Shown here: positions 1 to 64,000 of the stretch, piece after piece | Position numbering within the stretch: position 1 is the first letter of the stretch | How the letters are laid out: the number at the start of each line of letters is the position of its first letter | Assembly (NCBI RefSeq): GCF_030811555.1 | Contig: NZ_JAUSQZ010000001.1 | Span: 4,833,241-4,897,240 of the forward strand | Length of the DNA: 64,000 bases | DNA from: Kineosporia succinea | GTDB taxonomy: Bacteria; Actinomycetota; Actinomycetes; Actinomycetales; Kineosporiaceae | Reading direction: 5' to 3' | Translations under genes and position numbers: made by a program | The notes under the pieces: model-generated | The model's input: the letters and a program-made list of their open reading frames with translations, nothing else | Database searches by the model: none | What the model was told of the DNA's origin: nothing

Positions 1-1
1 C

Positions 2-490
2 ACCACGGTCGACCAGATCGCCGCCGAGGCCGGGCTGTCCCGCACCACGTTCTTCCGCTACTTCGGCACCAAGGAAGACGTCGTGCTCACCTGGATCGAC
101 GAGCTCGGACCCCGCCTGCTGCAGGCCTTTTCCGCCCGGCCCGCCGACGAGCACCCGTGGCGCTCGCTGCACCGGGCGCTGGGCCTCGTCACCGACATCC
201 ACGAGGCTGACGTCCAGCGTCGTCTGGACTTCGAGAGCATGCTCGAGGCCAACCCCACGATGAAGTCCCGCCAGCGCGAGAAGCAGGGCGAATGGCAGCG
301 CCTGCTCATCCCCGCCGTGGCCGCCCGCATGACCGGTGACATCCCCGCCGAGCAGGACCCGCGTCCCCGGATGATGGTGGCCTGCGCGATCGAGAGCCTC
401 AACGCCGCGCACCACACGTGGCGCGCGTGCGACGGCGCCGTTCCCCTCGCCGAACTGCTCGATCGGGCCATGAACGTCTTCGAGAACTGA
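2..490 (+). CDS. TetR family transcriptional regulator, 3' part
   Basis: The frame is open from base 2, so the gene starts before the window. The first residues visible include AGLSRTTFFRYFGTKEDVV, the recognition helix and following helix of a TetR-type HTH; only the very N-terminus is missing. The C-terminal ligand-binding half (about 130 residues) is short but ends normally with a TGA at 488-490. TetR proteins are dimeric repressors released by a small ligand. The ligand and target genes cannot be inferred because the upstream neighbour is outside the window. A GC-rich hairpin follows directly. Confidence 0.85.
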   Translation, partial: TTVDQIAAEAGLSRTTFFRYFGTKEDVVLTWIDELGPRLLQAFSARPADEHPWRSLHRALGLVTDIHEADVQRRLDFESMLEANPTMKSRQREKQGEWQRLLIPAVAARMTGDIPAEQDPRPRMMVACAIESLNAAHHTWRACDGAVPLAELLDRAMNVFEN

Positions 491-518
491 CGGGCCGGCC
501 TCCCCGAAAGCCGGCCCG
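491..518. terminator. Hairpin between convergent genes
   Basis: A 9-bp perfect stem (CGGGCCGGC / GCCGGCCCG) with a 10-nt loop starts at the stop codon of the TetR gene and lies between it and the convergent phosphoesterase gene. There is no T-tract. It is probably a shared, bidirectional terminator, as is common in high-GC actinobacteria. Confidence 0.55.
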
Positions 519-535
519 GCGCGTCCTCGAGCAGC

Positions 536-2371
536 TCAGGCCGGCGTCATGAACTCCCGCGGTCTCAGCGCCCGGCTGACGATGCGCACGTCACCCAGCC
601 AGCCGTAGTACCCCTGCCCGAACGTCTCCGACGACTGCGTGCCCCCCAGCGCGAACGGCTTGCCCAGCGTCGCGATACCGGTGGACGCCTGGCTCGGGTT
701 CCGCGCGATCGGCGACCCGTCCACGTAGACGATCGTGCGCTTCCCGTCGTTCACGATCGCCACGTGTGTCCATCGACCCACCGGGATCGCGTGGCTCCAC
801 GACGTCGGCTGCGCGTTCTGCACGTGCGGATACACCGCATACTGAAGGAAGCGCTCGCCGGACACGTTGAGCGACACCGGAGCCTCGTCCTGCGAGTAGC
901 CGTTGGTCTTGCCCGCGTCCCCGGCGCGACCCTCCCAGCTGAGGATGCCCATCCACGCGTGCGAACCCTCGAACGGGTCGGGCAGTTTCAGGTACGCCTC
1001 GATGGTGTACCCGTCCTGGAACGTCAGGCTGTTGATCGGCGCCCTGGCCCCGGTCTCCAGCACGGCGCCGCGGTTCGGGTTCTGGCCGCCGTCGAACCGC
1101 AGGCTGGCGTGGGCGGGCTGGCCCTCGTGGTGCTCGTCCGACCAGGTCAGCACGTCGGCGCTGCTGTTGTGCAGGATGCGCACGGTCAGGTCGTTGCCCT
1201 TGCCGGTGAGGTCCTTCGCGACGGTTCCCGCCTTCACGGTTCCCGTGGCGCCGAGCCCTTCTTTGTCGAAGCGCCAGTACGCCACCGTTCCCCGGGTCAG
1301 CACGGCCGAGGCCGGACGGGACGCCTGCGGTTTGGACGGGAACCGCTCGCCGAAGTCGAACTCGACGCTGAAACGGTCGGTCGGGCCGGTCAGTTCGATG
1401 GTCTCGGCACCCAGCTGGGTGCGCCTGTCCGGGGCGGCGTCGAGGAACCAGGGGGAGAAGGTCTCGACGTCGATCACGTTGCGGGCCAGGTCGAACGAGT
1501 ACATCCGGATCATGCCGGCGCCGCCGTAGTAGCGGTCCTGGTAGTTCGTGATGTGCGCGTGGACGGGGTGGCCGGCGTCGTTGGTCAGCACGGTGCGTCC
1601 GGGCGGCCAGTAGTGGCCGTTCAGGGTGAGGAAGATCTGGTCGTTGCCGCGGATCAGCTTGTCCCACAACCGCTGCCCGTTGCCGGAGAGCTCGGCCCGG
1701 CCGTCGTCGTCCGCCGCCACGAGGTCGTGGGTGGTCAGCACGACCGGGGTGTGCGGGTGCGCGTCGAGCACCGACTGCGCCCAGGCCAGGCCCTTGTCGG
1801 AGGCACGCCAGTCGAGGGCCAGGATCAGCCACTGCCGTCCGGCGGCCGTGATCACGTGGAAGCTGTTGTACCCGTCAGGGGAGCTGCCGCCGTACGTCTT
1901 CTGCTTGCGGAACCGCTTCGGCCCGAAAGCCTGCAGGTAGGGGGAGTCGCCGCGCTGGTCGTCGAGCGAGCCGTCGATGTCGTGATTGCCGGCCAGGACG
2001 CTGTACGGCACCTTGTCGTCGATCATCGTGAACGTCTTCGACGCCAGCTTGATCTCGGCGTCGGTGCCGTGCTCGGTGATGTCGCCGAGGTGCGTCATGA
2101 ACGCGATGTTCGCGTCCGCCCGCTCCTGGACCAGGTAGCGGAACGTGGCCCGCAGCGGCTCCGGGTCGGAGCTGTCGGCGTCGAAAAGGTACTGCGTGTC
2201 AGGCAGAACGGCGATCGCGAAGCGATCGGTGGTGGTGTCGAAACTGCTTTTGGACGTGGTGGTCGCGTCGGCGCTCGCGGCACCCAGGAGCGGGGTGACG
2301 GCCGGAGCGGCGACGGCGCCCCGCAGGAGGGTGCGGCGCGTGACAGGGATCCGGCCTTCAGGCTGGGCCAT
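536..2371 (-). CDS. Secreted calcineurin-like phosphoesterase with LamG-type C-terminal domain
   Basis: 611 residues. The N-terminus has a twin-arginine motif (TRRTLLRG) followed by an Ala-rich hydrophobic stretch, so Tat export is likely. The metallophosphoesterase core follows from about residue 50: LPDTQY, THLGDITEHG, LAGNHDIDG, TTHDL and NGHYW supply the Asp/His/Asn ligands for two metal ions. From about residue 360 to the end there is a concanavalin-like/LamG fold (VAYWRFD..., GYTIEAYLKLPDPF, WTHVAIVNDG, VYVDGSP, GWLGDVRIVSRAL), usually a carbohydrate or surface-binding module. The start ATG has an upstream GGAGA. The substrate is unknown. Its role is probably extracellular phosphoester hydrolysis; no operon partner is visible. 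Confidence 0.85.
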   Translation of the reverse strand: MAQPEGRIPVTRRTLLRGAVAAPAVTPLLGAASADATTTSKSSFDTTTDRFAIAVLPDTQYLFDADSSDPEPLRATFRYLVQERADANIAFMTHLGDITEHGTDAEIKLASKTFTMIDDKVPYSVLAGNHDIDGSLDDQRGDSPYLQAFGPKRFRKQKTYGGSSPDGYNSFHVITAAGRQWLILALDWRASDKGLAWAQSVLDAHPHTPVVLTTHDLVAADDDGRAELSGNGQRLWDKLIRGNDQIFLTLNGHYWPPGRTVLTNDAGHPVHAHITNYQDRYYGGAGMIRMYSFDLARNVIDVETFSPWFLDAAPDRRTQLGAETIELTGPTDRFSVEFDFGERFPSKPQASRPASAVLTRGTVAYWRFDKEGLGATGTVKAGTVAKDLTGKGNDLTVRILHNSSADVLTWSDEHHEGQPAHASLRFDGGQNPNRGAVLETGARAPINSLTFQDGYTIEAYLKLPDPFEGSHAWMGILSWEGRAGDAGKTNGYSQDEAPVSLNVSGERFLQYAVYPHVQNAQPTSWSHAIPVGRWTHVAIVNDGKRTIVYVDGSPIARNPSQASTGIATLGKPFALGGTQSSETFGQGYYGWLGDVRIVSRALRPREFMTPA

Positions 2372-2521
2372 GAGATCTCCAGACAGATTCGGGGGTGGAC
2401 GGCCCGACTGTCCCCGGCGCAGATGGCCGGATAGTGGCGCAAAGGGTAACTATGGTCGTTTCGGCGCAGAAGTCTCGCGGCGATGGGGTGACGTGGCCTG
2501 ATGGCAGCTGCGCCTGAACGT

Positions 2522-2558
2522 AGAAGGCCGGGCCCGATGGGATGGGGCCCGGCCTTCT
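2522..2558 (-). terminator. Terminator of the tRNA-Glu/tRNA-Asp unit
   Basis: A 14-bp perfect inverted repeat (AGAAGGCCGGGCCC and its complement) with a 9-nt loop lies just downstream of tRNA-Asp when read on the minus strand. Its placement fits termination of the leftward tRNA transcript. Confidence 0.75.
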
Positions 2559-2570
2559 GAAGCGATACTG

Positions 2571-2644
2571 CGACCCTGACGGGACTTGAACCCGCGACCT
2601 CCGCCTTGACAGGGCGGCGCGCTAACCAACTGCGCTACAGGGCC
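2571..2644 (-). tRNA. tRNA-Asp (GTC)
   Basis: On the minus strand the 7-bp acceptor stem GGCCCTG pairs with CAGGGTC, with one G-U pair. The anticodon loop reads CTGTCAA between GCCGC/GCGG-type stem arms, giving anticodon GTC. The T-arm has GGTTCAAGTCC. CCA is not encoded. It is about 12 bases downstream of tRNA-Glu and probably co-transcribed with it. Confidence 0.95.
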
Positions 2645-2656
2645 TTACGTGATGCG

Positions 2657-2729
2657 TACCCCCAACGGGATTTGAACCCGTGCTACCGCCTTGAGAGGGC
2701 GGCGTCCTAGGCCGCTAGACGATGGGGGC
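2657..2729 (-). tRNA. tRNA-Glu (CTC)
   Basis: On the minus strand the acceptor GCCCCCA pairs with TGGGGGT. The anticodon loop CTCTCAA gives anticodon CTC. The T-loop contains GGTTTGAATCC and the D-arm CGTCTAGCGGCCTAGGAC is typical of tRNA-Glu. CCA is not encoded. It is first in a Glu-Asp tRNA pair, the usual actinobacterial order. Confidence 0.95.
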
Positions 2730-2822
2730 CTGCGACTCACGGCGGTTGTTCCCGTCGTGGACCTGTGGAAGCTTACGGGATGGAGGGCCGGTTCTCCAAA
2801 ATGGTGTTCGAGGAGCCAACGA

Positions 2823-3275
2823 TCAGCGCCCAGCCAGGAACACGTTCTCCATCGCGAGCGCCCGCATCGCAGCCCGTTCGGCGAGCTGAGCGAGCTCGTC
2901 CTCGGGAACCAGGGCGGCGGCCGACTCGAGCACGGCGAGCGAGATCTGCAGCCGATCGTCGTCGGACACGCCCTCGAAGGCCCGGGTGTCGCCCGACAGC
3001 CCCTGCACGACGGCCTCGACCTTCCACAGGTCCTGGTCGGGCAGCTGACGCAGCCGGCGCATCATCATCTTGTGGAACCGGCTCCAGTCGTACGGCTCCT
3101 CCGTGTCCACGAACAGGTGGAACACGACGCTGCCGCCCGCGGCCGCGACGGCGACCCGCAGATCGTCCTCGACCTCGTCCTCCGACAGACTGGCGAGCAG
3201 GACGCCGAGCTCCTTGCGGCGCAGGGGCAGGAAGGCCGAGATCAGGGCCCTGACGTTCTGCCTGTTCACCGGCAC
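2823..3275 (-). CDS. Conserved-looking hypothetical protein
   Basis: About 150 residues, acidic and mostly helical, with no signal peptide or membrane segment. The frame stays open upstream to a TTG near 3350, but I chose the GTG at 3275 because GAAGGG lies about 8 nt before it and the extra N-terminal residues look untranslated. Visible text includes FHLFVDTEEPYDWSRFHKMM and LPDQDLWKVEAVVQGLSGD. I do not recognise the family. It lies upstream of the two tRNA genes on the same strand. Codon bias (GC-rich third positions) supports real coding. Confidence 0.6.
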   Translation of the reverse strand: MPVNRQNVRALISAFLPLRRKELGVLLASLSEDEVEDDLRVAVAAAGGSVVFHLFVDTEEPYDWSRFHKMMMRRLRQLPDQDLWKVEAVVQGLSGDTRAFEGVSDDDRLQISLAVLESAAALVPEDELAQLAERAAMRALAMENVFLAGR

Positions 3276-3371
3276 GCGAGGAGCCCTTCGATCGGGCTGG
3301 TCGGGCGTGCGGGTGACCGGAAATCGAACATGCCGGGAGTTTAGTCCCAATGGTGACGGGCGCCTCAGGAG

Positions 3372-4070
3372 TTACCAGGGCCGACGATCCGGGTGCGCGC
3401 TGAAACGGGTCTTCGAGCGTCCGGACGTTCCCGCTCCTCGGGCGCGGCTCCGGCCGGTTCTGTGGAGTCTCGTGGCGCTTGGCGGAGGATCAGCCAGGGT
3501 CCACGGCGTCTTGTCCGGATCGATGAAGCAACCCCCGTAGAGCGTCAGCGTTGTGTTGGCCGCGCTCGAGATGTCCAGGATCTCGCCCCATTTCCCCTTG
3601 ATGCTGAGTATGTGCAGCCCGGGACGATGGCTCTTCGACACGACTTCCGTGAAGCCGTAGTCCTTCGCGACACTCAGGATCCGTTTCTCGGCCGCCGGCC
3701 ACTGATCATCCCGGATCGCCCCCTCGGACGGCCCACGGTAGATCCGGGACCACGCATCGCTGAGGTTGGCGAAGGGGTCTTCGCAGAAGGTGCCGCCCTC
3801 GTAGGGTTCGATCTCGCCTTCCGGCCAGGTCAGGTCAGGGGCGAGATCGCTGAAGACGTCTCGTATCTCGGTGATCAAGGCCTTGTAGTCGATCTCCGCC
3901 GCATCGATCGTCGGGCGGGACTCCAGAATCCGATGGGCGTCGGCCTCGGACGTGTCTGTCATTGCCAAGCCTCTCTCCGTGTCTCCTTCGCAGCCAGTGA
4001 CGAGCAGTCCAGCGAGGAGCGCGCCTCCCCACCAGTGCAGCGCTTGCTTACGGAAAAGTGCTGTTCTCAC
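3372..4070 (-). CDS. Predicted lipoprotein, possibly LppA-like
   Basis: 232 residues. The N-terminus (positive charges, hydrophobic core, LLVTGC lipobox with Cys about residue 27) marks a lipoprotein anchored to the outer face of the membrane. The mature part contains FCEDPFANLSDAW and a later GGCFIDPD, so two cysteines may pair. This pattern reminds me of the mycobacterial LppA family, but I cannot confirm it. The last 40 residues are Arg-rich and low in information, unlike the rest, so the original C-terminus may have been altered by a frameshift. It starts with GTG 10 bases after the hydrolase pseudogene and is likely in one operon with the type VII-like genes upstream. Confidence 0.7.
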   Translation of the reverse strand: MRTALFRKQALHWWGGALLAGLLVTGCEGDTERGLAMTDTSEADAHRILESRPTIDAAEIDYKALITEIRDVFSDLAPDLTWPEGEIEPYEGGTFCEDPFANLSDAWSRIYRGPSEGAIRDDQWPAAEKRILSVAKDYGFTEVVSKSHRPGLHILSIKGKWGEILDISSAANTTLTLYGGCFIDPDKTPWTLADPPPSATRLHRTGRSRARGAGTSGRSKTRFSAHPDRRPW

Positions 4071-4080
4071 AACGGAGCGC

Positions 4081-5420
4081 CTATCGCTTGATGCGGTCTT
4101 CGGGATGGCCAGCGATAGCGGCCGCGTTGTTCCACTGGCTCGTCGATCCGTTCACCTGGTACTCGCTGTGCCCGTCCGACCCGGACAGTGACTCCCCGTA
4201 CGTGTTTGTCGCCGCGCCGGTCTCCAGCTGCGTGATGTCTGGATTCCTGTCTGGATTACCCCCGAAGAGACCTGACTTGGCGGCCCAGTCGCCGTCCGCC
4301 TTCGAGTTGGACAGCATGTCGGAAGGGACCTTGAGGTCCCCGGCGTCGGACGTGCCGATACCAGGCGAGCCGAAAATGACTGCGGCATCCACGCCCGTGG
4401 CTTGCTGCAGGGCGAGTCCGGTGGTGAGGGAACCGTATGAATGCCCCAGTGCAGTGAGGTCCGGGTCGCCTGCACGTGGTCGAATCTCTCCCCGGCCTGG
4501 ATCCCGATGATCTGGTGGTTCGTGTCCACCTTGCTCAATGCGGTGAGAGAGTCCCGCACCTCGATCGCCTTCTTCATGTCCGGGAAGACGCTGAGGAGCC
4601 TGGGATCAGTGACCCCGTGATCGCGCATGAGGCGGTCGATGACCTGATCGTTCTCGGCCTGGAGCATGGGCAGACGTCGACGGTTCGCCCGGTCACGCAC
4701 GTCCGCCGGCAGGCCGTCGCGGTTACCGAGCCACTCAGGGTGCTGTCGGAGAATGCTCTCCTGCTCGTCCTCGGTCAGGCTCTTCCACCAGGCCGCGTTC
4801 TGCGCCTCCGAGGCGCTGTCGACGGGGGGACGGTAGGGCCCCAGATCGCCTGCTTCGCGTCCCCGGTCGTCAGCATTCTTGAAGCTCGACGCATCCTGGC
4901 CGGCGAGCCAGCCATTGAGAACGGTCGACTGCAGCTTCCCGAGAAAGGCCTGATCGGTGTAGTCGGCCCGGCGGAGAGCCTCCTCCACCAGGGCAACGCA
5001 TTCTTCGACCACCCGCTCACGATCCTCCCTGATCAGATCCGAGTCGTGCGTGGCCGGAACCGGTAACAAGAGGCCCTGATGGTCGACCACCGTCCCATCG
5101 GTTCTGATCGAAAGGCCCTTTGAGGACGCGTATGTCAGGGCATCAGTGACCAGGCCCTGAACACCGCGGACCGCGTCCGAAAAATCCCGCAGTCCCTGGC
5201 GAACGGCCGCGATCTCCGACACCCGGTCTTCGAGCGCCTCGCGCAGAGCCAGCTGCTGAACGCGTGCTCCGCTCGACGCCTCGCCCTGCCAGGTCTCGAA
5301 AGGCTCGTTCAGGTCCAGGCCCGCGTCGGTCAGCTTTTCTTGCATGTCGCGCAGGTACCGCTCCGCGCTGTCCAGTTCGTCCGTGCTCCAGCTGCTGACC
5401 TGGCTCCAGGTCAGGCTCAC
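4081..5420 (-). pseudogene. Type VII-associated alpha/beta hydrolase (DUF1023-like), frameshifted and shortened
   Basis: The N-terminal 300 residues (frame starting with GTG at 5420) are a helical region of WXG/secretion-target type, ending in NHQIIGIQAGERFDHVQA. The sequence then switches frame near 4465: the next frame reads GDPDLTALGHSYGSLTTG, the GxSxG nucleophile elbow of a serine hydrolase, and continues to SPGIGTSDAGDL and the stop at 4081. Intact DUF1023 proteins (family knowledge) have about 70 residues of hydrolase fold between these two points. They are missing here, so there is both a deletion and a +1/-1 frame break. As written, the gene cannot make an active hydrolase. It overlaps the upstream gene by GTGA. 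Confidence 0.7.
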
Positions 5421-5713
5421 ATGCCCACCGGTAGATGACCGCGGTGGGAGTCCGCCGCGCTCCTATCGGTGTTCTGATAGCGGTCCGCGGCGAGGTTCAG
5501 GCCCTCCTCGTAGCTGCGGGCTGCGGTGCACCAGGACGACAATTCCTGCGTCCACCGGGCTGAGACCTGCGCCAGAGCCGTGCTGCTGAGGGCTCCCTCG
5601 ATTGCTCCGCCGGCCGATGTCAACGCGGGTTCCGGGTCAAGGCTCATCACTGCGGTCACCGCCGTCGCGGCGTTGACGCTTGCCGTTCGCAAATCCGCTG
5701 GATCAACCCGCAT
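5417..5713 (-). CDS. WXG100/ESX-secretion-target-like small protein
   Basis: 98 residues, helical, no signal peptide. It has a helix-turn-helix hairpin pattern with Trp residues in the centre (ARWTQELSSW) and Ala-rich flanks, resembling the type VII secretion target family (DUF2580/EspC-like) usually encoded just before DUF1023 hydrolases. The ATG at 5713 has AAAAGGG upstream. The stop overlaps the next gene's GTG by 4 bases, so the two are translationally coupled. No type VII core genes (EccC, EccD) are in the window, so this would be an orphan substrate pair. Confidence 0.65.
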   Translation of the reverse strand: MRVDPADLRTASVNAATAVTAVMSLDPEPALTSAGGAIEGALSSTALAQVSARWTQELSSWCTAARSYEEGLNLAADRYQNTDRSAADSHRGHLPVGM

Positions 5714-5968
5714 TGCCCTTTTCCTGCCTTGCTCGACGAGCCGAACACGCTACCGGGGTCCGACGGCCAGCGGCTGTGAGATGGGGCACGAGAGCATGTT
5801 GGTCAGAGGAGGGAGTGGTCGCTGCCGGGCTGCTGGCAGTGGCCGACTGGTTCGATCGTGTGACGGGGAGCGAAGTGTCGCTGCACCATCGGCGCCGTGA
5901 TCTCGCGAGTGACCTCACTCCGGAGCCGGACGCCCGCCCGTGACGGATGACAGGCGGGCAGCGTCTTC

Positions 5969-6319
5969 TTACGGGGTCGTGCCCGTCCGGCCGCCGTCTT
6001 TGCGGGGCCGGGCGGTCTTGGGGCCCTTGGTAGCTGCCGGCGCCGTTGTCGTGCGATGTCCAGCCGGGGGCTGGAGGTTCCGCAACGATCCCACCAGTTC
6101 GGTGAGCCGCCGTGAGGTCCTCACGGCCTCCGGCAGCCGGCCGGCGCGAAGCTGAGCGCCGAGCAGGCGGTACTCGGTGTCGACCATCTGGCTCATCCGC
6201 AGGCCGCGTTCCCCCGGACCCGGCTGAGTCGATGCCGGCGCTTCTGGCTCTGATGAGTCGGCGCTCCCATGGCCCGTGCTCTGCCGTCCCCGCGCAGCCG
6301 ACCCGTTCGTTCGTGCCAT
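5969..6319 (-). CDS. Hypothetical protein, Pro/Thr/Arg-rich ends
   Basis: 116 residues. Both termini are low complexity (Gly/Ser/Pro at the start; Thr-Ala-Pro and basic residues at the end). The central 45 residues (MSQMVDTEYRLLGAQLRAG, then RTSRRLTELVGSL) are amphipathic helix and could be a small DNA-binding or oligomerisation helix pair. The ATG is preceded by CAGGGAGCACGGA. No recognised family. The about 250 bases between its stop and the secretion-target gene hold nothing I can identify. Confidence 0.45.
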   Translation of the reverse strand: MARTNGSAARGRQSTGHGSADSSEPEAPASTQPGPGERGLRMSQMVDTEYRLLGAQLRAGRLPEAVRTSRRLTELVGSLRNLQPPAGHRTTTAPAATKGPKTARPRKDGGRTGTTP

Positions 6320-6465
6320 TCCGTGCTCCCTGGTGTCTCGTGTGTCAGGCCATTGTCTCTCGGTGAGGGCCTGACCGACTGGTGAGCAGCGCGAGAACGA
6401 ACTGAATGGACAACCTGAGGCGTATGAGAAGGCCTTCGCAGCAGTCCGCTTGCCGCTCGGGCGAT

Positions 6466-6731
6466 TCAGCTCGGTCTGTAGGCATCGCGGGGGTGTCTCA
6501 CGCGAACAACATGCACTTCGATCAGCGCTTCGGTGATGCGGTAGACGATCTTGAACGTATCGAGTCGAGCCGTGAATAAGCCGTGCAGGTCACCGATGAC
6601 TGGTTTACCGATCAGGCGGGGGTTTTCGGTCAGAGGGCCCTCGATGAACTCCAGGGCCGCAGGTAGGACTTTCTCCGGAAGCTTGCCAGGTCGCGTTTCG
6701 CGGAGCCTGCCAGGACGACCTTGTAGGTCAC
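6466..6731 (-). pseudogene. relE: RelE-family toxin with one-base deletion
   Basis: The gene starts with a GTG that overlaps the antitoxin stop (GTGA). The first 15 codons read MTYKVVLAGSAKRDLA, a typical RelE/ParE N-terminus. The rest, KLPEKVLPAALEFIEG to VRVRHPRDAYRPS, is in the next frame. One base is missing near 6684 (GGC-AAG where GGC-N-AAG is needed). With it restored the protein would be 88 residues, the normal size, with the basic RelE core FKIVYRI. As written the toxin is truncated and should be inactive as an mRNA interferase. A sequencing error is possible. Confidence 0.75.
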
Positions 6732-7027
6732 GGACCGAGCTCCTTGCGGACTTCGGCGATGGTGAACACATTGCCTTCCTCGAAGTCCGTGAGGCCCTCG
6801 CGGATAGCGGCGACCTCGTCGGGGTCACTGAGAATGTCGAGGGTCTCTTCGAGAGCCTCCAGCTCGTCGACAGACATCAGAACTGCATCCGCTTCCCCGT
6901 TGCGAGTGATTCGATAGCGTGCGTGGCTCGCCTTCACGTTGTCGAGCAACTCGCGCAGGTTGGCGCGCGCTTCGGCCATGGAGATGCTGGTCGCGTGGGG
7001 TGAGGACCTGTACAGAAGCGTGTACAT
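6728..7027 (-). CDS. Phd/YefM-family antitoxin
   Basis: 99 residues from the ATG at 7027; an alternative ATG at 7054 adds nine residues. The Phd/YefM fold is clear: ATSISMAEARANLRELLDNV, then YRITRNGEADAVLMSVDELE, followed by an acidic C-terminus (DPDEVAAIREGLTDFEEG) that normally wraps the toxin. It binds DNA and represses its own operon. It is followed directly by the broken RelE toxin. No clear ribosome site precedes either start, so a leaderless transcript is possible. The 5' end overlaps the HNH reading frame. Confidence 0.8.
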   Translation of the reverse strand: MYTLLYRSSPHATSISMAEARANLRELLDNVKASHARYRITRNGEADAVLMSVDELEALEETLDILSDPDEVAAIREGLTDFEEGNVFTIAEVRKELGP

Positions 7028-7953
7028 GTCCGGAAGTGCCGGCGAAGGATGCATGCAAACACCGTACGGAGAGCCCTGATTCTTATCGGACAATCCGATT
7101 TTCGGTGCAGGCTCGGTGCACCGTCCAAAAACGGATCGATCGTAGCCCTCTCGGCGAGTGCCGTGCGCAGATTCAGGGCAGTCTCGGGTCGGGAAGGGAA
7201 GAGCCGCACCTCGTCCACCATGGCGTCGTTCCCGAGGTGCTTCTTCACATCCACTGCGAATGAAGAAGTGGGCCAGCAGGAGAGGGCAGGTACCGTTCGT
7301 GACGGTGGCTCCTGGTGGCTGCTGCGATGCCAGGCGAAGTACTCGATGCGGTTGTCGACGTGTGAAGCCACGGGCCGCCCGATCAGGTTGCCGAGGGTGG
7401 GCGGCCCTGACCTCTTTCCCGCCTGGATGGTGCCGGCGGCGCTCACCGTGATGTATCCGTGCTCGTACAAGGCATCGCACCCGAGCAGGCAGGCAGTCAT
7501 GGCGATGCTCGGGATGTCGAGGCGCTCGGCCTCGGAGCATTGTGATCGCGGCTTTATGTGCGCGGCCACGAGCAGATCCTCGGGCAGGGTTCCTCCGCAC
7601 AGCGCGCATTCGGCCTGAGCTCCCGGAAGTCCGGTACCGATGAGGTTGCCACGGTGAAACTTTCGCCTGGAGTCTGCTGCAGACGTTCCGCGAAAGTCCT
7701 TGACTCCGTGGGTGACTGGCGCGATCGAGCCGACCGGCGCGTCCTCAATGGAACTGCTCCGAACGCGAGAGGGATTGCCCATGCTCCAAATCTGCCGGCC
7801 CGACAATGACGGCTGGACCACTATCGCGCTGCCCTGGCGGTCGCGAGGGATCTGCTGACAACGGCGGAGTTCTTCGACCGGGTGGCTGGGAGGCGAGACG
7901 AGAGGCGTCCATCCTTGGCGCTTGCCCAGGATGTCGGTGAGGCCGTGGCGCAA
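6934..7953 (-). CDS. HNH endonuclease-like protein, 3' end probably degenerate
   Basis: The centre of this frame is an HNH_2-type domain: CALCGGTLPEDLLVAAHIKP, then LGCDALYEHGYITV, with two Cys for zinc and the catalytic His in AAHIKPR; IEYFAWH closes the domain. The N-terminal 110 residues (DILGKRQGWTPLVSPP, VEELRRC) look coding but I do not recognise them. After about residue 210 the frame runs on without domain signal and overlaps the antitoxin start by some 90 bases, so the real stop was probably lost. Family members are restriction or mobile-element nucleases; the role here is inference. It diverges from the ATPase gene at 8028. Confidence 0.55.
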   Translation of the reverse strand: MRHGLTDILGKRQGWTPLVSPPSHPVEELRRCQQIPRDRQGSAIVVQPSLSGRQIWSMGNPSRVRSSSIEDAPVGSIAPVTHGVKDFRGTSAADSRRKFHRGNLIGTGLPGAQAECALCGGTLPEDLLVAAHIKPRSQCSEAERLDIPSIAMTACLLGCDALYEHGYITVSAAGTIQAGKRSGPPTLGNLIGRPVASHVDNRIEYFAWHRSSHQEPPSRTVPALSCWPTSSFAVDVKKHLGNDAMVDEVRLFPSRPETALNLRTALAERATIDPFLDGAPSLHRKSDCPIRIRALRTVFACILRRHFRTCTRFCTGPHPTRPASPWPKRAPTCASCSTT

Positions 7954-8027
7954 ACCGATCGTGCGACGTGCGCGAATGGTAGTGTAGAAGGTGGTTGAAA
8001 TGTAGCGTAGCTGCTTGGGGGCAGAGG

Positions 8028-9332
8028 ATGGGTGGCGAGGTCGAGTCGACGCACGACTTCAGGTCGGGCTACGTGCGCCGCGTGGTGGACGACCTGCTGG
8101 ACGAACTGCTTCCGTCCCTTCCGGCGATCCTGCTCGACGGTCCGAAGGCTGTCGGTAAGACCGCGACGGCCCTGCAACGTGCCGAGACTGTCTGGCGTCT
8201 CAGTCGTCCGGCCCAGGCTTCCGTCGTCAACGCTGATCCGCAGGTCGCACTGGATGGTCCGGCACCGGTCCTCCTCGATGAATACCAGCGTGTTCCCAGT
8301 GTCTTCGACGCGGTTCGAGATGCTGTCGACGAGGATGCTGAACCGGGTCGGTTCTTGCTCACGGGTTCGGCGCCGCCTCCGGGCTCGCACTCCGGGGCCG
8401 GCCGGATCACCACGGTCCGGATGCGCCCACTGACCCTTCCCGAACGCGGAGTGAGCGCTCCGAGCGTCAGCTTGTCCTCCTTGTTCGAGGGCACCTTCGA
8501 CGCTCCCGTCGCGGGGGCCTCGGTCCTCGGTCTGAAGGACTACGCCGACCTGATACTGAGGTCGGGGTTTCCCGGTCTGCAGCATCTCCCGGCAAGAGCG
8601 CTGCAGATCCAGCTCGACGGTTACGTTGAACGCATCGTCGATCGTGACATGAGCGAAGGCGGGCACAACGTCCGGCGGCCTGCCACTCTCATGGCCTGGC
8701 TGCGCGCCTATGCGGCGGCCGCCTCCACGACCACCAACTGGGACAAGATTCGCGACGCCACGAGCGGCGGGTCCGCGAGTAAACCCGCTCGTTCGACGAC
8801 CCTTCCGTACATCGACACACTCACGCGATTGCGCATTCTCGACGAGGTGCCGCCCTGGATTCCCAGCCGCAACCACCTCAAGCGGCTTACCCAGGCACCC
8901 AAACATCACCTGGTGGATCCGGCGTTGGCTGCTCGCCTCGTCGGGGCGACCCGGGCGAGCCTGCTACGTGGTGCGGGACAGGCCTTCACGCCTGAAGACG
9001 GCACGTACCTGGGGCAGTTGTTCGAGTCGCTGGCCACCATGAGTGTCAGGGTTTTCGCGGAAGTCGTGCCGGCGTCGGTCTCGCACCTGCGTCTGGACTC
9101 GGGACGGCGGGAGGTCGACCTGATCGTCGAGCGTGACCTGGACCGCGCCGTGGTGGCTTTCGAGGTCAAGCTCGCTGGTGACATCGGCTACGAGGATGTG
9201 AAGCACCTGCTGTGGCTGCGAGAAGAATTGGGCGAACAGCTTGTTGACGCGGTTGTGCTGACAACAGGACCGGCCGCCTACCGTCGTCCGGACGGGATCG
9301 CGGTAGTGCCGCTGGGTCTGCTGGGGCCGTGA
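8028..9332 (+). CDS. AAA ATPase with DUF4143-type C-terminal nuclease-like domain
   Basis: About 434 residues. The Walker A is ILLDGPKAVGKTATA, the Walker B PVLLDEYQRVP, and sensor-like FLLTGSA follows. The C-terminal half (LGQLFESLATMSVRVFAEV, then REVDLIVERD and AFEVKLAGD) is the DUF4143 restriction-endonuclease-like fold with the D/E-x-K pattern. These proteins are common, poorly understood ATPases of genomic islands, often near toxin-antitoxin genes. I placed the start at ATG 8028, about 8 nt after GGGGG; a TTG at 7995 is in frame. It diverges from the HNH gene with a 75-bp gap that must hold both promoters. Confidence 0.8.
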   Translation: MGGEVESTHDFRSGYVRRVVDDLLDELLPSLPAILLDGPKAVGKTATALQRAETVWRLSRPAQASVVNADPQVALDGPAPVLLDEYQRVPSVFDAVRDAVDEDAEPGRFLLTGSAPPPGSHSGAGRITTVRMRPLTLPERGVSAPSVSLSSLFEGTFDAPVAGASVLGLKDYADLILRSGFPGLQHLPARALQIQLDGYVERIVDRDMSEGGHNVRRPATLMAWLRAYAAAASTTTNWDKIRDATSGGSASKPARSTTLPYIDTLTRLRILDEVPPWIPSRNHLKRLTQAPKHHLVDPALAARLVGATRASLLRGAGQAFTPEDGTYLGQLFESLATMSVRVFAEVVPASVSHLRLDSGRREVDLIVERDLDRAVVAFEVKLAGDIGYEDVKHLLWLREELGEQLVDAVVLTTGPAAYRRPDGIAVVPLGLLGP

Positions 9333-9482
9333 TGCTCGAAGCGGCTGCGCTGAGCGGCAGGCTCGAATGGCTCGGACTGGACGATGCCCGTCGGCTCAGG
9401 CCTGACCGCTTCGATCCGAGGTGATCGACAAGCAGCCGCGACGCCGCAGAGTTCAGGAATGGCGCTCACAACGGCGTAGGGC

Positions 9483-10091
9483 TCATCGCGTCACCCGCGG
9501 CCCGGCCAGCTTGACCACCTGATCCCGCGATGTGCAGCGAACTCGGAGCGTCAACGTGGTGGCGCCGCCCAGCGGTCGTGTAAAAGCGCCTCTGGCACCC
9601 TGTTTGAGCACCAGGGCGTCACCGGCCTGGGTCTGGGCGTCGTTGCGGTCGACGCGTCGCTGCACGAACAGCTGAAGAGACGCGGTGGCCTCCGCATCCG
9701 CCTCGCCGCCGACCGTCATGTCGGTGGTGAGCTGGGTGTATTCGGTGGGCAGCGTATAGGTGACCTCGTGCTCGACGTCGTCGGACTGATTCGTCGGGCA
9801 CGAGATGCTCAGGTCCTGGCCTGTTGTCTCCAGAAAGCCCGCTCCCGCACTTGGTTTCAGATCGACCAGATAGCGGACGTCTGTGCTGGCTTCGGTGCTG
9901 AGAGTGGACGCCGGGGTGGTCGGGGGAGGGGTGGTCTCCCCGGTGGTCGGGGGCGGGGAGGGGTCTTCGCCGGTCGCGGCCGGGATCACGAAGACGGCCA
10001 CGGCCGCGGCGGCTCCGATCACACCGGCCACGCAACCGATGACCGCTATCCAGAACTCGGCCGGCCGGTCACGCGCGCTGCGAGTCGCCAT
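9483..10091 (-). CDS. Membrane-anchored extracellular protein, unknown function
   Basis: 202 residues. A cytoplasmic RPAEF lead-in is followed by one membrane helix (about residues 13-35, AVIGCVAGVIGAAAAVAVFV). A Pro/Thr-rich stalk (PSPPPTTGETTPPPTTP) follows, then a beta-rich extracellular domain with Cys in SISCPTNQ and RVRCTS that may form a disulfide. It has the same layout as the divergent gene at 10232 (helix, stalk, domain), so the two may be distant relatives or partners. No family recognised. Confidence 0.6.
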   Translation of the reverse strand: MATRSARDRPAEFWIAVIGCVAGVIGAAAAVAVFVIPAATGEDPSPPPTTGETTPPPTTPASTLSTEASTDVRYLVDLKPSAGAGFLETTGQDLSISCPTNQSDDVEHEVTYTLPTEYTQLTTDMTVGGEADAEATASLQLFVQRRVDRNDAQTQAGDALVLKQGARGAFTRPLGGATTLTLRVRCTSRDQVVKLAGPRVTR

Positions 10092-10231
10092 TCCGGTTCA
10101 TCCCCCTGGATGGTTCGTGCCGCGTCCCTCGTGCGCAATGTGAAGAATGCCTGCGCGCGCCCGACTTCACTTCTATCATCTGGTTTCACCGGAAGGTGAG
10201 AACTTCAGGGACAACGAGGTGGGGGAACTCC

Positions 10232-10894
10232 GTGCTGTCCAAGATTCGTAATCCGCTGGTCTGGGCCCTGCTGGCGACCATTGTGTCGGGTGTTTCCCTG
10301 GTGGTCGCGGTACTCGCGTACGGCCGGGCGGGAACCACAGTGGTGGCCGAGCCCCAGCGGACCCCCGCCGCGGCGAGTACCGAGGGGGCGACTGCCGAAC
10401 CGCAGGCCACCACGGTCGAGGTCACTCCAGCCCAAGACGTGACCGCGAGCGCCTCCGAAGAGCCTCTGGTGACGACCCTGCCGTCGCCGGGTGCGTCGTA
10501 CAGTCTCGTGCGGGAAGACGTGCAGATGCGGTTGGTGGGCGGGGAGACCAGGTATGTCGATCTGGACCAGCCGCTCGTCAACGCGACCAACGAGGCCTAT
10601 GACGTCTCGTTCCGCACGGGCCTCGCTCAGCCGAAGCTGAGCTTCCAGCTGAACGACGTCGCCCTGGGCAAGTCGCCGACGGTGACGCCCGACGAGTGCG
10701 CCCAGGAAATCCAGCTCTCACCGGTCGATTCCGAGGTCGAGGTCAGTCAGGACCTGGTGCTGTGCGCCGTGACGAACGGGCTCGGGGCTGTCAACGAACC
10801 CGCCCGGACCAAGATGGCCCGCATCGTCGTCAATTCGGTGACCAAGGACAATGCCGTGAACCTGACCGTCACGACCTGGGAGATTCCCCGGTGA
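10232..10894 (+). CDS. Membrane-anchored extracellular protein, unknown function
   Basis: About 220 residues. I favour the GTG at 10232 because GAGGTGGGGG precedes it by about 6 nt; a GTG at 10196 is in frame. One membrane helix (WALLATIVSGVSLVVAVLAY) is followed by an Ala/Thr/Pro-rich stalk and a domain with Cys residues in DECAQEIQ and LVLCAVTN, a likely disulfide. The C-terminal part (ARIVVNSVTKDNAVNLTVTT) looks like beta strands. It is divergent from the similar protein at 9483 across 140 bases. Function unknown. Confidence 0.6.
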   Translation: MLSKIRNPLVWALLATIVSGVSLVVAVLAYGRAGTTVVAEPQRTPAAASTEGATAEPQATTVEVTPAQDVTASASEEPLVTTLPSPGASYSLVREDVQMRLVGGETRYVDLDQPLVNATNEAYDVSFRTGLAQPKLSFQLNDVALGKSPTVTPDECAQEIQLSPVDSEVEVSQDLVLCAVTNGLGAVNEPARTKMARIVVNSVTKDNAVNLTVTTWEIPR

Positions 10895-10986
10895 CCCGAC
10901 CGACGCGTCCTCAATCTTGCAAGATGTAGCCCCGAGCAGATGGCGCGCGGTGTGAAGTCCGTGGGGTACCGGCGCAGGCCGCTGAA

Positions 10987-11014
10987 GCCGTCGCGGAACG
11001 GTATCCGCGACGGC
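10987..11014. terminator. Hairpin between convergent genes
   Basis: An 11-bp perfect stem (GCCGTCGCGGA / TCCGCGACGGC) with a 6-nt loop lies between two convergent genes. It lacks a T-tract and probably serves both directions. Confidence 0.65.
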
Positions 11015-11035
11015 CGGTTCATGGACACAGCGAGA

Positions 11036-11437
11036 CTATTCGCTGGACTCGACGCTGGCCTCAGGAATCAGCGAGTCGGGCCGCATGACGAAGCGGTAGG
11101 CGCTGGTCGAGGTGTCCGTGGCCTCGAGCTGCTCGACGAACCAGAACACGTTGTCGCTCTTGCCGAGTGAGTGCCGGACGTACTCGCCGTTGTTGTCCTT
11201 GCAGGTGACGAACATGCGGTTGGCGTCGCCGGGATCGACCGAGCAGAGCCCCTGGGCCTCCAGGATGACCTTGTCGGTGATGCCGTTGACGAAGGTGATC
11301 CTGCGGGCGACCTTGAAGTTGTCGGCGTCCTTGCTCAGGTTGTCGTTGACGCTCTCGGCCTCGGTCGTGCAGGCGGTGAGGCCCAGGAGAGCTGAGCCGG
11401 CCGTGGCGATGGCCAGAACGACGCGTCTTCCGTGCAT
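11036..11437 (-). CDS. Small lipoprotein of the beta-sandwich type found in actinophages and hosts
   Basis: 133 residues. The signal is followed by the lipobox LTAC (Cys about residue 23). The mature protein reads LSKDADNFKVARRITFVNG, ITDKVILEAQGLCSVD, MFVTCKDNN and VFWFVEQL. This pattern matches, from memory, the beta-sandwich lipoproteins encoded by many mycobacterial and Gordonia phages and by some hosts. Some phage lipoproteins block superinfection; a role of that kind here is inference. No other phage gene is next to it. Start ATG with upstream GAAAGGAACCACGC. Confidence 0.65.
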   Translation of the reverse strand: MHGRRVVLAIATAGSALLGLTACTTEAESVNDNLSKDADNFKVARRITFVNGITDKVILEAQGLCSVDPGDANRMFVTCKDNNGEYVRHSLGKSDNVFWFVEQLEATDTSTSAYRFVMRPDSLIPEASVESSE

Positions 11438-11606
11438 GCGTGGTTCCTTTCGGGGGAGCTGGTTCTTGATCGTGGGCGCGATGCTACAGAAACCGGCACG
11501 ACTGCCGGAGAGCCTGTGGTTGTGGGAGGACTGAGGCGATCGACCTCAGAAGACGCTTCGCTCCGTTCCTCCTCCCGCAGGGCGCATCACTCCGAGACGG
11601 CAGGGC

Positions 11607-13930
11607 TCATGCCAGCAGGTCACGGATGTCGTCAGCCGTGAGCGCCGCCGAGCTCATCTCGTCACCGTCGAGAACGCTGTCGGCCAGAGCACTCTTACGG
11701 GCCTTGAGCGCCATGACCTTCTCCTCGATCGTGTCTTTCGCGACCAGCCGGTAGACCATGACCTTGCGGGTCTGGCCGATGCGGTGGGCACGGTCGACCG
11801 CCTGGGCCTCCACGGCCGGGTTCCACCAGGGATCGAGCAGGAAGACGTAGTCGGCCTCGGTCAGGTTCAGGCCCGAGCCACCGGCTTTCAGGCTGATCAG
11901 GAACACCGGCGCGGTGCCTGTGCGGAACCCGGAGATCACGCGAGCGCGGTTGCGGGTCTTGCCGTCGAGGTAGTCGTAGGCGAGCCCGGCCTGTTGCAGC
12001 CGGTCGGCCGCGCGTTCGAGGAAGCGGGTGAACTGGCTGAACACCAGCACCCGGTGGCCTTCGGCGGCGATGTCGGTCAGCTGCTCGAGCAGGGCGTCGA
12101 GTTTGGTGCTGGGGACGTTGTCGTGAGCCGGGTCGACCAGCCCGGCGGCCAGGGCGGCCTGGCGCAGGAGGGTGAGCGAGCGGAAGATCTCGAAGCGGTT
12201 CCGGTTCAGGTCGCCGAGCAGCCCGAGCACCTTCTGCCGTTCGCGCTGCAGGTACTTCTGGTAGATCGTGCGGTGGCGGGGCAGCAGCTCCAGTTCCATG
12301 ATCTGCTCCTGCCTTTCAGGGAGGTCGGCCGCGACCACCTCCTTCTTGCGCCGCAGCATCAGGGGTGCGATGCGGCGCCGCAACTGCTCGAGGCGCTCGG
12401 GTGCTTCCTGACGCTCGATGGGCTTGCGGTAGTAGTCCGAGAACCGGTCGGGGCGGGGGAACAGGCCGGGGGAGGTGATCGAGAACAACGACCACAGCTC
12501 CATCAGGTTGTTCTCCATCGGCGTGCCCGTGATGGCGAGCTTGAAGTCGGCCTGCAGTTCGCGCGCGCTGCGGTAGCCCGCGCTCTGGCGGTTCTTGACG
12601 GCCTGGGCCTCATCGAGAACCAGCCCGGCCCAGTCGATTTGACAGTACTGAGTGAACTCCAGCCGGAACAGCGTGTACGAGGTGACCACCACGTCCATCC
12701 CTCGAACCGCTTCGGCCACGTCGTGACCGCGGCGCGCTGCGGTTGCCGAGATGGTCGTCACCCCGAGCGAAGGGGTGAAGCGGGCGGCTTCGGCGGCCCA
12801 GTTCGGCACCACGCTGGTGGGCGCGACGACCAGGAACGGCCGCTCCTCGCCGCTCTTCTCACGCGAGTGCTGAAAGAGAGCCAGCGTCTGCAGGGTCTTG
12901 CCCAGACCCATGTCGTCGGCCAGCACGCCGCCGAGTCGATGGTCGAAGATGGTCGCCAGCCAGCGGAATCCGTCTTCCTGGTACGGGCGCAGGGTGGCGT
13001 CCAGACCGGCGGGAGGCTTGTGGTCGGGAAGCTCGGCGAGCGCGCTCAGCGCCTGCACGGACTCGCGCCAGCTGCTGGCCTGGGCGTCGATGATGCCCAG
13101 TTGCTCGAGTTCGTCCCACAGGCCGGCGTGGAAGCGACTGAGACGGACGGTGTCGGCGGGGGCGTCGAGGAGCTCGCGCGATTCTGCGATGAGCACGGCC
13201 AGACGGCGGAACTCGTCGCGCTCGAGCGTGAACCAGACGCCGTTGTCGAGCAGCAGTTCGCTCTGTTCCTGGGCGAGGGCGACGAAGAGCTGGTTGAACG
13301 GGATGACGTGGTCTTCGACGGTGACGGTGACCGAGAGGTCGAACCAGTCGTGCGAACCGGTGTTGCCTGACGGCGCGAAGGTGATGACCGGTGCGTCTTC
13401 GGCCTGCCGGTAGTCGAGGACGTCGGCCACGGCCAGGCGCACGTCGACGTCGGGCCGGCTGCGTAGCTGCGGGATCAGCTCGCTCATGAGTCGTGCGGTC
13501 TCGAGCCCCTGAACCGTGGTGGGTGCAGGCATCAGTCCCGCGGCCGTGCGCTGGGTCAGCCCGGTGAGCAGGGGCAGAACCTCATGGAGGACGCGTTGCT
13601 CGGCACCGGTGTCGCGCCCGGGGGAGGAGGGGGAGACCTGGAGGGGTTCGTGTCGCGTGGCGTCACCCAGGCGGTAGGCCCACGCCCATTCCAGGCGCAT
13701 GCGGTGATCGCCGAGGGGTGTGACGGTCAGCTCGAGGACGGGCGGTTGGGTCTGCGGCGGCGTGAAAGAGCCGTCGGGGGAGACGACCTCGACGTGGCGG
13801 GCCAGCTGCGGGTAGAAGTCGGCGAGGAAGCGCTGCTCGTCGTCGGCGGGGATCGGCGGGATGCGGCTCCGGGACAGCTGCCAGAACAGGGGAGAGGGCG
13901 CGGCGGCGAGCCGGGCCGGGCGCAGGCCCT
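11607..13930 (-). pseudogene. SNF2-family (HelZ-like) helicase, N-terminus deleted
   Basis: The C-terminal two thirds of a bacterial SNF2 ATPase are intact. Seen are a preceding beta-rich associated domain, LRPYQEDGFRWL, Walker A LADDMGLGKTLQTL, Walker B LVLDEAQAVKN, motif III AITGTPMENN, and the helicase-C motifs VFSQFTRFL, LDGKTRNR, LKAGGSGLNL and DRAHRIGQT. Family members are about 1000 residues with an N-terminal zinc-binding SWIM region. Here coding text can be followed upstream only to about 13,930 (RPARLAAAPSPLFWQLS) with no start there. The first in-frame ATG is at 13700, leaving 697 residues. A shortened protein may still be made. The break coincides with the truncated Fic gene on the other strand. 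Confidence 0.75.
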
Positions 13931-14557
13931 CACCAGGGCAACGGAAGGGTCGGCCGGGCCCTGATCCATACCGTGCTCGCTCGCCGAGGGCTGGTGCGCG
14001 GAGCGGTTCTGCCCGTCAGCCTGGTGATGCTGACCCGCTCGGACGCCTACGTTTCCACGCTCACGGCATACCGCTACGACGGCCCGGCGTTCGGTGAGGC
14101 GGCGCAGGCCGGCACCGGTGCCTGGATCAGGATGTTTCTGGAGGCCGTTCAGATTGCGGTGGAGCAGGCGGCTACGTTCGCCGAGGAGCTGGGCGAGCTC
14201 CGCAGCGACCGGGACCAGCGTTTGACACGGCACCGCCAGGCACGAGGCACCCGGGATCGTCCTCGGGCCGACTCTGCGGCTGCGCGGCTGCTTGGGCTGT
14301 TGTCGGAAGCGCCACTGGTCACAGCGGCCAGCGCCGAGCGGTTGCTGGGAATCTCGTTCGGGGCCGCGAACCGGGCCCTGCAGGACCTGGCCGAAGCCAG
14401 CATCCTGTCGCGCAAGCAGGTGGACAGGAAGACGACCGGGTACTTGGCCCGTGAGGTGTTCGAGTTGCTCACGATCGCCGAACGCAGGATGGCCAGCACC
14501 CACTGGGACACTCGGCAGTCGGTGCCGAACCGGCCCGTGCCTGCTCGTCCGGCCTGA
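13931..14557 (+). pseudogene. Fic family protein, N-terminal half deleted
   Basis: The frame reads HQGNGRVGRALIHTVLARRG, the second part of the Fic AMP-transferase motif, at the very edge of the homology. It continues with LPVSLVMLTRSDAYVSTLTA and the usual C-terminal winged-helix (LLGISFGAANRALQDLAEAS, ILSRKQVDRKTTGYLAREVF). A complete protein would be about 380-400 residues. Everything before the motif, including the HPF part and a start codon, is missing. An internal GTG or CTG might start a stub, but it would lack the catalytic His environment. The left neighbour is a helicase truncated at the same point, so one deletion removed both 5' ends. Confidence 0.8.
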
Positions 14558-14614
14558 CCGCGCCGTCGTTCTGAGGGTGCATAGATCTCAAAAGGGATCA
14601 ATAGGATCCCTCCC

Positions 14615-15653
14615 ATGACCACCCTCGCAGCCCACGTCGATGAGCTCCGGCGAGCCATCGACGCGCGCGATTTCGAAGCCTTCGACAGCGCCCTGGCCGC
14701 CATCGCCCAGGCGACCCCCGCGTCCACCCCCCGAGGACATCCAGGCCGCCATCACGCGGATGGAACCCGCCCTGCACCTGCCCTACGCGATGGGCGGCGA
14801 GGTGGCCCAGCTCGTCGGCGGCATGGCCGACCTGGCCACCGACCCCCGTGCGGTGATGCCGGTCCTGGTCGACCGCGCCATCGAAGTCATGGAGACCGCA
14901 GTACGTTTCACGCAGCTCTACCCCGGCGAACTGCCGCGTCCCGACGACCACGAGCAGGAAGACCGCACCCTCGAACGTCTCGCCGGCGCCGCCGACGACC
15001 TCGGCCTCGACGAACGCGACATCCAGATGCTGACGCAGGCCTGGTACTCCGGCAACGCCTGGATCCAGCCGGTCCTGTTCCTGTGCCAGCGCGCCGACGT
15101 CCGCACCCACCTTCCGCAGCGCGAGCGGCTGACCGCGGCGGTCGGCGCGGTGCGCGAGATCTTCGGCAGCGCCGAGTGGCTGTTCAAGCTCCTGGTCGTT
15201 CTGGACGACGAGCCGCTGATCGTCCTCGACCGCGGCTTCGCCGGCACCGGCCGCGGCTACCGGGTGAGGATCGGCGGGATCGGCGACAACTTCCAGCTGC
15301 TGACCCTGCTGGCCGCCGCGCTCATCGGTGACCCGGCCGAAGGCCTGCTGCCCGGCCGCGCCCCGAGCGTCGTCGAGGTCGCCGCCGCCGGCACGGGGGA
15401 GGACCTGCAGCCCGACGGCGGGATCCGCGGCAGCTGGAACATGGTCGACGCGAACGGCGAGTGGATCTGGAACGAGGGCACCCCTGCCGACATCCCCTGT
15501 CTCGACGGCGTGCGCGTGGTCGTTCTCGAGCCCGAACCGTACACGCGCACCTGGAACACCGGCCGTCAGTACCCGTTGATGGCGCCCCTTCTGCGCGTCG
15601 AGGGTCTCCTGCCTGAGGACGACGTGGTCGCCTGGCTGGCCAAGGTCAAGTAA
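14615..15653 (+). pseudogene. Hypothetical protein, frameshifted at a C6 run
   Basis: The first 37 residues (MTTLAAHVDELRRAIDARDF, then FDSALAAIAQATPAS) are in the frame of the ATG at 14615. The remaining 300 residues (EDIQAAITRMEPALHLPYAM through VVAWLAKVK) are in the next frame. The switch is at six C residues, 14727-14732; five C would restore one 345-residue protein. The long second part has clean codon bias, so the gene was functional recently, or the extra C is a sequencing error. A weak in-frame start in the second frame exists near 14640. No family recognised; no membrane segments. Confidence 0.6.
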
Positions 15654-15788
15654 GCGGTATCTGACGAATTCGGTAGATCTGCACACCCGGTGTGAGCGAT
15701 GATGGCCCCGGCCCCCTGACGGCCCGGGCGCAGAGCCCGACCTGCTGTCGCGGCCGGCCAGGCCGCGCGTACGGGGAGGACCAGCCGG

Positions 15789-18002
15789 ATGAGCGTCGAA
15801 TCCGCCGATCAGGAAGAGATCTCGCGGGAACAGAAGTACTTCGACGTCGCCTGGGACGCCCGCGAACGCAGCCGCCAGACCCTCGGCGGCGCCGCGGCCG
15901 CCGCGGTCGGGGGCAAGGCCGCCGTGGCCGTCGGCCGGGCCGCCCGAGAGCACCTCGACCAGCTCGGTGACCCTGACGAGGCCGTCGCCATGGGCCGCTT
16001 CGACTCCGACGACGGCGAGCTCTACTACGTCGGCAAGCGCGTCATCCGCGACGACGAGGGCGAGCTGCTCGTCATCAGCTGGAAGGCCCCCGGCGCGTCC
16101 CCCTACTTCACCGCTACCTACGACGACCCGAAAGGCGTCGTGCGCAAGCGTACGTTCGAGGTCGAGCGCAACCGCATCCTCAGCTTCGACGACGTCGTCT
16201 TCGCCGATCTGGCCGCCCGCGTCGACGACCTCACCGCCCTCGAGAACGAGGGCATCGACGACGCGGTCCTGCGTGAACTCGACGCCGCACGCACCGGCGA
16301 GATGCGCGACATCGTCCAGACCATCCACGCCATGCAGTACGAACTGGTGCGCGCACCGCTCGAGCAGCTCCTGATCGTCCAGGGCGGCCCGGGCACCGGG
16401 AAAACGGTCGTCGGACTGCACCGGGTCTCCTGGCTCCTGTTCAACCACGCCGACCAGCTCGCCCCCTCCGACGTCCTCGTCGTCGGCCCCAACCCCACCT
16501 TCACCCGTTACATCCGCCAGGTCCTGCCCGGTCTCGGCGACCACCAGGTCGAGCACCGCGACCTGCGCGGCCTCGGCCCGCAGCCCGGCACCGGTCGCCA
16601 GGAACACCCCGAGGTCACCCGCATCAAGGGAGAGCCCCGCATGCAGCAACTGCTCATGCGCGGCCTCGTCCAGCGCATCCGTTTCCCCGAACGAGCCGCA
16701 CAACTGGACGTCGGCACCGTCGCCTCCTTCTTCCGTCCTGAGGTCGAAGACGCCCTGCGCCGCTCCATCAACCAGGCCAGTAGTTACGGCGCGGGCCGCA
16801 CCGCGATGCGCAGCTGGCTCACCGCCGCCACCACCGCCCGAGCCCGCCGCGGCACCCAGGCCAGTGCCGCCGTGATCGAGGCCGCCCTCGAACGGCTGTG
16901 GCCCTCACTCACCCCGCAGGTGTTCCTGCGCGACCTGTTCGGCTCCCGCGACCGGCTCCTGTCCGCCGCCGGCGAGCACTTCACCGCCGCCGAGGTCGCC
17001 CACCTGTTCCGCCCCGCCTCCGACCGGGTCTCCGACGAAGGCTGGAGCACCGCCGACGTCGCCCTGCTCGACGAGGCCGACATGCTCCTGACCGGCAGCG
17101 TCACCCAGTACGGCCATATCGTGCTCGACGAGGCCCAGGACCTGTCCGGCATGCAGCTGCGATCCGTGCGCCGCCGTAGCCGCAGCGGCTCCTACACCGT
17201 GCTCGGCGACCTGGCCCAGTCCACCGGCCCCGCGGCCCGCGACAGCTGGGACGACGTCGTCACCGCCCTGCGCCACCGCCACCCCGCCGCGATCGCACCC
17301 CTCAAACTCGGCTACCGCGTCCCCCAGCAGGTCTACGCCCTCGCCGCCCAGCTCCTGCCCCACTCCGCCCCGAACGTCGAAGCACCCCAGGTCGTGCGCA
17401 TCGGCCCCGCCGAACCCGACCTGCGCGAGGTCCCGGCCGGTGACCTCGGCCCCGAAACCGTTCGCGCCGCGCGCGAATACGCCGCCCGAGGGCTCTTCGT
17501 CGGCATCATCTGCGCCGACGAGCAACGCGCTGCCGTCGTCGAGGTCCTCAACCAGCACGACGTCCACTACCAGGACACCCGCGGCGGAACCCTCGGCGCC
17601 AGCATCAACCTGGTCGGCGCCACCGACGCCAAGGGCCTCGAGTTCGAGGCCGTCGTCGTGGTCGAACCCACGTCCATCGCCGTCGAGGGCGCCCACGGCC
17701 TGCGCCTGCTCTACGTCGCCCTCACCCGCACCACCAAACACCTCACGGTCGTGCACAGCGGCGACGTTCTCCCCGTGCTCGGACAGACCCAGCCGCTCGA
17801 CGTCCCCTCTCTGCAGGGCAACCAGAAACCCCCGCCGAAGCCCGAACCCGGACTCGACCGGTTCAGCGCCGACTTCGCCGCCAGTCTGGGCTCCCGCCTC
17901 GCCGAGGACATCGCCACCACCGCCCAACCCCGCCTGTGGACAGCGATCGTCACCGCGCTCGCCGACGAACTAGAGCGCCGCCGAACCGGCCGAGCTCCCT
18001 GA
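15789..18002 (+). CDS. HelD/HelR-type superfamily 1 ATPase (RNA polymerase recycling factor)
   Basis: 737 residues, the size of actinobacterial HelD (about 735). Visible are an N-terminal helical arm, AMQYELVRAP (Q-motif region), Walker A QGGPGTGKTVVGLH at about residues 198-210, Walker B HIVLDEAQDLSGMQ, YTVLGDLAQS, and the C-terminal DAKGLEFEAVVVV and LRLLYVALTRTTKHL motifs. HelD proteins free stalled RNA polymerase; a subgroup, HelR, displaces rifamycins and gives resistance. Which subtype this is cannot be told from sequence alone. I did not find the rifamycin-associated inverted repeat upstream. Start ATG 15789 with GGGGAGG about 10 nt before. It is the last gene before the rrn operon, on the same strand. 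Confidence 0.88.
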   Translation: MSVESADQEEISREQKYFDVAWDARERSRQTLGGAAAAAVGGKAAVAVGRAAREHLDQLGDPDEAVAMGRFDSDDGELYYVGKRVIRDDEGELLVISWKAPGASPYFTATYDDPKGVVRKRTFEVERNRILSFDDVVFADLAARVDDLTALENEGIDDAVLRELDAARTGEMRDIVQTIHAMQYELVRAPLEQLLIVQGGPGTGKTVVGLHRVSWLLFNHADQLAPSDVLVVGPNPTFTRYIRQVLPGLGDHQVEHRDLRGLGPQPGTGRQEHPEVTRIKGEPRMQQLLMRGLVQRIRFPERAAQLDVGTVASFFRPEVEDALRRSINQASSYGAGRTAMRSWLTAATTARARRGTQASAAVIEAALERLWPSLTPQVFLRDLFGSRDRLLSAAGEHFTAAEVAHLFRPASDRVSDEGWSTADVALLDEADMLLTGSVTQYGHIVLDEAQDLSGMQLRSVRRRSRSGSYTVLGDLAQSTGPAARDSWDDVVTALRHRHPAAIAPLKLGYRVPQQVYALAAQLLPHSAPNVEAPQVVRIGPAEPDLREVPAGDLGPETVRAAREYAARGLFVGIICADEQRAAVVEVLNQHDVHYQDTRGGTLGASINLVGATDAKGLEFEAVVVVEPTSIAVEGAHGLRLLYVALTRTTKHLTVVHSGDVLPVLGQTQPLDVPSLQGNQKPPPKPEPGLDRFSADFAASLGSRLAEDIATTAQPRLWTAIVTALADELERRRTGRAP

Positions 18003-18157
18003 CGCTCACCGCCCACGCGAGGCGAGCCGGCGACGCCTGACTTTCGCGGCCCGCGGTCCCTGGGCCCGCGGCTCCTTGGCCACGCGGCCCTGCGGCTCCT
18101 CGGCCCGCGGCCCCTCGGCCCTGCGGCTCCGCCGCACTTGGCTTTTCCGCCTTGCAG

Positions 18158-18202
18158 CCCTGCAGCCCTCGGCCCTGCAGCCCTCGGCCCTGCAGCCCTC
18201 GG
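18158..18202. repeat. Three tandem 15-bp repeats
   Basis: CCCTGCAGCCCTCGG is repeated exactly three times, inside a longer stretch (18060-18240) of looser copies of GGCCC(T/G)(C/G)GGC-type units. No spacers are present, so it is not CRISPR. It lies between the HelD gene and the rrn promoter. Confidence 0.8.
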
Positions 18203-18277
18203 TTTGTGGGCCCTCGGTCCCTCGGTTTCGTGGTCCCGTGGTTCATACCCGTCGCGCGACCTGGCCCCAGGGAAATC

Positions 18278-18315
18278 CGCGGTGCTTTCGATTATCGATA
18301 ATCGAAAGCACCGCG
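18278..18315. repeat. 38-bp perfect palindrome
   Basis: The 19-bp arm CGCGGTGCTTTCGATTATC is followed directly by its exact reverse complement, with no loop and ATCGAT at the centre. GC-rich ends enclose an AT-rich core. It could be a cruciform, a dimeric protein operator or the tight hairpin of a terminator for the HelD transcript; no T-tract follows. The region around it is otherwise GC-rich and repetitive. Confidence 0.9.
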
Positions 18316-18962
18316 AATCTCGTGCCTGGCTGCGCTGCGGTGCCTTCTGCTGACAACCCCCAATGAGGGACGCCCCGGTCGCCACCCGGGGGCGGTACGG
18401 GTGCCGGTCGGGTCGCCAGTGCGGTCGTTACTGCGGTCGTCACTGCGTGTGGCTGGCGTGTGGCTGGCGTGTGGAGGGTGCCGTGTAGGGGTGCGTGGCG
18501 GGGATGCGTAACCGACTCGTGGGTGCGGGATGCATGTAGTGCGTGCGTGTAGCGGGACGTGGTGCGGATACCTGGGAGGGGACGCGTGGTGGTGGGACGC
18601 GTGGGTAAGGGACGCGTCATCGTGATGCAGCGTCCTGAACCGGGAGGGTTGCCGGGAGGGTTGAGGGGCGTGGAGGCGTCGAGCTACCGATTCCGGACTG
18701 TGACCGGCGTCGCGTGCCGATGGTCACCGGCGCGTCAGAACGCTGGTAATGTTCTCCAAGGGTTTTTCGCCGGTCACAGCCGTGAACAGCGAGCACCGCA
18801 GGAGCACCGGACACCAAGTGGCCGGTCCTGGGTCGTGAACCTTCCTCTTTGATCAAGGCATGAGTAGATGCTGGCGCGCCCTTGCGGGTGGGCTCTATTC
18901 GCCATGTCCTGCCGATTGAGGGGAGAGCTCTATCTTCGGTGAAATTCGCTGGAATGGCGGAT

Positions 18963-18992
18963 TTGACCGGGGCGCTGGAAACGCTCTAATGT
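18963..18992 (+). promoter_or_regulatory. Probable rrn promoter
   Basis: TTGACC at 18963-18968 and TAATGT at 18987-18992 with an 18-bp spacer, a good housekeeping-sigma promoter about 240 bases before mature 16S. A weaker upstream copy with TAATGT at 18747-18752 may be a second rrn promoter. Confidence 0.65.
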
Positions 18993-19231
18993 TTAACACG
19001 TCGCCAGGACGGAACGCCGAAAGGCAGGAAGTTCTGAGCGTCCGCTCCTTGAGAACTCAACAGTGCATCTGAACAACCGATGCCAAATGATTGTCCCGAT
19101 TGGGATGGTCTCTGGCTAATGGTCTTCGGTTCTGCAGGTCATCGACCCCCGTCGGTGGTCTGGGTAACGGGATCGGAGTTGTTGGTCAGGATTCTTGCAA
19201 CACTTCGCAATGGCTTTCGTTAGAAAGTTTA

Positions 19232-24295
<5,064 letters not shown>

Positions 24296-24396
24296 TCACT
24301 CGTTGAGTTGAGCGCGTAAAGATTGTTCACGTCCACTATGCGGTTCACGGGAAACGACCACGCCCACCCACGAGGGTGGCTGGTTGTGCCGGTAGA

Positions 24397-24514
24397 GTTA
24401 CGGCGATCATAGCGGCAGGGAAACGCCCGGTCTCATTCCGAACCCGGAAGCTAAGCCTGCCTGCGCCGATGGTACTGCACTGGTTACGGTGTGGGAGAGT
24501 AGGACATCGCCGGA
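24397..24514 (+). rRNA. rrf: 5S ribosomal RNA
   Basis: About 118 nt starting GTTACGGCGATCATAGCGGC. It contains CATTCCGAACCCGGAAGCTA and GGGAGAGTAGGACATCGCCG, the conserved 5S loops. It follows 23S after about 100 bases. Confidence 0.95.
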
Positions 24515-24528
24515 CAATCATTGAAAGA

Positions 24529-24589
24529 CAGAAGTGGCGGCCCCCGCCCAGCCTGAAAAAGGCTGGAGCGGCGCGGGCCGCCACTTCTG
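24529..24589 (+). terminator. rrn operon terminator
   Basis: A 15-bp outer stem (CAGAAGTGGCGGCCC pairing with its complement) encloses a second hairpin (CAGCCTGAAAAAGGCTG). It starts about 15 bases after 5S. The double-stem shape and position fit the end of the rrn transcript. Confidence 0.8.
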
Positions 24590-24615
24590 CGTTTGCCGAC
24601 CGAGAATAGTGCGGA

Positions 24616-24996
24616 TCAGCAGGCGTAGATGTATGTGGCGTCGGTGTAGGTGGTTCCCCGCACCAGCAGCACATGAGTATTGCTGCCGCAACTGCCCGAG
24701 ATGACGTTGCCGCCGCCCGACGCCTGCCGCACCAGGGCCGGGTTCAGCAGGGCGTGCACCTGAACCGAGAAGACGTCACCCGCGTAGAGTTTCGTGGCGA
24801 CGCAGGTGTCGGCCCTTCCGCTGTAGACGGCAAATCCCCTGGTCAGGTCGTTGACGTGAAAGGTGACCTGGGGGTTGCTGTTGCAGAGCCGAACATTCAC
24901 CTCAGCCACGGCCTGGGCCGACTGCGCGCCGGCGACCGTTCCGGCGGTGGCCAGGAGCACCGAGGTCAGGGCGACTGCCATACGTTTCAGGTTCAC
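24616..24996 (-). CDS. Small secreted protein, unknown function
   Basis: 126 residues from the GTG at 24996, which has GGAG five bases upstream. A Sec signal peptide (NLKRMAVALTSVLLATAG, cleavage after about AQSAQA) is followed by a beta-rich domain with four Cys (VRLCNSNP, ADTCVATK, ISGSCGSN, YIYAC) that could form two disulfides. No family recognised. The frame continues upstream without domain-like text, so the shorter start is preferred. Confidence 0.65.
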   Translation of the reverse strand: MNLKRMAVALTSVLLATAGTVAGAQSAQAVAEVNVRLCNSNPQVTFHVNDLTRGFAVYSGRADTCVATKLYAGDVFSVQVHALLNPALVRQASGGGNVISGSCGSNTHVLLVRGTTYTDATYIYAC

Positions 24997-25070
24997 GCAC
25001 ACTCCGATCAGAGATCCGGCTCGAGCTTCCAGACTGGCTTCGCGCTCTGGATCGCTGCTGAACAACCACT

Positions 25071-25490
25071 TCACCGCCGCGCCGGAAAGACCCGCAGGCT
25101 CCGCGTCAGCACCGGAATCATCACCGCCGCCGGAATCAGGTGCAGTGCGATCAGGGCGATGACCGTGCCCGCGTTGCCGTTCACGAGGAACGGCGGCACC
25201 AGCGAGATCGCCGTCAGCACCACCGTCGTCCCCAGGAAATGTGCCGCAGGACGAGGACTCCAGCGCGCCAGCCCCGCGGCGAGGGCCACGCCGATCAGCG
25301 AGAAGATGCCGGTCATCATGGCGAAGCCGGGCAGCGGGATGGACTCACCACCGTCGGGCAGCTCGAAGTCCACCCCCAGCGCCAGGGCGAGCCCGGCCGC
25401 GAGGGTGTTGACGACCACGGCGACGAGCGTGGCCAGCACACCGGTGCGCACGAGCGGGGACAGGCGTGGGGAAACGGCGGTGGTGTCCAT
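25071..25490 (-). CDS. DUF6069-like four-helix membrane protein
   Basis: 139 residues from the ATG at 25490, with CGGAGGAACC upstream; a longer GTG start at 25523 is less likely. Four hydrophobic segments (about residues 15-40, 60-80, 90-110, 115-135) and the loop PLPGFAMMTGIFSLIGVALA match the small DUF6069 membrane family as I remember it. Function unknown. It lies upstream of the small secreted protein on the same strand. Confidence 0.65.
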   Translation of the reverse strand: MDTTAVSPRLSPLVRTGVLATLVAVVVNTLAAGLALALGVDFELPDGGESIPLPGFAMMTGIFSLIGVALAAGLARWSPRPAAHFLGTTVVLTAISLVPPFLVNGNAGTVIALIALHLIPAAVMIPVLTRSLRVFPARR

Positions 25491-25617
25491 GGCGAGGTTC
25501 CTCCGGCTTCTCGGATCGGTCACGAACTAGGACGTCGGCGAGCCGCCCAAGTCATCGCACCGGGCAAAAGAGACCGGCCCCGCACGAATGGACGCGCGGG
25601 GCCGGACGGTGCTGCGG

Positions 25618-27468
25618 TTACGGGTACGACACCACGTTGCGCGGCGTCGTGTTGCCGGCCGGGTTCGGCACGGCGCCGCCGGTGTTGTTGACGACGTTGC
25701 TGATCGTGCCGACGTCACCGAGGGAGACCGTCAGGATGCTGTGCAGGCTGACGCCTTCCTTGTCCGGCACCTCGAAGCTGTGGTCGAGCTTCACGTCGGG
25801 GTTGCTGTTGAAGAACGCATACGAGCCCCCGCCCCAGAGCTGGTGTTCGGTCACGTCGTCGGCGACCTTGTAGGCGGCGTAACCGTTCTGGGAGCCGTTC
25901 ATCCACGACTTCTGATCGGGCACGTCGTACGGCTTCTCGTTCTGGAAGAAGATCGTCTCGCCGCGGTCACCGTTCCAGACCACCTCGTCCTTCTGGTAGT
26001 GCTCGACGAACAGGCCGGTGGCCAGCACGTCGTCACCGTTCACGAGAAGCCCCGTGTCGCCGGTGTTCACGTCCCAGCCCGTGGCCGCGCCACCGTGGTC
26101 GGCACGCCAGGCCCAGATGTGGTCGATGATCGTGTCGTCGCTGTTCACGGCCAGGGTGGTGGTCGCCTTGCCCTGGACGCTCGAGCCGATCCGGAAGAAC
26201 ACGTCCTGGATGCTGGCCGGGTTCTCGGCGTGATCGGTGTGCGAACCGGCGGTGCCGACCGTCATCAGGGTGTCGCTGTTGGTCGTGCCCGCGTCGAAGG
26301 TCAGGCCGCTGACCGAGACCCCGTCCACGTCAGCGACACTCAGCGCGGTGTTGCCCGCGGTGGGGATCAGCGTCGGGAAACCGATGCCGGTGACGACCGT
26401 GTCGGGCCGGGTGACCTTGACGGTCTCGTCGAGCTCGTAGGTGCCGGGGGTGAAGAACAGGTTCAGGCCCTGCTCGAGCGCCGCGTTGATGCGGGCCGCG
26501 CTGTCACCGGGCTTGGCCACGTAGAACTTGCTCATCGGGATCGACGTGCCCTTGGTGTCCGGCCAGCTCGTGCCGGACGAGTCGTGCTGCAGGGCCGGCA
26601 CGAACACCTGGTACTTGTCGTCGGAGTCGACGTACAGGTACGGCTTCTCCCGCGTGGTCGGCGTGGTCTCGAGCGTGGTGTGCGGCTTGTCCGGGAACGC
26701 GTTGGCCGGAGCGCCCTTCACACCGGAGTAGGTCATGTTCCAGACCCCGCCCTCCCAGGCGCCGATGTCACTGTCGCGGGTGTACCACTGCTGCTGCGAG
26801 CCGGACGAGACCGTGCCGTCGACCTGGCTGTCGGCGAGGTAGCCGCCGCTGGCGTAGCCCTGGCCGTTGTCCTGGTTCGACGGGGCGAGCGTCAGGTTGC
26901 CCTTGACGTGCACGCGGCGCATCGGCGCGGCCTGCGAGACGGCCCAGCGGTTGGTGCCGTCCTCGGGCGCGATCGCCAGGTTCTCCACGCTGCGCCAGAA
27001 GTTCTGGGTGGCGTTGGCGGTGTCGCCGTAGTTCCACCCGGAGTCCACGTTGATCGCGCCGTTGATCGTGACGTCGTCGGGGTTCAGACCCAGGCCCGCG
27101 ACCGAGGTGTAGAAACCCAGGTTCGCCCAGACACGTCCGTAGGTACCGGGTTTGAACAGGAAGGCGTAGCGCTGGTCGCCGAACTGCGCGGTGGGGTTGT
27201 TCTCCTGCGCGTCGAAGGCCTCGTCGACGGCCGCCTGGATCGTGGCCGCGGACGTGCCCGGGTCGAAGATCTTGACGTTCTCGCCGAAGTCGGGGGTGTC
27301 GGAGGTGGGCAGCTCCTCCGACTCCTCGGCCGCGGAGCTGTTCACGGCGCTGGCCGAACCCATCTGGGTGTAGGCCATGAAGCCCGCGATCAGGGCGAGC
27401 ACGGACGCCATCAGGACGGTCAGGGACCAGCGGCTGCGCAGCCGGCCGGTGTGTGTTGCGGGGGACAC
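25618..27468 (-). CDS. Secreted GH55/pectate-lyase-like right-handed beta-helix protein
   Basis: 616 residues. The GTG start has GAGGAG four bases upstream. The N-terminal signal or anchor (WSLTVLMASVLALIAGFMAY) is followed by a linker rich in Ser/Glu. Two beta-helix halves follow. The first contains ATIQAAVDEAFDAQENN, YAFLFKPGTYG, VAGLGLNPDDVTINGAI and NFWRSVENL. The second begins DSAARINAALEQGLNLFFTP and contains VVTGIGFPTLIP, IIDHIWAWRADHGG and ENTGLL-like turns. This two-lobe pattern is that of glycoside hydrolase family 55 and its relatives, so it may cleave or bind a beta-glucan; the catalytic Glu cannot be assigned by eye. Many database copies carry vague names such as adenylyl cyclase. 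Confidence 0.75.
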   Translation of the reverse strand: MSPATHTGRLRSRWSLTVLMASVLALIAGFMAYTQMGSASAVNSSAAEESEELPTSDTPDFGENVKIFDPGTSAATIQAAVDEAFDAQENNPTAQFGDQRYAFLFKPGTYGRVWANLGFYTSVAGLGLNPDDVTINGAINVDSGWNYGDTANATQNFWRSVENLAIAPEDGTNRWAVSQAAPMRRVHVKGNLTLAPSNQDNGQGYASGGYLADSQVDGTVSSGSQQQWYTRDSDIGAWEGGVWNMTYSGVKGAPANAFPDKPHTTLETTPTTREKPYLYVDSDDKYQVFVPALQHDSSGTSWPDTKGTSIPMSKFYVAKPGDSAARINAALEQGLNLFFTPGTYELDETVKVTRPDTVVTGIGFPTLIPTAGNTALSVADVDGVSVSGLTFDAGTTNSDTLMTVGTAGSHTDHAENPASIQDVFFRIGSSVQGKATTTLAVNSDDTIIDHIWAWRADHGGAATGWDVNTGDTGLLVNGDDVLATGLFVEHYQKDEVVWNGDRGETIFFQNEKPYDVPDQKSWMNGSQNGYAAYKVADDVTEHQLWGGGSYAFFNSNPDVKLDHSFEVPDKEGVSLHSILTVSLGDVGTISNVVNNTGGAVPNPAGNTTPRNVVSYP

Positions 27469-27666
27469 GGGACTCCTCGTGAGCTTGATTCAGGGAAGGC
27501 TCGCCCACGAGCCTGTTGCCCCCACGAAGCACCCGTCAAGGCTGTATACGGCATTTGAGGAGTTCATGACCGTGACGCGAGCCCGGCATGATGTGACGCA
27601 CCCCGAACACCACCGGCCGCCTCCACGTCGCGATCGTGGAAGCGGCTGGTGCGACGGTCAGATCAG

Positions 27667-28395
27667 TCAGCCGAGGCCCGGAACCGCGTCGTCGGTGCTG
27701 TGCACACCCGCGGCGAACTCGGCGATCGTGGCGTCGTCCCACTTCAGCTCGGCCGGGAACTGGAACGTCAGGTCACCGGGCAGCACCAGACCGGTCGAGG
27801 AGTCGGGCCCGTAGATGCCCTCGCCCTTCTCCATGTCCCAGCCGCTGCCCATGAGGTACAGCGTTCCGGTGGCGTCGCCGACCTTGATCGAGCGCTTGTC
27901 CTTGAGATCGTCCAGCGACAGGTCGGGGCTGAGACTGACGTAGATCTTGCCCTCGTAGTTGCTCGGGTCCTGGTTGGCGCCGGGCGGCGCCACGAGCAGC
28001 TCGCTGGTGTTGACGGCCTGCACCTCCCAGCCGTCCGGCACCTTGTCGATGGTGAAGCCGACCGGCTGCTTGCCCGAGTACGACACCAGGGAGATGGCCA
28101 GGTCGGTGGTGTCACTGCTGGAGGACGAGGTGGGCGCCCCGGCCTGGACGGGAGCCTCGGGGTCGGCGGAACCGCCGTTCAGCATCGTCACCGTGACGAT
28201 GCCGGCCGCCGCGGCGGCGATGCCGATCGGGATCAGGAAACGGCGGGTGCGGGCGGAACGCTCACGGGCCTGGCCCTGCTGGGCGCGGGCGAGGTCGGTC
28301 TCGAGCGTCTCGGGGGTCACTCTGGTCATCTCCTCGGGGAGGTCAGCAACGGCTTCGTTCATCAGAGCGCGCAGGTCAGGCACGAAAGGCTCCAT
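27667..28395 (-). CDS. Membrane-anchored anti-sigma-like protein
   Basis: 242 residues. The cytoplasmic N-terminus (PDLRALMNEAVADLPEEM) is followed by one membrane helix (about residues 52-73, FLIPIGIAAAAAGIVTVTML) and an extracellular domain. The start lies 20 bases inside the 3' end of the sigma gene, so both are made from one mRNA. This layout is typical of SigE-family sigma/anti-sigma pairs in actinomycetes, but no ZAS zinc motif is seen, so the interaction is inferred from context. Confidence 0.7.
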   Translation of the reverse strand: MEPFVPDLRALMNEAVADLPEEMTRVTPETLETDLARAQQGQARERSARTRRFLIPIGIAAAAAGIVTVTMLNGGSADPEAPVQAGAPTSSSSSDTTDLAISLVSYSGKQPVGFTIDKVPDGWEVQAVNTSELLVAPPGANQDPSNYEGKIYVSLSPDLSLDDLKDKRSIKVGDATGTLYLMGSGWDMEKGEGIYGPDSSTGLVLPGDLTFQFPAELKWDDATIAEFAAGVHSTDDAVPGLG

Positions 28396-28912
28396 TCGGA
28401 CGCAGAGGGGTGGGGGACAGCCGCGCGGACATTCCCCGGCGCAGCTTCGTGAGGGCGCGTGCGGCCTGGCTCTTGACCGTCCCGCCGGAGCAGGACAGAG
28501 CCTCCGCGGTCTCCTCGACGTTCAGGTCGTGGAAGTACCGCAGCACGAGCACCGCACGCATCCGGGGCGGCAGCTCCCGCAACCCGGCGTACAGCGCCTC
28601 CGTGCGCACGTCCGGGTCGGCGTCCTCGAACGGCATGAACGACGACACGGAGTCGGGGATCTCCTCCGTGACCTGCTCCCGGTGCCAGGGCCGGCGCTTC
28701 TCGTCGATCAGGGCGTTCACCAGGCATCGGCGGACGTACGCGTCGGGATTGCGCGCGGCCCGGAAGGCCGCCCACCGCACGTACAGCTGCGTCAGCGTGG
28801 TCTGCGTGAGGTCCTCGGCCAGGTGCCGGTCGCCCGCCGTCAGCAGCACGGCGGTCCGCACCAGGTGGCCCCGGCGTTCGGCGACGAAGGCCAGGAACTC
28901 CTCGTCCCTCAT
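28376..28912 (-). CDS. ECF RNA polymerase sigma factor, SigE family
   Basis: 178 residues. Region 2 is at residues 1-75 (EFLAFVAERRGHLVRTAVLL, HLAEDLTQTTLTQLYVRW, AYVRRCLVNALIDEKRRP). Region 4 is at about 108-165 (LRELPPRMRAVLVLRYFHDL, VEETAEALSCSGGTVKSQAA). It directs RNA polymerase to a small regulon, probably including its own promoter. It is encoded with the overlapping membrane anti-sigma gene, so an envelope signal is likely. Start ATG 28912 follows GCAGGAGAAAGC. Confidence 0.9.
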   Translation of the reverse strand: MRDEEFLAFVAERRGHLVRTAVLLTAGDRHLAEDLTQTTLTQLYVRWAAFRAARNPDAYVRRCLVNALIDEKRRPWHREQVTEEIPDSVSSFMPFEDADPDVRTEALYAGLRELPPRMRAVLVLRYFHDLNVEETAEALSCSGGTVKSQAARALTKLRRGMSARLSPTPLRPNGAFRA

Positions 28913-28997
28913 GCTTTCTCCTGCTTGCTCATGTCTGGAACGACGGAACCGGAAATGAGCGGGGTTGCATCGGCTCCCAGAAGTTTTCCGGACGTGA

Positions 28998-29918
28998 CTA
29001 CCGGTACCCGGTCACGTCGGCCGGCCTGCCCGGGTCCTGCACCTCCACCAGGTAGCGCCACGCGTCCGGCTGCGACCCGTCGAGGTCGGTGAACCCGTAC
29101 TCCTGCGCGAGCTGCCCGCTGGACAGGGACTGACCGTTCCAGCGCGCCCTCTCCGGATCGGCGGCCAGCGCGGCCACGGCCCGGCCGGTGTAGCGCGGGG
29201 TCTCGGAGATCTCGAAGTGCGCCTCCTTGGCCAGGGCGTCACGCCAGTTCTGCTCACCCACCTCGTAGGCGTCGAGCATGATCTCGGACCGCATCCAGCC
29301 CGGGCTGAGCGAAACCGAGGTGGCACCGTGCTTTTTCAGGTCTTGGGCGTGTGACCAGCCCATCCGGTTCACGCCGACCTTGGCCAGGTCGTAGAACGGG
29401 TTGAGGCGGTAGTTCGTGGCGTTGTACTCGGCCGTGCCGTCGGTGACCTCGACCAGCAGCCCGCCCGGGTTCTCGATGAGCAGCGGCAGGGCGAAGTGCG
29501 CGGTGACCAGGTGGGTGTCGATGGCCAGGTGCAGCAGGCGCAGGCCGTTGGTCAGGTCGTGCTCCCAGACCGGCTTGTTCCACTCGAAAAGGTTCTCACC
29601 GCCCCAGATGTCGTTGACCAGCACGTCGAGCCGGCCGGGCCCGGAGCGGATCGTGGCGACCAGCGCCTCGACGGCCGCGTGGTCGAGATGGTCGGTGGGC
29701 ACGGCGATCCCGGTGCCGCCGGCGGCCGTGACGAGTTCGGCGGTCTCCTCGATCGTCTCGGGACGGCCGTACTCCGAGGGTTTCTCGCGCGTGGTGCGCC
29801 CGGTGCAGTAGACGGTGGCCCCGGCGGCGCCGAGCTCGACGGCGATGCCGCGGCCCGCCCCTCGCGTCGCTCCGGCCACGAGAGCAACCTTGCCCTGCAA
29901 TGCCTGCGAACCAGTCAT
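28998..29918 (-). CDS. Short-chain dehydrogenase/reductase
   Basis: 306 residues from the ATG at 29918. The Rossmann motif is VAGATRGAGRGIAVEL (TGxxxGxG type); CTGRTTR suggests NADP preference. NDIWGG replaces the usual NNAG, and the catalytic Tyr-Lys appears in YDLAKVGVNRM. SPGWMRSEIM follows. It resembles SDR proteins annotated as DHRS1-like. Substrate unknown. It is divergent from the broken MarR gene, 33 bases apart start to start, so that regulator may once have controlled it. Confidence 0.85.
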   Translation of the reverse strand: MTGSQALQGKVALVAGATRGAGRGIAVELGAAGATVYCTGRTTREKPSEYGRPETIEETAELVTAAGGTGIAVPTDHLDHAAVEALVATIRSGPGRLDVLVNDIWGGENLFEWNKPVWEHDLTNGLRLLHLAIDTHLVTAHFALPLLIENPGGLLVEVTDGTAEYNATNYRLNPFYDLAKVGVNRMGWSHAQDLKKHGATSVSLSPGWMRSEIMLDAYEVGEQNWRDALAKEAHFEISETPRYTGRAVAALAADPERARWNGQSLSSGQLAQEYGFTDLDGSQPDAWRYLVEVQDPGRPADVTGYR

Positions 29919-29951
29919 GCCCCCACCCTGCCGGACTGGAATACTGTTGTC

Positions 29952-30334
29952 ATGCACGATCCCCAGTCCCGGCAGTTCGTCGAACGTTTCGCCGACTCCT
30001 GGCGGCCACCGGTGCCTCCCGCATCGAAGGGCTGATCGTGGGTTACCTGCTGGTCGACGAGTCCGAGGGGGTCAGCCCGAGCGAGCTCGCCGAGCAGCTG
30101 GGCGTCAGTGCCGGTTCGGTGTCGGGTTACACGCGGGCGCTGGTCGAGCGGGGTTTCGTGCGGCGTGCGGGCGAGCGATCGCACTACAGCGTGATGGACG
30201 AAGACGTCTGGGCCGGCTTCCTGGCGGCCGAGCAGCAGTATCTGGCCAGCCGGCTCACACTGGCCGAGCAGACGCTGCCCCACGTCACCGAGGGCACCCG
30301 GGCCTGGCACCGGGTGCGCAACATGCGTGACTAC
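29952..30334 (+). pseudogene. MarR/GbsR-type regulator, frameshifted and 3'-truncated
   Basis: The ATG frame reads MHDPQSRQFVERFADSW. The homology then continues in another frame with LAATGASRIEGLIVGYLLVD, SPSELAEQLGVSAGSVSGYT and ALVERGFVRRAGERSHYSV, a winged helix of the GbsR/MarR type. A loss of four bases at 30000-30004 (TGGC where TGGCTGGC is expected) explains the shift. The C-terminus stops at NMRDY and the sequence passes directly into the 3' end of the ABC ATPase on the other strand. Both changes should abolish function. Confidence 0.75.
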
Positions 30335-30747
30335 TGGCCCCCGGACAGGTCGGTCAGCAGCCGGTCGCCCAGCCCGTCCACCCCGGTGGCGGCCATGGCC
30401 TCCTCGACCACCGCCGCGTCCCCCGGTAGCCACTGCCGCAGCAGCGAGTGGTAGGGATGCCGGCCCCGCGCGACCAGGTCGCGCACCCGCAGCGACTCCG
30501 GGGCGATCGGGTGCTGGGGGAGTGAGGCGACCTGCCGGGCAAAGGCTTTGGGACGCAGGGAGCGCACGTCGGCGCCGTCGAGCAGGACCCGCCCGGCGTC
30601 GGGCCGCAGCACCCGGGCGAGGGCCTCGAGCAGGGTGGACCTGCCGCAGCCGTTCGGCCTGATGACGGCGGTGAACTCGCCGTCGGGCACGGTGAACGTC
30701 AGGTACGCGGCCAGCTGGGCTGCCGCGTCCCTCAGCTCGACGCTCAC
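30331..30747 (-). pseudogene. Iron-siderophore ABC transporter ATPase, truncated
   Basis: 139 codons remain. [20 protein letters not shown] is the Walker A region with two suspicious changes: Arg for Gly before PNG, and GRST where GKST is needed. The Q-loop ([19 protein letters not shown]) and the signature LSGGQ are present, and a TAG follows at once, so Walker B and the H-loop are gone. An FecE/FhuC-type ATPase is about 260 residues. It cannot hydrolyse ATP as written. Confidence 0.8.
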
Positions 30748-31261
30748 TCAGCGGGGTGTTGATCGTGGTGATCAGCTTCTCGGCGTCGTCGGCCTGGCCC
30801 AGGGCCCGGCCGATGGTGCGGATCTGCTCGTCCCAGGTGATGGTCCAGGCCACCTCGGGGTACGCGATGGTGGATGCGATGTCCTTGAGCACGTCGTACT
30901 GCTCCTGGGTGACACTCGACCAGGGCGCCAGGATCAGGTCGGGCTCGCGGTCGACGATCGACTCCATGTCGAGCTCGGTGGCGCCGGTGAACTGCTTCGG
31001 CAGCGCGGCGCCCTTCTTCGTCACCGCCTCGTAGATCCACGGCATGTACCCGGTGTCGTCGCTGCCCCAGGGGTACTCCTCGATACCGACGGGCACGGTG
31101 CCGAGGGCGATCGCGGTCTCAATGGAGCCCTGGCCGAGGGTGACGGTGCGCTCGGGCTCGGCCTCGATCTCGGCGGCGCCCAGGGCGTGGGTGATGCTGA
31201 CGGGTTCGAAGCATCTGAAATTTGTGAGTCGTGTAGGTAGGACATTGTGTAGGTGCTTCAC
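30748..31261 (-). pseudogene. Iron-siderophore ABC transporter binding protein, fragment
   Basis: The frame carries FecB/FepB-type text: ITHALGAAEIEAEPERTVTL, GTVPVGIEEYPWG, GATELDMESIVDREPDLILA and DEQIRTIGRALGQADDAEKL. It begins without a signal peptide or lipobox (the first 20 residues look unrelated) and homology ends near ITTINTPL, where it runs into the ATPase gene in another frame. About half of a normal 330-residue protein is left. The permease genes expected between binding protein and ATPase are absent, so the operon has lost its middle. Confidence 0.75.
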
Positions 31262-31280
31262 TATCGCCTACAGTGCCGGT

Positions 31281-31883
31281 ATGACCACGTCGCTGATGGC
31301 CCGGGCCGGCCGGATGGAGGCCGGTGGGTGGGTGAGCCTGTACCGCTGGATCTTTCGCAGGCCACGGACGTCGGCCGGTGCCACGGCGTTCGCCTACACG
31401 ATGCCGACGGTGGCGCTGTACTGGGCGTTCATCGGGGTGTCGGCGGCCGAGACGATCGGCGTCGACTTCCTGCTGCACCGCTGGCCGGTCGCGCGGGTGA
31501 TCCTGCTGGTGCTGGGCCTGTGGGGTGTGATCTTCATGCTCGGGATGCTGGCGAGCATGAAGGTGAACCCGCACGAGGCCGGGCCGGACGGGCTGGTCGT
31601 GCGCAACGGGGTGATGTTCAGTGCGCGTCTCGGCTGGGCGGACATGGCCGGGATCTCGCTCCAGGTCACGAATCTCGACACGTCGAAGACGTTCCAGATG
31701 CTCGGCGGGGTGCTGCACGTCGCGGTCACCAGCCAGACCAACCTGCACGTGGAGCTGCGGGAGCCGGTGGTGGTGAGCCTGCCCGACCGCGACGAGGAGA
31801 TCACGTCGCTGCGGTTCTGGGCCGATGATCCGCAGGCGCTGCTGGCGCTGGCGAGGCAGTATCGCAAAGATCCCGTCCGGTGA
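31281..31883 (+). CDS. Membrane protein with PH-like C-terminal domain, unknown function
   Basis: 200 residues. Two hydrophobic segments (about residues 36-58, ATAFAYTMPTVALYWAF, and 72-92, RVILLVLGLWGVIFMLG) are followed by a cytoplasmic or external beta domain (GPDGLVVRNGVMFSARLGWA, ISLQVTNLDTSKTF) that looks like a bacterial PH/DUF fold. The start ATG is 20 bases from the divergent siderophore remnant. Its last codons overlap the next gene's GTG by 4 bases, so it is co-translated with the MarR regulator. Confidence 0.7.
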   Translation: MTTSLMARAGRMEAGGWVSLYRWIFRRPRTSAGATAFAYTMPTVALYWAFIGVSAAETIGVDFLLHRWPVARVILLVLGLWGVIFMLGMLASMKVNPHEAGPDGLVVRNGVMFSARLGWADMAGISLQVTNLDTSKTFQMLGGVLHVAVTSQTNLHVELREPVVVSLPDRDEEITSLRFWADDPQALLALARQYRKDPVR

Positions 31884-32326
31884 CGGCCGGCCCGGAAGAC
31901 GCCCTGGACAAGCTGCTCGAGCTGGTCGTGCTGCTGAATGCCGACATGCGGCGGGATTTCGAGCGGCGGGGGCTGACGGCCGCCCGCACGCACGCGCTGT
32001 GGGTGCTGGCCGAGCTCGGCCCATCGTCGCAGCGGGCGCTGGCGCAGGCGCTGGGGGTGACGGCGCGCAACGTGACGGGGATCGTCGACGGACTGGTGGA
32101 GACCGGTTTCGTGACGCGGGAGCCGCATCCGGGCGACCGGCGGGCGACGCTGGTGACGTTCACGGCCAAGGGATCGGAGACCGTGGCCGATCTGCGGAAG
32201 GGGCAGAAGGTTCTCGCCGGGCAGCTTTTCGGTGACATGCCCACGGGCCGGTTCGCCGAGTTCGTCCAGGGGATGGACGACGTGCTCACCGTGATCCGAC
32301 GGGAACTGGACGCGGGCGCCCCCTGA
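31880..32326 (+). CDS. MarR family transcriptional regulator
   Basis: 148 residues, full length. The winged helix contains ARTHALWVLAELGPSSQRAL, AQALGVTARNVTGIVDGLVE and GFVTREPHPGDRRATLVTFT, with the wing Asp-Arg-Arg. GTG start within the stop of the membrane protein (GTGA). It probably regulates this two-gene operon. Ligand unknown. Confidence 0.9.
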   Translation: MTAGPEDALDKLLELVVLLNADMRRDFERRGLTAARTHALWVLAELGPSSQRALAQALGVTARNVTGIVDGLVETGFVTREPHPGDRRATLVTFTAKGSETVADLRKGQKVLAGQLFGDMPTGRFAEFVQGMDDVLTVIRRELDAGAP

Positions 32327-32476
32327 GCCCGGCGCGTCCACCATCGGGCATCTGTCGATCTGGACGCGGTGTGCGTCAGTGACCGTGGGCCGCCACATCC
32401 CTTCAGTGCCTCTTCAGCGGGTCACGATCGAATGCCAGAATCGGGGCGATCGGGGCGGAGCTGAGGAGGACGGGCC

Positions 32477-33568
32477 GTGCGACACTGCACGCGGTGCGGG
32501 GCACCGCTGGAGAACACCTGGCGGTTCTGCGCCCGCTGCGCCGCGCCGGTGCCGGATCCTCCGCAACCGTCGGCGCCGGCGGGACACGCGCCCCGACCGG
32601 CCCAGGCGTGGGAGCAGGACGCCACCGTCATCGGCACCGTGCCCCGGGCCACGAAGTCCTCGCCGGCGGATCTGGCCGGCCGGCTCGCGTCCGTCGTCGC
32701 CGTCCTCGGGGCGGTCGGGGCGCTGCTGGCTCTGTTCGTGCCGTACGACGGTGAGGGCACGCGGCTGATCGAAGACGCCGTCACCGTCTGGTTCAACCTC
32801 CCGACCCTGGTGGCGTGGGGGCTGGGGGCCGGGCTGACGGTGGCGCGCTCCACCCGGCCGACCGGGGCCGTGCTCCTCAGCGCCGTCACCCTGGTCTGGC
32901 TCCCGGCGTACCTCAACGACATCGAGGCGCTGGTGGCCTCGCGCAGCACCCTCGGCCCGGGGCAGCTCATCTCGTTCGCCTCGACCGCACTGCTGCTGGT
33001 TGCCGGTCTGGTCGCGGTCGGCGCCGCGGGAGTGCGCTTCACGACGGGCACCGGGGCCTGGATCCTGGCTGCGGCCGGTGCGGTGCTGATCGGGGCCGTC
33101 GGATCCGCCCTGCCCAGCCGCGAGATCCTCGTGACCAGCGTGGAGAGCCAGGACATCCGTGGGGGGATCGAGGTCGCGCGCAGCCGGTGCTGCAGCCTCG
33201 GTGAGCAGTCCGGGTGGTCGGCGACGTCACTGCTGCTCACGATGCTGGTGGCCGTGTTCGTGGTGGTCGTCGCCGGATCCATGGCTCGGACATCGCTCGT
33301 GGTGGCGGGTTTCGGCGGGGTCGCGGCTGCGCTGGCCGGGTCGGTGTTCCTGCTCGTGCTGCAGCTGCGCACCGATCGGGTGCTGCCCCTGCTGAGCCAG
33401 GACCTGCGCGACCTGCTCGCGGCCGGCCGCGTGGAGCTCCGGATCCACGGTCTGCCCGGACTCTGGCTGCAGGTGGCCGGGCTGGTGCTGCTCGCGGGTG
33501 TGGCGATCGGCCGCGGGCTTGTTCGGCCCGGCGCTAGAGAGGCTGCGGCGCGGTCGACGACTCGATGA
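32477..33568 (+). CDS. Zinc-ribbon polytopic membrane protein
   Basis: 363 residues. The N-terminus is a zinc ribbon (HCTRCGAPLENTWRFCARC: CxxC...CxxC). A Pro-rich linker follows, then about seven hydrophobic segments from residue 70 on (for instance RLASVVAVLGAVGALLALFV, LLVAGLVAVGAAGVRF, LVLLAGVAIGRGLV). No enzyme motif. Its 3' end overlaps the convergent GntR gene by 35 bases. Function unknown. Confidence 0.75.
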   Translation: MRHCTRCGAPLENTWRFCARCAAPVPDPPQPSAPAGHAPRPAQAWEQDATVIGTVPRATKSSPADLAGRLASVVAVLGAVGALLALFVPYDGEGTRLIEDAVTVWFNLPTLVAWGLGAGLTVARSTRPTGAVLLSAVTLVWLPAYLNDIEALVASRSTLGPGQLISFASTALLLVAGLVAVGAAGVRFTTGTGAWILAAAGAVLIGAVGSALPSREILVTSVESQDIRGGIEVARSRCCSLGEQSGWSATSLLLTMLVAVFVVVVAGSMARTSLVVAGFGGVAAALAGSVFLLVLQLRTDRVLPLLSQDLRDLLAAGRVELRIHGLPGLWLQVAGLVLLAGVAIGRGLVRPGAREAAARSTTR

Positions 33569-34220
33569 TCGAGAATCCCCGGCCCCGCAGCCGCCGCCTC
33601 TCGCCGTCGAGGTGACTGAGCAGGCGCTCGCGGGTGCCCCGGCAGTGCGAGACGACGCGCTCGGCGGCCAGTTCCGCGTCCCGGTCGGTGACCGCGGCGA
33701 TGATGGCCAGGTGCTCGTCTTGGGCCTGGGCCCGGGAGGTGGCCGACTGCACCTCCAGCCATCGGGTGCGGCTGAGGCGGGTCAGGGCCCCGCTCATGCC
33801 GTCGGCCAGGAACCGGTTGCGCGAGAGCCGGGCCAGGGCCACGTGGAAGTCACCGCCCTCACGCAGCACGGTCTCCTCGTCGTCACTGTGTGAGCGGGCG
33901 AGATCGCCCAGGGCGTCGAGCTCTTCGGCCTCGGCGCGCTCGACGGCCAGGCGCACCGACGCGGACTCCAGCGCCTCCCGGTACTCCATCACCGCGCGGA
34001 CCTCGGCCAGGTCGATCGGGGTGACCTGCCAGCCGCGGCCGGCCCGCTGGGTGAGCCCCTCGTTGGCCAGGCTCATCAGCGCTGCGCGGATCGGGGTGCG
34101 GGAGGCCTTCAGCATCGATTCCAGCCCCCGCTCACTGAGTTTCTCGCCGGGCATGAGTTTCAGCGACAGGATCGCCGCCCTCAGGACGGAGTAGGGCGTG
34201 GCCTCGGCGGCGGTTGTCAT
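33534..34220 (-). CDS. GntR/FadR-type regulator (FCD domain)
   Basis: 228 residues from the ATG at 34220. The N-terminal winged helix is LRAAILSLKLMPGEKLSERG, ASRTPIRAALMSLANEGLTQ and GRGWQVTPID. The C-terminal FCD domain has DFHVALARLSRNRFLADGM and the metal-binding His in EHLAIIAAV and RVVSHCRG. FCD regulators usually bind organic acids. It is divergent from the MFS transporter with a perfect palindrome between them, so it very probably controls transport by that gene and its own expression. Confidence 0.9.
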   Translation of the reverse strand: MTTAAEATPYSVLRAAILSLKLMPGEKLSERGLESMLKASRTPIRAALMSLANEGLTQRAGRGWQVTPIDLAEVRAVMEYREALESASVRLAVERAEAEELDALGDLARSHSDDEETVLREGGDFHVALARLSRNRFLADGMSGALTRLSRTRWLEVQSATSRAQAQDEHLAIIAAVTDRDAELAAERVVSHCRGTRERLLSHLDGERRRLRGRGFSIIESSTAPQPL

Positions 34221-34231
34221 GTCGAGATCCT

Positions 34232-34243
34232 TTGGTATACCAA
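34232..34243. promoter_or_regulatory. GntR operator TTGGTATACCAA
   Basis: A 12-bp perfect palindrome 12 bases upstream of the GntR start and 37 bases before the MFS start. TTGGTATACCAA is the form of site bound by FadR-subfamily GntR proteins (the TNGTNNNACNA type). It would let one dimer repress both genes. Confidence 0.75.
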
Positions 34244-34279
34244 TTGGGTACGCCATTACGGTACCGCAAGGAGATCCCG

Positions 34280-35605
34280 ATGAACGCCCCACCCGCCGAG
34301 ACCGTGCCCCGTGCTGCCTGGCGCATGCTCGGCCTCGGGGTCGCGGCCCAGGCCGCGGGCGTGCTGCTGACCAGCATCCCGGCCTACCTGATCCCGTTGC
34401 TGCACGTCGAGCGGGGGGAGTCGCTGGCCAGTGCGGGATGGCTGGCCGCCGCCCCCAACATCGGGCTGGTGTTCACCCTGGTGCTGTGGGGAGTACTGGC
34501 CGACCGGTATGCCGAACGCTGGGTGCTGGTCGCCGGACTGGCGCTGAGCTCGGGTTTCGCCCTGGTCGCGGCACCCGTCGACGACCTGTGGTGGCTGGCC
34601 GGGCTGCTGCTCCTGGGCGGCGGGGCCACGGCCTGCACCAGTGCCACGAGCGGCAAGATCGTCGCGGCCTGGTTCCCGCGCTCGCGGCGGGGGCTGGCCA
34701 TGGGGATCCGGCAGATGTCGCAGCCGCTGGGGGTGGCCGTCGCGGCGCTGGTCGTGCCGCCGCTGGCCGGCCGGTTCGGCACCGGGGCGCCGCTGCTGCT
34801 GGCCGGGATCTGCCTGGGCGTTCTGGCCTTCGCGTGTGCGGTCGGGATCGCGAACGGGCCCGCCGCGCAGGCACAGACGGACCCGGGAACCCCGCTGCGC
34901 GCGTCCGCCGGCCTGGCCGCGGACCGCAGCGGACCCGCGTCCTCACGCCCGGGAGCGAAAGGTGACGTACACGCGTCCTCGGGCCTGGGGACGGACCGCG
35001 ACGCACCCGCGAGCCCCGTCGACCCGAATCCCTATCGGGGCAACCGTTTTCTGGCTCGCATCCACCTGGTCTCGCTCCTGCTGGTCGTGCCGCAGTTCAC
35101 GCTGAGCACGTTCGGGCTGGTCTGGCTGACGGTCGGGCAGGGCTGGGACCCGACGGCGGCCGGGTTGATGATCGCGATCGCGCAGTTCACCGGCGGAATC
35201 GGCCGGATCCTGGTGGGTTCCGCCAGCGACCGGGTCGGAAGCCGGGTGCGCGTCCTGCGGCTCGTGGCGGTGAGCTGCGTGCTGGTCATGCTGGCGCTGG
35301 CCGTGACGAGCGCCCTTGACCGGGGCCTGGTCTCGGGGATCCTGCTGATCGTGGCGACCACGGTCAGCGTGGCCGACAACGGGCTGGCGTTCACGTCGAT
35401 CGTCGAGGCGGCCGGGTCGTCGTGGTCGGGCAAGGCGGTCGGGATCCAGAACACCGGGCAGTATGTCGCGGCCTCGGCGGTGGGGCCGGGGATCGGGGCG
35501 CTGATCGCGCTGGCCGGATACCCGCTGGCGTTCGCGCTGGTGGCGGTGATGCCGCTGCTGTCGATCCCGCTGGTGCCGGCCCGGGACCAGCACCGGACGG
35601 GCTGA
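34280..35605 (+). CDS. MFS transporter
   Basis: 441 residues with about 12 membrane segments. The loop after TM2 is LWGVLADRYAERW, the MFS motif A, and its counterpart IGRILVGSASDRVGSRVRVL is in the second half. Between the halves lies a 60-residue Ala/Gly/Pro/Asp-rich loop with repeated ASSGLGTDRDAPAS-like units. AAGGAG precedes the ATG by 6-7 bases. The FCD-type GntR gene divergent from it suggests a carboxylate or similar substrate, imported or exported. Confidence 0.85.
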   Translation: MNAPPAETVPRAAWRMLGLGVAAQAAGVLLTSIPAYLIPLLHVERGESLASAGWLAAAPNIGLVFTLVLWGVLADRYAERWVLVAGLALSSGFALVAAPVDDLWWLAGLLLLGGGATACTSATSGKIVAAWFPRSRRGLAMGIRQMSQPLGVAVAALVVPPLAGRFGTGAPLLLAGICLGVLAFACAVGIANGPAAQAQTDPGTPLRASAGLAADRSGPASSRPGAKGDVHASSGLGTDRDAPASPVDPNPYRGNRFLARIHLVSLLLVVPQFTLSTFGLVWLTVGQGWDPTAAGLMIAIAQFTGGIGRILVGSASDRVGSRVRVLRLVAVSCVLVMLALAVTSALDRGLVSGILLIVATTVSVADNGLAFTSIVEAAGSSWSGKAVGIQNTGQYVAASAVGPGIGALIALAGYPLAFALVAVMPLLSIPLVPARDQHRTG

Positions 35606-35652
35606 CGCGAATCTTCAAGACGAACGCCGTTCAGGTCCTTAGCGTCGTGCCC

Positions 35653-36048
35653 ATGACGGAGATCGTGGCATCGTTCGAGATCAAGCGCTGGGACGCGGAG
35701 GTCTATCAGGAACCGGCCGAGGGGCAGACGCTCAGCCAGGTGCTGGTGGAGAAGGAGTTCTCCGGAGCGGTCACCGGTACCAGTGTGGCCCGGCTGCTGG
35801 CGGCCCGGTCCGAGGGCGGTCAGGGGTACGTCGCCAGTGAGCGTTTCGAGGGTTCCGTCGACGGACGTTCGGGTGCCCTGGTCTATCAGCACGGCGGCAT
35901 CGTGGGCGGCGGGGTGGGGACGTCGTTCGGGAACGTCGTTCCTGGTTGCGGCACGGGCGAACTCGAGGGGGCGACGGGGTCGGTGGAGTTCCGGCACGAC
36001 GAGAACGGCGCTGCGGTGACGTTCGTGCTCACGTTCGTCGGGGCGTGA
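35653..36048 (+). CDS. DUF3224 family protein
   Basis: 131 residues, beta-rich. MTEIVASFEIKRWDAEVYQE, VEKEFSGAVTGTSVARLLAA, GYVASERFEGSVDGRSGALV and GSVEFRHDENGAAVTFVLTF match the allene-oxide-cyclase-like DUF3224 proteins from memory. These small barrels often have unknown function in actinomycetes; no catalytic residue is obvious. It follows the MFS gene by 47 bases and may be co-transcribed. Confidence 0.8.
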   Translation: MTEIVASFEIKRWDAEVYQEPAEGQTLSQVLVEKEFSGAVTGTSVARLLAARSEGGQGYVASERFEGSVDGRSGALVYQHGGIVGGGVGTSFGNVVPGCGTGELEGATGSVEFRHDENGAAVTFVLTFVGA

Positions 36049-36085
36049 GAACTCCGGCCGGGGTCGGTGAACCGGATTCGCTAGA

Positions 36086-36817
36086 ATGGCCTGCGTGCTG
36101 GTGCGTCGCGCGTACGTCGAGAATGCCGATCTGGACACCTGGCCGTACACGGTTCCCGCGGTCACCGACCTGGCCGAGCAGGGTCTGACGTTCACGCGGC
36201 CGGTCACGTTCCTGGTGGGGGAGAACGGGTCCGGCAAGTCGACGGTGGCCGAGGCCCTGGCGGAATCGTTCGGCCTGGATCCGCACGGGGGCAAGGCGGG
36301 CACGAAATACGCCTCGCACCGCGAGATGTCGATCCTGGGCGAGGCGCTGAAACTCTCCACGTCGCCGGCCGGGCAGAACATGCGCTCGGGCCCGCGCAAG
36401 GCTCGCAGCGGGTTCTTCCTGCGCGGCGAGACGGCGATGGGGATGATGTCCGCGCGCAGTGGCTGGCCCGGGTACTGGGAGGGCGACACCGACACGATGA
36501 GCCACGGTGAGGGCTTCCTGACCGTGTTCGACGCGATGTTCGCCCGCCCGGGCTTCTACGTGCTCGACGAGCCGGAGTCGGCGCTGTCGTTCAGCTCCTC
36601 GCTGCGGCTCGTCGAGCTGCTGCACCGGCTGGGACGCACCGGGGCCCAGGTGGTCTGCGCGACCCACTCACCGATCCTGGCGAGCACCCCGGGAGCGGCG
36701 ATCTACGAGTTCAGCGCCAACGGCATCGCGTCGGTGGCCTGGGAGGACCTGCTGATCGTGGAGCACTGGCGCCGGTACCTGGACGCACCGCAGTCCTATC
36801 TGCGGCATCTGCTGTAA
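36086..36817 (+). CDS. AAA/ABC-type ATPase (YvrP-like single-domain)
   Basis: 243 residues. PVTFLVGENGSGKSTVAEAL is Walker A (residues 39-58), GFYVLDEPESALSFSSSLRL is Walker B and D-loop, and VVCATHSPILASTPGA gives the switch His. The ABC signature is weak (TMSHGEGFL). It is the stand-alone soluble ATPase type found in many bacteria, with no permease beside it. A TAGAAT at 36082-36087 is an excellent -10 box that overlaps the ATG, so the real start may be the leaderless GTG at 36095. It converges with the regulator at 36823, with only 5 bases between stops. Confidence 0.8.
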   Translation: MACVLVRRAYVENADLDTWPYTVPAVTDLAEQGLTFTRPVTFLVGENGSGKSTVAEALAESFGLDPHGGKAGTKYASHREMSILGEALKLSTSPAGQNMRSGPRKARSGFFLRGETAMGMMSARSGWPGYWEGDTDTMSHGEGFLTVFDAMFARPGFYVLDEPESALSFSSSLRLVELLHRLGRTGAQVVCATHSPILASTPGAAIYEFSANGIASVAWEDLLIVEHWRRYLDAPQSYLRHLL

Positions 36818-36822
36818 CCGGC

Positions 36823-37551
36823 CTACGGCCAGGTGATGTGCTGTTCCCGCACCTCCGGGTGCTTCTTCTCGGCCCAGGCCTGGTCCTCGTCCATGTGGGC
36901 GGTCATCTCCTCGGAGGCCACCTCGGGCCGGCCCTGGGCGATCGCCTCGTAGATGCGGTGATGGGCCCGAAGTACGCTCTGGCGGCGGCGGATCGGCTGT
37001 TCGACGCTCACAGTGTGATCGGTGAGGTCGATGGCGCCGAGCAGGAACCCGAACAGCGAATTGTCGCTCGACCAGGCGATGGCCTGGTGGAAACGGCGAT
37101 TCGCGTCGAGGTACGCCGGGGTGTCGTCGAGGCCCTCCTCCATGTCGGCGAGCGTCTGCTGCAGCTCCAGCAACCGGGTCGGGGTGGCGCGCCGGGCGGC
37201 CAGGCGGGCCATCAGCGGCTCCAGTGCCGAGCGGGCCTCGGTGATCACCCGGTGCCGGGCGTCGTCGAACTGCAGCACCAGGGCCAGGGTGGTGGCCAGG
37301 TTGCCGGCGGTCGGTTTCTGGATCACGGGCCCGCCTCCGGGGCCCGGTTTGAGGGTCAACACTCCTTGCAGCTCCAGGAATCTCAGCGATTCCCGCAGCG
37401 TGCCGCGACCTGTCTCGTACGAGTGCATCATCGAGCGCTCGGGGGGCAGCTTCTGCCCCGGGCCGAGCCCCTGCTGCTCGATGTCCCGCACGATGCGCTG
37501 CGCCAGCAGCAGCGCGGTCTTCTGCGGCTTGGTCGAACCGGTGTTCACCAC
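36823..37551 (-). CDS. GntR/FadR-type regulator (FCD domain)
   Basis: 242 residues, GTG start. The winged helix is ALLLAQRIVRDIEQQGLGPG, QKLPPERSMMHSYETGRGTL and RFLELQGVLTLKPGPGGGP. The FCD domain has ANRRFHQAIAWSSDNSLFGF and HHRIYEAIAQGRPEVASEEM. It faces away from the peptidase gene at 37813 across a 260-base gap, which contains no other gene. Ligand unknown. Confidence 0.88.
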   Translation of the reverse strand: MVNTGSTKPQKTALLLAQRIVRDIEQQGLGPGQKLPPERSMMHSYETGRGTLRESLRFLELQGVLTLKPGPGGGPVIQKPTAGNLATTLALVLQFDDARHRVITEARSALEPLMARLAARRATPTRLLELQQTLADMEEGLDDTPAYLDANRRFHQAIAWSSDNSLFGFLLGAIDLTDHTVSVEQPIRRRQSVLRAHHRIYEAIAQGRPEVASEEMTAHMDEDQAWAEKKHPEVREQHITWP

Positions 37552-37812
37552 GATTGAGATGTGCTCCTTCCCCGCATCGGTGGATCGTACTGCCTTCCGT
37601 ACCGATTGCCGGGGCTGAGTGCATTGCCGCGATTGGCCCTACATGCGCCCCTGGACTGGCGAAACCCGCCCGTCGGCGAGGTCGCTCGCGGCATCCTTCG
37701 GGGAGGTCGACGCCAGGGAGGGGGTGTCATTTTCGACCATATTTGTGCAGAATGTCCGCGTCCCCCATCGGGACGAGAATCGAGTCAACCCTGACGAACG
37801 GATTTCTCGACC

Positions 37813-39339
37813 ATGCGAAGAGGATCGATCCGAACGGTCATGACCGCGACAGCCACCGCCGTCGCGTTGACACTGGGCTCCGGGGTGGCCGACGCGGCCG
37901 CGACGCCGGGCTCGCCGGGGGTGGGGGACGTCTACTTCCCCGACTACGGCAACGGCGGCTACGACGTCGGGCACTACGACGTGCGGCTGCGTTACCAGCC
38001 GAAAACCGACCAGCTCACCGGCACCACCACGATCCTGGCCGAAACCACCCAGGAACTGTCCCGTTTCAACCTCGATTTCGCGCTCGACGTGACCTCGGTG
38101 CGGGTCAACAACCGGGCCGCCACGTTCCACCGTGAGGGGGCGCACGAGCTGGTCGTGACGCCGGCCCGGGCCATCCCCAAGGGCGGCGACCTGACGGTCG
38201 TGGTGCAGTACGCCGGGATTCCCTCCTCGGTGAAGGTTTCCGGGTTCACCGGCTGGACGCGCACGAGTGACGGGGCCCTGGCGGTGAACGAGCCGGAGAG
38301 CGCCTGGTGGTGGTTCCCGAGCAACGACCACCCGACCGACAAGGCCACCTACGACGTGTCGGTGCTGGTGCCCGACGACGTGCAGGCCATCAGCAACGGC
38401 ACCCTCACCGGTGGGCCGGTCAAGGAGCTCAACGGCTGGGACCGCTGGTCCTGGCGCTCGGCCAAACCGCAGGCGACCTACCTGACCTTCCTGGCCGTCG
38501 GGCACTACGACATCGAGTCCGACACCGCGGCCGACGGTTCGCCGATCGTCAACGCGTACTCGACGTCTCTGGGTGAGTTCGACGGGGCGGCCCGGGCGAG
38601 CGTCAACCGCACCAACGAGGTCATCGAGACCGAGGAGAACTGGTTCGGCGACTACCCGTTCGAGGCACAGGGGGGTGTGGTGGCTCCGCCGGCGGCCCTC
38701 GGGTTCGCGCTGGAGACACAGACCCGGCCGGTCTACGACGGGCGGTTCTGGCGTCGCGGCGGCAACACCTACGTGGTGGCGCACGAGCTGGCGCACCAGT
38801 GGTTCGGGGACTCGGTGTCGCTCGGTCAGTGGAGGGACATCTGGCTGAACGAGGGTTTCGCCAGCTACGCCGAGTGGCTCTGGTCGGACCACGAGGGGGA
38901 GGGCACCCCGCAGGAACTGTTCGACTACACCTACGCCAGTTACCCCGAGGACGACCCGTTCTGGCAGGTCCTGCCCGGCGATCCCGGTGCCGACAAGGTG
39001 TTCGACGGTGCCGTGTACGACCGTGGGGCCCTGACGGTTCAGGCGCTGCGGGTGCAGATCGGTGACGAGGCGTTCTTCGAGCTGCTGCGGACCTGGCTGG
39101 CGTCGCACCGGTACGGCGACGGCACCACGGGCGAGTTCATCGCGCTGGCCGAGAAGATCTCCGGGCAACAGCTGGACTCGCTGTTCGACACCTGGCTCTT
39201 CACGGCCGGGCGCCCGGACCTGTCGGCGACCACGAAGCTGGCCCGGACGTCGGTCGCGGACACCGATGCGACGCCGGTGAAGCCGAAGTCGTTCGACAAG
39301 ATCCAGGCCGTGCACGAGGCTCACGCCGCGCTCTCGTAA
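37813..39339 (+). CDS. Secreted M1-family zinc aminopeptidase
   Basis: 508 residues. A Sec signal peptide (SIRTVMTATATAVALTLGSG, cleavage near ADAAA) is followed by the beta-saddle domain (YDVRLRYQPKTDQLTGTTTI). The catalytic zinc site HELAHQW lies at residues 324-330, and the third ligand Glu347 in NEGFASYAEW gives the HExxH-x18-E pattern. The substrate-recognition GxMEN loop appears in altered form as GVVAPPAALGF. The C-terminal ERAP1-like domain is missing, as in the short secreted actinobacterial M1 enzymes. Probably digests extracellular peptides. Confidence 0.88.
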   Translation: MRRGSIRTVMTATATAVALTLGSGVADAAATPGSPGVGDVYFPDYGNGGYDVGHYDVRLRYQPKTDQLTGTTTILAETTQELSRFNLDFALDVTSVRVNNRAATFHREGAHELVVTPARAIPKGGDLTVVVQYAGIPSSVKVSGFTGWTRTSDGALAVNEPESAWWWFPSNDHPTDKATYDVSVLVPDDVQAISNGTLTGGPVKELNGWDRWSWRSAKPQATYLTFLAVGHYDIESDTAADGSPIVNAYSTSLGEFDGAARASVNRTNEVIETEENWFGDYPFEAQGGVVAPPAALGFALETQTRPVYDGRFWRRGGNTYVVAHELAHQWFGDSVSLGQWRDIWLNEGFASYAEWLWSDHEGEGTPQELFDYTYASYPEDDPFWQVLPGDPGADKVFDGAVYDRGALTVQALRVQIGDEAFFELLRTWLASHRYGDGTTGEFIALAEKISGQQLDSLFDTWLFTAGRPDLSATTKLARTSVADTDATPVKPKSFDKIQAVHEAHAALS

Positions 39340-39376
39340 CCGTCCCGGTTCCGCACTTTTCGGGCGGAGAGACAAG

Positions 39377-39409
39377 GACCCCCCTATGCCGAAACGGTAT
39401 AGGGGGGTC
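39377..39409 (+). terminator. Rho-independent terminator after the M1 peptidase
   Basis: A 15-bp stem (GACCCCCCTATGCCG with its complement, one G-T pair) and AAA loop, followed by TCTTCTG. It closes the M1 transcript. Confidence 0.85.
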
Positions 39410-39447
39410 TTCTGCGTCCTGCTCGTGATCGCGGTACAACGCTGTTC

Positions 39448-40176
39448 GTGACCGCCCTCGACTACGACAACCTCAGTGGCCGCCCGCCGGGGGCGCTGCT
39501 CGCGGCCCTGAGCCGTCTCTCGCGGCGCGTGCGGTCGGTGCAGGACCAGGTGGGCCCGTTCGCGGAGGCCTGGCGTTCGGCGAATGCCCGGGAGCTGTCG
39601 CAGGGGTCGGGACCGCTGTGGGTCGCGCTGGGCGACAGCATGACCCAGGGCATCGGTGCGCCCGACCCGATGCTCGGGTACGTGGGGCAGCTGGCTTCCC
39701 GATGGCGGACGCGTGGGGACGAGTTCCGTCTGCTGAACCTGAGTTTCAGTGGGGCCCGGGTCGCGGACGTGATCGACCGGCAGTGGCCGGCCGCGGTGAG
39801 GATCGCGAGCGGTCCGGGCCTGGAGATCGGCCGGGTCACCCTGCTGATCGGCTCGAACGACCTGTTGCGGGCGCAGTTCCGGTCCGCGTTGCCGGGTGAC
39901 GTCCGGCGGTTGCTCGACCGGCTCCCGGACGGGACGGCGGTGGGCACGCTGCCCAACCCGCAGGCAGCCGGGCTCAACGCGGTCGTCGATCGGGCCGCCG
40001 GCCGGGTGCGGGTGGCGGAGCTACGCCGTACGGGTACGGGATGGGCCTGGCGCGGCAAGCTGTCGCCCGATCTGTTCCATCCCAACGAGCACGGCTATGC
40101 GGTGCTGGCGAGCGCGTTCGAGCGGGCCTTCGACGAACCGGTGCCCGGCGGTGACGGGCGGCCGGCGAGTCGGTGA
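39448..40176 (+). CDS. SGNH/GDSL-family hydrolase
   Basis: 242 residues. Block I is LWVALGDSMTQG with the nucleophile Ser (residue about 63). Block III is LLIGSNDLL with the oxyanion Asn. Block V is LFHPNEHGYAVLA with the catalytic His. No signal peptide, so it is probably cytoplasmic; esters or acyl groups are usual substrates. TACAAC at 39435-39440 sits about 8 bases before the GTG, which suggests a leaderless transcript. Confidence 0.85.
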   Translation: MTALDYDNLSGRPPGALLAALSRLSRRVRSVQDQVGPFAEAWRSANARELSQGSGPLWVALGDSMTQGIGAPDPMLGYVGQLASRWRTRGDEFRLLNLSFSGARVADVIDRQWPAAVRIASGPGLEIGRVTLLIGSNDLLRAQFRSALPGDVRRLLDRLPDGTAVGTLPNPQAAGLNAVVDRAAGRVRVAELRRTGTGWAWRGKLSPDLFHPNEHGYAVLASAFERAFDEPVPGGDGRPASR

Positions 40177-40183
40177 GGCCCTG

Positions 40184-40239
40184 GCCGGAGCCGGAGCCGG
40201 GGCCGGAGCCGGGGCCGGGGCCAGGGCCGGGGGCCGGGG
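40184..40239. repeat. GCCGGA/GCCGGGG short tandem repeat
   Basis: About nine degenerate copies of a 6-bp unit (GGAGCC / GGGGCC) between the SGNH hydrolase stop and the convergent SMC-like gene. It may act as a spacer or weak terminator. Confidence 0.7.
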
Positions 40240-40268
40240 ATCACGGACCTGGCCCCCGCGTGTCGTGC

Positions 40269-43200
40269 CTACCCGAGGTCGAGCTCGTCCTCGCGCACGT
40301 CGATGTTCTTCGCCGTCGGCCGGTAGGCGCTCATCCACTCGCGCAGAAGCTCGACGCGCGAACGGTTCTCGTCGTCGCCCAGCACGATCGGCGGGTCGTT
40401 GTAGGCCACCGCGTCCGACGAGCGGCGCAGCTTGATGTAGAGGTTGGACGCCTCGATCGCGTAGCGCTCCATGTCGTCCTGCAGGGCGCCGATCACCGTG
40501 ATGTTGCGGTCGCGGCCGATCCGCTCGAACAGGGCCACGGCCTCGCGACGGTGCTGCTTGCCCAGGTTGCGGCCCAGCTCGTCGAGGATCAGCAGCAGCG
40601 GACGGTCGTTGCCTCCCGCCAGCGCCGCCGCACAGACGAGCTTCACGGCCTTCTCGTCCATCTGCGCCGTGTTCGCCCGCAGGTTGTAGCTCGACATCCG
40701 CTGGTTCTCGGCCCGGCGCCAGCGCGGCGTCAGGCTCCAGCGCCACGGCTTGTCCGGCTCGGTCGGCGGCTCGGGCTCGGGGTAGTCCAGCCCGGCGCCG
40801 TACCCTCCGTACTCCCGGTCGAGCCGGTCGAACTCGTCGGCCACCAGTTTCAGCTTGGCCTTGATGCCCTGCGCGAGCACGGCCCGGTGCGCCCGCGTGG
40901 TCTGCTCGGACTCCGACAGCCCGGCCCGGGCCGCCTCCAGGTCGGCGCGGCGCTGGGCCCGCTGCTGGTCGATCATCGCCTGGTCGTGCGCGTCCTGCTG
41001 CGCCGTGACGTCCAGATGGGTGCGCAGTGACCGGGTCAGGTCGGGGATGAGCGGCACCTGGGCCTCGAGCGTGATGTGCGGCCACTTCTGCTCGAACACC
41101 AGCTCCCGCAGCTCCGCCGGGTACTCCTGGGCCGCGGTGTTGTCCGGGAAGCAGCGCCGCAGCACGTCACGAAGGTGATTGGCCACCAGGTTGTTCCAGT
41201 CCACCGTGCTTCGCCGGGCCTCGTCCTCGGGCAGCGTCAGCAGGTGCTCCTCGGCCGAGCCCGACGTCGCGCCCCAGGCCACCGCCCGCGCGTCGACATC
41301 GACCGACCGCAGCTCGTTCTCGAGCTTCTCGGCGATGTCGTCGGCCTGCTTCACCTCGGCCCGGCTGCGGTTCACCTCACCGCGCAGCTGGTCGATCTTG
41401 TCCTGCCGGGTCTGGCGGTCCACCGCGGCGCGGGTGTGCGCGGCCTCGGCGTCCTCCAGCGGGCCGAGCAGATCCTCGAGGGCCTCCTGCAGCTCACCGG
41501 CCTGCTCCCGCAGCCGCTCGATCTCGATCTCGGCGTCCTCGACCCGCTGCGCCGCCTTCGCGCCCTCCAGCCGCGAGTTCGCCGTGGACAGCCTGCCGCG
41601 GGCGCGTTCCAGCTGCGCGCCGATCCCGGCCAGCATCTCGCGCGTCATCTCGTGCTGCTCGTGGGCGGCGCGCACCCGGGCGTCGCGGCCCGTCAGGGGA
41701 CGGTCGAACCCGGCCACGACGATCACACCGGCCTGCTCGTCGACCCGGGCCTGCGACGAACCGGCCCGCTCCGCCAGTGCCTTCAGGAACGTCGCCAGGC
41801 CGAACTCGTCGGTGGTGCTGTTCGGGAGGTCTCCCGACGGCTGCCCGTCGGCCAGCACGATCACCGAGCCCGGCGCGTCCGCGAGCACCGCGGTCGCCTT
41901 CTCGGCGTGGGCCCGCGGCACGGCCACGGCGTGCCGGTAGGGCACCAGCCGCGGCTCCCAGACCGCGCGCTGCGCCTCGGTCAGGGCCAGCACGTCGACC
42001 ACGCTGGCCGCCGGGATTCCCACGCTCTGCAGCAGTTTCAGCTCGGCGGCGGCCACGTCGTCACCGGCCTCGGCGGCCTTGATCTGGCGGGCGGCCGAGG
42101 CCACCGCGTCCTCGGCGGCACCCCGGCGCGAGAGGATCGACTCCAGCAGTTCCTGCGCGGCGGCGACCTCCTCGCGGGCCTTCGTCACGTCGCGGCCGTC
42201 GGCGGCGCGCGCGGCCTCCTTGAGGTCACGCAGTTTCGCGCCCAGTTCCTCGACCGAGCGCAGGTTCATCCGGGCCTGGGTGTCGGCGTTGCTGCGCCGC
42301 TCCCGCAGCTCGTTGCGCAGCCGCTCGGTCGCCCGGAACGTCTCCTGCAGACCGTCGTCGTTGCCGAGTTCCTCCATCCGGGCCTCGTTCTCGGCCAGGC
42401 GCTCACGGGCCTCGGCCTGGCCGCCGCGCACGTCACCGAGGTTGCGGCGGATCTCGGCCAGCCGCTCCAGGCCGTCCACCACGTGGCGCGCACAGCGTGA
42501 GCGCCACGCCTCGCGGGCCTGACCCAGTACCTGCCGGGCCACGTCCCGGCGCCTGATACCGGCTTCCACGCCTTCCATCTCGCGCTGCCAGGTGGCCAGG
42601 TCGTGCTCGGCCTCGGCGACGTCGGTGCGCCGCGCGTGCTCACCCGAGCGCAGCGCCTGCTCCTGCTCGAGCTCGCGGTCCAGGCCGGTCAGGGTGGCGA
42701 CGGCGTCGAACATGCGCCACGGCGACAGCTCGTTCAGGGGCTGGGCCAGGAGATTGGCGGCGGGGGACGCGCGGACGGAGGTGGAGAGGAACGAGACACA
42801 GCGCACCTGGCCGCCGTACAGGACCCGGGCGAGGCGTCCCGCGTGGAAGTCGTCGCGCCCGTTGGAGTGCGGCAGCCGGTTCCACAGACCCTCGACGCCG
42901 GCCGCGCGCTCGGCGTCGTTGGAGCCGTGGGGCACGTGCAGCCCGCGGGTCCAGCGCAGGCTCAGGTAGGGCGACTTGCGGTTGATGCGCAGCCAGACCG
43001 TGAGCGCGCCGGCCTCGAGTTCCTCGAGCGTCTGCGAGGCGGAGTCGGCGTACACCCCGATGACGAAACCGTGGTCGGCGTTCGCCCACTTCGCCTCCTG
43101 CGCGGCCAGTTCCGCGGTGAACAGCAGCTCGGCCGCACCCGGGGCGCCGCCGGCCAGACGCCACTGCTCGTCGGCGTGCAGCAGGCTCAGGGCCGCGATG

Positions 43201-43388
43201 AACGACGACTTGCCCGCGCCGTTGCTGTCTTTCGGCCCCTGCCCGGCCACGGTGATCAGGCCGCCGTTGGTCAGCGGCACCGGATGGGCCGACAGTCGCG
43301 AGATGTCGACCATCTGGACGCCCACCAGCACCCGCGCGCCGACGATGTCGGTCGGGTCGTTGCGGTCGATCAGGGCTGGCGTGCTCAC
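40269..43388 (-). CDS. SMC-like ATPase (MukB/MksB/JetC-type) of a four-gene operon
   Basis: 1039 residues. The N-terminal head has VAGQGPKDSNGAGKSSFIAA (Walker A Lys at residue 60; Asp stands at the first P-loop Gly, as in JetC/MksB-type proteins). Two long coiled-coil arms (about residues 250-480 and 600-760) flank a compact hinge-like segment (about 480-590, VPYRHAVAVPRAHAEKATAV, LADGQPSGDLPNSTTDEFGL). The C-terminal head has LLLILDELGRNLGKQH (Walker B Asp936, Glu937). The ABC signature is not LSGGE but MDEKAVKLVCAAALAG. It overlaps the upstream gene by 4 bases. Probably loads on DNA with the three partners; defence against plasmids or chromosome organisation are both possible. Confidence 0.85.
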   Translation of the reverse strand: MSTPALIDRNDPTDIVGARVLVGVQMVDISRLSAHPVPLTNGGLITVAGQGPKDSNGAGKSSFIAALSLLHADEQWRLAGGAPGAAELLFTAELAAQEAKWANADHGFVIGVYADSASQTLEELEAGALTVWLRINRKSPYLSLRWTRGLHVPHGSNDAERAAGVEGLWNRLPHSNGRDDFHAGRLARVLYGGQVRCVSFLSTSVRASPAANLLAQPLNELSPWRMFDAVATLTGLDRELEQEQALRSGEHARRTDVAEAEHDLATWQREMEGVEAGIRRRDVARQVLGQAREAWRSRCARHVVDGLERLAEIRRNLGDVRGGQAEARERLAENEARMEELGNDDGLQETFRATERLRNELRERRSNADTQARMNLRSVEELGAKLRDLKEAARAADGRDVTKAREEVAAAQELLESILSRRGAAEDAVASAARQIKAAEAGDDVAAAELKLLQSVGIPAASVVDVLALTEAQRAVWEPRLVPYRHAVAVPRAHAEKATAVLADAPGSVIVLADGQPSGDLPNSTTDEFGLATFLKALAERAGSSQARVDEQAGVIVVAGFDRPLTGRDARVRAAHEQHEMTREMLAGIGAQLERARGRLSTANSRLEGAKAAQRVEDAEIEIERLREQAGELQEALEDLLGPLEDAEAAHTRAAVDRQTRQDKIDQLRGEVNRSRAEVKQADDIAEKLENELRSVDVDARAVAWGATSGSAEEHLLTLPEDEARRSTVDWNNLVANHLRDVLRRCFPDNTAAQEYPAELRELVFEQKWPHITLEAQVPLIPDLTRSLRTHLDVTAQQDAHDQAMIDQQRAQRRADLEAARAGLSESEQTTRAHRAVLAQGIKAKLKLVADEFDRLDREYGGYGAGLDYPEPEPPTEPDKPWRWSLTPRWRRAENQRMSSYNLRANTAQMDEKAVKLVCAAALAGGNDRPLLLILDELGRNLGKQHRREAVALFERIGRDRNITVIGALQDDMERYAIEASNLYIKLRRSSDAVAYNDPPIVLGDDENRSRVELLREWMSAYRPTAKNIDVREDELDLG

Positions 43389-44122
43389 GTGGTCTCTTCC
43401 GTTGTCTCAGTCAGGTTCTCGGGCTTGAGGACGCCGTCCTCGGACGGACGGGCGCGGCGCGCCCGGATCGCGGCGGCCAGAGGGGTGTCCGCCCCGGCCG
43501 CGAGGATCAGTTCCTCCTGCAGCCGCCGCCGGGCCGCGGGGGTCAGCCGGGCCAGCTGCGGTCCGGGCAGGTACGACGCACCCGCGTTCTGGCTACTGCT
43601 GGAACGGGTCTGGGGCGGGCGCCGGTCGGGGGCGATCTGCACGAGCCCGGACGCGCGCAGTCGCGCGAGCGCGGTGCGCACCGCGGTGCGGGGGAGCTTG
43701 GAGTAGCGGTTCAGCTCGTCCATCGACGTGGGCTGGTTCGAGATCCAGGTGTCCAGATCGATCAGGCCCTGGCTGCGCGGGATCGCCACCGAGTGGATCA
43801 GGATCAGCACGAACACCGCCCGGTCGACCAGCGGCAGCGATGCGAGCGTCTCCTCGCTCAGTTCGCGGGCGACGTCGTCGCGGTAGCCGGACGTCCACAG
43901 GTGCGGGCCGACCTTCACCAGCGTGCGGCCCAGCGGGTGCAGCATCTGCTGCAGCGCCCGGCGCAGGGTGGCGTCGCGCAGGGCGAGCATCTGCGACTCG
44001 TGCAGCGGCTGCCAGCTGTGCTCGACCGCGGCGTAGGCGGCCAGCACCTCGTCACGGTGCCGCTCGGACAGGTCGGCCACGGCCGCCGTGAACGCCGGAT
44101 GCGTCTCGGCCATCTCGGTCAC
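43385..44122 (-). CDS. SMC-operon protein 3, winged-helix-like partner
   Basis: 245 residues, helical. Its centre (LIDLDTWISNQPTSMDELNR, then LPRTAVRTALARLRASGLVQ) is a winged helix typical of MukF/MksF or kite subunits of SMC complexes. The N-terminal part (DEVLAAYAAVEHSWQPLHES) is helical. It starts with an ATG inside the stop of gene 2 (ATGA) and its stop overlaps the SMC start. No enzyme motif. I infer that it binds the SMC heads or necks. Confidence 0.65.
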   Translation of the reverse strand: MTEMAETHPAFTAAVADLSERHRDEVLAAYAAVEHSWQPLHESQMLALRDATLRRALQQMLHPLGRTLVKVGPHLWTSGYRDDVARELSEETLASLPLVDRAVFVLILIHSVAIPRSQGLIDLDTWISNQPTSMDELNRYSKLPRTAVRTALARLRASGLVQIAPDRRPPQTRSSSSQNAGASYLPGPQLARLTPAARRRLQEELILAAGADTPLAAAIRARRARPSEDGVLKPENLTETTEETT

Positions 44123-44901
44123 GGCCGCACCTCCTCGTCGTCAGCCAGAACGTCGTCCGGAGCCTCGACCGGAACGTCAGCCGGAGCCTCGACCGGAACG
44201 TCAGCCGGAGCCTCCGCCGGCACGTCAGCCGGATCCTCGGCCGGCACGTCAACCGGAACCTCAGGTGCGTCGAGCGCCTCGGCGACCACCGCGTCCTCAA
44301 GGGAAACCTCAGGCGCCGCAGACGCTTCGGCGACCGCGTCGTGCGTCGTGAGGCTCTCGGGCTCGTCGACGTCCTCCTCGGGCTCCTGCGGCAACGGCAG
44401 ACTGCGGTACAGCTCGCGCAGCACCGTGAGGTCGGCGTTCACCCATGTGCCACAGCGCGGCCCCAGACGCACCACACGCCGGTCTTCGTCCCACAGCACC
44501 CAGCCACCGCCGTGCAGACGCCGGATCGCCCCGGTCGCGGCCCGGTGCAGGACGGATTCGTCGCGGTCGCCGAACGTGCGGTAGACCGACATGACGGTCT
44601 CCCAGTCCACGTCGCGCCCGGGCCAGATCGGCGCCTCCGGATCCGTCCAGCAGCAGCGCACCACGGCGGCGAGCATGCGCGCGGTGTCGTTGGGCTGCTC
44701 GACCGAGGGCCCGGGCAGGCCCATCTCGTCGAGCACCCACGGCCCGGCCGTGCCGGGATGGGCGGGCAGCAGCCACACCTCGGCGGCGTGCGGCTCCATG
44801 AGCCGCAGGAAGCCGTCGGGCGCGGGCGTGCCGGTCTCGTAGCGCGCGGGCCCGAGCGCGCGGGCCCGCGCCCACCACAGGGCGGTGTCGGAACTGTTCA
44901 C
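44119..44901 (-). CDS. SMC-operon protein 2, with acidic repetitive tail
   Basis: 260 residues from the GTG at 44901, which overlaps the stop of gene 1 (GTGA). The first 175 residues look folded: LMEPHAAEVWLLPAHPGTAG and a C-terminal winged-helix-like part (LHRAATGAIRRLHGGGWVLW, DEDRRVVRLGPRCGTWVNAD). The last 85 residues are very acidic and repetitive, with ADVPVEAP/ADVPAEAP copies. The winged region fits a MksE/JetB-like kite subunit, but I cannot assign it. The tail may mimic DNA or bind a basic surface. Confidence 0.6.
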   Translation of the reverse strand: MNSSDTALWWARARALGPARYETGTPAPDGFLRLMEPHAAEVWLLPAHPGTAGPWVLDEMGLPGPSVEQPNDTARMLAAVVRCCWTDPEAPIWPGRDVDWETVMSVYRTFGDRDESVLHRAATGAIRRLHGGGWVLWDEDRRVVRLGPRCGTWVNADLTVLRELYRSLPLPQEPEEDVDEPESLTTHDAVAEASAAPEVSLEDAVVAEALDAPEVPVDVPAEDPADVPAEAPADVPVEAPADVPVEAPDDVLADDEEVRP

Positions 44902-46115
44902 GGACGCGCAGCCCCCACGACCCGGCCGAACCGGCCGCCCGAGACCCACGGCACCGCCGCCTCCGGATCCACCCGGAAACCGTCGGCCCAGGTCAGCTCC
45001 GCGTCGACCTCGGGGGAGTGGTGAGCGGCGACCATCAGGGACAGCGTGCGGCGCCCGTCCATCCAGTCCTCCGCGGCGTCGAGCAGTTCCGAGACCCCGA
45101 CCCGGTCGCGTCGGCCCAGCACCCGGTCGGTGAACTCGCGCAGGTCGGAGTCACCCGCGACGGGACGCTCGGTGGGCGCGTCGGTGGCGTCGGTCGGCCG
45201 CGGCGGGGGCATCCGCACCGGCCCCGACGTGGAGGCGTTCTCGACGGCCAGCGCCATCGCCTGCGGGGAGAACCAGGGCGCGACCGCGTCGAAGACCTGC
45301 CCGTCGAGCACCCCGGCCAGCGTCTCGGCGTCGGCGGTGCGCGCGAACGTGCGCCAGGTCTCGACCGGCAGCAGTCCCAGTGCGCGGGTGGAACCGGCCT
45401 GCTCGATCAGCCGGGCCGCGGCCGACTCGCTGGCGTCGGCGTACGCGGCCAGCGACGTGCGCAGCTGGGCACACTCGCGGTGCAGTTCGGGCCAGCGCCC
45501 CAGGGCCTGGGCGTGCACGTCCTCGGCCTGGCGGATCAGCGCCCGGTTGCCCCACAGCAGCTCGGCGTGCTCACGCAGTTCCTCGACCGGGCTGGTGGTG
45601 GTCAGGCTGGAGAGCTGGTTGGCCATCAGCCGGAACACCCGCGACAGGCGGTTGACCGAGCCCCGGCCGTCGTCGTGCGTGGCACCGGGTGCCCGGATGC
45701 TCAGCCCCTCCAGGGCCAGCAGCTGGTGCAGCTCGCCCTGGCCACCGGCGGCGGCCAGGCGGCGCAGGAACAGCAGCATCACGTAGGGCGCGAACGCGGC
45801 GCGGTGGAAGCGCTCGCCGGGGTGGTCGACGACCCGGGTGATCGCGCCGTAGCCGCGCAACACCTCGAAACGGCGCGTGACCTGGGTCTGGTCGTAGCCG
45901 CGGCAGGCGGCGACGGTGGCCTCGACCGACAGGCCCTCGTTGCCGGCCTCGGCGAACGCGGACAGGATCGCCTCGTCGATGTCGAGCAGCTCGACGTCGC
46001 TGATCATCGCGCCGTGCTCACGGGCGAGGACGGCGAAGACCTGGCGGTAGATCCGCAGGACACCGGCCTCGGGAGCGAGATCCTCCAGGGAGAGCGTGGT
46101 CGGGCCGTCAGTCAC
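44898..46115 (-). CDS. SMC-operon protein 1, kleisin-like (MukF/JetA-type) candidate
   Basis: 405 residues and the first gene of the operon. The N-terminus holds a winged helix (LRIYRQVFAVLAREHGAMIS, SVEATVAACRGYDQTQVTRR, FEVLRGYGAITRVVDHPGER). A long helical middle (HAELLWGNRALIRQAEDVHA, ELHRECAQLRTSLAAYADAS) and a C-terminal domain (LREFTDRVLGRRDRVGVSEL, then GRRTLSLMVAAHHSP) follow. This winged helix, coiled-coil, C-domain order is that of MukF/JetA kleisins. It is the only member of the operon with its own upstream space (about 150 bases), so the promoter is probably there. Confidence 0.65.
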   Translation of the reverse strand: MTDGPTTLSLEDLAPEAGVLRIYRQVFAVLAREHGAMISDVELLDIDEAILSAFAEAGNEGLSVEATVAACRGYDQTQVTRRFEVLRGYGAITRVVDHPGERFHRAAFAPYVMLLFLRRLAAAGGQGELHQLLALEGLSIRAPGATHDDGRGSVNRLSRVFRLMANQLSSLTTTSPVEELREHAELLWGNRALIRQAEDVHAQALGRWPELHRECAQLRTSLAAYADASESAAARLIEQAGSTRALGLLPVETWRTFARTADAETLAGVLDGQVFDAVAPWFSPQAMALAVENASTSGPVRMPPPRPTDATDAPTERPVAGDSDLREFTDRVLGRRDRVGVSELLDAAEDWMDGRRTLSLMVAAHHSPEVDAELTWADGFRVDPEAAVPWVSGGRFGRVVGAARP

Positions 46116-46264
46116 CCGGTGACCTTACGGCAGAGGCCGCCGCCGGAGGAAAAGGTCGGGCCCCGATCCACGGGACAGGCCCAGGATCTGATCGCCGGAC
46201 CCCGGAGGGTCGCGTTCCGGCGTCCGGCGATCAGACCGGTCTTCGGGAGTGGCTCGGCGCAGGG

Positions 46265-46627
46265 TCAGCGCAGAGCCGGGCGGCGCCGGCGCCTCCACCC
46301 GGTACGGGGGAAGTCGCAGTCGGCGGCGGAGTGCACCTGCAGGAAGCGTGCACCGTCGGTGTGGAGGCGGCATTCCACCTCGGGGTCGGGGACGACCAGA
46401 CCGCAGGCCGTCTTGGGGCAGGGGCAGCTCGCCTCGCGGAACGGGAACATCCCGGGCAGCGAGAGCCCGACGTGCCAGACCTGCTCGGTGCGGTCGGTGA
46501 GGGGCACCTCACCCGGCGGGGCGGCGTCCTGCCGCCCGAGAACCGGCATCGCGGCCTGGGTGGTGATCGATGACGTGGATTCGGCTTTGGCGCGACGTCG
46601 AGCCGGGTAGGGCATGGCCAGTGACAT
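46265..46627 (-). CDS. Small protein with a Cys-rich patch, unknown function
   Basis: 120 residues from the ATG at 46627, with GAAGGG about 7 bases upstream. The middle is SCPCPKTACGLVV...VECRLH, four Cys and a His that could bind zinc; the ends are basic (RRRAKAE; TGWRRRRRPALR). I recall similar short actinobacterial proteins without a function. It lies upstream of the SMC operon on the same strand, 150 bases away, and might be co-transcribed with it. Confidence 0.55.
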   Translation of the reverse strand: MSLAMPYPARRRAKAESTSSITTQAAMPVLGRQDAAPPGEVPLTDRTEQVWHVGLSLPGMFPFREASCPCPKTACGLVVPDPEVECRLHTDGARFLQVHSAADCDFPRTGWRRRRRPALR

Positions 46628-46934
46628 GAGTGAACCCTTCGCGCTTGCTGCACAGGGGACCGTCGCCCGCTCAATCGCTGTGGGCAAGGAGAGCGTTACA
46701 TCTCGCTTGATATGGATTTTGTGCCAAATTACGACACACGCGATCAAAGACGAGTCTGATTTCACCCTCCGCGATGAGCAGGTGACCCTCCGTATGGCTG
46801 GAGGGTCGAACTCAATGCAGGAGGGAGCATCGGCATGTCAGACGGTTAAGAACAGTTATCGAAATCACCCGGTGACGGCGTCTACACAGTGTGCGCACAT
46901 ACGTGCAGCGGTGCAGCGTCCGTTCGGGTGACGT
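46628..46934. other. Intergenic region with lower GC
   Basis: About 300 bases between the divergent-facing small gene and mftR. It is clearly more AT-rich than its surroundings (for example near 46705-46735). I see no gene or repeat. It probably holds the promoter of the Cys-rich small gene. Confidence 0.5.
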
Positions 46935-47570
46935 CTAAGCGGGTGAGTCCTCGAGCCCGGCGAAGCCCGACTGCCAGGCCGTCAGGGCGATGTCGAGGTA
47001 GCTGATCAGGTCGGCGTCGCGCCGGGCCACCCACTGGTCGAACGCGGCCCGGCACACGCCCAGCGCGCTGTAGCCGATGGCCCGGGGGATCAGGTCGTCG
47101 GCGCGCTGCCCGAGACGGCGGGCGGCGAACTCGGCCAGGGCGCCGGCCCAGTTGTCGTAGTGCTGGGTGGAGGCGGCACTGATCGCCGGGACGTGCGAGA
47201 TGACCTGCATGCGCGCGCGCAGGCTGGCCACGTCGTCCACCCCGTAGTGGTTGGCCGCCAGAACGGCCTGCCGGATCGACTCGGTGACGGGCTGCCCGGC
47301 CGGGGCCTCTCCCAGCAGCCGGTGCAGCGTCTCCACCTCGGCGTCGAACTCCGACCAGAGCACGTCGGCCTTGGTGTCGAAGTAGCGGAAGAAGGTGCGC
47401 CGGCTGACCCCGGCCCGGTCGGCGATCTGCTCGACCGTGGTGGCGTCGAAGCCCTGCTCGGAGAACAGTTCCAGGGCGATGCGCTCGAGGGTGCGGCGGC
47501 TGGTGGCCCGGGGCCGCCCGCTGCGCGGCTCGTTCGGTGCCGCTGAACGAGCCGCTGACCCCGTTGCCAT
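46935..47570 (-). CDS. mftR: Mycofactocin system TetR regulator MftR
   Basis: 211 residues from the ATG at 47570 (GGAGGAG about 9 bases upstream). The HTH is ERIALELFSEQGFDATTVEQ, IADRAGVSRRTFFRYFDTKA. The C-terminal domain (VQVISHVPAISAASTQHYDN region, YSALGVCRAAFDQWVARRD) matches the MftR family, which is divergent from mftA in actinobacteria. Known MftR represses the mft operon and responds to acyl-CoA. GTGTC/GACAC motifs in the 215-bp mftR-mftA gap are its likely operators. Confidence 0.88.
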   Translation of the reverse strand: MATGSAARSAAPNEPRSGRPRATSRRTLERIALELFSEQGFDATTVEQIADRAGVSRRTFFRYFDTKADVLWSEFDAEVETLHRLLGEAPAGQPVTESIRQAVLAANHYGVDDVASLRARMQVISHVPAISAASTQHYDNWAGALAEFAARRLGQRADDLIPRAIGYSALGVCRAAFDQWVARRDADLISYLDIALTAWQSGFAGLEDSPA

Positions 47571-47589
47571 GCGCCGCACACTCCTCCGC

Positions 47590-47613
47590 GTGTCGTGACA
47601 CGCCGGACGTGTC
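47590..47613. promoter_or_regulatory. GTGTC/GACAC half-sites upstream of mftR
   Basis: GTGTC-GT-GACAC at 47590-47601 and another GTGTC at 47609-47613. The same pentamer forms the inverted repeat in the mftA promoter, so these are candidate MftR sites for autoregulation. Confidence 0.5.
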
Positions 47614-47711
47614 ATCGAGTGCCATTCAATCACCGAGTTGATCCACGAGGTGCCGCGGTCAACCCCCGCCCGGCCGATCAGTGGTCACTCCCCGGATGTC
47701 GATGACTACCC

Positions 47712-47742
47712 TTGACGCTTACGACACGGAGTGTCATAAACT
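47712..47742 (+). promoter_or_regulatory. mftA promoter with embedded operator
   Basis: TTGACG at 47712-47717 and TAAACT at 47737-47742, 19-bp spacer. The inverted repeat GACAC-GGA-GTGTC (47723-47735) fills the spacer, so a bound repressor would block RNA polymerase. Best placed site for MftR. Confidence 0.6.
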
Positions 47743-47784
47743 CCGGTGAACATCGCTGTTCACCGTGGAAGAGAGGTCGTTTCG

Positions 47785-47889
47785 ATGGACAACACGAACG
47801 CTCCCCAGGACGTCGCCGAAGCTCAGGACGCCGTCGAGGAACTTCTGGTCGAAGAGGTCTCCATCGACGGGATGTGCGGCGTCTACTGA
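47785..47889 (+). CDS. mftA: Mycofactocin precursor peptide MftA
   Basis: 34 residues ending in IDGMCGVY, the conserved C-terminus of MftA. The last Val-Tyr is the core that MftC decarboxylates and crosslinks to form the cofactor precursor. The acidic leader (VEELLVEEVS) is the part bound by MftB. The ATG has GAGAGG about 9 bases upstream. It precedes mftB by 17 bases in the same operon. Confidence 0.97.
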   Translation: MDNTNAPQDVAEAQDAVEELLVEEVSIDGMCGVY

Positions 47890-47906
47890 CGGCCGTCCCT
47901 CAGACC

Positions 47907-48257
47907 ATGGCGAACACCCAGCAGAAGAACCGGATGTCGGTGCCTCCCAAGGCCCCGGCGCAGGGCTTCGATCTCGACGCCGCCTGGGAGCTGCACCCCA
48001 GCGTCTCCATCCGGCCCGAACCCTTCGGGGCCCTGATGTACCACTTCGGGAACCGGCGCCTGTCGTTCCTGAAGACCCGTCAACTACTGGACGTCGTCAA
48101 CGGTCTGGCCACCGCCCCGGACGCGCGCACCGCGTGTCTGGAGGCGGGGGTCGACCCCTCCCAGCTCCCGGTCCTCGGCCGGGCCCTGGGATCCCTCGCG
48201 GCCGGTGATCTCATCCGCCCGAAGACGACGACGATGTCCACGGAGGAGCCTGCATGA
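47907..48257 (+). CDS. mftB: Mycofactocin peptide chaperone MftB
   Basis: 116 residues, a PqqD-like RiPP recognition element. Text such as FDLDAAWELHPSVSIRPEPF, GALMYHFGNRRLSFLKTRQL and LLDVVNG is typical of MftB. It holds the MftA leader for the radical SAM enzyme. The stop overlaps the mftC ATG by 4 bases. Confidence 0.95.
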   Translation: MANTQQKNRMSVPPKAPAQGFDLDAAWELHPSVSIRPEPFGALMYHFGNRRLSFLKTRQLLDVVNGLATAPDARTACLEAGVDPSQLPVLGRALGSLAAGDLIRPKTTTMSTEEPA

Positions 48258-49624
48258 CGGCTGTGCTCGAACCGGCTACCCCGGCCGGTTTCACCCCGAA
48301 CCCTGTCAAGCCCAACACCCCGAGTCCTGGTCGGCTCGTCGACAAGTTCGCCCTCGGGCTGGACGCGCCGATCTGCCTCACCTGGGAACTCACCTATGCC
48401 TGCAATCTCGCCTGCGTGCACTGCCTTTCGAGTTCCGGACGGCGTGACCCCCGCGAGCTGACCACCGCCGAGGCCGAAGCGGTCATCGACGAGCTGGAGC
48501 GGATGCAGGTCTTCTACGTCAACATCGGCGGCGGCGAGCCGACCGTGCGACCGGATTTCTGGCACCTGGTCGACTACGCCACCGCGCACCACGTCGGCGT
48601 GAAGTTCTCGACCAACGGTGTCCGCATCAACAAGGAGGTCGCCGAGCGTCTGGCCGCCTCCGACTACGTCGACGTGCAGATCTCGCTCGACGGCGCGACC
48701 GCCGAGGTCAACGACTACGTACGTGGTGCCGGCAGTTACGACACCGCCATGCGGGCCATGCAGAACATGAAGGACGCCGGATTCTCCGGGTTCAAGCTGT
48801 CGGTCGTGGTCACCCGCCAGAACGTCGGCCAGCTGGACGAGTTCAAGGCGATCGCCGACCGGTACGGCGCTCAGCTGCGCCTGACCCGGCTGCGTCCCTC
48901 GGGCCGCGGCGCCGACGTCTGGGACGAGCTGCACCTGCTCGCACCGCAGCAGAAGGAGCTGTACGACTGGCTCGTCGCCAACGGCGAGGAAGTCCTCACC
49001 GGCGACTCCTTCTTCCACCTGGCCGCTTTCGGTGACGCCCTGCCCGGGCTCAACCTGTGCGGGGCCGGTCGCGTGGTCTGCCTGATCGACCCGATCGGCG
49101 ACGTGTACGCCTGCCCGTTCGCCATCCACGACGAGTTCCTCGCCGGGAACGTGCGCGAGGAGGGCGGTTTCAAGGGCGTGTGGCAGACCTCGGAGCTCTT
49201 CCAGGAGCTGCGGCAGCCGCAGAGCGGCGGGGCGTGCTCGTCCTGCCAGTTCTTCGACTCCTGCCGGGGTGGCTGCATGGCGGCCAAGTTCTTCACCGGC
49301 CTGCCGCTCGACGGGCCCGACCCGGAGTGCGTGCGCGGTTTCGGTGAGTCGCTGCTCGAGGGGGTGGAGGGGGCGACCCCGAAGCCGATGGGCGACCACT
49401 CGCACAAGAACCCGCTGCGCTCGCAGAAGAACAAGAAGAAGCCCGTGGCGCTGACACTCGGCGTGCGCCCGGTCACCGGGGTGGTCTCGGCCCCGCCGGC
49501 CCGAGGGTGCGACGAGAACCCGCTCGCCGGCTTCGATCCCGCCGCGGCGGGGGTGCGTCCGCCGGTGCGCGGCTGCGACGAGAATCCGCTCGCGGGTCTC
49601 GAAACCGGCTCGCAGGTCAACTGA
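48254..49624 (+). CDS. mftC: Mycofactocin radical SAM maturase MftC, with extended C-terminus
   Basis: 456 residues. The radical SAM cluster is CNLACVHC (Cys50, Cys54, Cys57), followed by NIGGGEPTVR. The SPASM region has CGAGRVVCLIDPIGDVYACP and CSSCQFFDSCRGGCMAAK for auxiliary clusters. MftC decarboxylates the MftA C-terminal Tyr and crosslinks it with Val. Family members are about 390 residues (M. tuberculosis 391). Here about 60 extra residues follow, with RGCDENPLAG at 417-426 and again at 439-448. The role of the extra Cys-Asp-Glu-Asn motifs is unknown. Confidence 0.95.
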   Translation: MTAVLEPATPAGFTPNPVKPNTPSPGRLVDKFALGLDAPICLTWELTYACNLACVHCLSSSGRRDPRELTTAEAEAVIDELERMQVFYVNIGGGEPTVRPDFWHLVDYATAHHVGVKFSTNGVRINKEVAERLAASDYVDVQISLDGATAEVNDYVRGAGSYDTAMRAMQNMKDAGFSGFKLSVVVTRQNVGQLDEFKAIADRYGAQLRLTRLRPSGRGADVWDELHLLAPQQKELYDWLVANGEEVLTGDSFFHLAAFGDALPGLNLCGAGRVVCLIDPIGDVYACPFAIHDEFLAGNVREEGGFKGVWQTSELFQELRQPQSGGACSSCQFFDSCRGGCMAAKFFTGLPLDGPDPECVRGFGESLLEGVEGATPKPMGDHSHKNPLRSQKNKKKPVALTLGVRPVTGVVSAPPARGCDENPLAGFDPAAAGVRPPVRGCDENPLAGLETGSQVN

Positions 49625-49636
49625 GTCAATGATGGA

Positions 49637-49670
49637 CGCGCGGCAGCTCCCGGTGGGGAGTTGCCGCGCG
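49637..49670 (+). terminator. Terminator after mftC
   Basis: A 15-bp stem (CGCGCGGCAGCTCCC with its complement, one G-T pair) with a GGTG loop and a TTCGTGTTTT tail. It separates mftABC from the SDR genes, so mftABC form their own transcript. Confidence 0.85.
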
Positions 49671-49774
49671 TTCGTGTTTTCCTAGTCCTGAAAACACTTT
49701 TCGCAGGCCCCGGGACCCGGGGCCATTTCGTCGTTCCCGACTGGGGAGACGAAAGTCCTTGACCACCAGGGGCG

Positions 49775-49790
49775 TTCGACAAGTGTCGAA
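49775..49790. promoter_or_regulatory. Inverted repeat before the SDR genes
   Basis: TTCGACA-AG-TGTCGAA, 7-bp arms, within the 290-base gap before the first SDR. A possible operator; the half-site TGTCGAA differs from the GTGTC sites at mftA. The rest of the gap has no recognisable gene. Confidence 0.4.
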
Positions 49791-49913
49791 GAGACGAAGG
49801 TCACCTCCCGTTCGGCGCCGCCGAGGGAGGCGATCGATAGTTGACCGGGCTACTAATAGACCTGAGGGGATGCGAACCATTCGCTGACAACGTAGTTGGA
49901 AGAGGTAACCCCC

Positions 49914-50723
49914 ATGGCAGGACGAGTAGAGGGCAAGGTCGCTTTCGTCACCGGAGCAGCCCGTGGTCAGGGGCGCAGCCACGCGCTCAAGCTGGCCTCC
50001 GAGGGGGCAGACATCATCGCCGTCGACATCTGCGCCCCGTTCGACGACCTGGAGTACCCGGCGGCGACCGAGGACGACCTGGCCGAGACGGTGAAGCTGG
50101 TCGAGGCGCTCGACCGCCGGATCGTCGCCTCCGTCACCGACATTCGCGACGGCGAGGCGCTGACCAAGGCCGTCGACGACGGTGTGGCCCAGCTCGGCAA
50201 GCTCGACGTCATCGTCGGCAACGCGGGTATCTGTCACGTGGGTGCCTGGGACAAGGTCACGCAGAAGCAGTGGCAGGACACGCTCGACGTCAACATCACC
50301 GGTACCTGGAACACGGTGCGCGCCGGGGCTCCTCACCTGATCCGCAACGGCGGCGGCTCGATCATCCTGACCAGCTCGGTCGCCGGTCTGGTCGGCCTGC
50401 CCTTCCTCACCCCGTACGTGGCCAGCAAGCACGCGGTCACCGGCCTCGCCCGCACCTTCGCGGCCGAGCTGGCGCAGCACCACATCCGCGTCAACAGCCT
50501 GCACCCGACCGGCGTCGAGACCCCGATGGGCGCCATGGGCAACGCTTTCGGCCCGCTGCTCGAGGCCAATCCGGGGCCTGGCGTCATGCTCGGCAACATG
50601 TACCCGGTCGCGGCCACGCAGCCCGAGGACCAGTCGAACGCCGTGCTCTTCCTGGCCAGCGACGAGTCCCGCTACGTCACCGCCCTGGCCATGACCGTCG
50701 ACGCCGGCGCCACCCAGCTGTAG
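49914..50723 (+). CDS. Mycofactocin-coupled SDR oxidoreductase 1
   Basis: 269 residues. The Rossmann motif is FVTGAARGQGRSHALKLA, and VDIC gives the Asp for NAD. The insertion YPAATEDDLAETVKLVEALD is characteristic of the mycofactocin-coupled SDR subfamily, which holds NAD tightly and needs mycofactocin to be reoxidised. Catalytic residues are Ser in TSSVAG and Tyr-Lys in YVASKHAV. It probably oxidises an alcohol; the substrate is unknown. Next SDR starts 14 bases later. Confidence 0.9.
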   Translation: MAGRVEGKVAFVTGAARGQGRSHALKLASEGADIIAVDICAPFDDLEYPAATEDDLAETVKLVEALDRRIVASVTDIRDGEALTKAVDDGVAQLGKLDVIVGNAGICHVGAWDKVTQKQWQDTLDVNITGTWNTVRAGAPHLIRNGGGSIILTSSVAGLVGLPFLTPYVASKHAVTGLARTFAAELAQHHIRVNSLHPTGVETPMGAMGNAFGPLLEANPGPGVMLGNMYPVAATQPEDQSNAVLFLASDESRYVTALAMTVDAGATQL

Positions 50724-50736
50724 GGAGAGGATCACC

Positions 50737-51579
50737 GTGACAGGACGTGTAGAGGGCAAGGTCGCGCTCATCACCGGTGCGGCCCGGGGGCAGGGACGCA
50801 GCCATGCGATCCGGCTGGCGCAGGAGGGCGCGGACATCATCGCGCTCGACATCGCCGAGTCCATCCCCAGTGTCGACCGGTTCTACCCGGGCGCGACCGA
50901 GGAGGACCTGGCCGAGACCGTGCGGCAGGTCGAGGCGCTGGACCGGCGGATCTTCTCGGCCAAGGTCGACGTGCGTGACTACGACGCGCTGAAGGCCGCG
51001 ACCGACGCCGGCATCGCCGAGTTCGGGCGCCTGGACATCGTTTCCGCGAACGCGGGCATCTTCCTGCACTCCGACAAGACCCACGAGGTCAGCGACTCGG
51101 ACTGGAACGACGTGCTCGACATCAACCTCAAGGGTGTCTGGCACACGACCAAGGCCGTCACCCCGTTCCTGATCGAGCAGAACCAGGGCGGCTCGATCAT
51201 CATCACCAGCTCCTCGGCCGGTCTGAAGGGCACGCCGAACGTGGCGCCCTACACGGCGAGCAAGCACGCCGTGCTGGGCCTGGCCCGCACCCTGTCGAAC
51301 GAGCTGGCCGAGTACTCGATCCGGGTCAACACGATCCACCCGACCGGGGTGGCCACCCCGATGATCCTGAACGAGACCACGTTCAAGCTGTTCCTGCCGC
51401 ACCTCGAGCACCCCACGCAGGAGCAGGCCGCCGAGGTCTTCCGCACCACGAACAGTCTGCCCGTGCCCTGGGTCGAGGCGATCGACATCAGCAACGCCCT
51501 GCTGTTCCTGGCCTCCGACGAGGCCCGGTACGTCACCGGCACCGAGCTGAAGGTCGACGCGGGTTACACGACCAAGTAG
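50737..51579 (+). CDS. Mycofactocin-coupled SDR oxidoreductase 2
   Basis: 280 residues, GTG start with GGGAGAGG upstream. A paralogue of the preceding gene: LITGAARGQGRSHAIRLA, the subfamily insertion FYPGATEEDLAETVRQVEAL, SSSAG with the catalytic Ser, and YTASKHAV with Tyr-Lys. It has a longer substrate loop (NETTFKLFLPHLEHPTQEQA), as in carveol-dehydrogenase-type enzymes. Both SDRs are in one operon and probably share a mycofactocin pool. Confidence 0.9.
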   Translation: MTGRVEGKVALITGAARGQGRSHAIRLAQEGADIIALDIAESIPSVDRFYPGATEEDLAETVRQVEALDRRIFSAKVDVRDYDALKAATDAGIAEFGRLDIVSANAGIFLHSDKTHEVSDSDWNDVLDINLKGVWHTTKAVTPFLIEQNQGGSIIITSSSAGLKGTPNVAPYTASKHAVLGLARTLSNELAEYSIRVNTIHPTGVATPMILNETTFKLFLPHLEHPTQEQAAEVFRTTNSLPVPWVEAIDISNALLFLASDEARYVTGTELKVDAGYTTK

Positions 51580-51651
51580 TTCGCCGTGGCCCCCTCGACG
51601 TGAGGGGGCCACGGGGACCCGACCACCACGTCCCCCATCTGCCCTGAAATC

Positions 51652-52602
51652 ATGGTGACCGTGACCCTCAACGCCCCCGACGTCGCGCAGACCCGCAACC
51701 GGGTCGCCTCCCACCTGGTCGGCCGCGAGCACGAGCTCGAGCTGATCCTCTCGGCCGTGGCCGCGGGCCGCGACCTGGTGCTCGAGGGCCCGCCCGGCAC
51801 CGGCAAGACCACCCTGCTGCGCGCGATCGCCGACGAGTGGGGCATCCCGCTGTTCTACGTCGAGGGCAACGCCGACCTGACCCCGGCCAAGCTGGTCGGG
51901 CACCACAACCCGGCGCGGGTGCTGAAAGAGGACTACACCGAAGACAATTTCGTGGCCGGGCCGCTGCTCGAGGCGATGCGCCAGGGCGGGTTCCTGTACC
52001 TCGAGGAGTTCAACCGCGCTCCCGACGACACCCTGAACACGCTGCTGGCGGCGCTGGCCGAGCGGCGTATCGCGGTGCCGCGGGTGGGCGAGGTGAGGGC
52101 CGTGCCGACGTTCCGGCTGATCGCGTCGATGAACCCGTACGACAACGTGGGCACCACCCGGCTCTCCACGTCGATCACCGACCGGCTGTGCCGTCTGGCG
52201 GTGAACTACCAGGACGAGGCCGCCGAGATCGGCATCGTCGACCTGCGCACCTCGGGCGGCGGCAAGCTCGGTGACCTGCTGGTGCACGACGCGGTCTGGG
52301 TGGGCCGCGCCACGCGCCGGCACCCGCACCTGCGCCAGGGCAGCAGTGTGCGCGGCGCGATCGACGTGGTGCTCATCGCCAACCAGCTCGCGGCCATGCG
52401 CGGCGTGACCCGGGCCGAGGACTCGACCACCCGCCTCGACCCCGGGAGTGCCTACCCCCAGGTCGTTCTCGATGCCATGACGGTGGCGCTGTCGGGACGC
52501 GTGCACCTCGACGAGGCCTCCGACACCACGCCCGAGCGCGTCGTGCGCGAGATCTGGGAAGACCGCTTCATTCTCACCCCGGCCGCGGCCGAGCCAGGTT
52601 GA
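51652..52602 (+). CDS. MoxR-type AAA+ ATPase
   Basis: 316 residues. GPPGTGKTTLLRAIADEWGI is Walker A, FLYLEEFNRAPDDTLNTLLA is Walker B with Glu-Glu, ASMNPYDNVGTTRLSTSITD is sensor 1 plus arginine finger region. ATG at 51652 or the GTG three bases later. MoxR ATPases act with VWA proteins (next gene) as chaperones that insert metals or assemble oxidoreductases, as in CoxDE and NorQD. Client here unknown; the neighbouring redox genes are the obvious candidates. Confidence 0.88.
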   Translation: MVTVTLNAPDVAQTRNRVASHLVGREHELELILSAVAAGRDLVLEGPPGTGKTTLLRAIADEWGIPLFYVEGNADLTPAKLVGHHNPARVLKEDYTEDNFVAGPLLEAMRQGGFLYLEEFNRAPDDTLNTLLAALAERRIAVPRVGEVRAVPTFRLIASMNPYDNVGTTRLSTSITDRLCRLAVNYQDEAAEIGIVDLRTSGGGKLGDLLVHDAVWVGRATRRHPHLRQGSSVRGAIDVVLIANQLAAMRGVTRAEDSTTRLDPGSAYPQVVLDAMTVALSGRVHLDEASDTTPERVVREIWEDRFILTPAAAEPG

Positions 52603-52701
52603 AGAGCGGTCGACGCGGACTCCCCGGTCGAGAAGCCGGGGCAGTCCCGTCGAGCGAAACGGCCGCTGAAACGCCGGCCCAAGGCCCTGAACGCCGAGCC
52701 G

Positions 52702-53586
52702 ATGGTCTTCAGCATCTCCGAGAAAGGCGGCGGGCCGGTGCTTCAGGCCCTCGGCCGGGGGACGAAGGCGGCGGCGAAGGCGTTCACCAAGGGGTCGGGG
52801 GCGCCCGGGGAGACGGACGACACCGGCGAGGTCGTGCCGCTGGAACCGGACGACGACCCGGTCGAGAACGAGGTGAAGCAGCGGGCCCGGCAGATCGCCG
52901 CGCGCCTGTCGCTGCACCGTCCGCCGCACGGCACTGGGCGGCGCCGCGGCACGGGTGAACTGGTGAGCGTGCGCTACCGCGAGGGCGCCGACGACATCGA
53001 CCTCGACCGCACGCTGGAAGTGCTGGCCGAGAAGCCCTTTCCGCAGGACGAGGACATCGTCGTGCGGGAGCGGGTGCGCCGGCGCCGGTCGGTCGAGGTG
53101 GTCGTGGACGTGTCCGGCTCGATGAAGGGCGAGCGCATCCGCACCGCCGCGGCGACGGTGGGCGCGCTGGCCGGTGAGCTGGGCAACGACGACGTGGGCG
53201 TGATCGCGTTCTGGTCGGACGTGTCGATCCTGCTGCCGCTGGGCAAGCCGTTCGTGGCCTCGGCCCTGCTCGACGACCTCCTCAAGCTGCCCGCGAAAGG
53301 CCTGACCAACGTCGGGTTCCCGCTGCAGCTGGCGGCCGCGGAGCTGTCGCGGCGGCCGAACCCGGAGGCCCGGGTGCTGCTGCTGTCGGACTGCGTGCAC
53401 AACGCCGGGCCCGATCCGCGCGGCCCGGCCGCCCTTCTCCCGCGGCTCGACGTGCTGCTCGACGCGTCGGGGGAGAAGGACGAGCAACTGGGACGGGAGC
53501 TGGCCGCGGTCGGGCGGGGGCGGATGTTCACGATCCGCGACCACCGGCAGGTGGCGCCGGCGCTGTCGCAGATCTTCCGGTCGTGA
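52702..53586 (+). CDS. VWA domain protein, partner of MoxR
   Basis: 294 residues from the ATG at 52702; the frame is open back to the MoxR stop at 52602 but without another ATG or GTG, so the ATG is used. The N-terminal basic linker (RGTKAAAKAFTKGSG) is followed by a VWA domain starting at about 135: VEVVVDVSGSMKGERIR is the MIDAS DxSxS metal site, and LLLSDCVHNAGPDPRGPAAL its later part. It would bind the ATPase ring and the client enzyme. Confidence 0.82.
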   Translation: MVFSISEKGGGPVLQALGRGTKAAAKAFTKGSGAPGETDDTGEVVPLEPDDDPVENEVKQRARQIAARLSLHRPPHGTGRRRGTGELVSVRYREGADDIDLDRTLEVLAEKPFPQDEDIVVRERVRRRRSVEVVVDVSGSMKGERIRTAAATVGALAGELGNDDVGVIAFWSDVSILLPLGKPFVASALLDDLLKLPAKGLTNVGFPLQLAAAELSRRPNPEARVLLLSDCVHNAGPDPRGPAALLPRLDVLLDASGEKDEQLGRELAAVGRGRMFTIRDHRQVAPALSQIFRS

Positions 53587-53618
53587 AGGTCGTGAAGGTC
53601 GTGAAGGTCGTGAAGGTC
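53583..53618. repeat. Four tandem 9-bp repeats
   Basis: GTGAAGGTC repeated four times, starting in the stop codon of the VWA gene and lying in the 70-base gap to the convergent permease. The first copy supplies the TGA. Possible slippage-prone tract. Confidence 0.85.
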
Positions 53619-53655
53619 GTGGAGTCCGGGAGGTCGGGAGGCGGCTCGTCCTCCC

Positions 53656-54867
53656 TCAGGGGACGAGCCGGGTGCGCACCGCGTAGATCAGCGCCCCCAG
53701 CGCCAGCACCGCCAGACCGCTGACCACACTCACGACCGGCAGGGCGAAGGCGACCACGACGCACCCCACGAGACCCACGACCGGGACGAACCGGCGTCCC
53801 AGCGTACAGGCGGAAGCATTGGCCACGGCGTAGTAGACGAGCACGCCGAACGACGAGAACCCGATCGCCGCACGCAGATCCACGGTCGCGGCGAGCACCG
53901 CGACCACCACTCCCACGGCCAGCTCGGCGCGGTGGGGCACGTGGTAGCGCGGGTGCACGGCCGCGAGCGCGGGCGGCAGGTGGTGGTCGCGGGCCATGGC
54001 CAGGGTGGTGCGGGAGACGCCGAGCACGAGCGCGAGCAGCGAACCCAGGGCGGCAACGGCGGCACCCACCTTCACCACCGGCACCAGGGCGGGATGGCCG
54101 GCGGCGCGCACGGCGTCGGTGAGGGGCTCGGTGGAGGCGGCGAGCTCGGCGGGCGTGAGCACCGACAGCACGGCCAGCGCCACGGTCGCGTAGACGACCA
54201 GGGTGATGCCCAGAGCGATCCGCACGGCGCGGGGAATGGTGCGGGCCGGGTCGCGAACCTCCTCGCCGAGCGTGGCGATGCGCGCGTAGCCGGCGAAGGC
54301 GAAGAAGAGCAGCCCGGCGGCCTGGAGCAGGTTGCCGTCCGTCGGTGCGGTCTGGAGGGGGGACGTGGTGGTCGCGGCGGTCAGGCAGCTCACCACCACG
54401 GCGGCGAGGGTGGCGAGGACGATCGCCACGATGATCCGGGTGGCCAGCGCCGATTTCTGCACGCCCCGGAGATTCACCGTGGTCAGGGCGACGACCGCCG
54501 CGACCGCCACGGCGTGCGCCTGTTCCGGCCAGACGTAGGCGCCGACGGTGTAGGCCATGGCCGCGCCGGAGGCGGTCTTGCCGACGACGAACGCCCACCC
54601 GGCCAGGTAGCCCCAGAACGGGCCGAGCCGTTCGCGTCCGTACACGTAGGTGCCGCCGGAGGCCGGGTAGAGGGCGGCCAGGCGGGCCGAGGAGGTGGCG
54701 TTGCAGTAGGCCACCACCGCGGCGATGAGCAGGCCGATCAGCAGGCCGGAGCCGGCGGCGGACGCGGCGGGGGCGAGCGCGGCGAAGACGCCGGCCCCGA
54801 TCATCGCGCCGAGGCCGATCATCACGGCGTCGGACAGGCCGAGACGCCTTACCAGAGCAGTGGTCAC
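53656..54867 (-). CDS. APC superfamily amino acid permease
   Basis: 403 residues, GTG start, about 12 membrane helices. GLSDAVMIGLGAMIGAGVFA (the GxG helix-break of TM1), GGTYVYGRERLGPFWGYLAG and GYARIATLGEEVRDPARTIP (loop 6) are typical of the APC transporters for amino acids or polyamines. It is on the opposite strand between two mft-related groups, ending against the VWA gene and starting divergently from mftE 57 bases away. Its role in mycofactocin biology is unproven. Confidence 0.88.
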   Translation of the reverse strand: MTTALVRRLGLSDAVMIGLGAMIGAGVFAALAPAASAAGSGLLIGLLIAAVVAYCNATSSARLAALYPASGGTYVYGRERLGPFWGYLAGWAFVVGKTASGAAMAYTVGAYVWPEQAHAVAVAAVVALTTVNLRGVQKSALATRIIVAIVLATLAAVVVSCLTAATTTSPLQTAPTDGNLLQAAGLLFFAFAGYARIATLGEEVRDPARTIPRAVRIALGITLVVYATVALAVLSVLTPAELAASTEPLTDAVRAAGHPALVPVVKVGAAVAALGSLLALVLGVSRTTLAMARDHHLPPALAAVHPRYHVPHRAELAVGVVVAVLAATVDLRAAIGFSSFGVLVYYAVANASACTLGRRFVPVVGLVGCVVVAFALPVVSVVSGLAVLALGALIYAVRTRLVP

Positions 54868-54924
54868 CGGCCGACGCTAGCCCCGGCAGGTGTACGGAAA
54901 GTGACGCGGCGTAGATTCCCCGTC

Positions 54925-55632
54925 GTGTCGTACTTCGACCTGGCCGCCATGACGAGCCCACAGATCGCCGAGCACGCCGCGGCCGGCGGCATTCTCGTCG
55001 TCCCGATCGGCTCGACCGAGCAGCACGGCCCCCACCTGCCACTGGGCACCGACCGCGACGTCGCGGTGGCCGTCGCCCGGCGCCTGGCCGAGCGGATGCC
55101 ACAGGTCGCGCTGGCCCCGGCCATCGGCTACGGCTCGAGCGGGGAGCACGCCGGTTTCGCGGGCACGATCTCGATCGGGCAGGAGGCCCTCGAGTTCATG
55201 CTGCTCGAGCTGGGGCGCTCGGCCGGGGAGACCTACCGGCGGCAGGTGTACGTGAACGCGCACGGCGGCAACGCGGTGCCCGCGGTGCGGGCCGTGCGCA
55301 AGCTGCGGGCCGAGTCCCGCGACGTTCTGCTGTGGATGGCGACGTGGGACGGTGACGCGCACGCCGGTCGCACCGAGACCTCGCTGCAGCTGGCCCTGCA
55401 CCCGGAGCTGGTCTACGAGGAGCTGGCCGAGGCGGGCAACACCACGCCGGTGCGCGAGCTGATCTCCGCGCTCCGCGCCGGTGGGCTCAGGGCGGTGACG
55501 GAGAACGGGGTGCTCGGCGACCCGGCCGGTGCCTCGGCCGAGGAGGGCGAGCGGCTGGTGCAGCGCCTCGTCGACGGGCTGCACACGCAGGTCGTGGCCT
55601 GGGATCCGCCGTACGGCAAGCTGGGCGCATAG
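54925..55632 (+). CDS. mftE: Mycofactocin precursor peptide peptidase MftE
   Basis: 235 residues, creatininase family. Metal ligands are in VPIGSTEQHGPHLPLGTDRD and GYGSSGEHAGFAGT. VYVNAHGGNAVPAVRAVR completes the site. MftE cuts the modified MftA to release AHDP, the Val-Tyr-derived core. The GTG at 54925 is used; upstream text is antisense to the permease. It precedes mftF by 9 bases. Confidence 0.93.
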   Translation: MSYFDLAAMTSPQIAEHAAAGGILVVPIGSTEQHGPHLPLGTDRDVAVAVARRLAERMPQVALAPAIGYGSSGEHAGFAGTISIGQEALEFMLLELGRSAGETYRRQVYVNAHGGNAVPAVRAVRKLRAESRDVLLWMATWDGDAHAGRTETSLQLALHPELVYEELAEAGNTTPVRELISALRAGGLRAVTENGVLGDPAGASAEEGERLVQRLVDGLHTQVVAWDPPYGKLGA

Positions 55633-55641
55633 GCTGGGTCC

Positions 55642-57144
55642 GTGACGTCGACGGGGCACGTTCAGGGACTGCCGGTGGGCATGCCGGTCGAGCTCGATCC
55701 GGAAGTCGTGGTCAAGCCCGACGGAACCGTCTTCGGGGGGTCACCCGCCCGCCTGTACCGCCTCAATCCGGCCGGGCAGGAGGCGTTCTCGCAACTGCGG
55801 GCCGGTTCGGTGACGACCGCCGCGGCCTCGAAGCTGGCCCGCCGGTTCTCCGACGCCGGTCTGGTGCACCCGGTGCGTGAGGGGCTGCCTGAAGACGCGC
55901 GGGGCGAGCGGGCGGGCACGGTCACCGTGGTCGTCCCGGTGCGGGACCGGGCGGCCGAACTCGACCGCTGCCTGAGCGGCCTGGCCGCCGGCACGCAGAA
56001 GGCCGTGGCCGAGGTCGTGGTGGTGGACGACGCGTCGGAGGATCCCCTCGCGGTCGCCGAGGTGGTGCGCAGGCACGGTGCACGGCTGATCGCGCGGCGG
56101 GTCAACGGCGGGCCCGGACCGGCCCGCAACATCGCGCTGCGGTCGGTGAACACGCCGCTGGTCGCGTTCCTGGACTCGGACTGCCTGCCGCCCGCCGACT
56201 GGATCGACGCGCTGGCCGGGCATTTCGACGACCCGCTGCTGGCCGCGGTGGCGCCCCGGATCGTGGCCGGGGGCAGCATCGGCACGTCGCTGGCCGAGCG
56301 GTTCGCGGCCGCGCGCCCGGTGCTCGACCTGGGGGCGCTGCCGGCCCGGGTGGCGCCGATGAGCCGGGTCTCGTACCTGCCCACGGCCGCGCTGCTGCTG
56401 CGGGTCTCGGCGCTGAAAGACGTGTCCGGACCGGCCGGGTTCGACGAGGCGCTGCGCTACGGCGAGGACGTCGACCTGGTCTGGCGGCTGCTCGAGGCCG
56501 GCTGGCGGGTGCGCTACGACCCGTCGGTGCAGATCGGGCACGAGGAGCCGGCCGGCTGGAAGTCGCTGCTGCGCAGGCGGTTCGCCTACGGCACGTCGGC
56601 CGCGAAGCTCGAGGAGCGGCACCCGGGGCAGGTGGCGCCGTTGGTGATGGTGGCCGCGCCCGTCTCCACGGTGACGGCCCTGCTGGCGCGCCGTCCGCTG
56701 CTGGCCGCCGCCACGTTCGCGGCGGGCTACGCCGACACCCGGCTGGCCCTGAAGAAGGCCGGCAGCAGCGGTGACGACCTGCTGAAACCGCTGGCTGTGG
56801 GTGTGCGCGAGACGTTCTTCGGCATGGGGCGCTGGACCTCGCAGTTCGCGCTCCCGGCCGCGGCGGTCCTGGCCCTCGTTCCCGGGCCGCAACGAAAGGG
56901 CCGCCTGCTGGCGGCTCTTGCCCTCACCGCCGCGTCCCCCGTTCGGGAGTGGCTGCGGTTGCGACCCGACATCGACCCGGTGCGCTGGAGCATGGCGGTG
57001 CTGCTCGACGATGCGGCCTACGGCGCCGGGGTGTGGGCGGGCAGCCTGAGGGCCGGGCACGTGCGGGCCGTGCGGCCGACCTGGAAGTGGCGGCTGCTGG
57101 GGTCGGTGAGCAAGCCACCGACCCCCGGGCCGCAGGCCCGGTGA
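55642..57144 (+). CDS. mftF: Mycofactocin glycosyltransferase MftF
   Basis: 500 residues, GTG start. The GT2 domain has TVTVVVPVRDRAAELDRCLS, VVVDDASEDPLAVAEVV (D-D-A), VAFLDSDCLPPADWIDAL (DxD) and FDEALRYGEDVDLVWRLLEA. The C-terminus has three hydrophobic segments (from about 330, VMVAAPVSTVTALLARRPLL). MftF adds beta-1,4-glucose units to mycofactocinol. Together with mftE it forms a second mft transcript. The stop lies 9 bases from the convergent TPR gene. Confidence 0.93.
   Translation: MTSTGHVQGLPVGMPVELDPEVVVKPDGTVFGGSPARLYRLNPAGQEAFSQLRAGSVTTAAASKLARRFSDAGLVHPVREGLPEDARGERAGTVTVVVPVRDRAAELDRCLSGLAAGTQKAVAEVVVVDDASEDPLAVAEVVRRHGARLIARRVNGGPGPARNIALRSVNTPLVAFLDSDCLPPADWIDALAGHFDDPLLAAVAPRIVAGGSIGTSLAERFAAARPVLDLGALPARVAPMSRVSYLPTAALLLRVSALKDVSGPAGFDEALRYGEDVDLVWRLLEAGWRVRYDPSVQIGHEEPAGWKSLLRRRFAYGTSAAKLEERHPGQVAPLVMVAAPVSTVTALLARRPLLAAATFAAGYADTRLALKKAGSSGDDLLKPLAVGVRETFFGMGRWTSQFALPAAAVLALVPGPQRKGRLLAALALTAASPVREWLRLRPDIDPVRWSMAVLLDDAAYGAGVWAGSLRAGHVRAVRPTWKWRLLGSVSKPPTPGPQAR
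57125..57141. terminator. Hairpin at the mftF/TPR convergence
   Basis: 7-bp arms CCGGGCC / GGCCCGG with a GCA loop in the last codons of mftF. The two genes converge within 9 bases, so a short shared terminator is expected; no T-tract. Confidence 0.45.
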
Positions 57145-57153
57145 GCCCGTCGT

Positions 57154-59706
57154 TCAGCCGACCAGTTCGGCCTTGTCCCGCGCCACCTTGGCGTCGTGGT
57201 GGCGGCCCAGCTTCTCGTACACGTCACCCAGCGCCACGAGCACCTGACCGAGCACGTCGGGGTGGTCGGCCAGCACCGCGGTGGCCCGCTCCATCAACGG
57301 CAGGGCCTCGGCCTCGCGGCCGTTGTTGAACAGGACTCCCGCCGCGAGCATCAGCGCGCGCCCGGCCGGGACGTCCTCCCCGATCTCCAGGAACTCCGCG
57401 GCGGCCTGCTGTGCGACCTGCACGGCGTCGTCGTGGTGGTCCGAGCCCAGCGCCCGCGCCAGCGAGTCGAGCAGGTCGGCGTGCTCGAACGCGGCGGCCG
57501 GGTGCTCGTCGGCGGCGGCCCGCGCGGCCCGGTCGAGGGCCTCGCGCAGCACGTCGGCGGCCTGGTCGTCGTCGTCGGCCAGACTCAGCGCCCGCCCGTG
57601 CATGTGCATCGACCGCACCAGCCACATCGGGTCTTCTTCTTCCAGGTGCCGGGCCGACTCGACCGCCCCGGCCATCACCGCGATCCCGTCCTCGTCACCG
57701 GCGTCGGTCATCAGCTCACCCAGCGACAGCGCCGCCCGGGTGGCCAGCAGCCAGTCCTCACCCTTCGAGGCCAGGGCCACGGCGTCGCGGTAGGCGTCGA
57801 GCGCGTCCTGGTACTCCTGCATCGCGACCGCCCCGGCGCCGATCCGGCGCAGCGTCTCGGCCCGCTCGGAGTCGCTCGCCCCGGTCTCGGTCTGACGCCG
57901 CAGCACCACCCGGGCCTCCTCCACGCCCTCCTCGGCGCGGCCCAGGGCCTGCAGCAGCGTGCCCAGCTCGAGCCGCGCCGAGAGTTCCTGCGGCAGCTCG
58001 GCCAGCGCGGCCTCCCGGATCGCGATCCGCCAGCGTTCGATCGCGAGGTCGGCCTTGCCCGCGTCCTGGGCCAGGTGCGCGCCGAGAATCGCCGTGGTGG
58101 AGGCCCATTCGCGTGCGCCCAGGCGCAGCCCGATCGCCAGGCTGGCGTCGGCGGCGGCCAGGCCGGCGTCGAACTGCTCGTCCGCGCCCAGCAGCTGGGC
58201 CTTGGTGCGCAGCAGTGCCGCGCGCTTGCCCCGGCCCCTGCCCTGCTCCAGCTCCGGGTCGCCCAGTGCGGTGTCGGTCAGCGCCAGCGCCGCGTCGAGA
58301 CCGTCGTCGCTCGCGGCCTCGAAGATCGCGGCCAGGGTCTCGTCGCTCTCCCCGGCGGCCTCGAGACGGGCCTTCAGACCGGCGATCTCGGCGATCTGGG
58401 CGGCGGTCAGCGGCTCCCCGCCGGGGGAGTCGCCGAGCCCGTCGACGGCCGCGACGACCTGCCGCGCCTGACCTCGCTCGTCCATCGAGAGCAGGTCGGC
58501 GGCCATGGTCAGACGGCCGGTGAGGTCGTCGGGCAGCGCGGCCGGACCGGCGTCGGTGGCCACCCGGGTCGCGCCGACCGGCAGGTCGTAGGAGACCTCG
58601 GCGAGCGCGTCGTCGGCCTTCAGACGGGAGGCGTACCAGGTGTTCCCGTTGCGCTCGTCGAACTTCGCGGCCAGGTCCTCGGCGGCCCGGCGGGCGGCCC
58701 GGCGCAGCGACGCCACGGTCCACGGCTCGTCGCGCCCGCCGAACAGGCCGGCCAGCTTGGGATCGGCGGCGGCGCTCACGGTCTGGGCGTCCGCCCCGGC
58801 GCGCTCGGCCGCGGCCAGCAGCACCGCGGCGGCGCTCAGCGCGTCGAAGTGCGCCTCGGCGTTCAGGCCGTCGTGCACCAGCCAGCCCAGGTGGCGTTCG
58901 AGGATCTCCAGGCCGCGTGCCTCGTTGCCGGTGACGGCGCAGAACCGCAGGTGCTGGGCGATCATCGGCAGGTGGTCGGCGTTGGTGCGGGCCATCCGGT
59001 AGCCGCGCAGGTGCATCTGGCGGGCCTCGTCGAGGCGCCCGGCCCGCAGGGCGGGCAGCAGGGCCTGGGCGATGGTGTTCTCCGGCTCGTCGCCGCAGGT
59101 CATGCCCGCCTCGAGGATCTCGTCGGCGAGGGCCAGGCCGTCGGCGTCCTTGCCGATGGCGTAGTGGTACTCGGCCTCCTCGGCGCGCACACAGGTCTCG
59201 CAGTGGCTGTAGTTGTCGCGGGGCGTGCGCTTGAGTTCACCGAGCCAGGTGCCGGCCTCGTCGAGACGGCCCTGACCGGTCGCGGCCTGGAAGCGGGCCT
59301 GCAGCACCCCCGAGACGCCCACGCCCTCCTTGACGTACTGCTGCTCCATCGCCTCGATCGCCGACTCCACGTCGGCCAGCGAGAACAGCGGGCTGCCCAT
59401 CAGCGAGCTGACCACGTGCTTGTGGTACCAGAGCAGGTCGAAACCACCGACCCGGAGCGGGAAACGCACGGGATCGGCGGCGTTGCGGCCCACGCACCAG
59501 GCGAACGCCGACAGCTGGGCGTCGGTGTCACCGAGCATGCTGGCCGAGGGGAGCAGACGCAGCCGGGCCTCGTAGCCCTTCTCGTCGAGCCCGTGCTCGT
59601 CGGCCAGCGCGATCGCCTCGTCGATCAGGGCGCGTTCGGCCGGGCCGAAGGGCGTGACGTCGATCTCCTCGAAGAGGGTCGCGATGCGGTCCTCGGCGCT
59701 GTCCAT
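57154..59706 (-). CDS. Large TPR-repeat protein A
   Basis: 850 residues, cytoplasmic, almost all helical TPR-like repeats. The N-terminal domain (ERALIDEAIALADEHGLDEK, FAWCVGRNAADPVRFPLRVG, YSHCETCVRAEEAEYHYAIG, with a CxxC pair) is shared with the next gene. The C-terminal third has clear repeats (VLRRQTETGASDSERAETLR, LPLMERATAVLADHPDVLGQ, YEKLGRHHDAKVARDKAELV). AAGGAG lies about 10 bases before the ATG. It is last in the operon that begins with the HSP90-like gene, so it may act as a scaffold or co-chaperone. Confidence 0.8.
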   Translation of the reverse strand: MDSAEDRIATLFEEIDVTPFGPAERALIDEAIALADEHGLDEKGYEARLRLLPSASMLGDTDAQLSAFAWCVGRNAADPVRFPLRVGGFDLLWYHKHVVSSLMGSPLFSLADVESAIEAMEQQYVKEGVGVSGVLQARFQAATGQGRLDEAGTWLGELKRTPRDNYSHCETCVRAEEAEYHYAIGKDADGLALADEILEAGMTCGDEPENTIAQALLPALRAGRLDEARQMHLRGYRMARTNADHLPMIAQHLRFCAVTGNEARGLEILERHLGWLVHDGLNAEAHFDALSAAAVLLAAAERAGADAQTVSAAADPKLAGLFGGRDEPWTVASLRRAARRAAEDLAAKFDERNGNTWYASRLKADDALAEVSYDLPVGATRVATDAGPAALPDDLTGRLTMAADLLSMDERGQARQVVAAVDGLGDSPGGEPLTAAQIAEIAGLKARLEAAGESDETLAAIFEAASDDGLDAALALTDTALGDPELEQGRGRGKRAALLRTKAQLLGADEQFDAGLAAADASLAIGLRLGAREWASTTAILGAHLAQDAGKADLAIERWRIAIREAALAELPQELSARLELGTLLQALGRAEEGVEEARVVLRRQTETGASDSERAETLRRIGAGAVAMQEYQDALDAYRDAVALASKGEDWLLATRAALSLGELMTDAGDEDGIAVMAGAVESARHLEEEDPMWLVRSMHMHGRALSLADDDDQAADVLREALDRAARAAADEHPAAAFEHADLLDSLARALGSDHHDDAVQVAQQAAAEFLEIGEDVPAGRALMLAAGVLFNNGREAEALPLMERATAVLADHPDVLGQVLVALGDVYEKLGRHHDAKVARDKAELVG

Positions 59707-59865
59707 GGCGGTGATGCTCCTTGCTCTGTCGTGGGTGGCGCTCGGTCGGACGCCGGCCCCGGTCGTCGTGGTTCAGCCCTGGTCGTCCGGTTCGGCCCAC
59801 ATCGTCGTTCCGGCCCCCGGTTCTCGTGCGTGGTCAGGTCGTCGTCTCAGTCCCCGGTCGTCGTC

Positions 59866-62175
59866 TCAGCCCAGGTCGTCGATGAAGGCCAGGTCGCCGT
59901 ACTGATCCTGCCGCACCCGCTCGACCCGGGCGGCGGTCGCCCGGGCGTCGGCGGTGCGCCCGAGCCGTTCGTAGGCGGCGGCCAGGCCGGTCAGGCACTC
60001 CAGCAGCAGGTTCGGCCGTTCGCGCAGCAGCGGTTCGGCCTGGCGCAGCAGGGGGAGTGCCTCACCGGAACGGCCCGCGCCGGTGAGCAGGCTCGCCGCC
60101 AGCACCAGGGCCCGGCCCGCCTCGGGTTCCGCGTGGATCGAGCGGAACGCGTCGGCCGACTCCCGGGCCGTGCTCACGGCCTCGTCGAGCCGGTCTTCCT
60201 TCTCACCGATGGTACGGGCCAGGGAGTCGAGGATGTCGGCGTGCTCGAACACCACGGCCGGGTTCAGCCCGGCCAGCGGGTTCGAGGCCTCGCGCAGCGC
60301 CTCGCGCAGCACCGCCTCGGCCGGCTCGACCCCGGCGATCTGGGCCAGGGCCTGACCGAGCAGGTGCTCGGCCTTCACCAGCGACAGCGAGTCACTGGCC
60401 CGGCGCGAGGACTCGACCGCCCCGGCCAGCACGTTGAGCGAGTCGCGGTCGCGGCGGTCGAACAGCAGGGTGCCCAGCGCCATGCCGTAGCGGGTGGTGG
60501 CGGCCCAGTCGCCGGTGTTCGAGGCCAGGGCCACGGCGTTACGGTAGCTGTCGCGGGCGCCGTCGCCGTCGAACTGCGCGGCCAGGGCCTGCCCGAGCAG
60601 GTAGTGCGCCTCGGCCAGTTCGCCGGCCGGGGCCCCGGCGGCGCGCAGCCGGGCGATGGCCTCCTCGATCTCGAGCGTGCCCTCGTCGGGTTCACCGGCG
60701 CGGCACAGCGCGGCGCCCAGCTCGAGCCGGAACGCGGCCTCACCGGCCAGTTCACCGGCCGCGGCCTCGCGCACGGCGGTGCGGCAGTACTCGACGGCGG
60801 CGTCGTCCTGCCCGACGGTGGTGGCCGCCAGCGACGCGAGACGGGCTGCGGCCACGGACAGTTCGCGGTCGCCCAGGGCCAGGCCCGCGTTCAGTGCCTC
60901 CTGGGCGCTGGTCAGGGCCAGCCCCGGTTCGTCGGAGGCCAGGCGGCGTTCGGTCTCGGCCTTCAGCAGGGCCGCGCGGGCACGCAGGTCGCCCTCGTCC
61001 TCCATGGCGATCGGGACGGCGGCCGGGAGGGTGGGGCGCGTGGCCAGCGGCACGTCGTGGCAGGTCTCGAGCAGCGCGATGTCGGCCTCGAGCAGGCCGG
61101 TGTGGAACGCGTTGCCGTTGCGCGCGTCGAACGCGGCCGCGATCGCGGCGGCCCGCTCGTAGGCCACGTGCATGAGATCGTTCACGGTCCAGGGGGTTTC
61201 GCGGCGGCCGAAGAACGGTTCGAGCGAGATGGCGGACGCGGTGGTCACCACCTGCTCACCGGCTCCGGCACGCCCGGCGGCCCGCAGCAGCACCACGGCG
61301 GCCGACAGCACGTCGAGGTGGCCGCGGGCGTTCAGGCCGTCGTGGGAGAGCCAGCGCACGTGCTGCTCGAGGATCTCCAGACCGCGCGCCTCGTTGCCGG
61401 TGACGGCGCAGAAGCGCAGGTGCTGCGCGATCATCCGCAGGTTGTCGGGGTTTCCGCGGGCGGCCCGGTAGCCGCGCAGGTGGGCGCGGCGGGCATCGGC
61501 CGGGCGCCCGGCGCGCAGCAGTGGCAGCAGGGCGTGGGCGAGCGTGTTGGCCGGTTCGGCACCGCAGGTCAGGTCGAGTTCGAGCACCTCGTCGGCCAGA
61601 CGCAGGCCGCCCTCGTCGTCACCGGTGGCGTAGAGGTGCTCGGCCTCCTGGGCGCGGGAACAGGCGGCGCAGTGGCTGTACCGGTCGCGGGGCAGGCGCT
61701 TGGCCGCGGCCAGCATGCCGGCGGCGCGGTCGGGACGGCCCATCGCGAAGACGGCCTGGAACCGGGCCTGCCACACCCCGGACAGGCCCACGCCGGCCCG
61801 GTTGTAGGCGTCGGCCATCGCGTCGAGGGCCGCGTCGACGTCGTCGAGGGTGAACAGCGGGCTGCCCATCAGCGCGCCGACCACGTGCTTGTGGAACCAC
61901 AGCAGGTCGTGCTCGCCGACGCGCTGCGGAAACCGCTGCGGGTCGGACTGGTTGCGGCCCACGCACCAGGCGAACGCGGACAGCTGGGCGTCGGTGTCAC
62001 CGTCCCGGTTGGCCGCGGCGAGCAGGCGCAGCCGGGCGGCGTAGCCGAGCTCGTCGAGACCCTCGGCGTCGGCCAGGGTGACGGCCTCGTCGATGAGCAG
62101 ACGTCCGGCGGGGCCGGGCCCGGCGGCGTCGATCCGGGTGAGCAGCTCGTCGAGGCGCTTCCGGGCGGCGCTCAC
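59866..62175 (-). CDS. Large TPR-repeat protein B, paralogue of A
   Basis: 769 residues from the GTG at 62175. Aligning it with paralogue A (SAARKRLDELLTRIDAAG against SAEDRIATLFEEIDV) puts the start here rather than at an upstream TTG. Same N-terminal domain (FAWCVGRNQSDPQRFPQRVG, YSHCAACSRAQEAEHLYATG with CxxC, RFCAVTGNEARGLEILEQHV), then TPR repeats to the end. Tandem duplication of one ancestor is evident. About 160 bases separate it from A. Confidence 0.8.
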   Translation of the reverse strand: MSAARKRLDELLTRIDAAGPGPAGRLLIDEAVTLADAEGLDELGYAARLRLLAAANRDGDTDAQLSAFAWCVGRNQSDPQRFPQRVGEHDLLWFHKHVVGALMGSPLFTLDDVDAALDAMADAYNRAGVGLSGVWQARFQAVFAMGRPDRAAGMLAAAKRLPRDRYSHCAACSRAQEAEHLYATGDDEGGLRLADEVLELDLTCGAEPANTLAHALLPLLRAGRPADARRAHLRGYRAARGNPDNLRMIAQHLRFCAVTGNEARGLEILEQHVRWLSHDGLNARGHLDVLSAAVVLLRAAGRAGAGEQVVTTASAISLEPFFGRRETPWTVNDLMHVAYERAAAIAAAFDARNGNAFHTGLLEADIALLETCHDVPLATRPTLPAAVPIAMEDEGDLRARAALLKAETERRLASDEPGLALTSAQEALNAGLALGDRELSVAAARLASLAATTVGQDDAAVEYCRTAVREAAAGELAGEAAFRLELGAALCRAGEPDEGTLEIEEAIARLRAAGAPAGELAEAHYLLGQALAAQFDGDGARDSYRNAVALASNTGDWAATTRYGMALGTLLFDRRDRDSLNVLAGAVESSRRASDSLSLVKAEHLLGQALAQIAGVEPAEAVLREALREASNPLAGLNPAVVFEHADILDSLARTIGEKEDRLDEAVSTARESADAFRSIHAEPEAGRALVLAASLLTGAGRSGEALPLLRQAEPLLRERPNLLLECLTGLAAAYERLGRTADARATAARVERVRQDQYGDLAFIDDLG

Positions 62176-62432
62176 CGGCCCACCCGTCCGTCCCGACGCG
62201 TCCGTCCTTCTCGGTGCGTCCGTCCGCCCGGACGCACCGACCCGACGGGCCCCACCCACCCGGCCCGGCGCGTCCGTTCGCCCTCTGACGCCCAGGCAGC
62301 CCGCAGCGAGGGTGACGCCGGCAGCGTCACCCTTCGCATCGTCCGTGATCGTCGAGGTCCGCAATCATCCCGCTGACTCCTTGGGTTTCTTCGCCGTCGA
62401 AAAGAAGGGTCCTACGGGGACGAACCAGCCGG
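62176..62432. repeat. Repetitive intergenic segment between TPR genes
   Basis: About 255 bases. The part next to protein B (62180-62300) repeats units like CGTCCGTCC and GACGC; in the frame of B it would encode Gly/Arg/Ala/Asp repeats (GRTDAP, ASGRTD), which paralogue A lacks. The rest holds nothing I recognise. Confidence 0.6.
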
Positions 62433-63545
62433 CTACCGCGCTTCTTCCTTCAGCCCGCGGATCTGCTCGGACATCTCCTCGGCGGCCTTGGCGTCATCGG
62501 TGCGGCCCAGCTGGGCGTAGGTCGCGGCCAGGATGTCGAGGCAGCCGACCAGGTGCTCGGGCTCGCCGGCCAGCACCGCGGTGGCCCGCTCCAGGTAGGG
62601 CACCGCGTCGGCCGGGCGGTCGGCCGAGGTCAGCAGGCGCGCGGCCAGCGTGAGTGAGCGGCCGGCCTCGACCTTGGCGCTGATGTTGGAGTAGGTGTCG
62701 GCCGAGTTCTGCGCGTGCTCGACCGCCTCGTCGACCCGCGTGGTGTCGACCCCGCTGATCAGCACGGCCAGGGCGTGCAGCACCTCGGCCCGCGCGGCGC
62801 TGACGGCCGGGTGCTCGGACGCCGGCGGCGTGGAGGCCAGCTGCACGGCCTCTTTCAGCACCTCCTCGGCGCCGGGCACGTCACCGGCGCGACCGCGGGC
62901 GCGGCCCAGCAGGTGCAGCGAGTCGATCAGGCCGAGCAGGTCACCGTGCGGCTGCCGGGGCGGCTCGACGATGACGATCGGCTCACCGGCGGCGGCCTCG
63001 GTCAGTGCCAGCCGGTACAGGTCGGCGGCCTCCTGATAGCGGTGCAGCTCCAGGGTGGCCTGCGCGGCGGTGCGCGACAGCTGCACGCAGAAGCCGTGGG
63101 CGCCCAGGTCGAGACCGATCTTCAGGGCGTCTTCCGCGGTGTTGAGCATGTCCTCGAGCTGCCCGGCGCCGGCCAGCATCCAGGCCTTGGCCCGCAGCAG
63201 CGCCGCCACCTGGCCGCGGTTGAGACCCGGGTTCTCCAGCGCCGAGTCGACGACCGAGGCCACCTTCAGCGGCTCCATGTCGTCGGGCACGGCCACCACC
63301 GGCGCCAGGGCCTCGTCGAGCTCCGGCGGGTCTTCCCGCCGGGCCCGGGCCTGCCGCAGCCGCTCGTTCTGCTCGTCGGTGAAGGTCGTCTTCAGCAGCA
63401 TCCGGCGCGTCGCGATCAGGTCGAGCAGCTGCCCGGCCAGACCGAACTCCTCGAGCACGAGGAGACATTCCACGCGGTCCAGCAGGACGTCCGTGTCGAT
63501 GGACCGTGCCGACTTGCCGTCGGTGCGGCTCGTGGTCGTGTTCAT
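62433..63545 (-). CDS. TPR-repeat protein C
   Basis: 370 residues. The N-terminus (VLLDRVECLLVLEEFGLAGQ, LLDLIATRR) is followed by several TPR units (LNRGQVAALLRAKAWMLAGA, ELHRYQEAADLYRLALTEAA, DAVPYLERATAVLAGEPEHL, TYAQLGRTDDAKAAEEMSEQ). It lacks the CxxC N-terminal domain of A and B. It begins 2 bases after the stop of the HSP90-like gene, so the two are translated from the same mRNA; a physical link is likely. Confidence 0.8.
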   Translation of the reverse strand: MNTTTSRTDGKSARSIDTDVLLDRVECLLVLEEFGLAGQLLDLIATRRMLLKTTFTDEQNERLRQARARREDPPELDEALAPVVAVPDDMEPLKVASVVDSALENPGLNRGQVAALLRAKAWMLAGAGQLEDMLNTAEDALKIGLDLGAHGFCVQLSRTAAQATLELHRYQEAADLYRLALTEAAAGEPIVIVEPPRQPHGDLLGLIDSLHLLGRARGRAGDVPGAEEVLKEAVQLASTPPASEHPAVSAARAEVLHALAVLISGVDTTRVDEAVEHAQNSADTYSNISAKVEAGRSLTLAARLLTSADRPADAVPYLERATAVLAGEPEHLVGCLDILAATYAQLGRTDDAKAAEEMSEQIRGLKEEAR

Positions 63546-63547
63546 GA

Positions 63548-64000
63548 TCAGTTCTCCCCGGGGGCGTCCGGCAGTTCGCCGAGGTCTGCCCCCAGCCCGG
63601 CACTCAGGTGCACGATGTCGGTCAGCGCGTCGGTGAGCGAAGCCCGCTCGACCGCGCGGAGGGGGCGGTGTGCAGCCAGCAGGGCCTGCACGTGCACCAC
63701 CCTCACGGTACGGGCCAGCAACAGATCGTCATCGCTCTCGGCCAGTGCCCGTACCAGCCGGTTGCGCCAGTTCAGGCAGAGCTGGCCGGCGGCGCCGACC
63801 GGTTCTGCCTGGTCCTGGGGGGTGGAGTCGTGGGCGTCGTCGATGCGCTGCAGAATCGACGCCCACATACCGCTCCCGGCCTCCTTGGCGCGCTGCCGCT
63901 GCAGCCGGCGCAGGACCCCGGCGTCGGCGATGTGCAGTGCGGGGAGGGTGTCGGGAGCGAACGACCGCACGAGGACCGTGCAGTCGAGATCTTGGAGAGC
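63548..64000 (-). CDS. HSP90-family protein, C-terminal part
   Basis: The frame is open to the end of the window, so the N-terminal ATPase domain is outside. The visible 150 residues read LDCTVLVRSFAPDTLPALHI, ADAGVLRRLQRQRAKEAGSG, LCLNWRNRLVRALAESDDDL and VRVVHVQALLAAHRPLRAVE, which match from memory the C-terminal region of the actinobacterial HSP90 family proteins (HtpG-like). It is first in an operon with three TPR proteins. Such chaperones refold client proteins using ATP. The family call rests on this part alone. Confidence 0.65.
   Translation of the reverse strand, partial: ALQDLDCTVLVRSFAPDTLPALHIADAGVLRRLQRQRAKEAGSGMWASILQRIDDAHDSTPQDQAEPVGAAGQLCLNWRNRLVRALAESDDDLLLARTVRVVHVQALLAAHRPLRAVERASLTDALTDIVHLSAGLGADLGELPDAPGEN

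What the first reader, a model, noticed from the sequence alone, without database searches (positions are those of the whole stretch)
40269..46115. Four-gene SMC-like operon without a Toprim nuclease
Four genes overlap by 4 bases each (GTGA/ATGA) in the order kleisin-like, acidic-tailed winged-helix-like, winged-helix protein, SMC ATPase. The ATPase has Walker A and B, two coiled coils and a hinge-sized centre (seen). The architecture is that of MukBEF, MksBEF and Wadjet (JetABC), but no JetD/MksG-like gene is adjacent and one partner has no clear match (inference). It could be a new SMC defence or chromosome-organising complex.
Basis: partly seen in the sequence, partly recalled or inferred. 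Interest (0 to 1): 0.78.

Follow-up and report, generated by a model that had tools for sequence, protein, structure and literature searches.

The report
Nuclease-free relative of Wadjet SMC complex
A four-gene bacterial DNA-motor complex related to an anti-plasmid defence machine, but without its DNA-cutting part; some relatives carry a DNA-cutter or a kinase in that place, so the family may show how immune and chromosome-keeping machines change into each other.

Summary
Four minus-strand genes at 40269-46115 overlap by 4 bases each; the SMC has intact Walker A and B. Order A-B-C-SMC recurs in 41 of 42 relatives found. No Pfam, NCBIfam or PADLOC family claims any of the four.

A is a MukF/JetA-type kleisin by predicted fold (weak model). 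B and C are best read as two different KITE subunits: one reading frame in 12 of 15 Streptosporangiaceae-type loci, the fused model hitting Wadjet-II, ScpB, MukE and Nse1. The SMC is JetC-like (hhalign 97%).

No JetD-like gene was found in this genome. Of 66 distinct loci, 8 carry a fifth gene: six a JetD-like Toprim protein, two the same N-terminus with a protein kinase. Two of the 8 lie beside recognised defence genes. The nuclease-free form is core in three genera: 6/6, 12/12 and 53/54 genomes.

Best reading: an effector-free, JetC/MukB-type condensin with a probable hetero-KITE pair, working on the host chromosome. Function is untested; simple parsimony counts two effector gains against six losses, so direction stays open.

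The parts
44898..46115 (-). Gene A, 405 aa: MukF/JetA-type kleisin (N-terminal winged helix at about residues 41-106, helical middle, low-confidence linker at about 263-319, C-terminal winged helix at about 322-398; domain calls are mine from the secondary structure)
   Evidence: ORF; AlphaFold2 model with mean pLDDT 61.5, pTM 0.36; Foldseek PDB best hit 9gm7_C (MukBEF) E 8.9e-5; 10 of the first 15 rows are MukF/MukEF/MukBEF chains, Wadjet JetABC at ranks 11 and 18; no sequence-family hit
44119..44901 (-). Gene B, 260 aa: probable first KITE subunit, conserved core of about 170 aa
   Evidence: ORF and 4-base overlap; natural B-C fusion in relatives; fused model and Foldseek KITE hits, not separated by half
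44122..44355 (-). Variable acidic, repetitive C-terminal tail of B; lies where the linker sits in the fused B-C proteins of relatives
   Evidence: Alignments; length varies widely or the tail is absent in relatives
43385..44122 (-). Gene C, 245 aa: second KITE subunit, tandem winged helices
   Evidence: Weak MarR-like winged-helix hit E 1.5e-4, below cut-off; secondary structure of the C half of the fused model fits two winged helices; alignment A13 with the deep clade
40269..43388 (-). SMC ATPase, 1039 aa, MukB/JetC-like
   Evidence: ORF; hhalign to JetC 97.0%, E 1.2e-10, 588 columns including N-terminal head and hinge; phmmer hit to the MukB fragment 3ibp E 0.002
43203..43226 (-). Walker A (DSNGAGKS) of the SMC
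   Evidence: D54-S62 invariant in alignment A1
41694..42041 (-). Approximate hinge of the SMC (residues about 450-565)
   Evidence: Aligned with the central region of JetC
40650..40673 (-). Signature-motif position of the SMC, NTAQMDEK instead of SGGQ
   Evidence: NTA(Q/L/M)MDEK in 22 of 22 crown-clade rows examined
40578..40598 (-). Walker B (LLLILDE) of the SMC

Best explanation
The four genes encode one SMC complex of the MukBEF/Wadjet kind: a JetC/MukB-like SMC dimer, a MukF/JetA-type kleisin (A) that links the two ATPase heads, and two different KITE proteins (B and C) that pair on the kleisin. ATP-driven opening and closing of the heads would let it grip and extrude DNA loops. In this lineage the effector protein carried by some relatives (a JetD-like Toprim protein, or a protein kinase on the same N-terminal module) is absent, so the operon cannot cut DNA by itself and most likely works on the host chromosome as a second condensin beside the ordinary Smc and ScpB. 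Shown here by computation: gene set and order, kleisin fold match, KITE fold match of the B-C fusion, SMC similarity to JetC, no effector gene found, conservation across three genera, purifying selection. Inferred: that B alone is a KITE, that B and C pair in the unfused form, loop extrusion, and chromosome work.
For: Kleisin: 10 of the first 15 Foldseek rows of A are MukF, MukEF or MukBEF chains (chain identity as MukF inferred except for 1t98), best E 8.9e-5. KITEs: B and C share one reading frame in 12 of 15 crown loci of the Streptosporangiaceae type and in the diverged locus L153; the fused model's list is led by a Wadjet-II chain 9qe0_D, with ScpB, MukE, Nse1-Nse3-Nse4 and JetABC chains in the first 18 rows. 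SMC: JetC-like. Unit: 41 of 42 loci keep all four genes in order. Core pattern: 6 of 6 genomes of the window's genus, 12 of 12 and 53 of 54 of two other genera, 41 of 41 among the clean genomes of the last; mostly one place per genome, apart from split matches and a second copy in G486. In the same 12 genomes of the second genus JetD (PF09983) is found in 2. A has no phage or viral-contig relative, and A and SMC each have one 'plasmid' hit, an 11.85-Mb record. The window's neighbours look ordinary: SGNH lipase, M1 peptidase, MftR-type regulator, radical SAM. The host also has a full Smc and a ScpB. Genome G486 holds both an effector-free copy (L154) and a diverged nuclease-bearing copy (L152). 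In print, P. aeruginosa MksBEF is assumed to act in chromosome organisation whereas C. glutamicum MksBEFG acts on plasmids (PMC7083940, passages).
Against: No function was tested. The A model is weak (mean pLDDT 61.5, pTM 0.36); only one of its hits is below E 0.001 and its TM-scores by query length are at most 0.30. The fused B-C model has pTM 0.52 and no PDB hit below E 0.001; RNA polymerase III and transcription-factor winged helices are mixed in, and which half carries the KITE match is not reported. Profile comparisons of A, B and C with JetA/JetB of three Wadjet types found nothing reliable, best 7.3% probability. With the deeper SMC alignment the JetC match covers only the middle, columns 341-721, where coiled coil can inflate a score. 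The SMC lacks a canonical signature motif, so ATP-driven head engagement is assumed. A cutter encoded elsewhere and unlike JetD cannot be excluded. High genus-level prevalence does not exclude defence: 73% of Rhodococcus genomes encode a Wadjet and an RM system (PMC10482375, passages). Prevalence of the effector-bearing form was not measured.
Confidence: 0.55

Rival explanations
1. The effector-free complex is still a defence system: it recognises plasmid or phage DNA by loop extrusion and blocks it without cutting, or recruits a nuclease or kinase encoded elsewhere.
For: Two effector-bearing relatives lie beside recognised defence genes: L005 with PDC-S68 and Avs2, L028 with GajA; L006 has two genes with NB-ARC hits, which PADLOC does not recognise. 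A kinase gene lies 128-161 bp behind the SMC in L103 and L104. 42% of actinobacterial genomes encode a Wadjet (PMC10482375, passages).
Against: Core in three genera. None of ten window neighbours is, in my judgement, a defence gene; three of them give PADLOC hits that I take for generic (mad3 E 4.7e-17 for an AAA ATPase, pVip E 9.7e-18 for a radical SAM/SPASM protein, IetA E 2.9e-7 for an AAA-like protein). No JetD-like gene found in the genome. No further gene shared by all clades in the flank clustering.
Confidence: 0.25
2. A hetero-KITE, Smc5/6-like repair or tether complex: B-C would play the part of Nse1-Nse3 and act on replication or repair intermediates.
For: Two distinct KITE-like genes; the fused B-C model also hits Nse1-Nse3-Nse4 (7dg2, rank 12) and MAGE-G1/NSE1 (5hvq, rank 26).
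Against: The SMC profile matches JetC and a MukB fragment and only one SMC gene is in the operon, whereas Smc5/6 has two (recalled); ScpB and MukE score better than Nse1.
Confidence: 0.1
3. A decaying remnant of a Wadjet-like system without its nuclease and without function.
For: 58 of 66 distinct loci show no effector gene in the sequence held; a few loci look disturbed (about 2 kb between C and SMC in L022 and L031; irregular frames in L030).
Against: dN/dS 0.16-0.29 for all four genes, conserved Walker motifs, all four genes kept together, 53 of 54 genomes of one genus.
Confidence: 0.04

Closest known systems
Wadjet type I (JetABCD / MksBEFG / EptABCD)
   Same: SMC related to JetC; kleisin-KITE-SMC gene order; some relatives add a Toprim protein matching PF09983 or DUF2399 and the JetD profile (95%)
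   Different: No JetD-like gene found here; two KITE-like genes instead of one; kleisin and KITE sequences not recognisable as JetA/JetB; signature motif replaced; core in three genera
MksBEF without MksG (Pseudomonas type) and MukBEF
   Same: Nuclease-free SMC with a MukF-like kleisin by fold
   Different: Two KITE-like genes where those complexes have one (recalled); sequence diverged below family models; no such actinobacterial complex seen in the paper searches named in the report
Wadjet type II
   Same: Top Foldseek hit of the fused B-C model is the Neobacillus vireti Wadjet-II entry 9qe0; C has a weak HMM hit to one type-II JetB, E 7.3e-6; the D proteins match type-II JetD at 96.6%
   Different: SMC is about 1040 aa against about 1490 aa and does not align with a three-sequence JetC2 profile (3.5%); no sequence relation of A to JetA2. 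Type labels II and III are mine, from recall and PADLOC names
Smc-ScpAB
   Same: Kleisin plus KITE logic; ScpB among the structural hits of B-C
   Different: The host has its own Smc and ScpB elsewhere (ScpA not searched); this SMC matches TIGR02168 over one short stretch only, 20.7 bits

Membership tests
Wadjet (JetABCD) | JetC-type SMC ATPase | tested here: met
   hhalign 97.0%, E 1.2e-10, 588 columns; PADLOC JetC2 hits only weak, E 0.0066
Wadjet (JetABCD) | JetA kleisin homologue | tested here: inconclusive
   Fold hits MukF-type chains first, Wadjet JetABC chains at ranks 11 and 18; hhalign to JetA types 7.3%, 0.1%, 1.6%
Wadjet (JetABCD) | JetB KITE homologue | tested here: inconclusive
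   Fused B-C model hits KITE-type folds including JetABC chain 8dk1_E; hhalign of B or C to JetB types at most 5.7%
Wadjet (JetABCD) | JetD Toprim nuclease | tested here: not met
   None found in the genome with PF09983 or with the family's own D profile; present beside the operon of six other genomes
Wadjet (JetABCD) | Cleavage of circular plasmid DNA | not testable with these tools
   Needs biochemistry or a plasmid assay
MukBEF / MksBEF | MukF-type kleisin with N-terminal and C-terminal winged helices | tested here: met
   Secondary structure and Foldseek, best hit 9gm7_C E 8.9e-5; model confidence is low
MukBEF / MksBEF | One KITE (MukE/MksE) gene | tested here: not met
   Two genes, B and C, or one B-C fusion; that B is a KITE is itself inferred
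MukBEF / MksBEF | MukB/MksB-type SMC | tested here: inconclusive
   MukB fragment 3ibp at E 0.0021 by phmmer; no Pfam SMC family above cut-off
Smc-ScpAB | SMC_prok_B equivalog and ScpB family hit | tested here: not met
   Operon SMC 20.7 bits against a cut-off of 567; the only ScpB match of the genome lies at C1:4749058, outside the window
Lamassu (LmuAB) | LmuB SMC with LmuA effector in the operon | tested here: not met
   LmuB hit only at E 2.7e-5 over a 120-aa stretch of the SMC; none of the four proteins hits LmuA at E up to 1

The most novel reading that the evidence does not exclude
A branch of Wadjet-like SMC complexes, unnamed in what I searched, with a hetero-KITE pair and an exchangeable effector slot: a Toprim nuclease, a protein kinase on the same N-terminal module, or nothing. 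The effector-free state is a fixed second condensin in whole actinobacterial genera, so the branch records traffic, in one direction or the other, between a chromosome machine and an immune machine.
Probability: 0.45. Interest if true: 0.85.

Novelty: new variant of a known kind. Interest (0 to 1): 0.72.

Why it matters
[quoted passage not shown] This family holds nuclease-bearing, kinase-bearing and effector-free forms on one tree, among them named strains of Kineosporia, Jiangella, Kribbella, Amycolatopsis and Saccharothrix, and one genome carries two forms. That makes such ideas testable. A kinase in the nuclease's place would be a new output for an SMC immune complex, and two distinct KITE genes would be unusual for a bacterial SMC.

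Tried and rejected
Family libraries: Pfam, PADLOC and NCBIfam gave only sub-threshold, generic or coiled-coil hits for the four proteins. Profile comparison of A, B, C with JetA/JetB from three Wadjet types gave nothing above 7.3%; with the first, shallow alignments A against JetA was 0.6%.

An 'ancestral nuclease lost many times' story was considered and not adopted. On the midpoint-rooted tree, presence or absence of an effector needs two gains by Fitch parsimony, but six losses if it was ancestral. On the other side, the effector proteins of both gains share an N-terminal region, and the D protein of L164 resembles the L005 type (129 bits) more than that of L153 (50 bits) although its SMC groups with L153, which suggests D moved between lineages. 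Direction is left open.

A-B-C in one frame in L030 was not used as evidence: that locus has irregular frames and a shortened SMC. Weak D-profile matches in operon-bearing genomes G124, G131, G215 and G377, and the JetD of G059, lie away from their operons or on other contigs. The phylum sample with the C profile found 6 of 396 genomes, one being G000; three, at E 1e-4 to 5e-4, I take for chance winged-helix matches. Dedicated effector gene in Kribbella, Jiangella or Kineosporia: no shared co-directional neighbour was seen by eye in the loci printed.
Full report
1. The observation. The start of B is taken as the GTG at 44901; the longer ORF of the list is mechanical. The SMC carries Walker A and Walker B and a hinge-like centre. 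In relatives the same order recurs: 41 of 42 loci found by one scan of genome contigs have all four genes, the exception L039 being a 4-kb fragment; 77 of 120 junctions counted are 4-base overlaps. Against Kineosporia mesophila, K. rhizophila and K. babensis dN/dS is 0.16-0.29. The window is G000, 8.07 Mb in one contig; its nearest matches are Kineosporia, so I call it a Kineosporia or near kin (inference).

2. What the proteins are. No library family reaches its cut-off (PADLOC shows no cut-off). The SMC profile aligns with the JetC of actinomycete type-I Wadjet systems over 588 columns, N-terminal head to hinge, at 97.0% and E 1.2e-10; with a deeper alignment 97.4% but only over columns 341-721, against 3.5% for type-II and 1.6% for type-III JetC, whose profiles hold three and five sequences. 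By sequence against the PDB there are three hits: a MukB fragment at E 0.0021 and two lipoprotein chains at 0.5. A was folded with 36 rows: winged helix, helical middle, low-confidence linker, winged helix, mean pLDDT 61.5. Of its first 15 Foldseek rows 10 are MukF, MukEF or MukBEF chains (best 9gm7_C, E 8.9e-5), one is a Wadjet JetABC chain and four are MarR-type regulators; TM-scores are low. B and C are separate genes in the window but share one reading frame in 12 of 15 crown loci of the Streptosporangiaceae type (L106-L114, L141, L154, L156; L103-L105 are unfused) and in the diverged locus L153. The linker is variable and sits where the window's B has its acidic tail. The fused protein of L106, folded with 42 rows, has mean pLDDT 82.4 and pTM 0.52. 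Its hits are led by 9qe0_D (Wadjet-II JetABC, E 1.6e-3), then ScpB, MukE, Nse1-Nse3-Nse4 and JetABC chains, mixed with RNA polymerase III and transcription-factor winged helices; none is below 0.001. I read B and C as two KITE subunits: C firmly, B with less certainty. The SMC's signature position reads NTA(Q/L/M)MDEK in all 22 crown rows examined and N(S/T/G)A(Q/R) in the four deep rows, where four JetC rows printed have SGGQ.

3. The effector. PF09983 (JetD) is not found in G000. In the same 394 class genomes the kleisin profile hits 29 and JetD hits 39, with 2 shared, G059 and G113; about 2.9 would be shared by chance. In G059 the JetD lies 2.3 Mb from the operon, in G113 on another contig. 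But relatives carry a fifth gene. Of 71 loci scanned, 69 have an SMC hit and 66 of these are distinct; 8 distinct loci show it: L005, L006, L037 (same contig as L155), L152, L153, L164 as JetD-like proteins, L007 and L028 in their first part only. L153 and L152 match JetD_C at 62 and 46 bits, L005 at 23 (cut-off 22); L155 and L164 match DUF2399 at 24 and 36 bits (cut-off 23.4), L006 at 21, below it, but it is 84% identical to L005. By profile the D set matches JetD type I at 95% and type II at 97%. In L005 it overlaps the SMC stop by 4 bases. In L007 and L028 the C-terminal part is a protein kinase (Pkinase E 6.2e-27 and 2.5e-27), joined to the same N-terminal stretch. Both are followed by a further similar gene of unknown kind. 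Flanks held run from almost nothing to 15 kb, so some absences are only as good as the flank.

4. Context. Two effector-bearing loci lie beside recognised defence genes: L005 with PDC-S68 (1356 bits) and Avs2 (E 6.7e-110), L028 with GajA (E 2.5e-195). L006 has two genes with NB-ARC hits, one of them also with a transposase domain, neither recognised by PADLOC. One neighbour each of L155 and L152 and the gene behind the kinase in L007 gave no PADLOC hit; neighbours of L153 and L164 were not scanned. Of ten window neighbours, seven gave no PADLOC hit at E 1e-5 and three gave hits that I take for generic; Pfam, for the five scanned, names an AAA domain, an MftR-type TetR, radical SAM/SPASM, GDSL lipase and peptidase M1. 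Clustering of flanking ORFs over 8 clades found no fifth gene common to them.

5. Distribution. Same genus as the window 6 of 6, family 7 of 13. A second genus, that of the locus L044/L043 (Jiangella), 12 of 12. A third, of the Streptosporangiaceae type, 53 of 54, and 41 of 41 among clean genomes. Family sample of the latter 61 of 150. Class sample 29 of 394. Phylum sample with the C profile 6 of 396, of which three are probably chance. A against phage records and viral contigs: no relative. A and SMC against plasmid records: one 11.85-Mb record. G486 has both an ordinary copy and a diverged copy with nuclease.

6. Tree. On concatenated A, C and SMC (34 loci, 1627 columns, IQ-TREE LG+G4, midpoint root) a deep clade holds L151 (no effector in the 4.6-9.4 kb flanks held), L152, L164, L153 (nuclease). 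In the crown, the Streptosporangiaceae type, L025, Kineosporia, Kribbella and Jiangella have none, while L037, L006 and L005 have the nuclease, and L028+L007 with the kinase nest beside L005 (support 99 and 95); L037 joins them at only 64. So the kinase form most likely arose by replacing the Toprim part. Fitch parsimony counts two gains of an effector; an ancestral effector needs six losses. I leave the direction open.

7. How it most likely works. As in other SMC complexes, two SMC subunits joined at the hinge, heads linked by kleisin A, with B and C as a KITE pair, would grip DNA and extrude loops using ATP. Without D nothing in the operon looks able to cut. Given the conservation in three genera and the presence of a separate Smc and ScpB, I favour a second chromosomal condensin (0.55) over non-cutting defence (0.25). 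The published contrast between Pseudomonas MksBEF and Corynebacterium MksBEFG is the nearest precedent (PMC7083940, passages).

8. Literature. Seen: PMC10586767 outline and section 7; passages of PMC10512200, PMC12647877, PMC10482375, PMC7083940. The listings and abstract starts of searches showed no paper describing this family, a kinase-bearing Wadjet, or two distinct bacterial KITE genes; the lists were capped in several cases and the library holds only open-licence papers. That MukE and JetB act as homodimers is recalled, in part supported by PMC10512200 passages, which name MukE a dimeric KITE and Nse1/Nse3 the Smc5/6 pair.

Noticed in passing
L007:7778-9160 and L028:13117-14496: D protein with a JetD-like N-terminus and a protein kinase (Pkinase) in place of the Toprim part, in Saccharothrix sp. 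NRRL B-16348 and a Dactylosporangium MAG; followed in both by a similar gene of about 350 aa without Pfam or PADLOC match (L007:9221-10279, L028:14531-15565).
   Followed up: partly
L103:13268-15049 and L104, downstream of SMC: A kinase-like gene lies 128-161 bp behind the SMC on the same strand (PADLOC kinase hits for the L103 one); could be chance, since actinomycetes have many such kinases.
   Followed up: partly
L152 and L154 (genome G486): One genome carries an effector-free copy and a diverged nuclease-bearing copy of the same operon.
   Followed up: partly
L022 (8051-9977) and L031 (7945-10001): About 2 kb of extra DNA between gene C and the SMC in Kribbella monticola and K. catacumbae; content not examined.
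   Followed up: no
L030:5890-11435: Fodinicola locus in which A, B and C appear to share one reading frame; frames and SMC end look irregular, so a real triple fusion is uncertain.
   Followed up: partly
window 46935-47633 and 48254-49624: MftR-type TetR regulator and a radical SAM/SPASM protein, with dehydrogenase-like ORFs at 49896-51579, next to the operon: looks like a mycofactocin cluster (recalled apart from the MftR name).
   Followed up: no
L014 and other Kribbella loci, 5' flank: A large gene, looking like a SNF2-type helicase by eye, clusters in the 5' flank of the 13 Kribbella loci compared; not family-tested.
   Followed up: no
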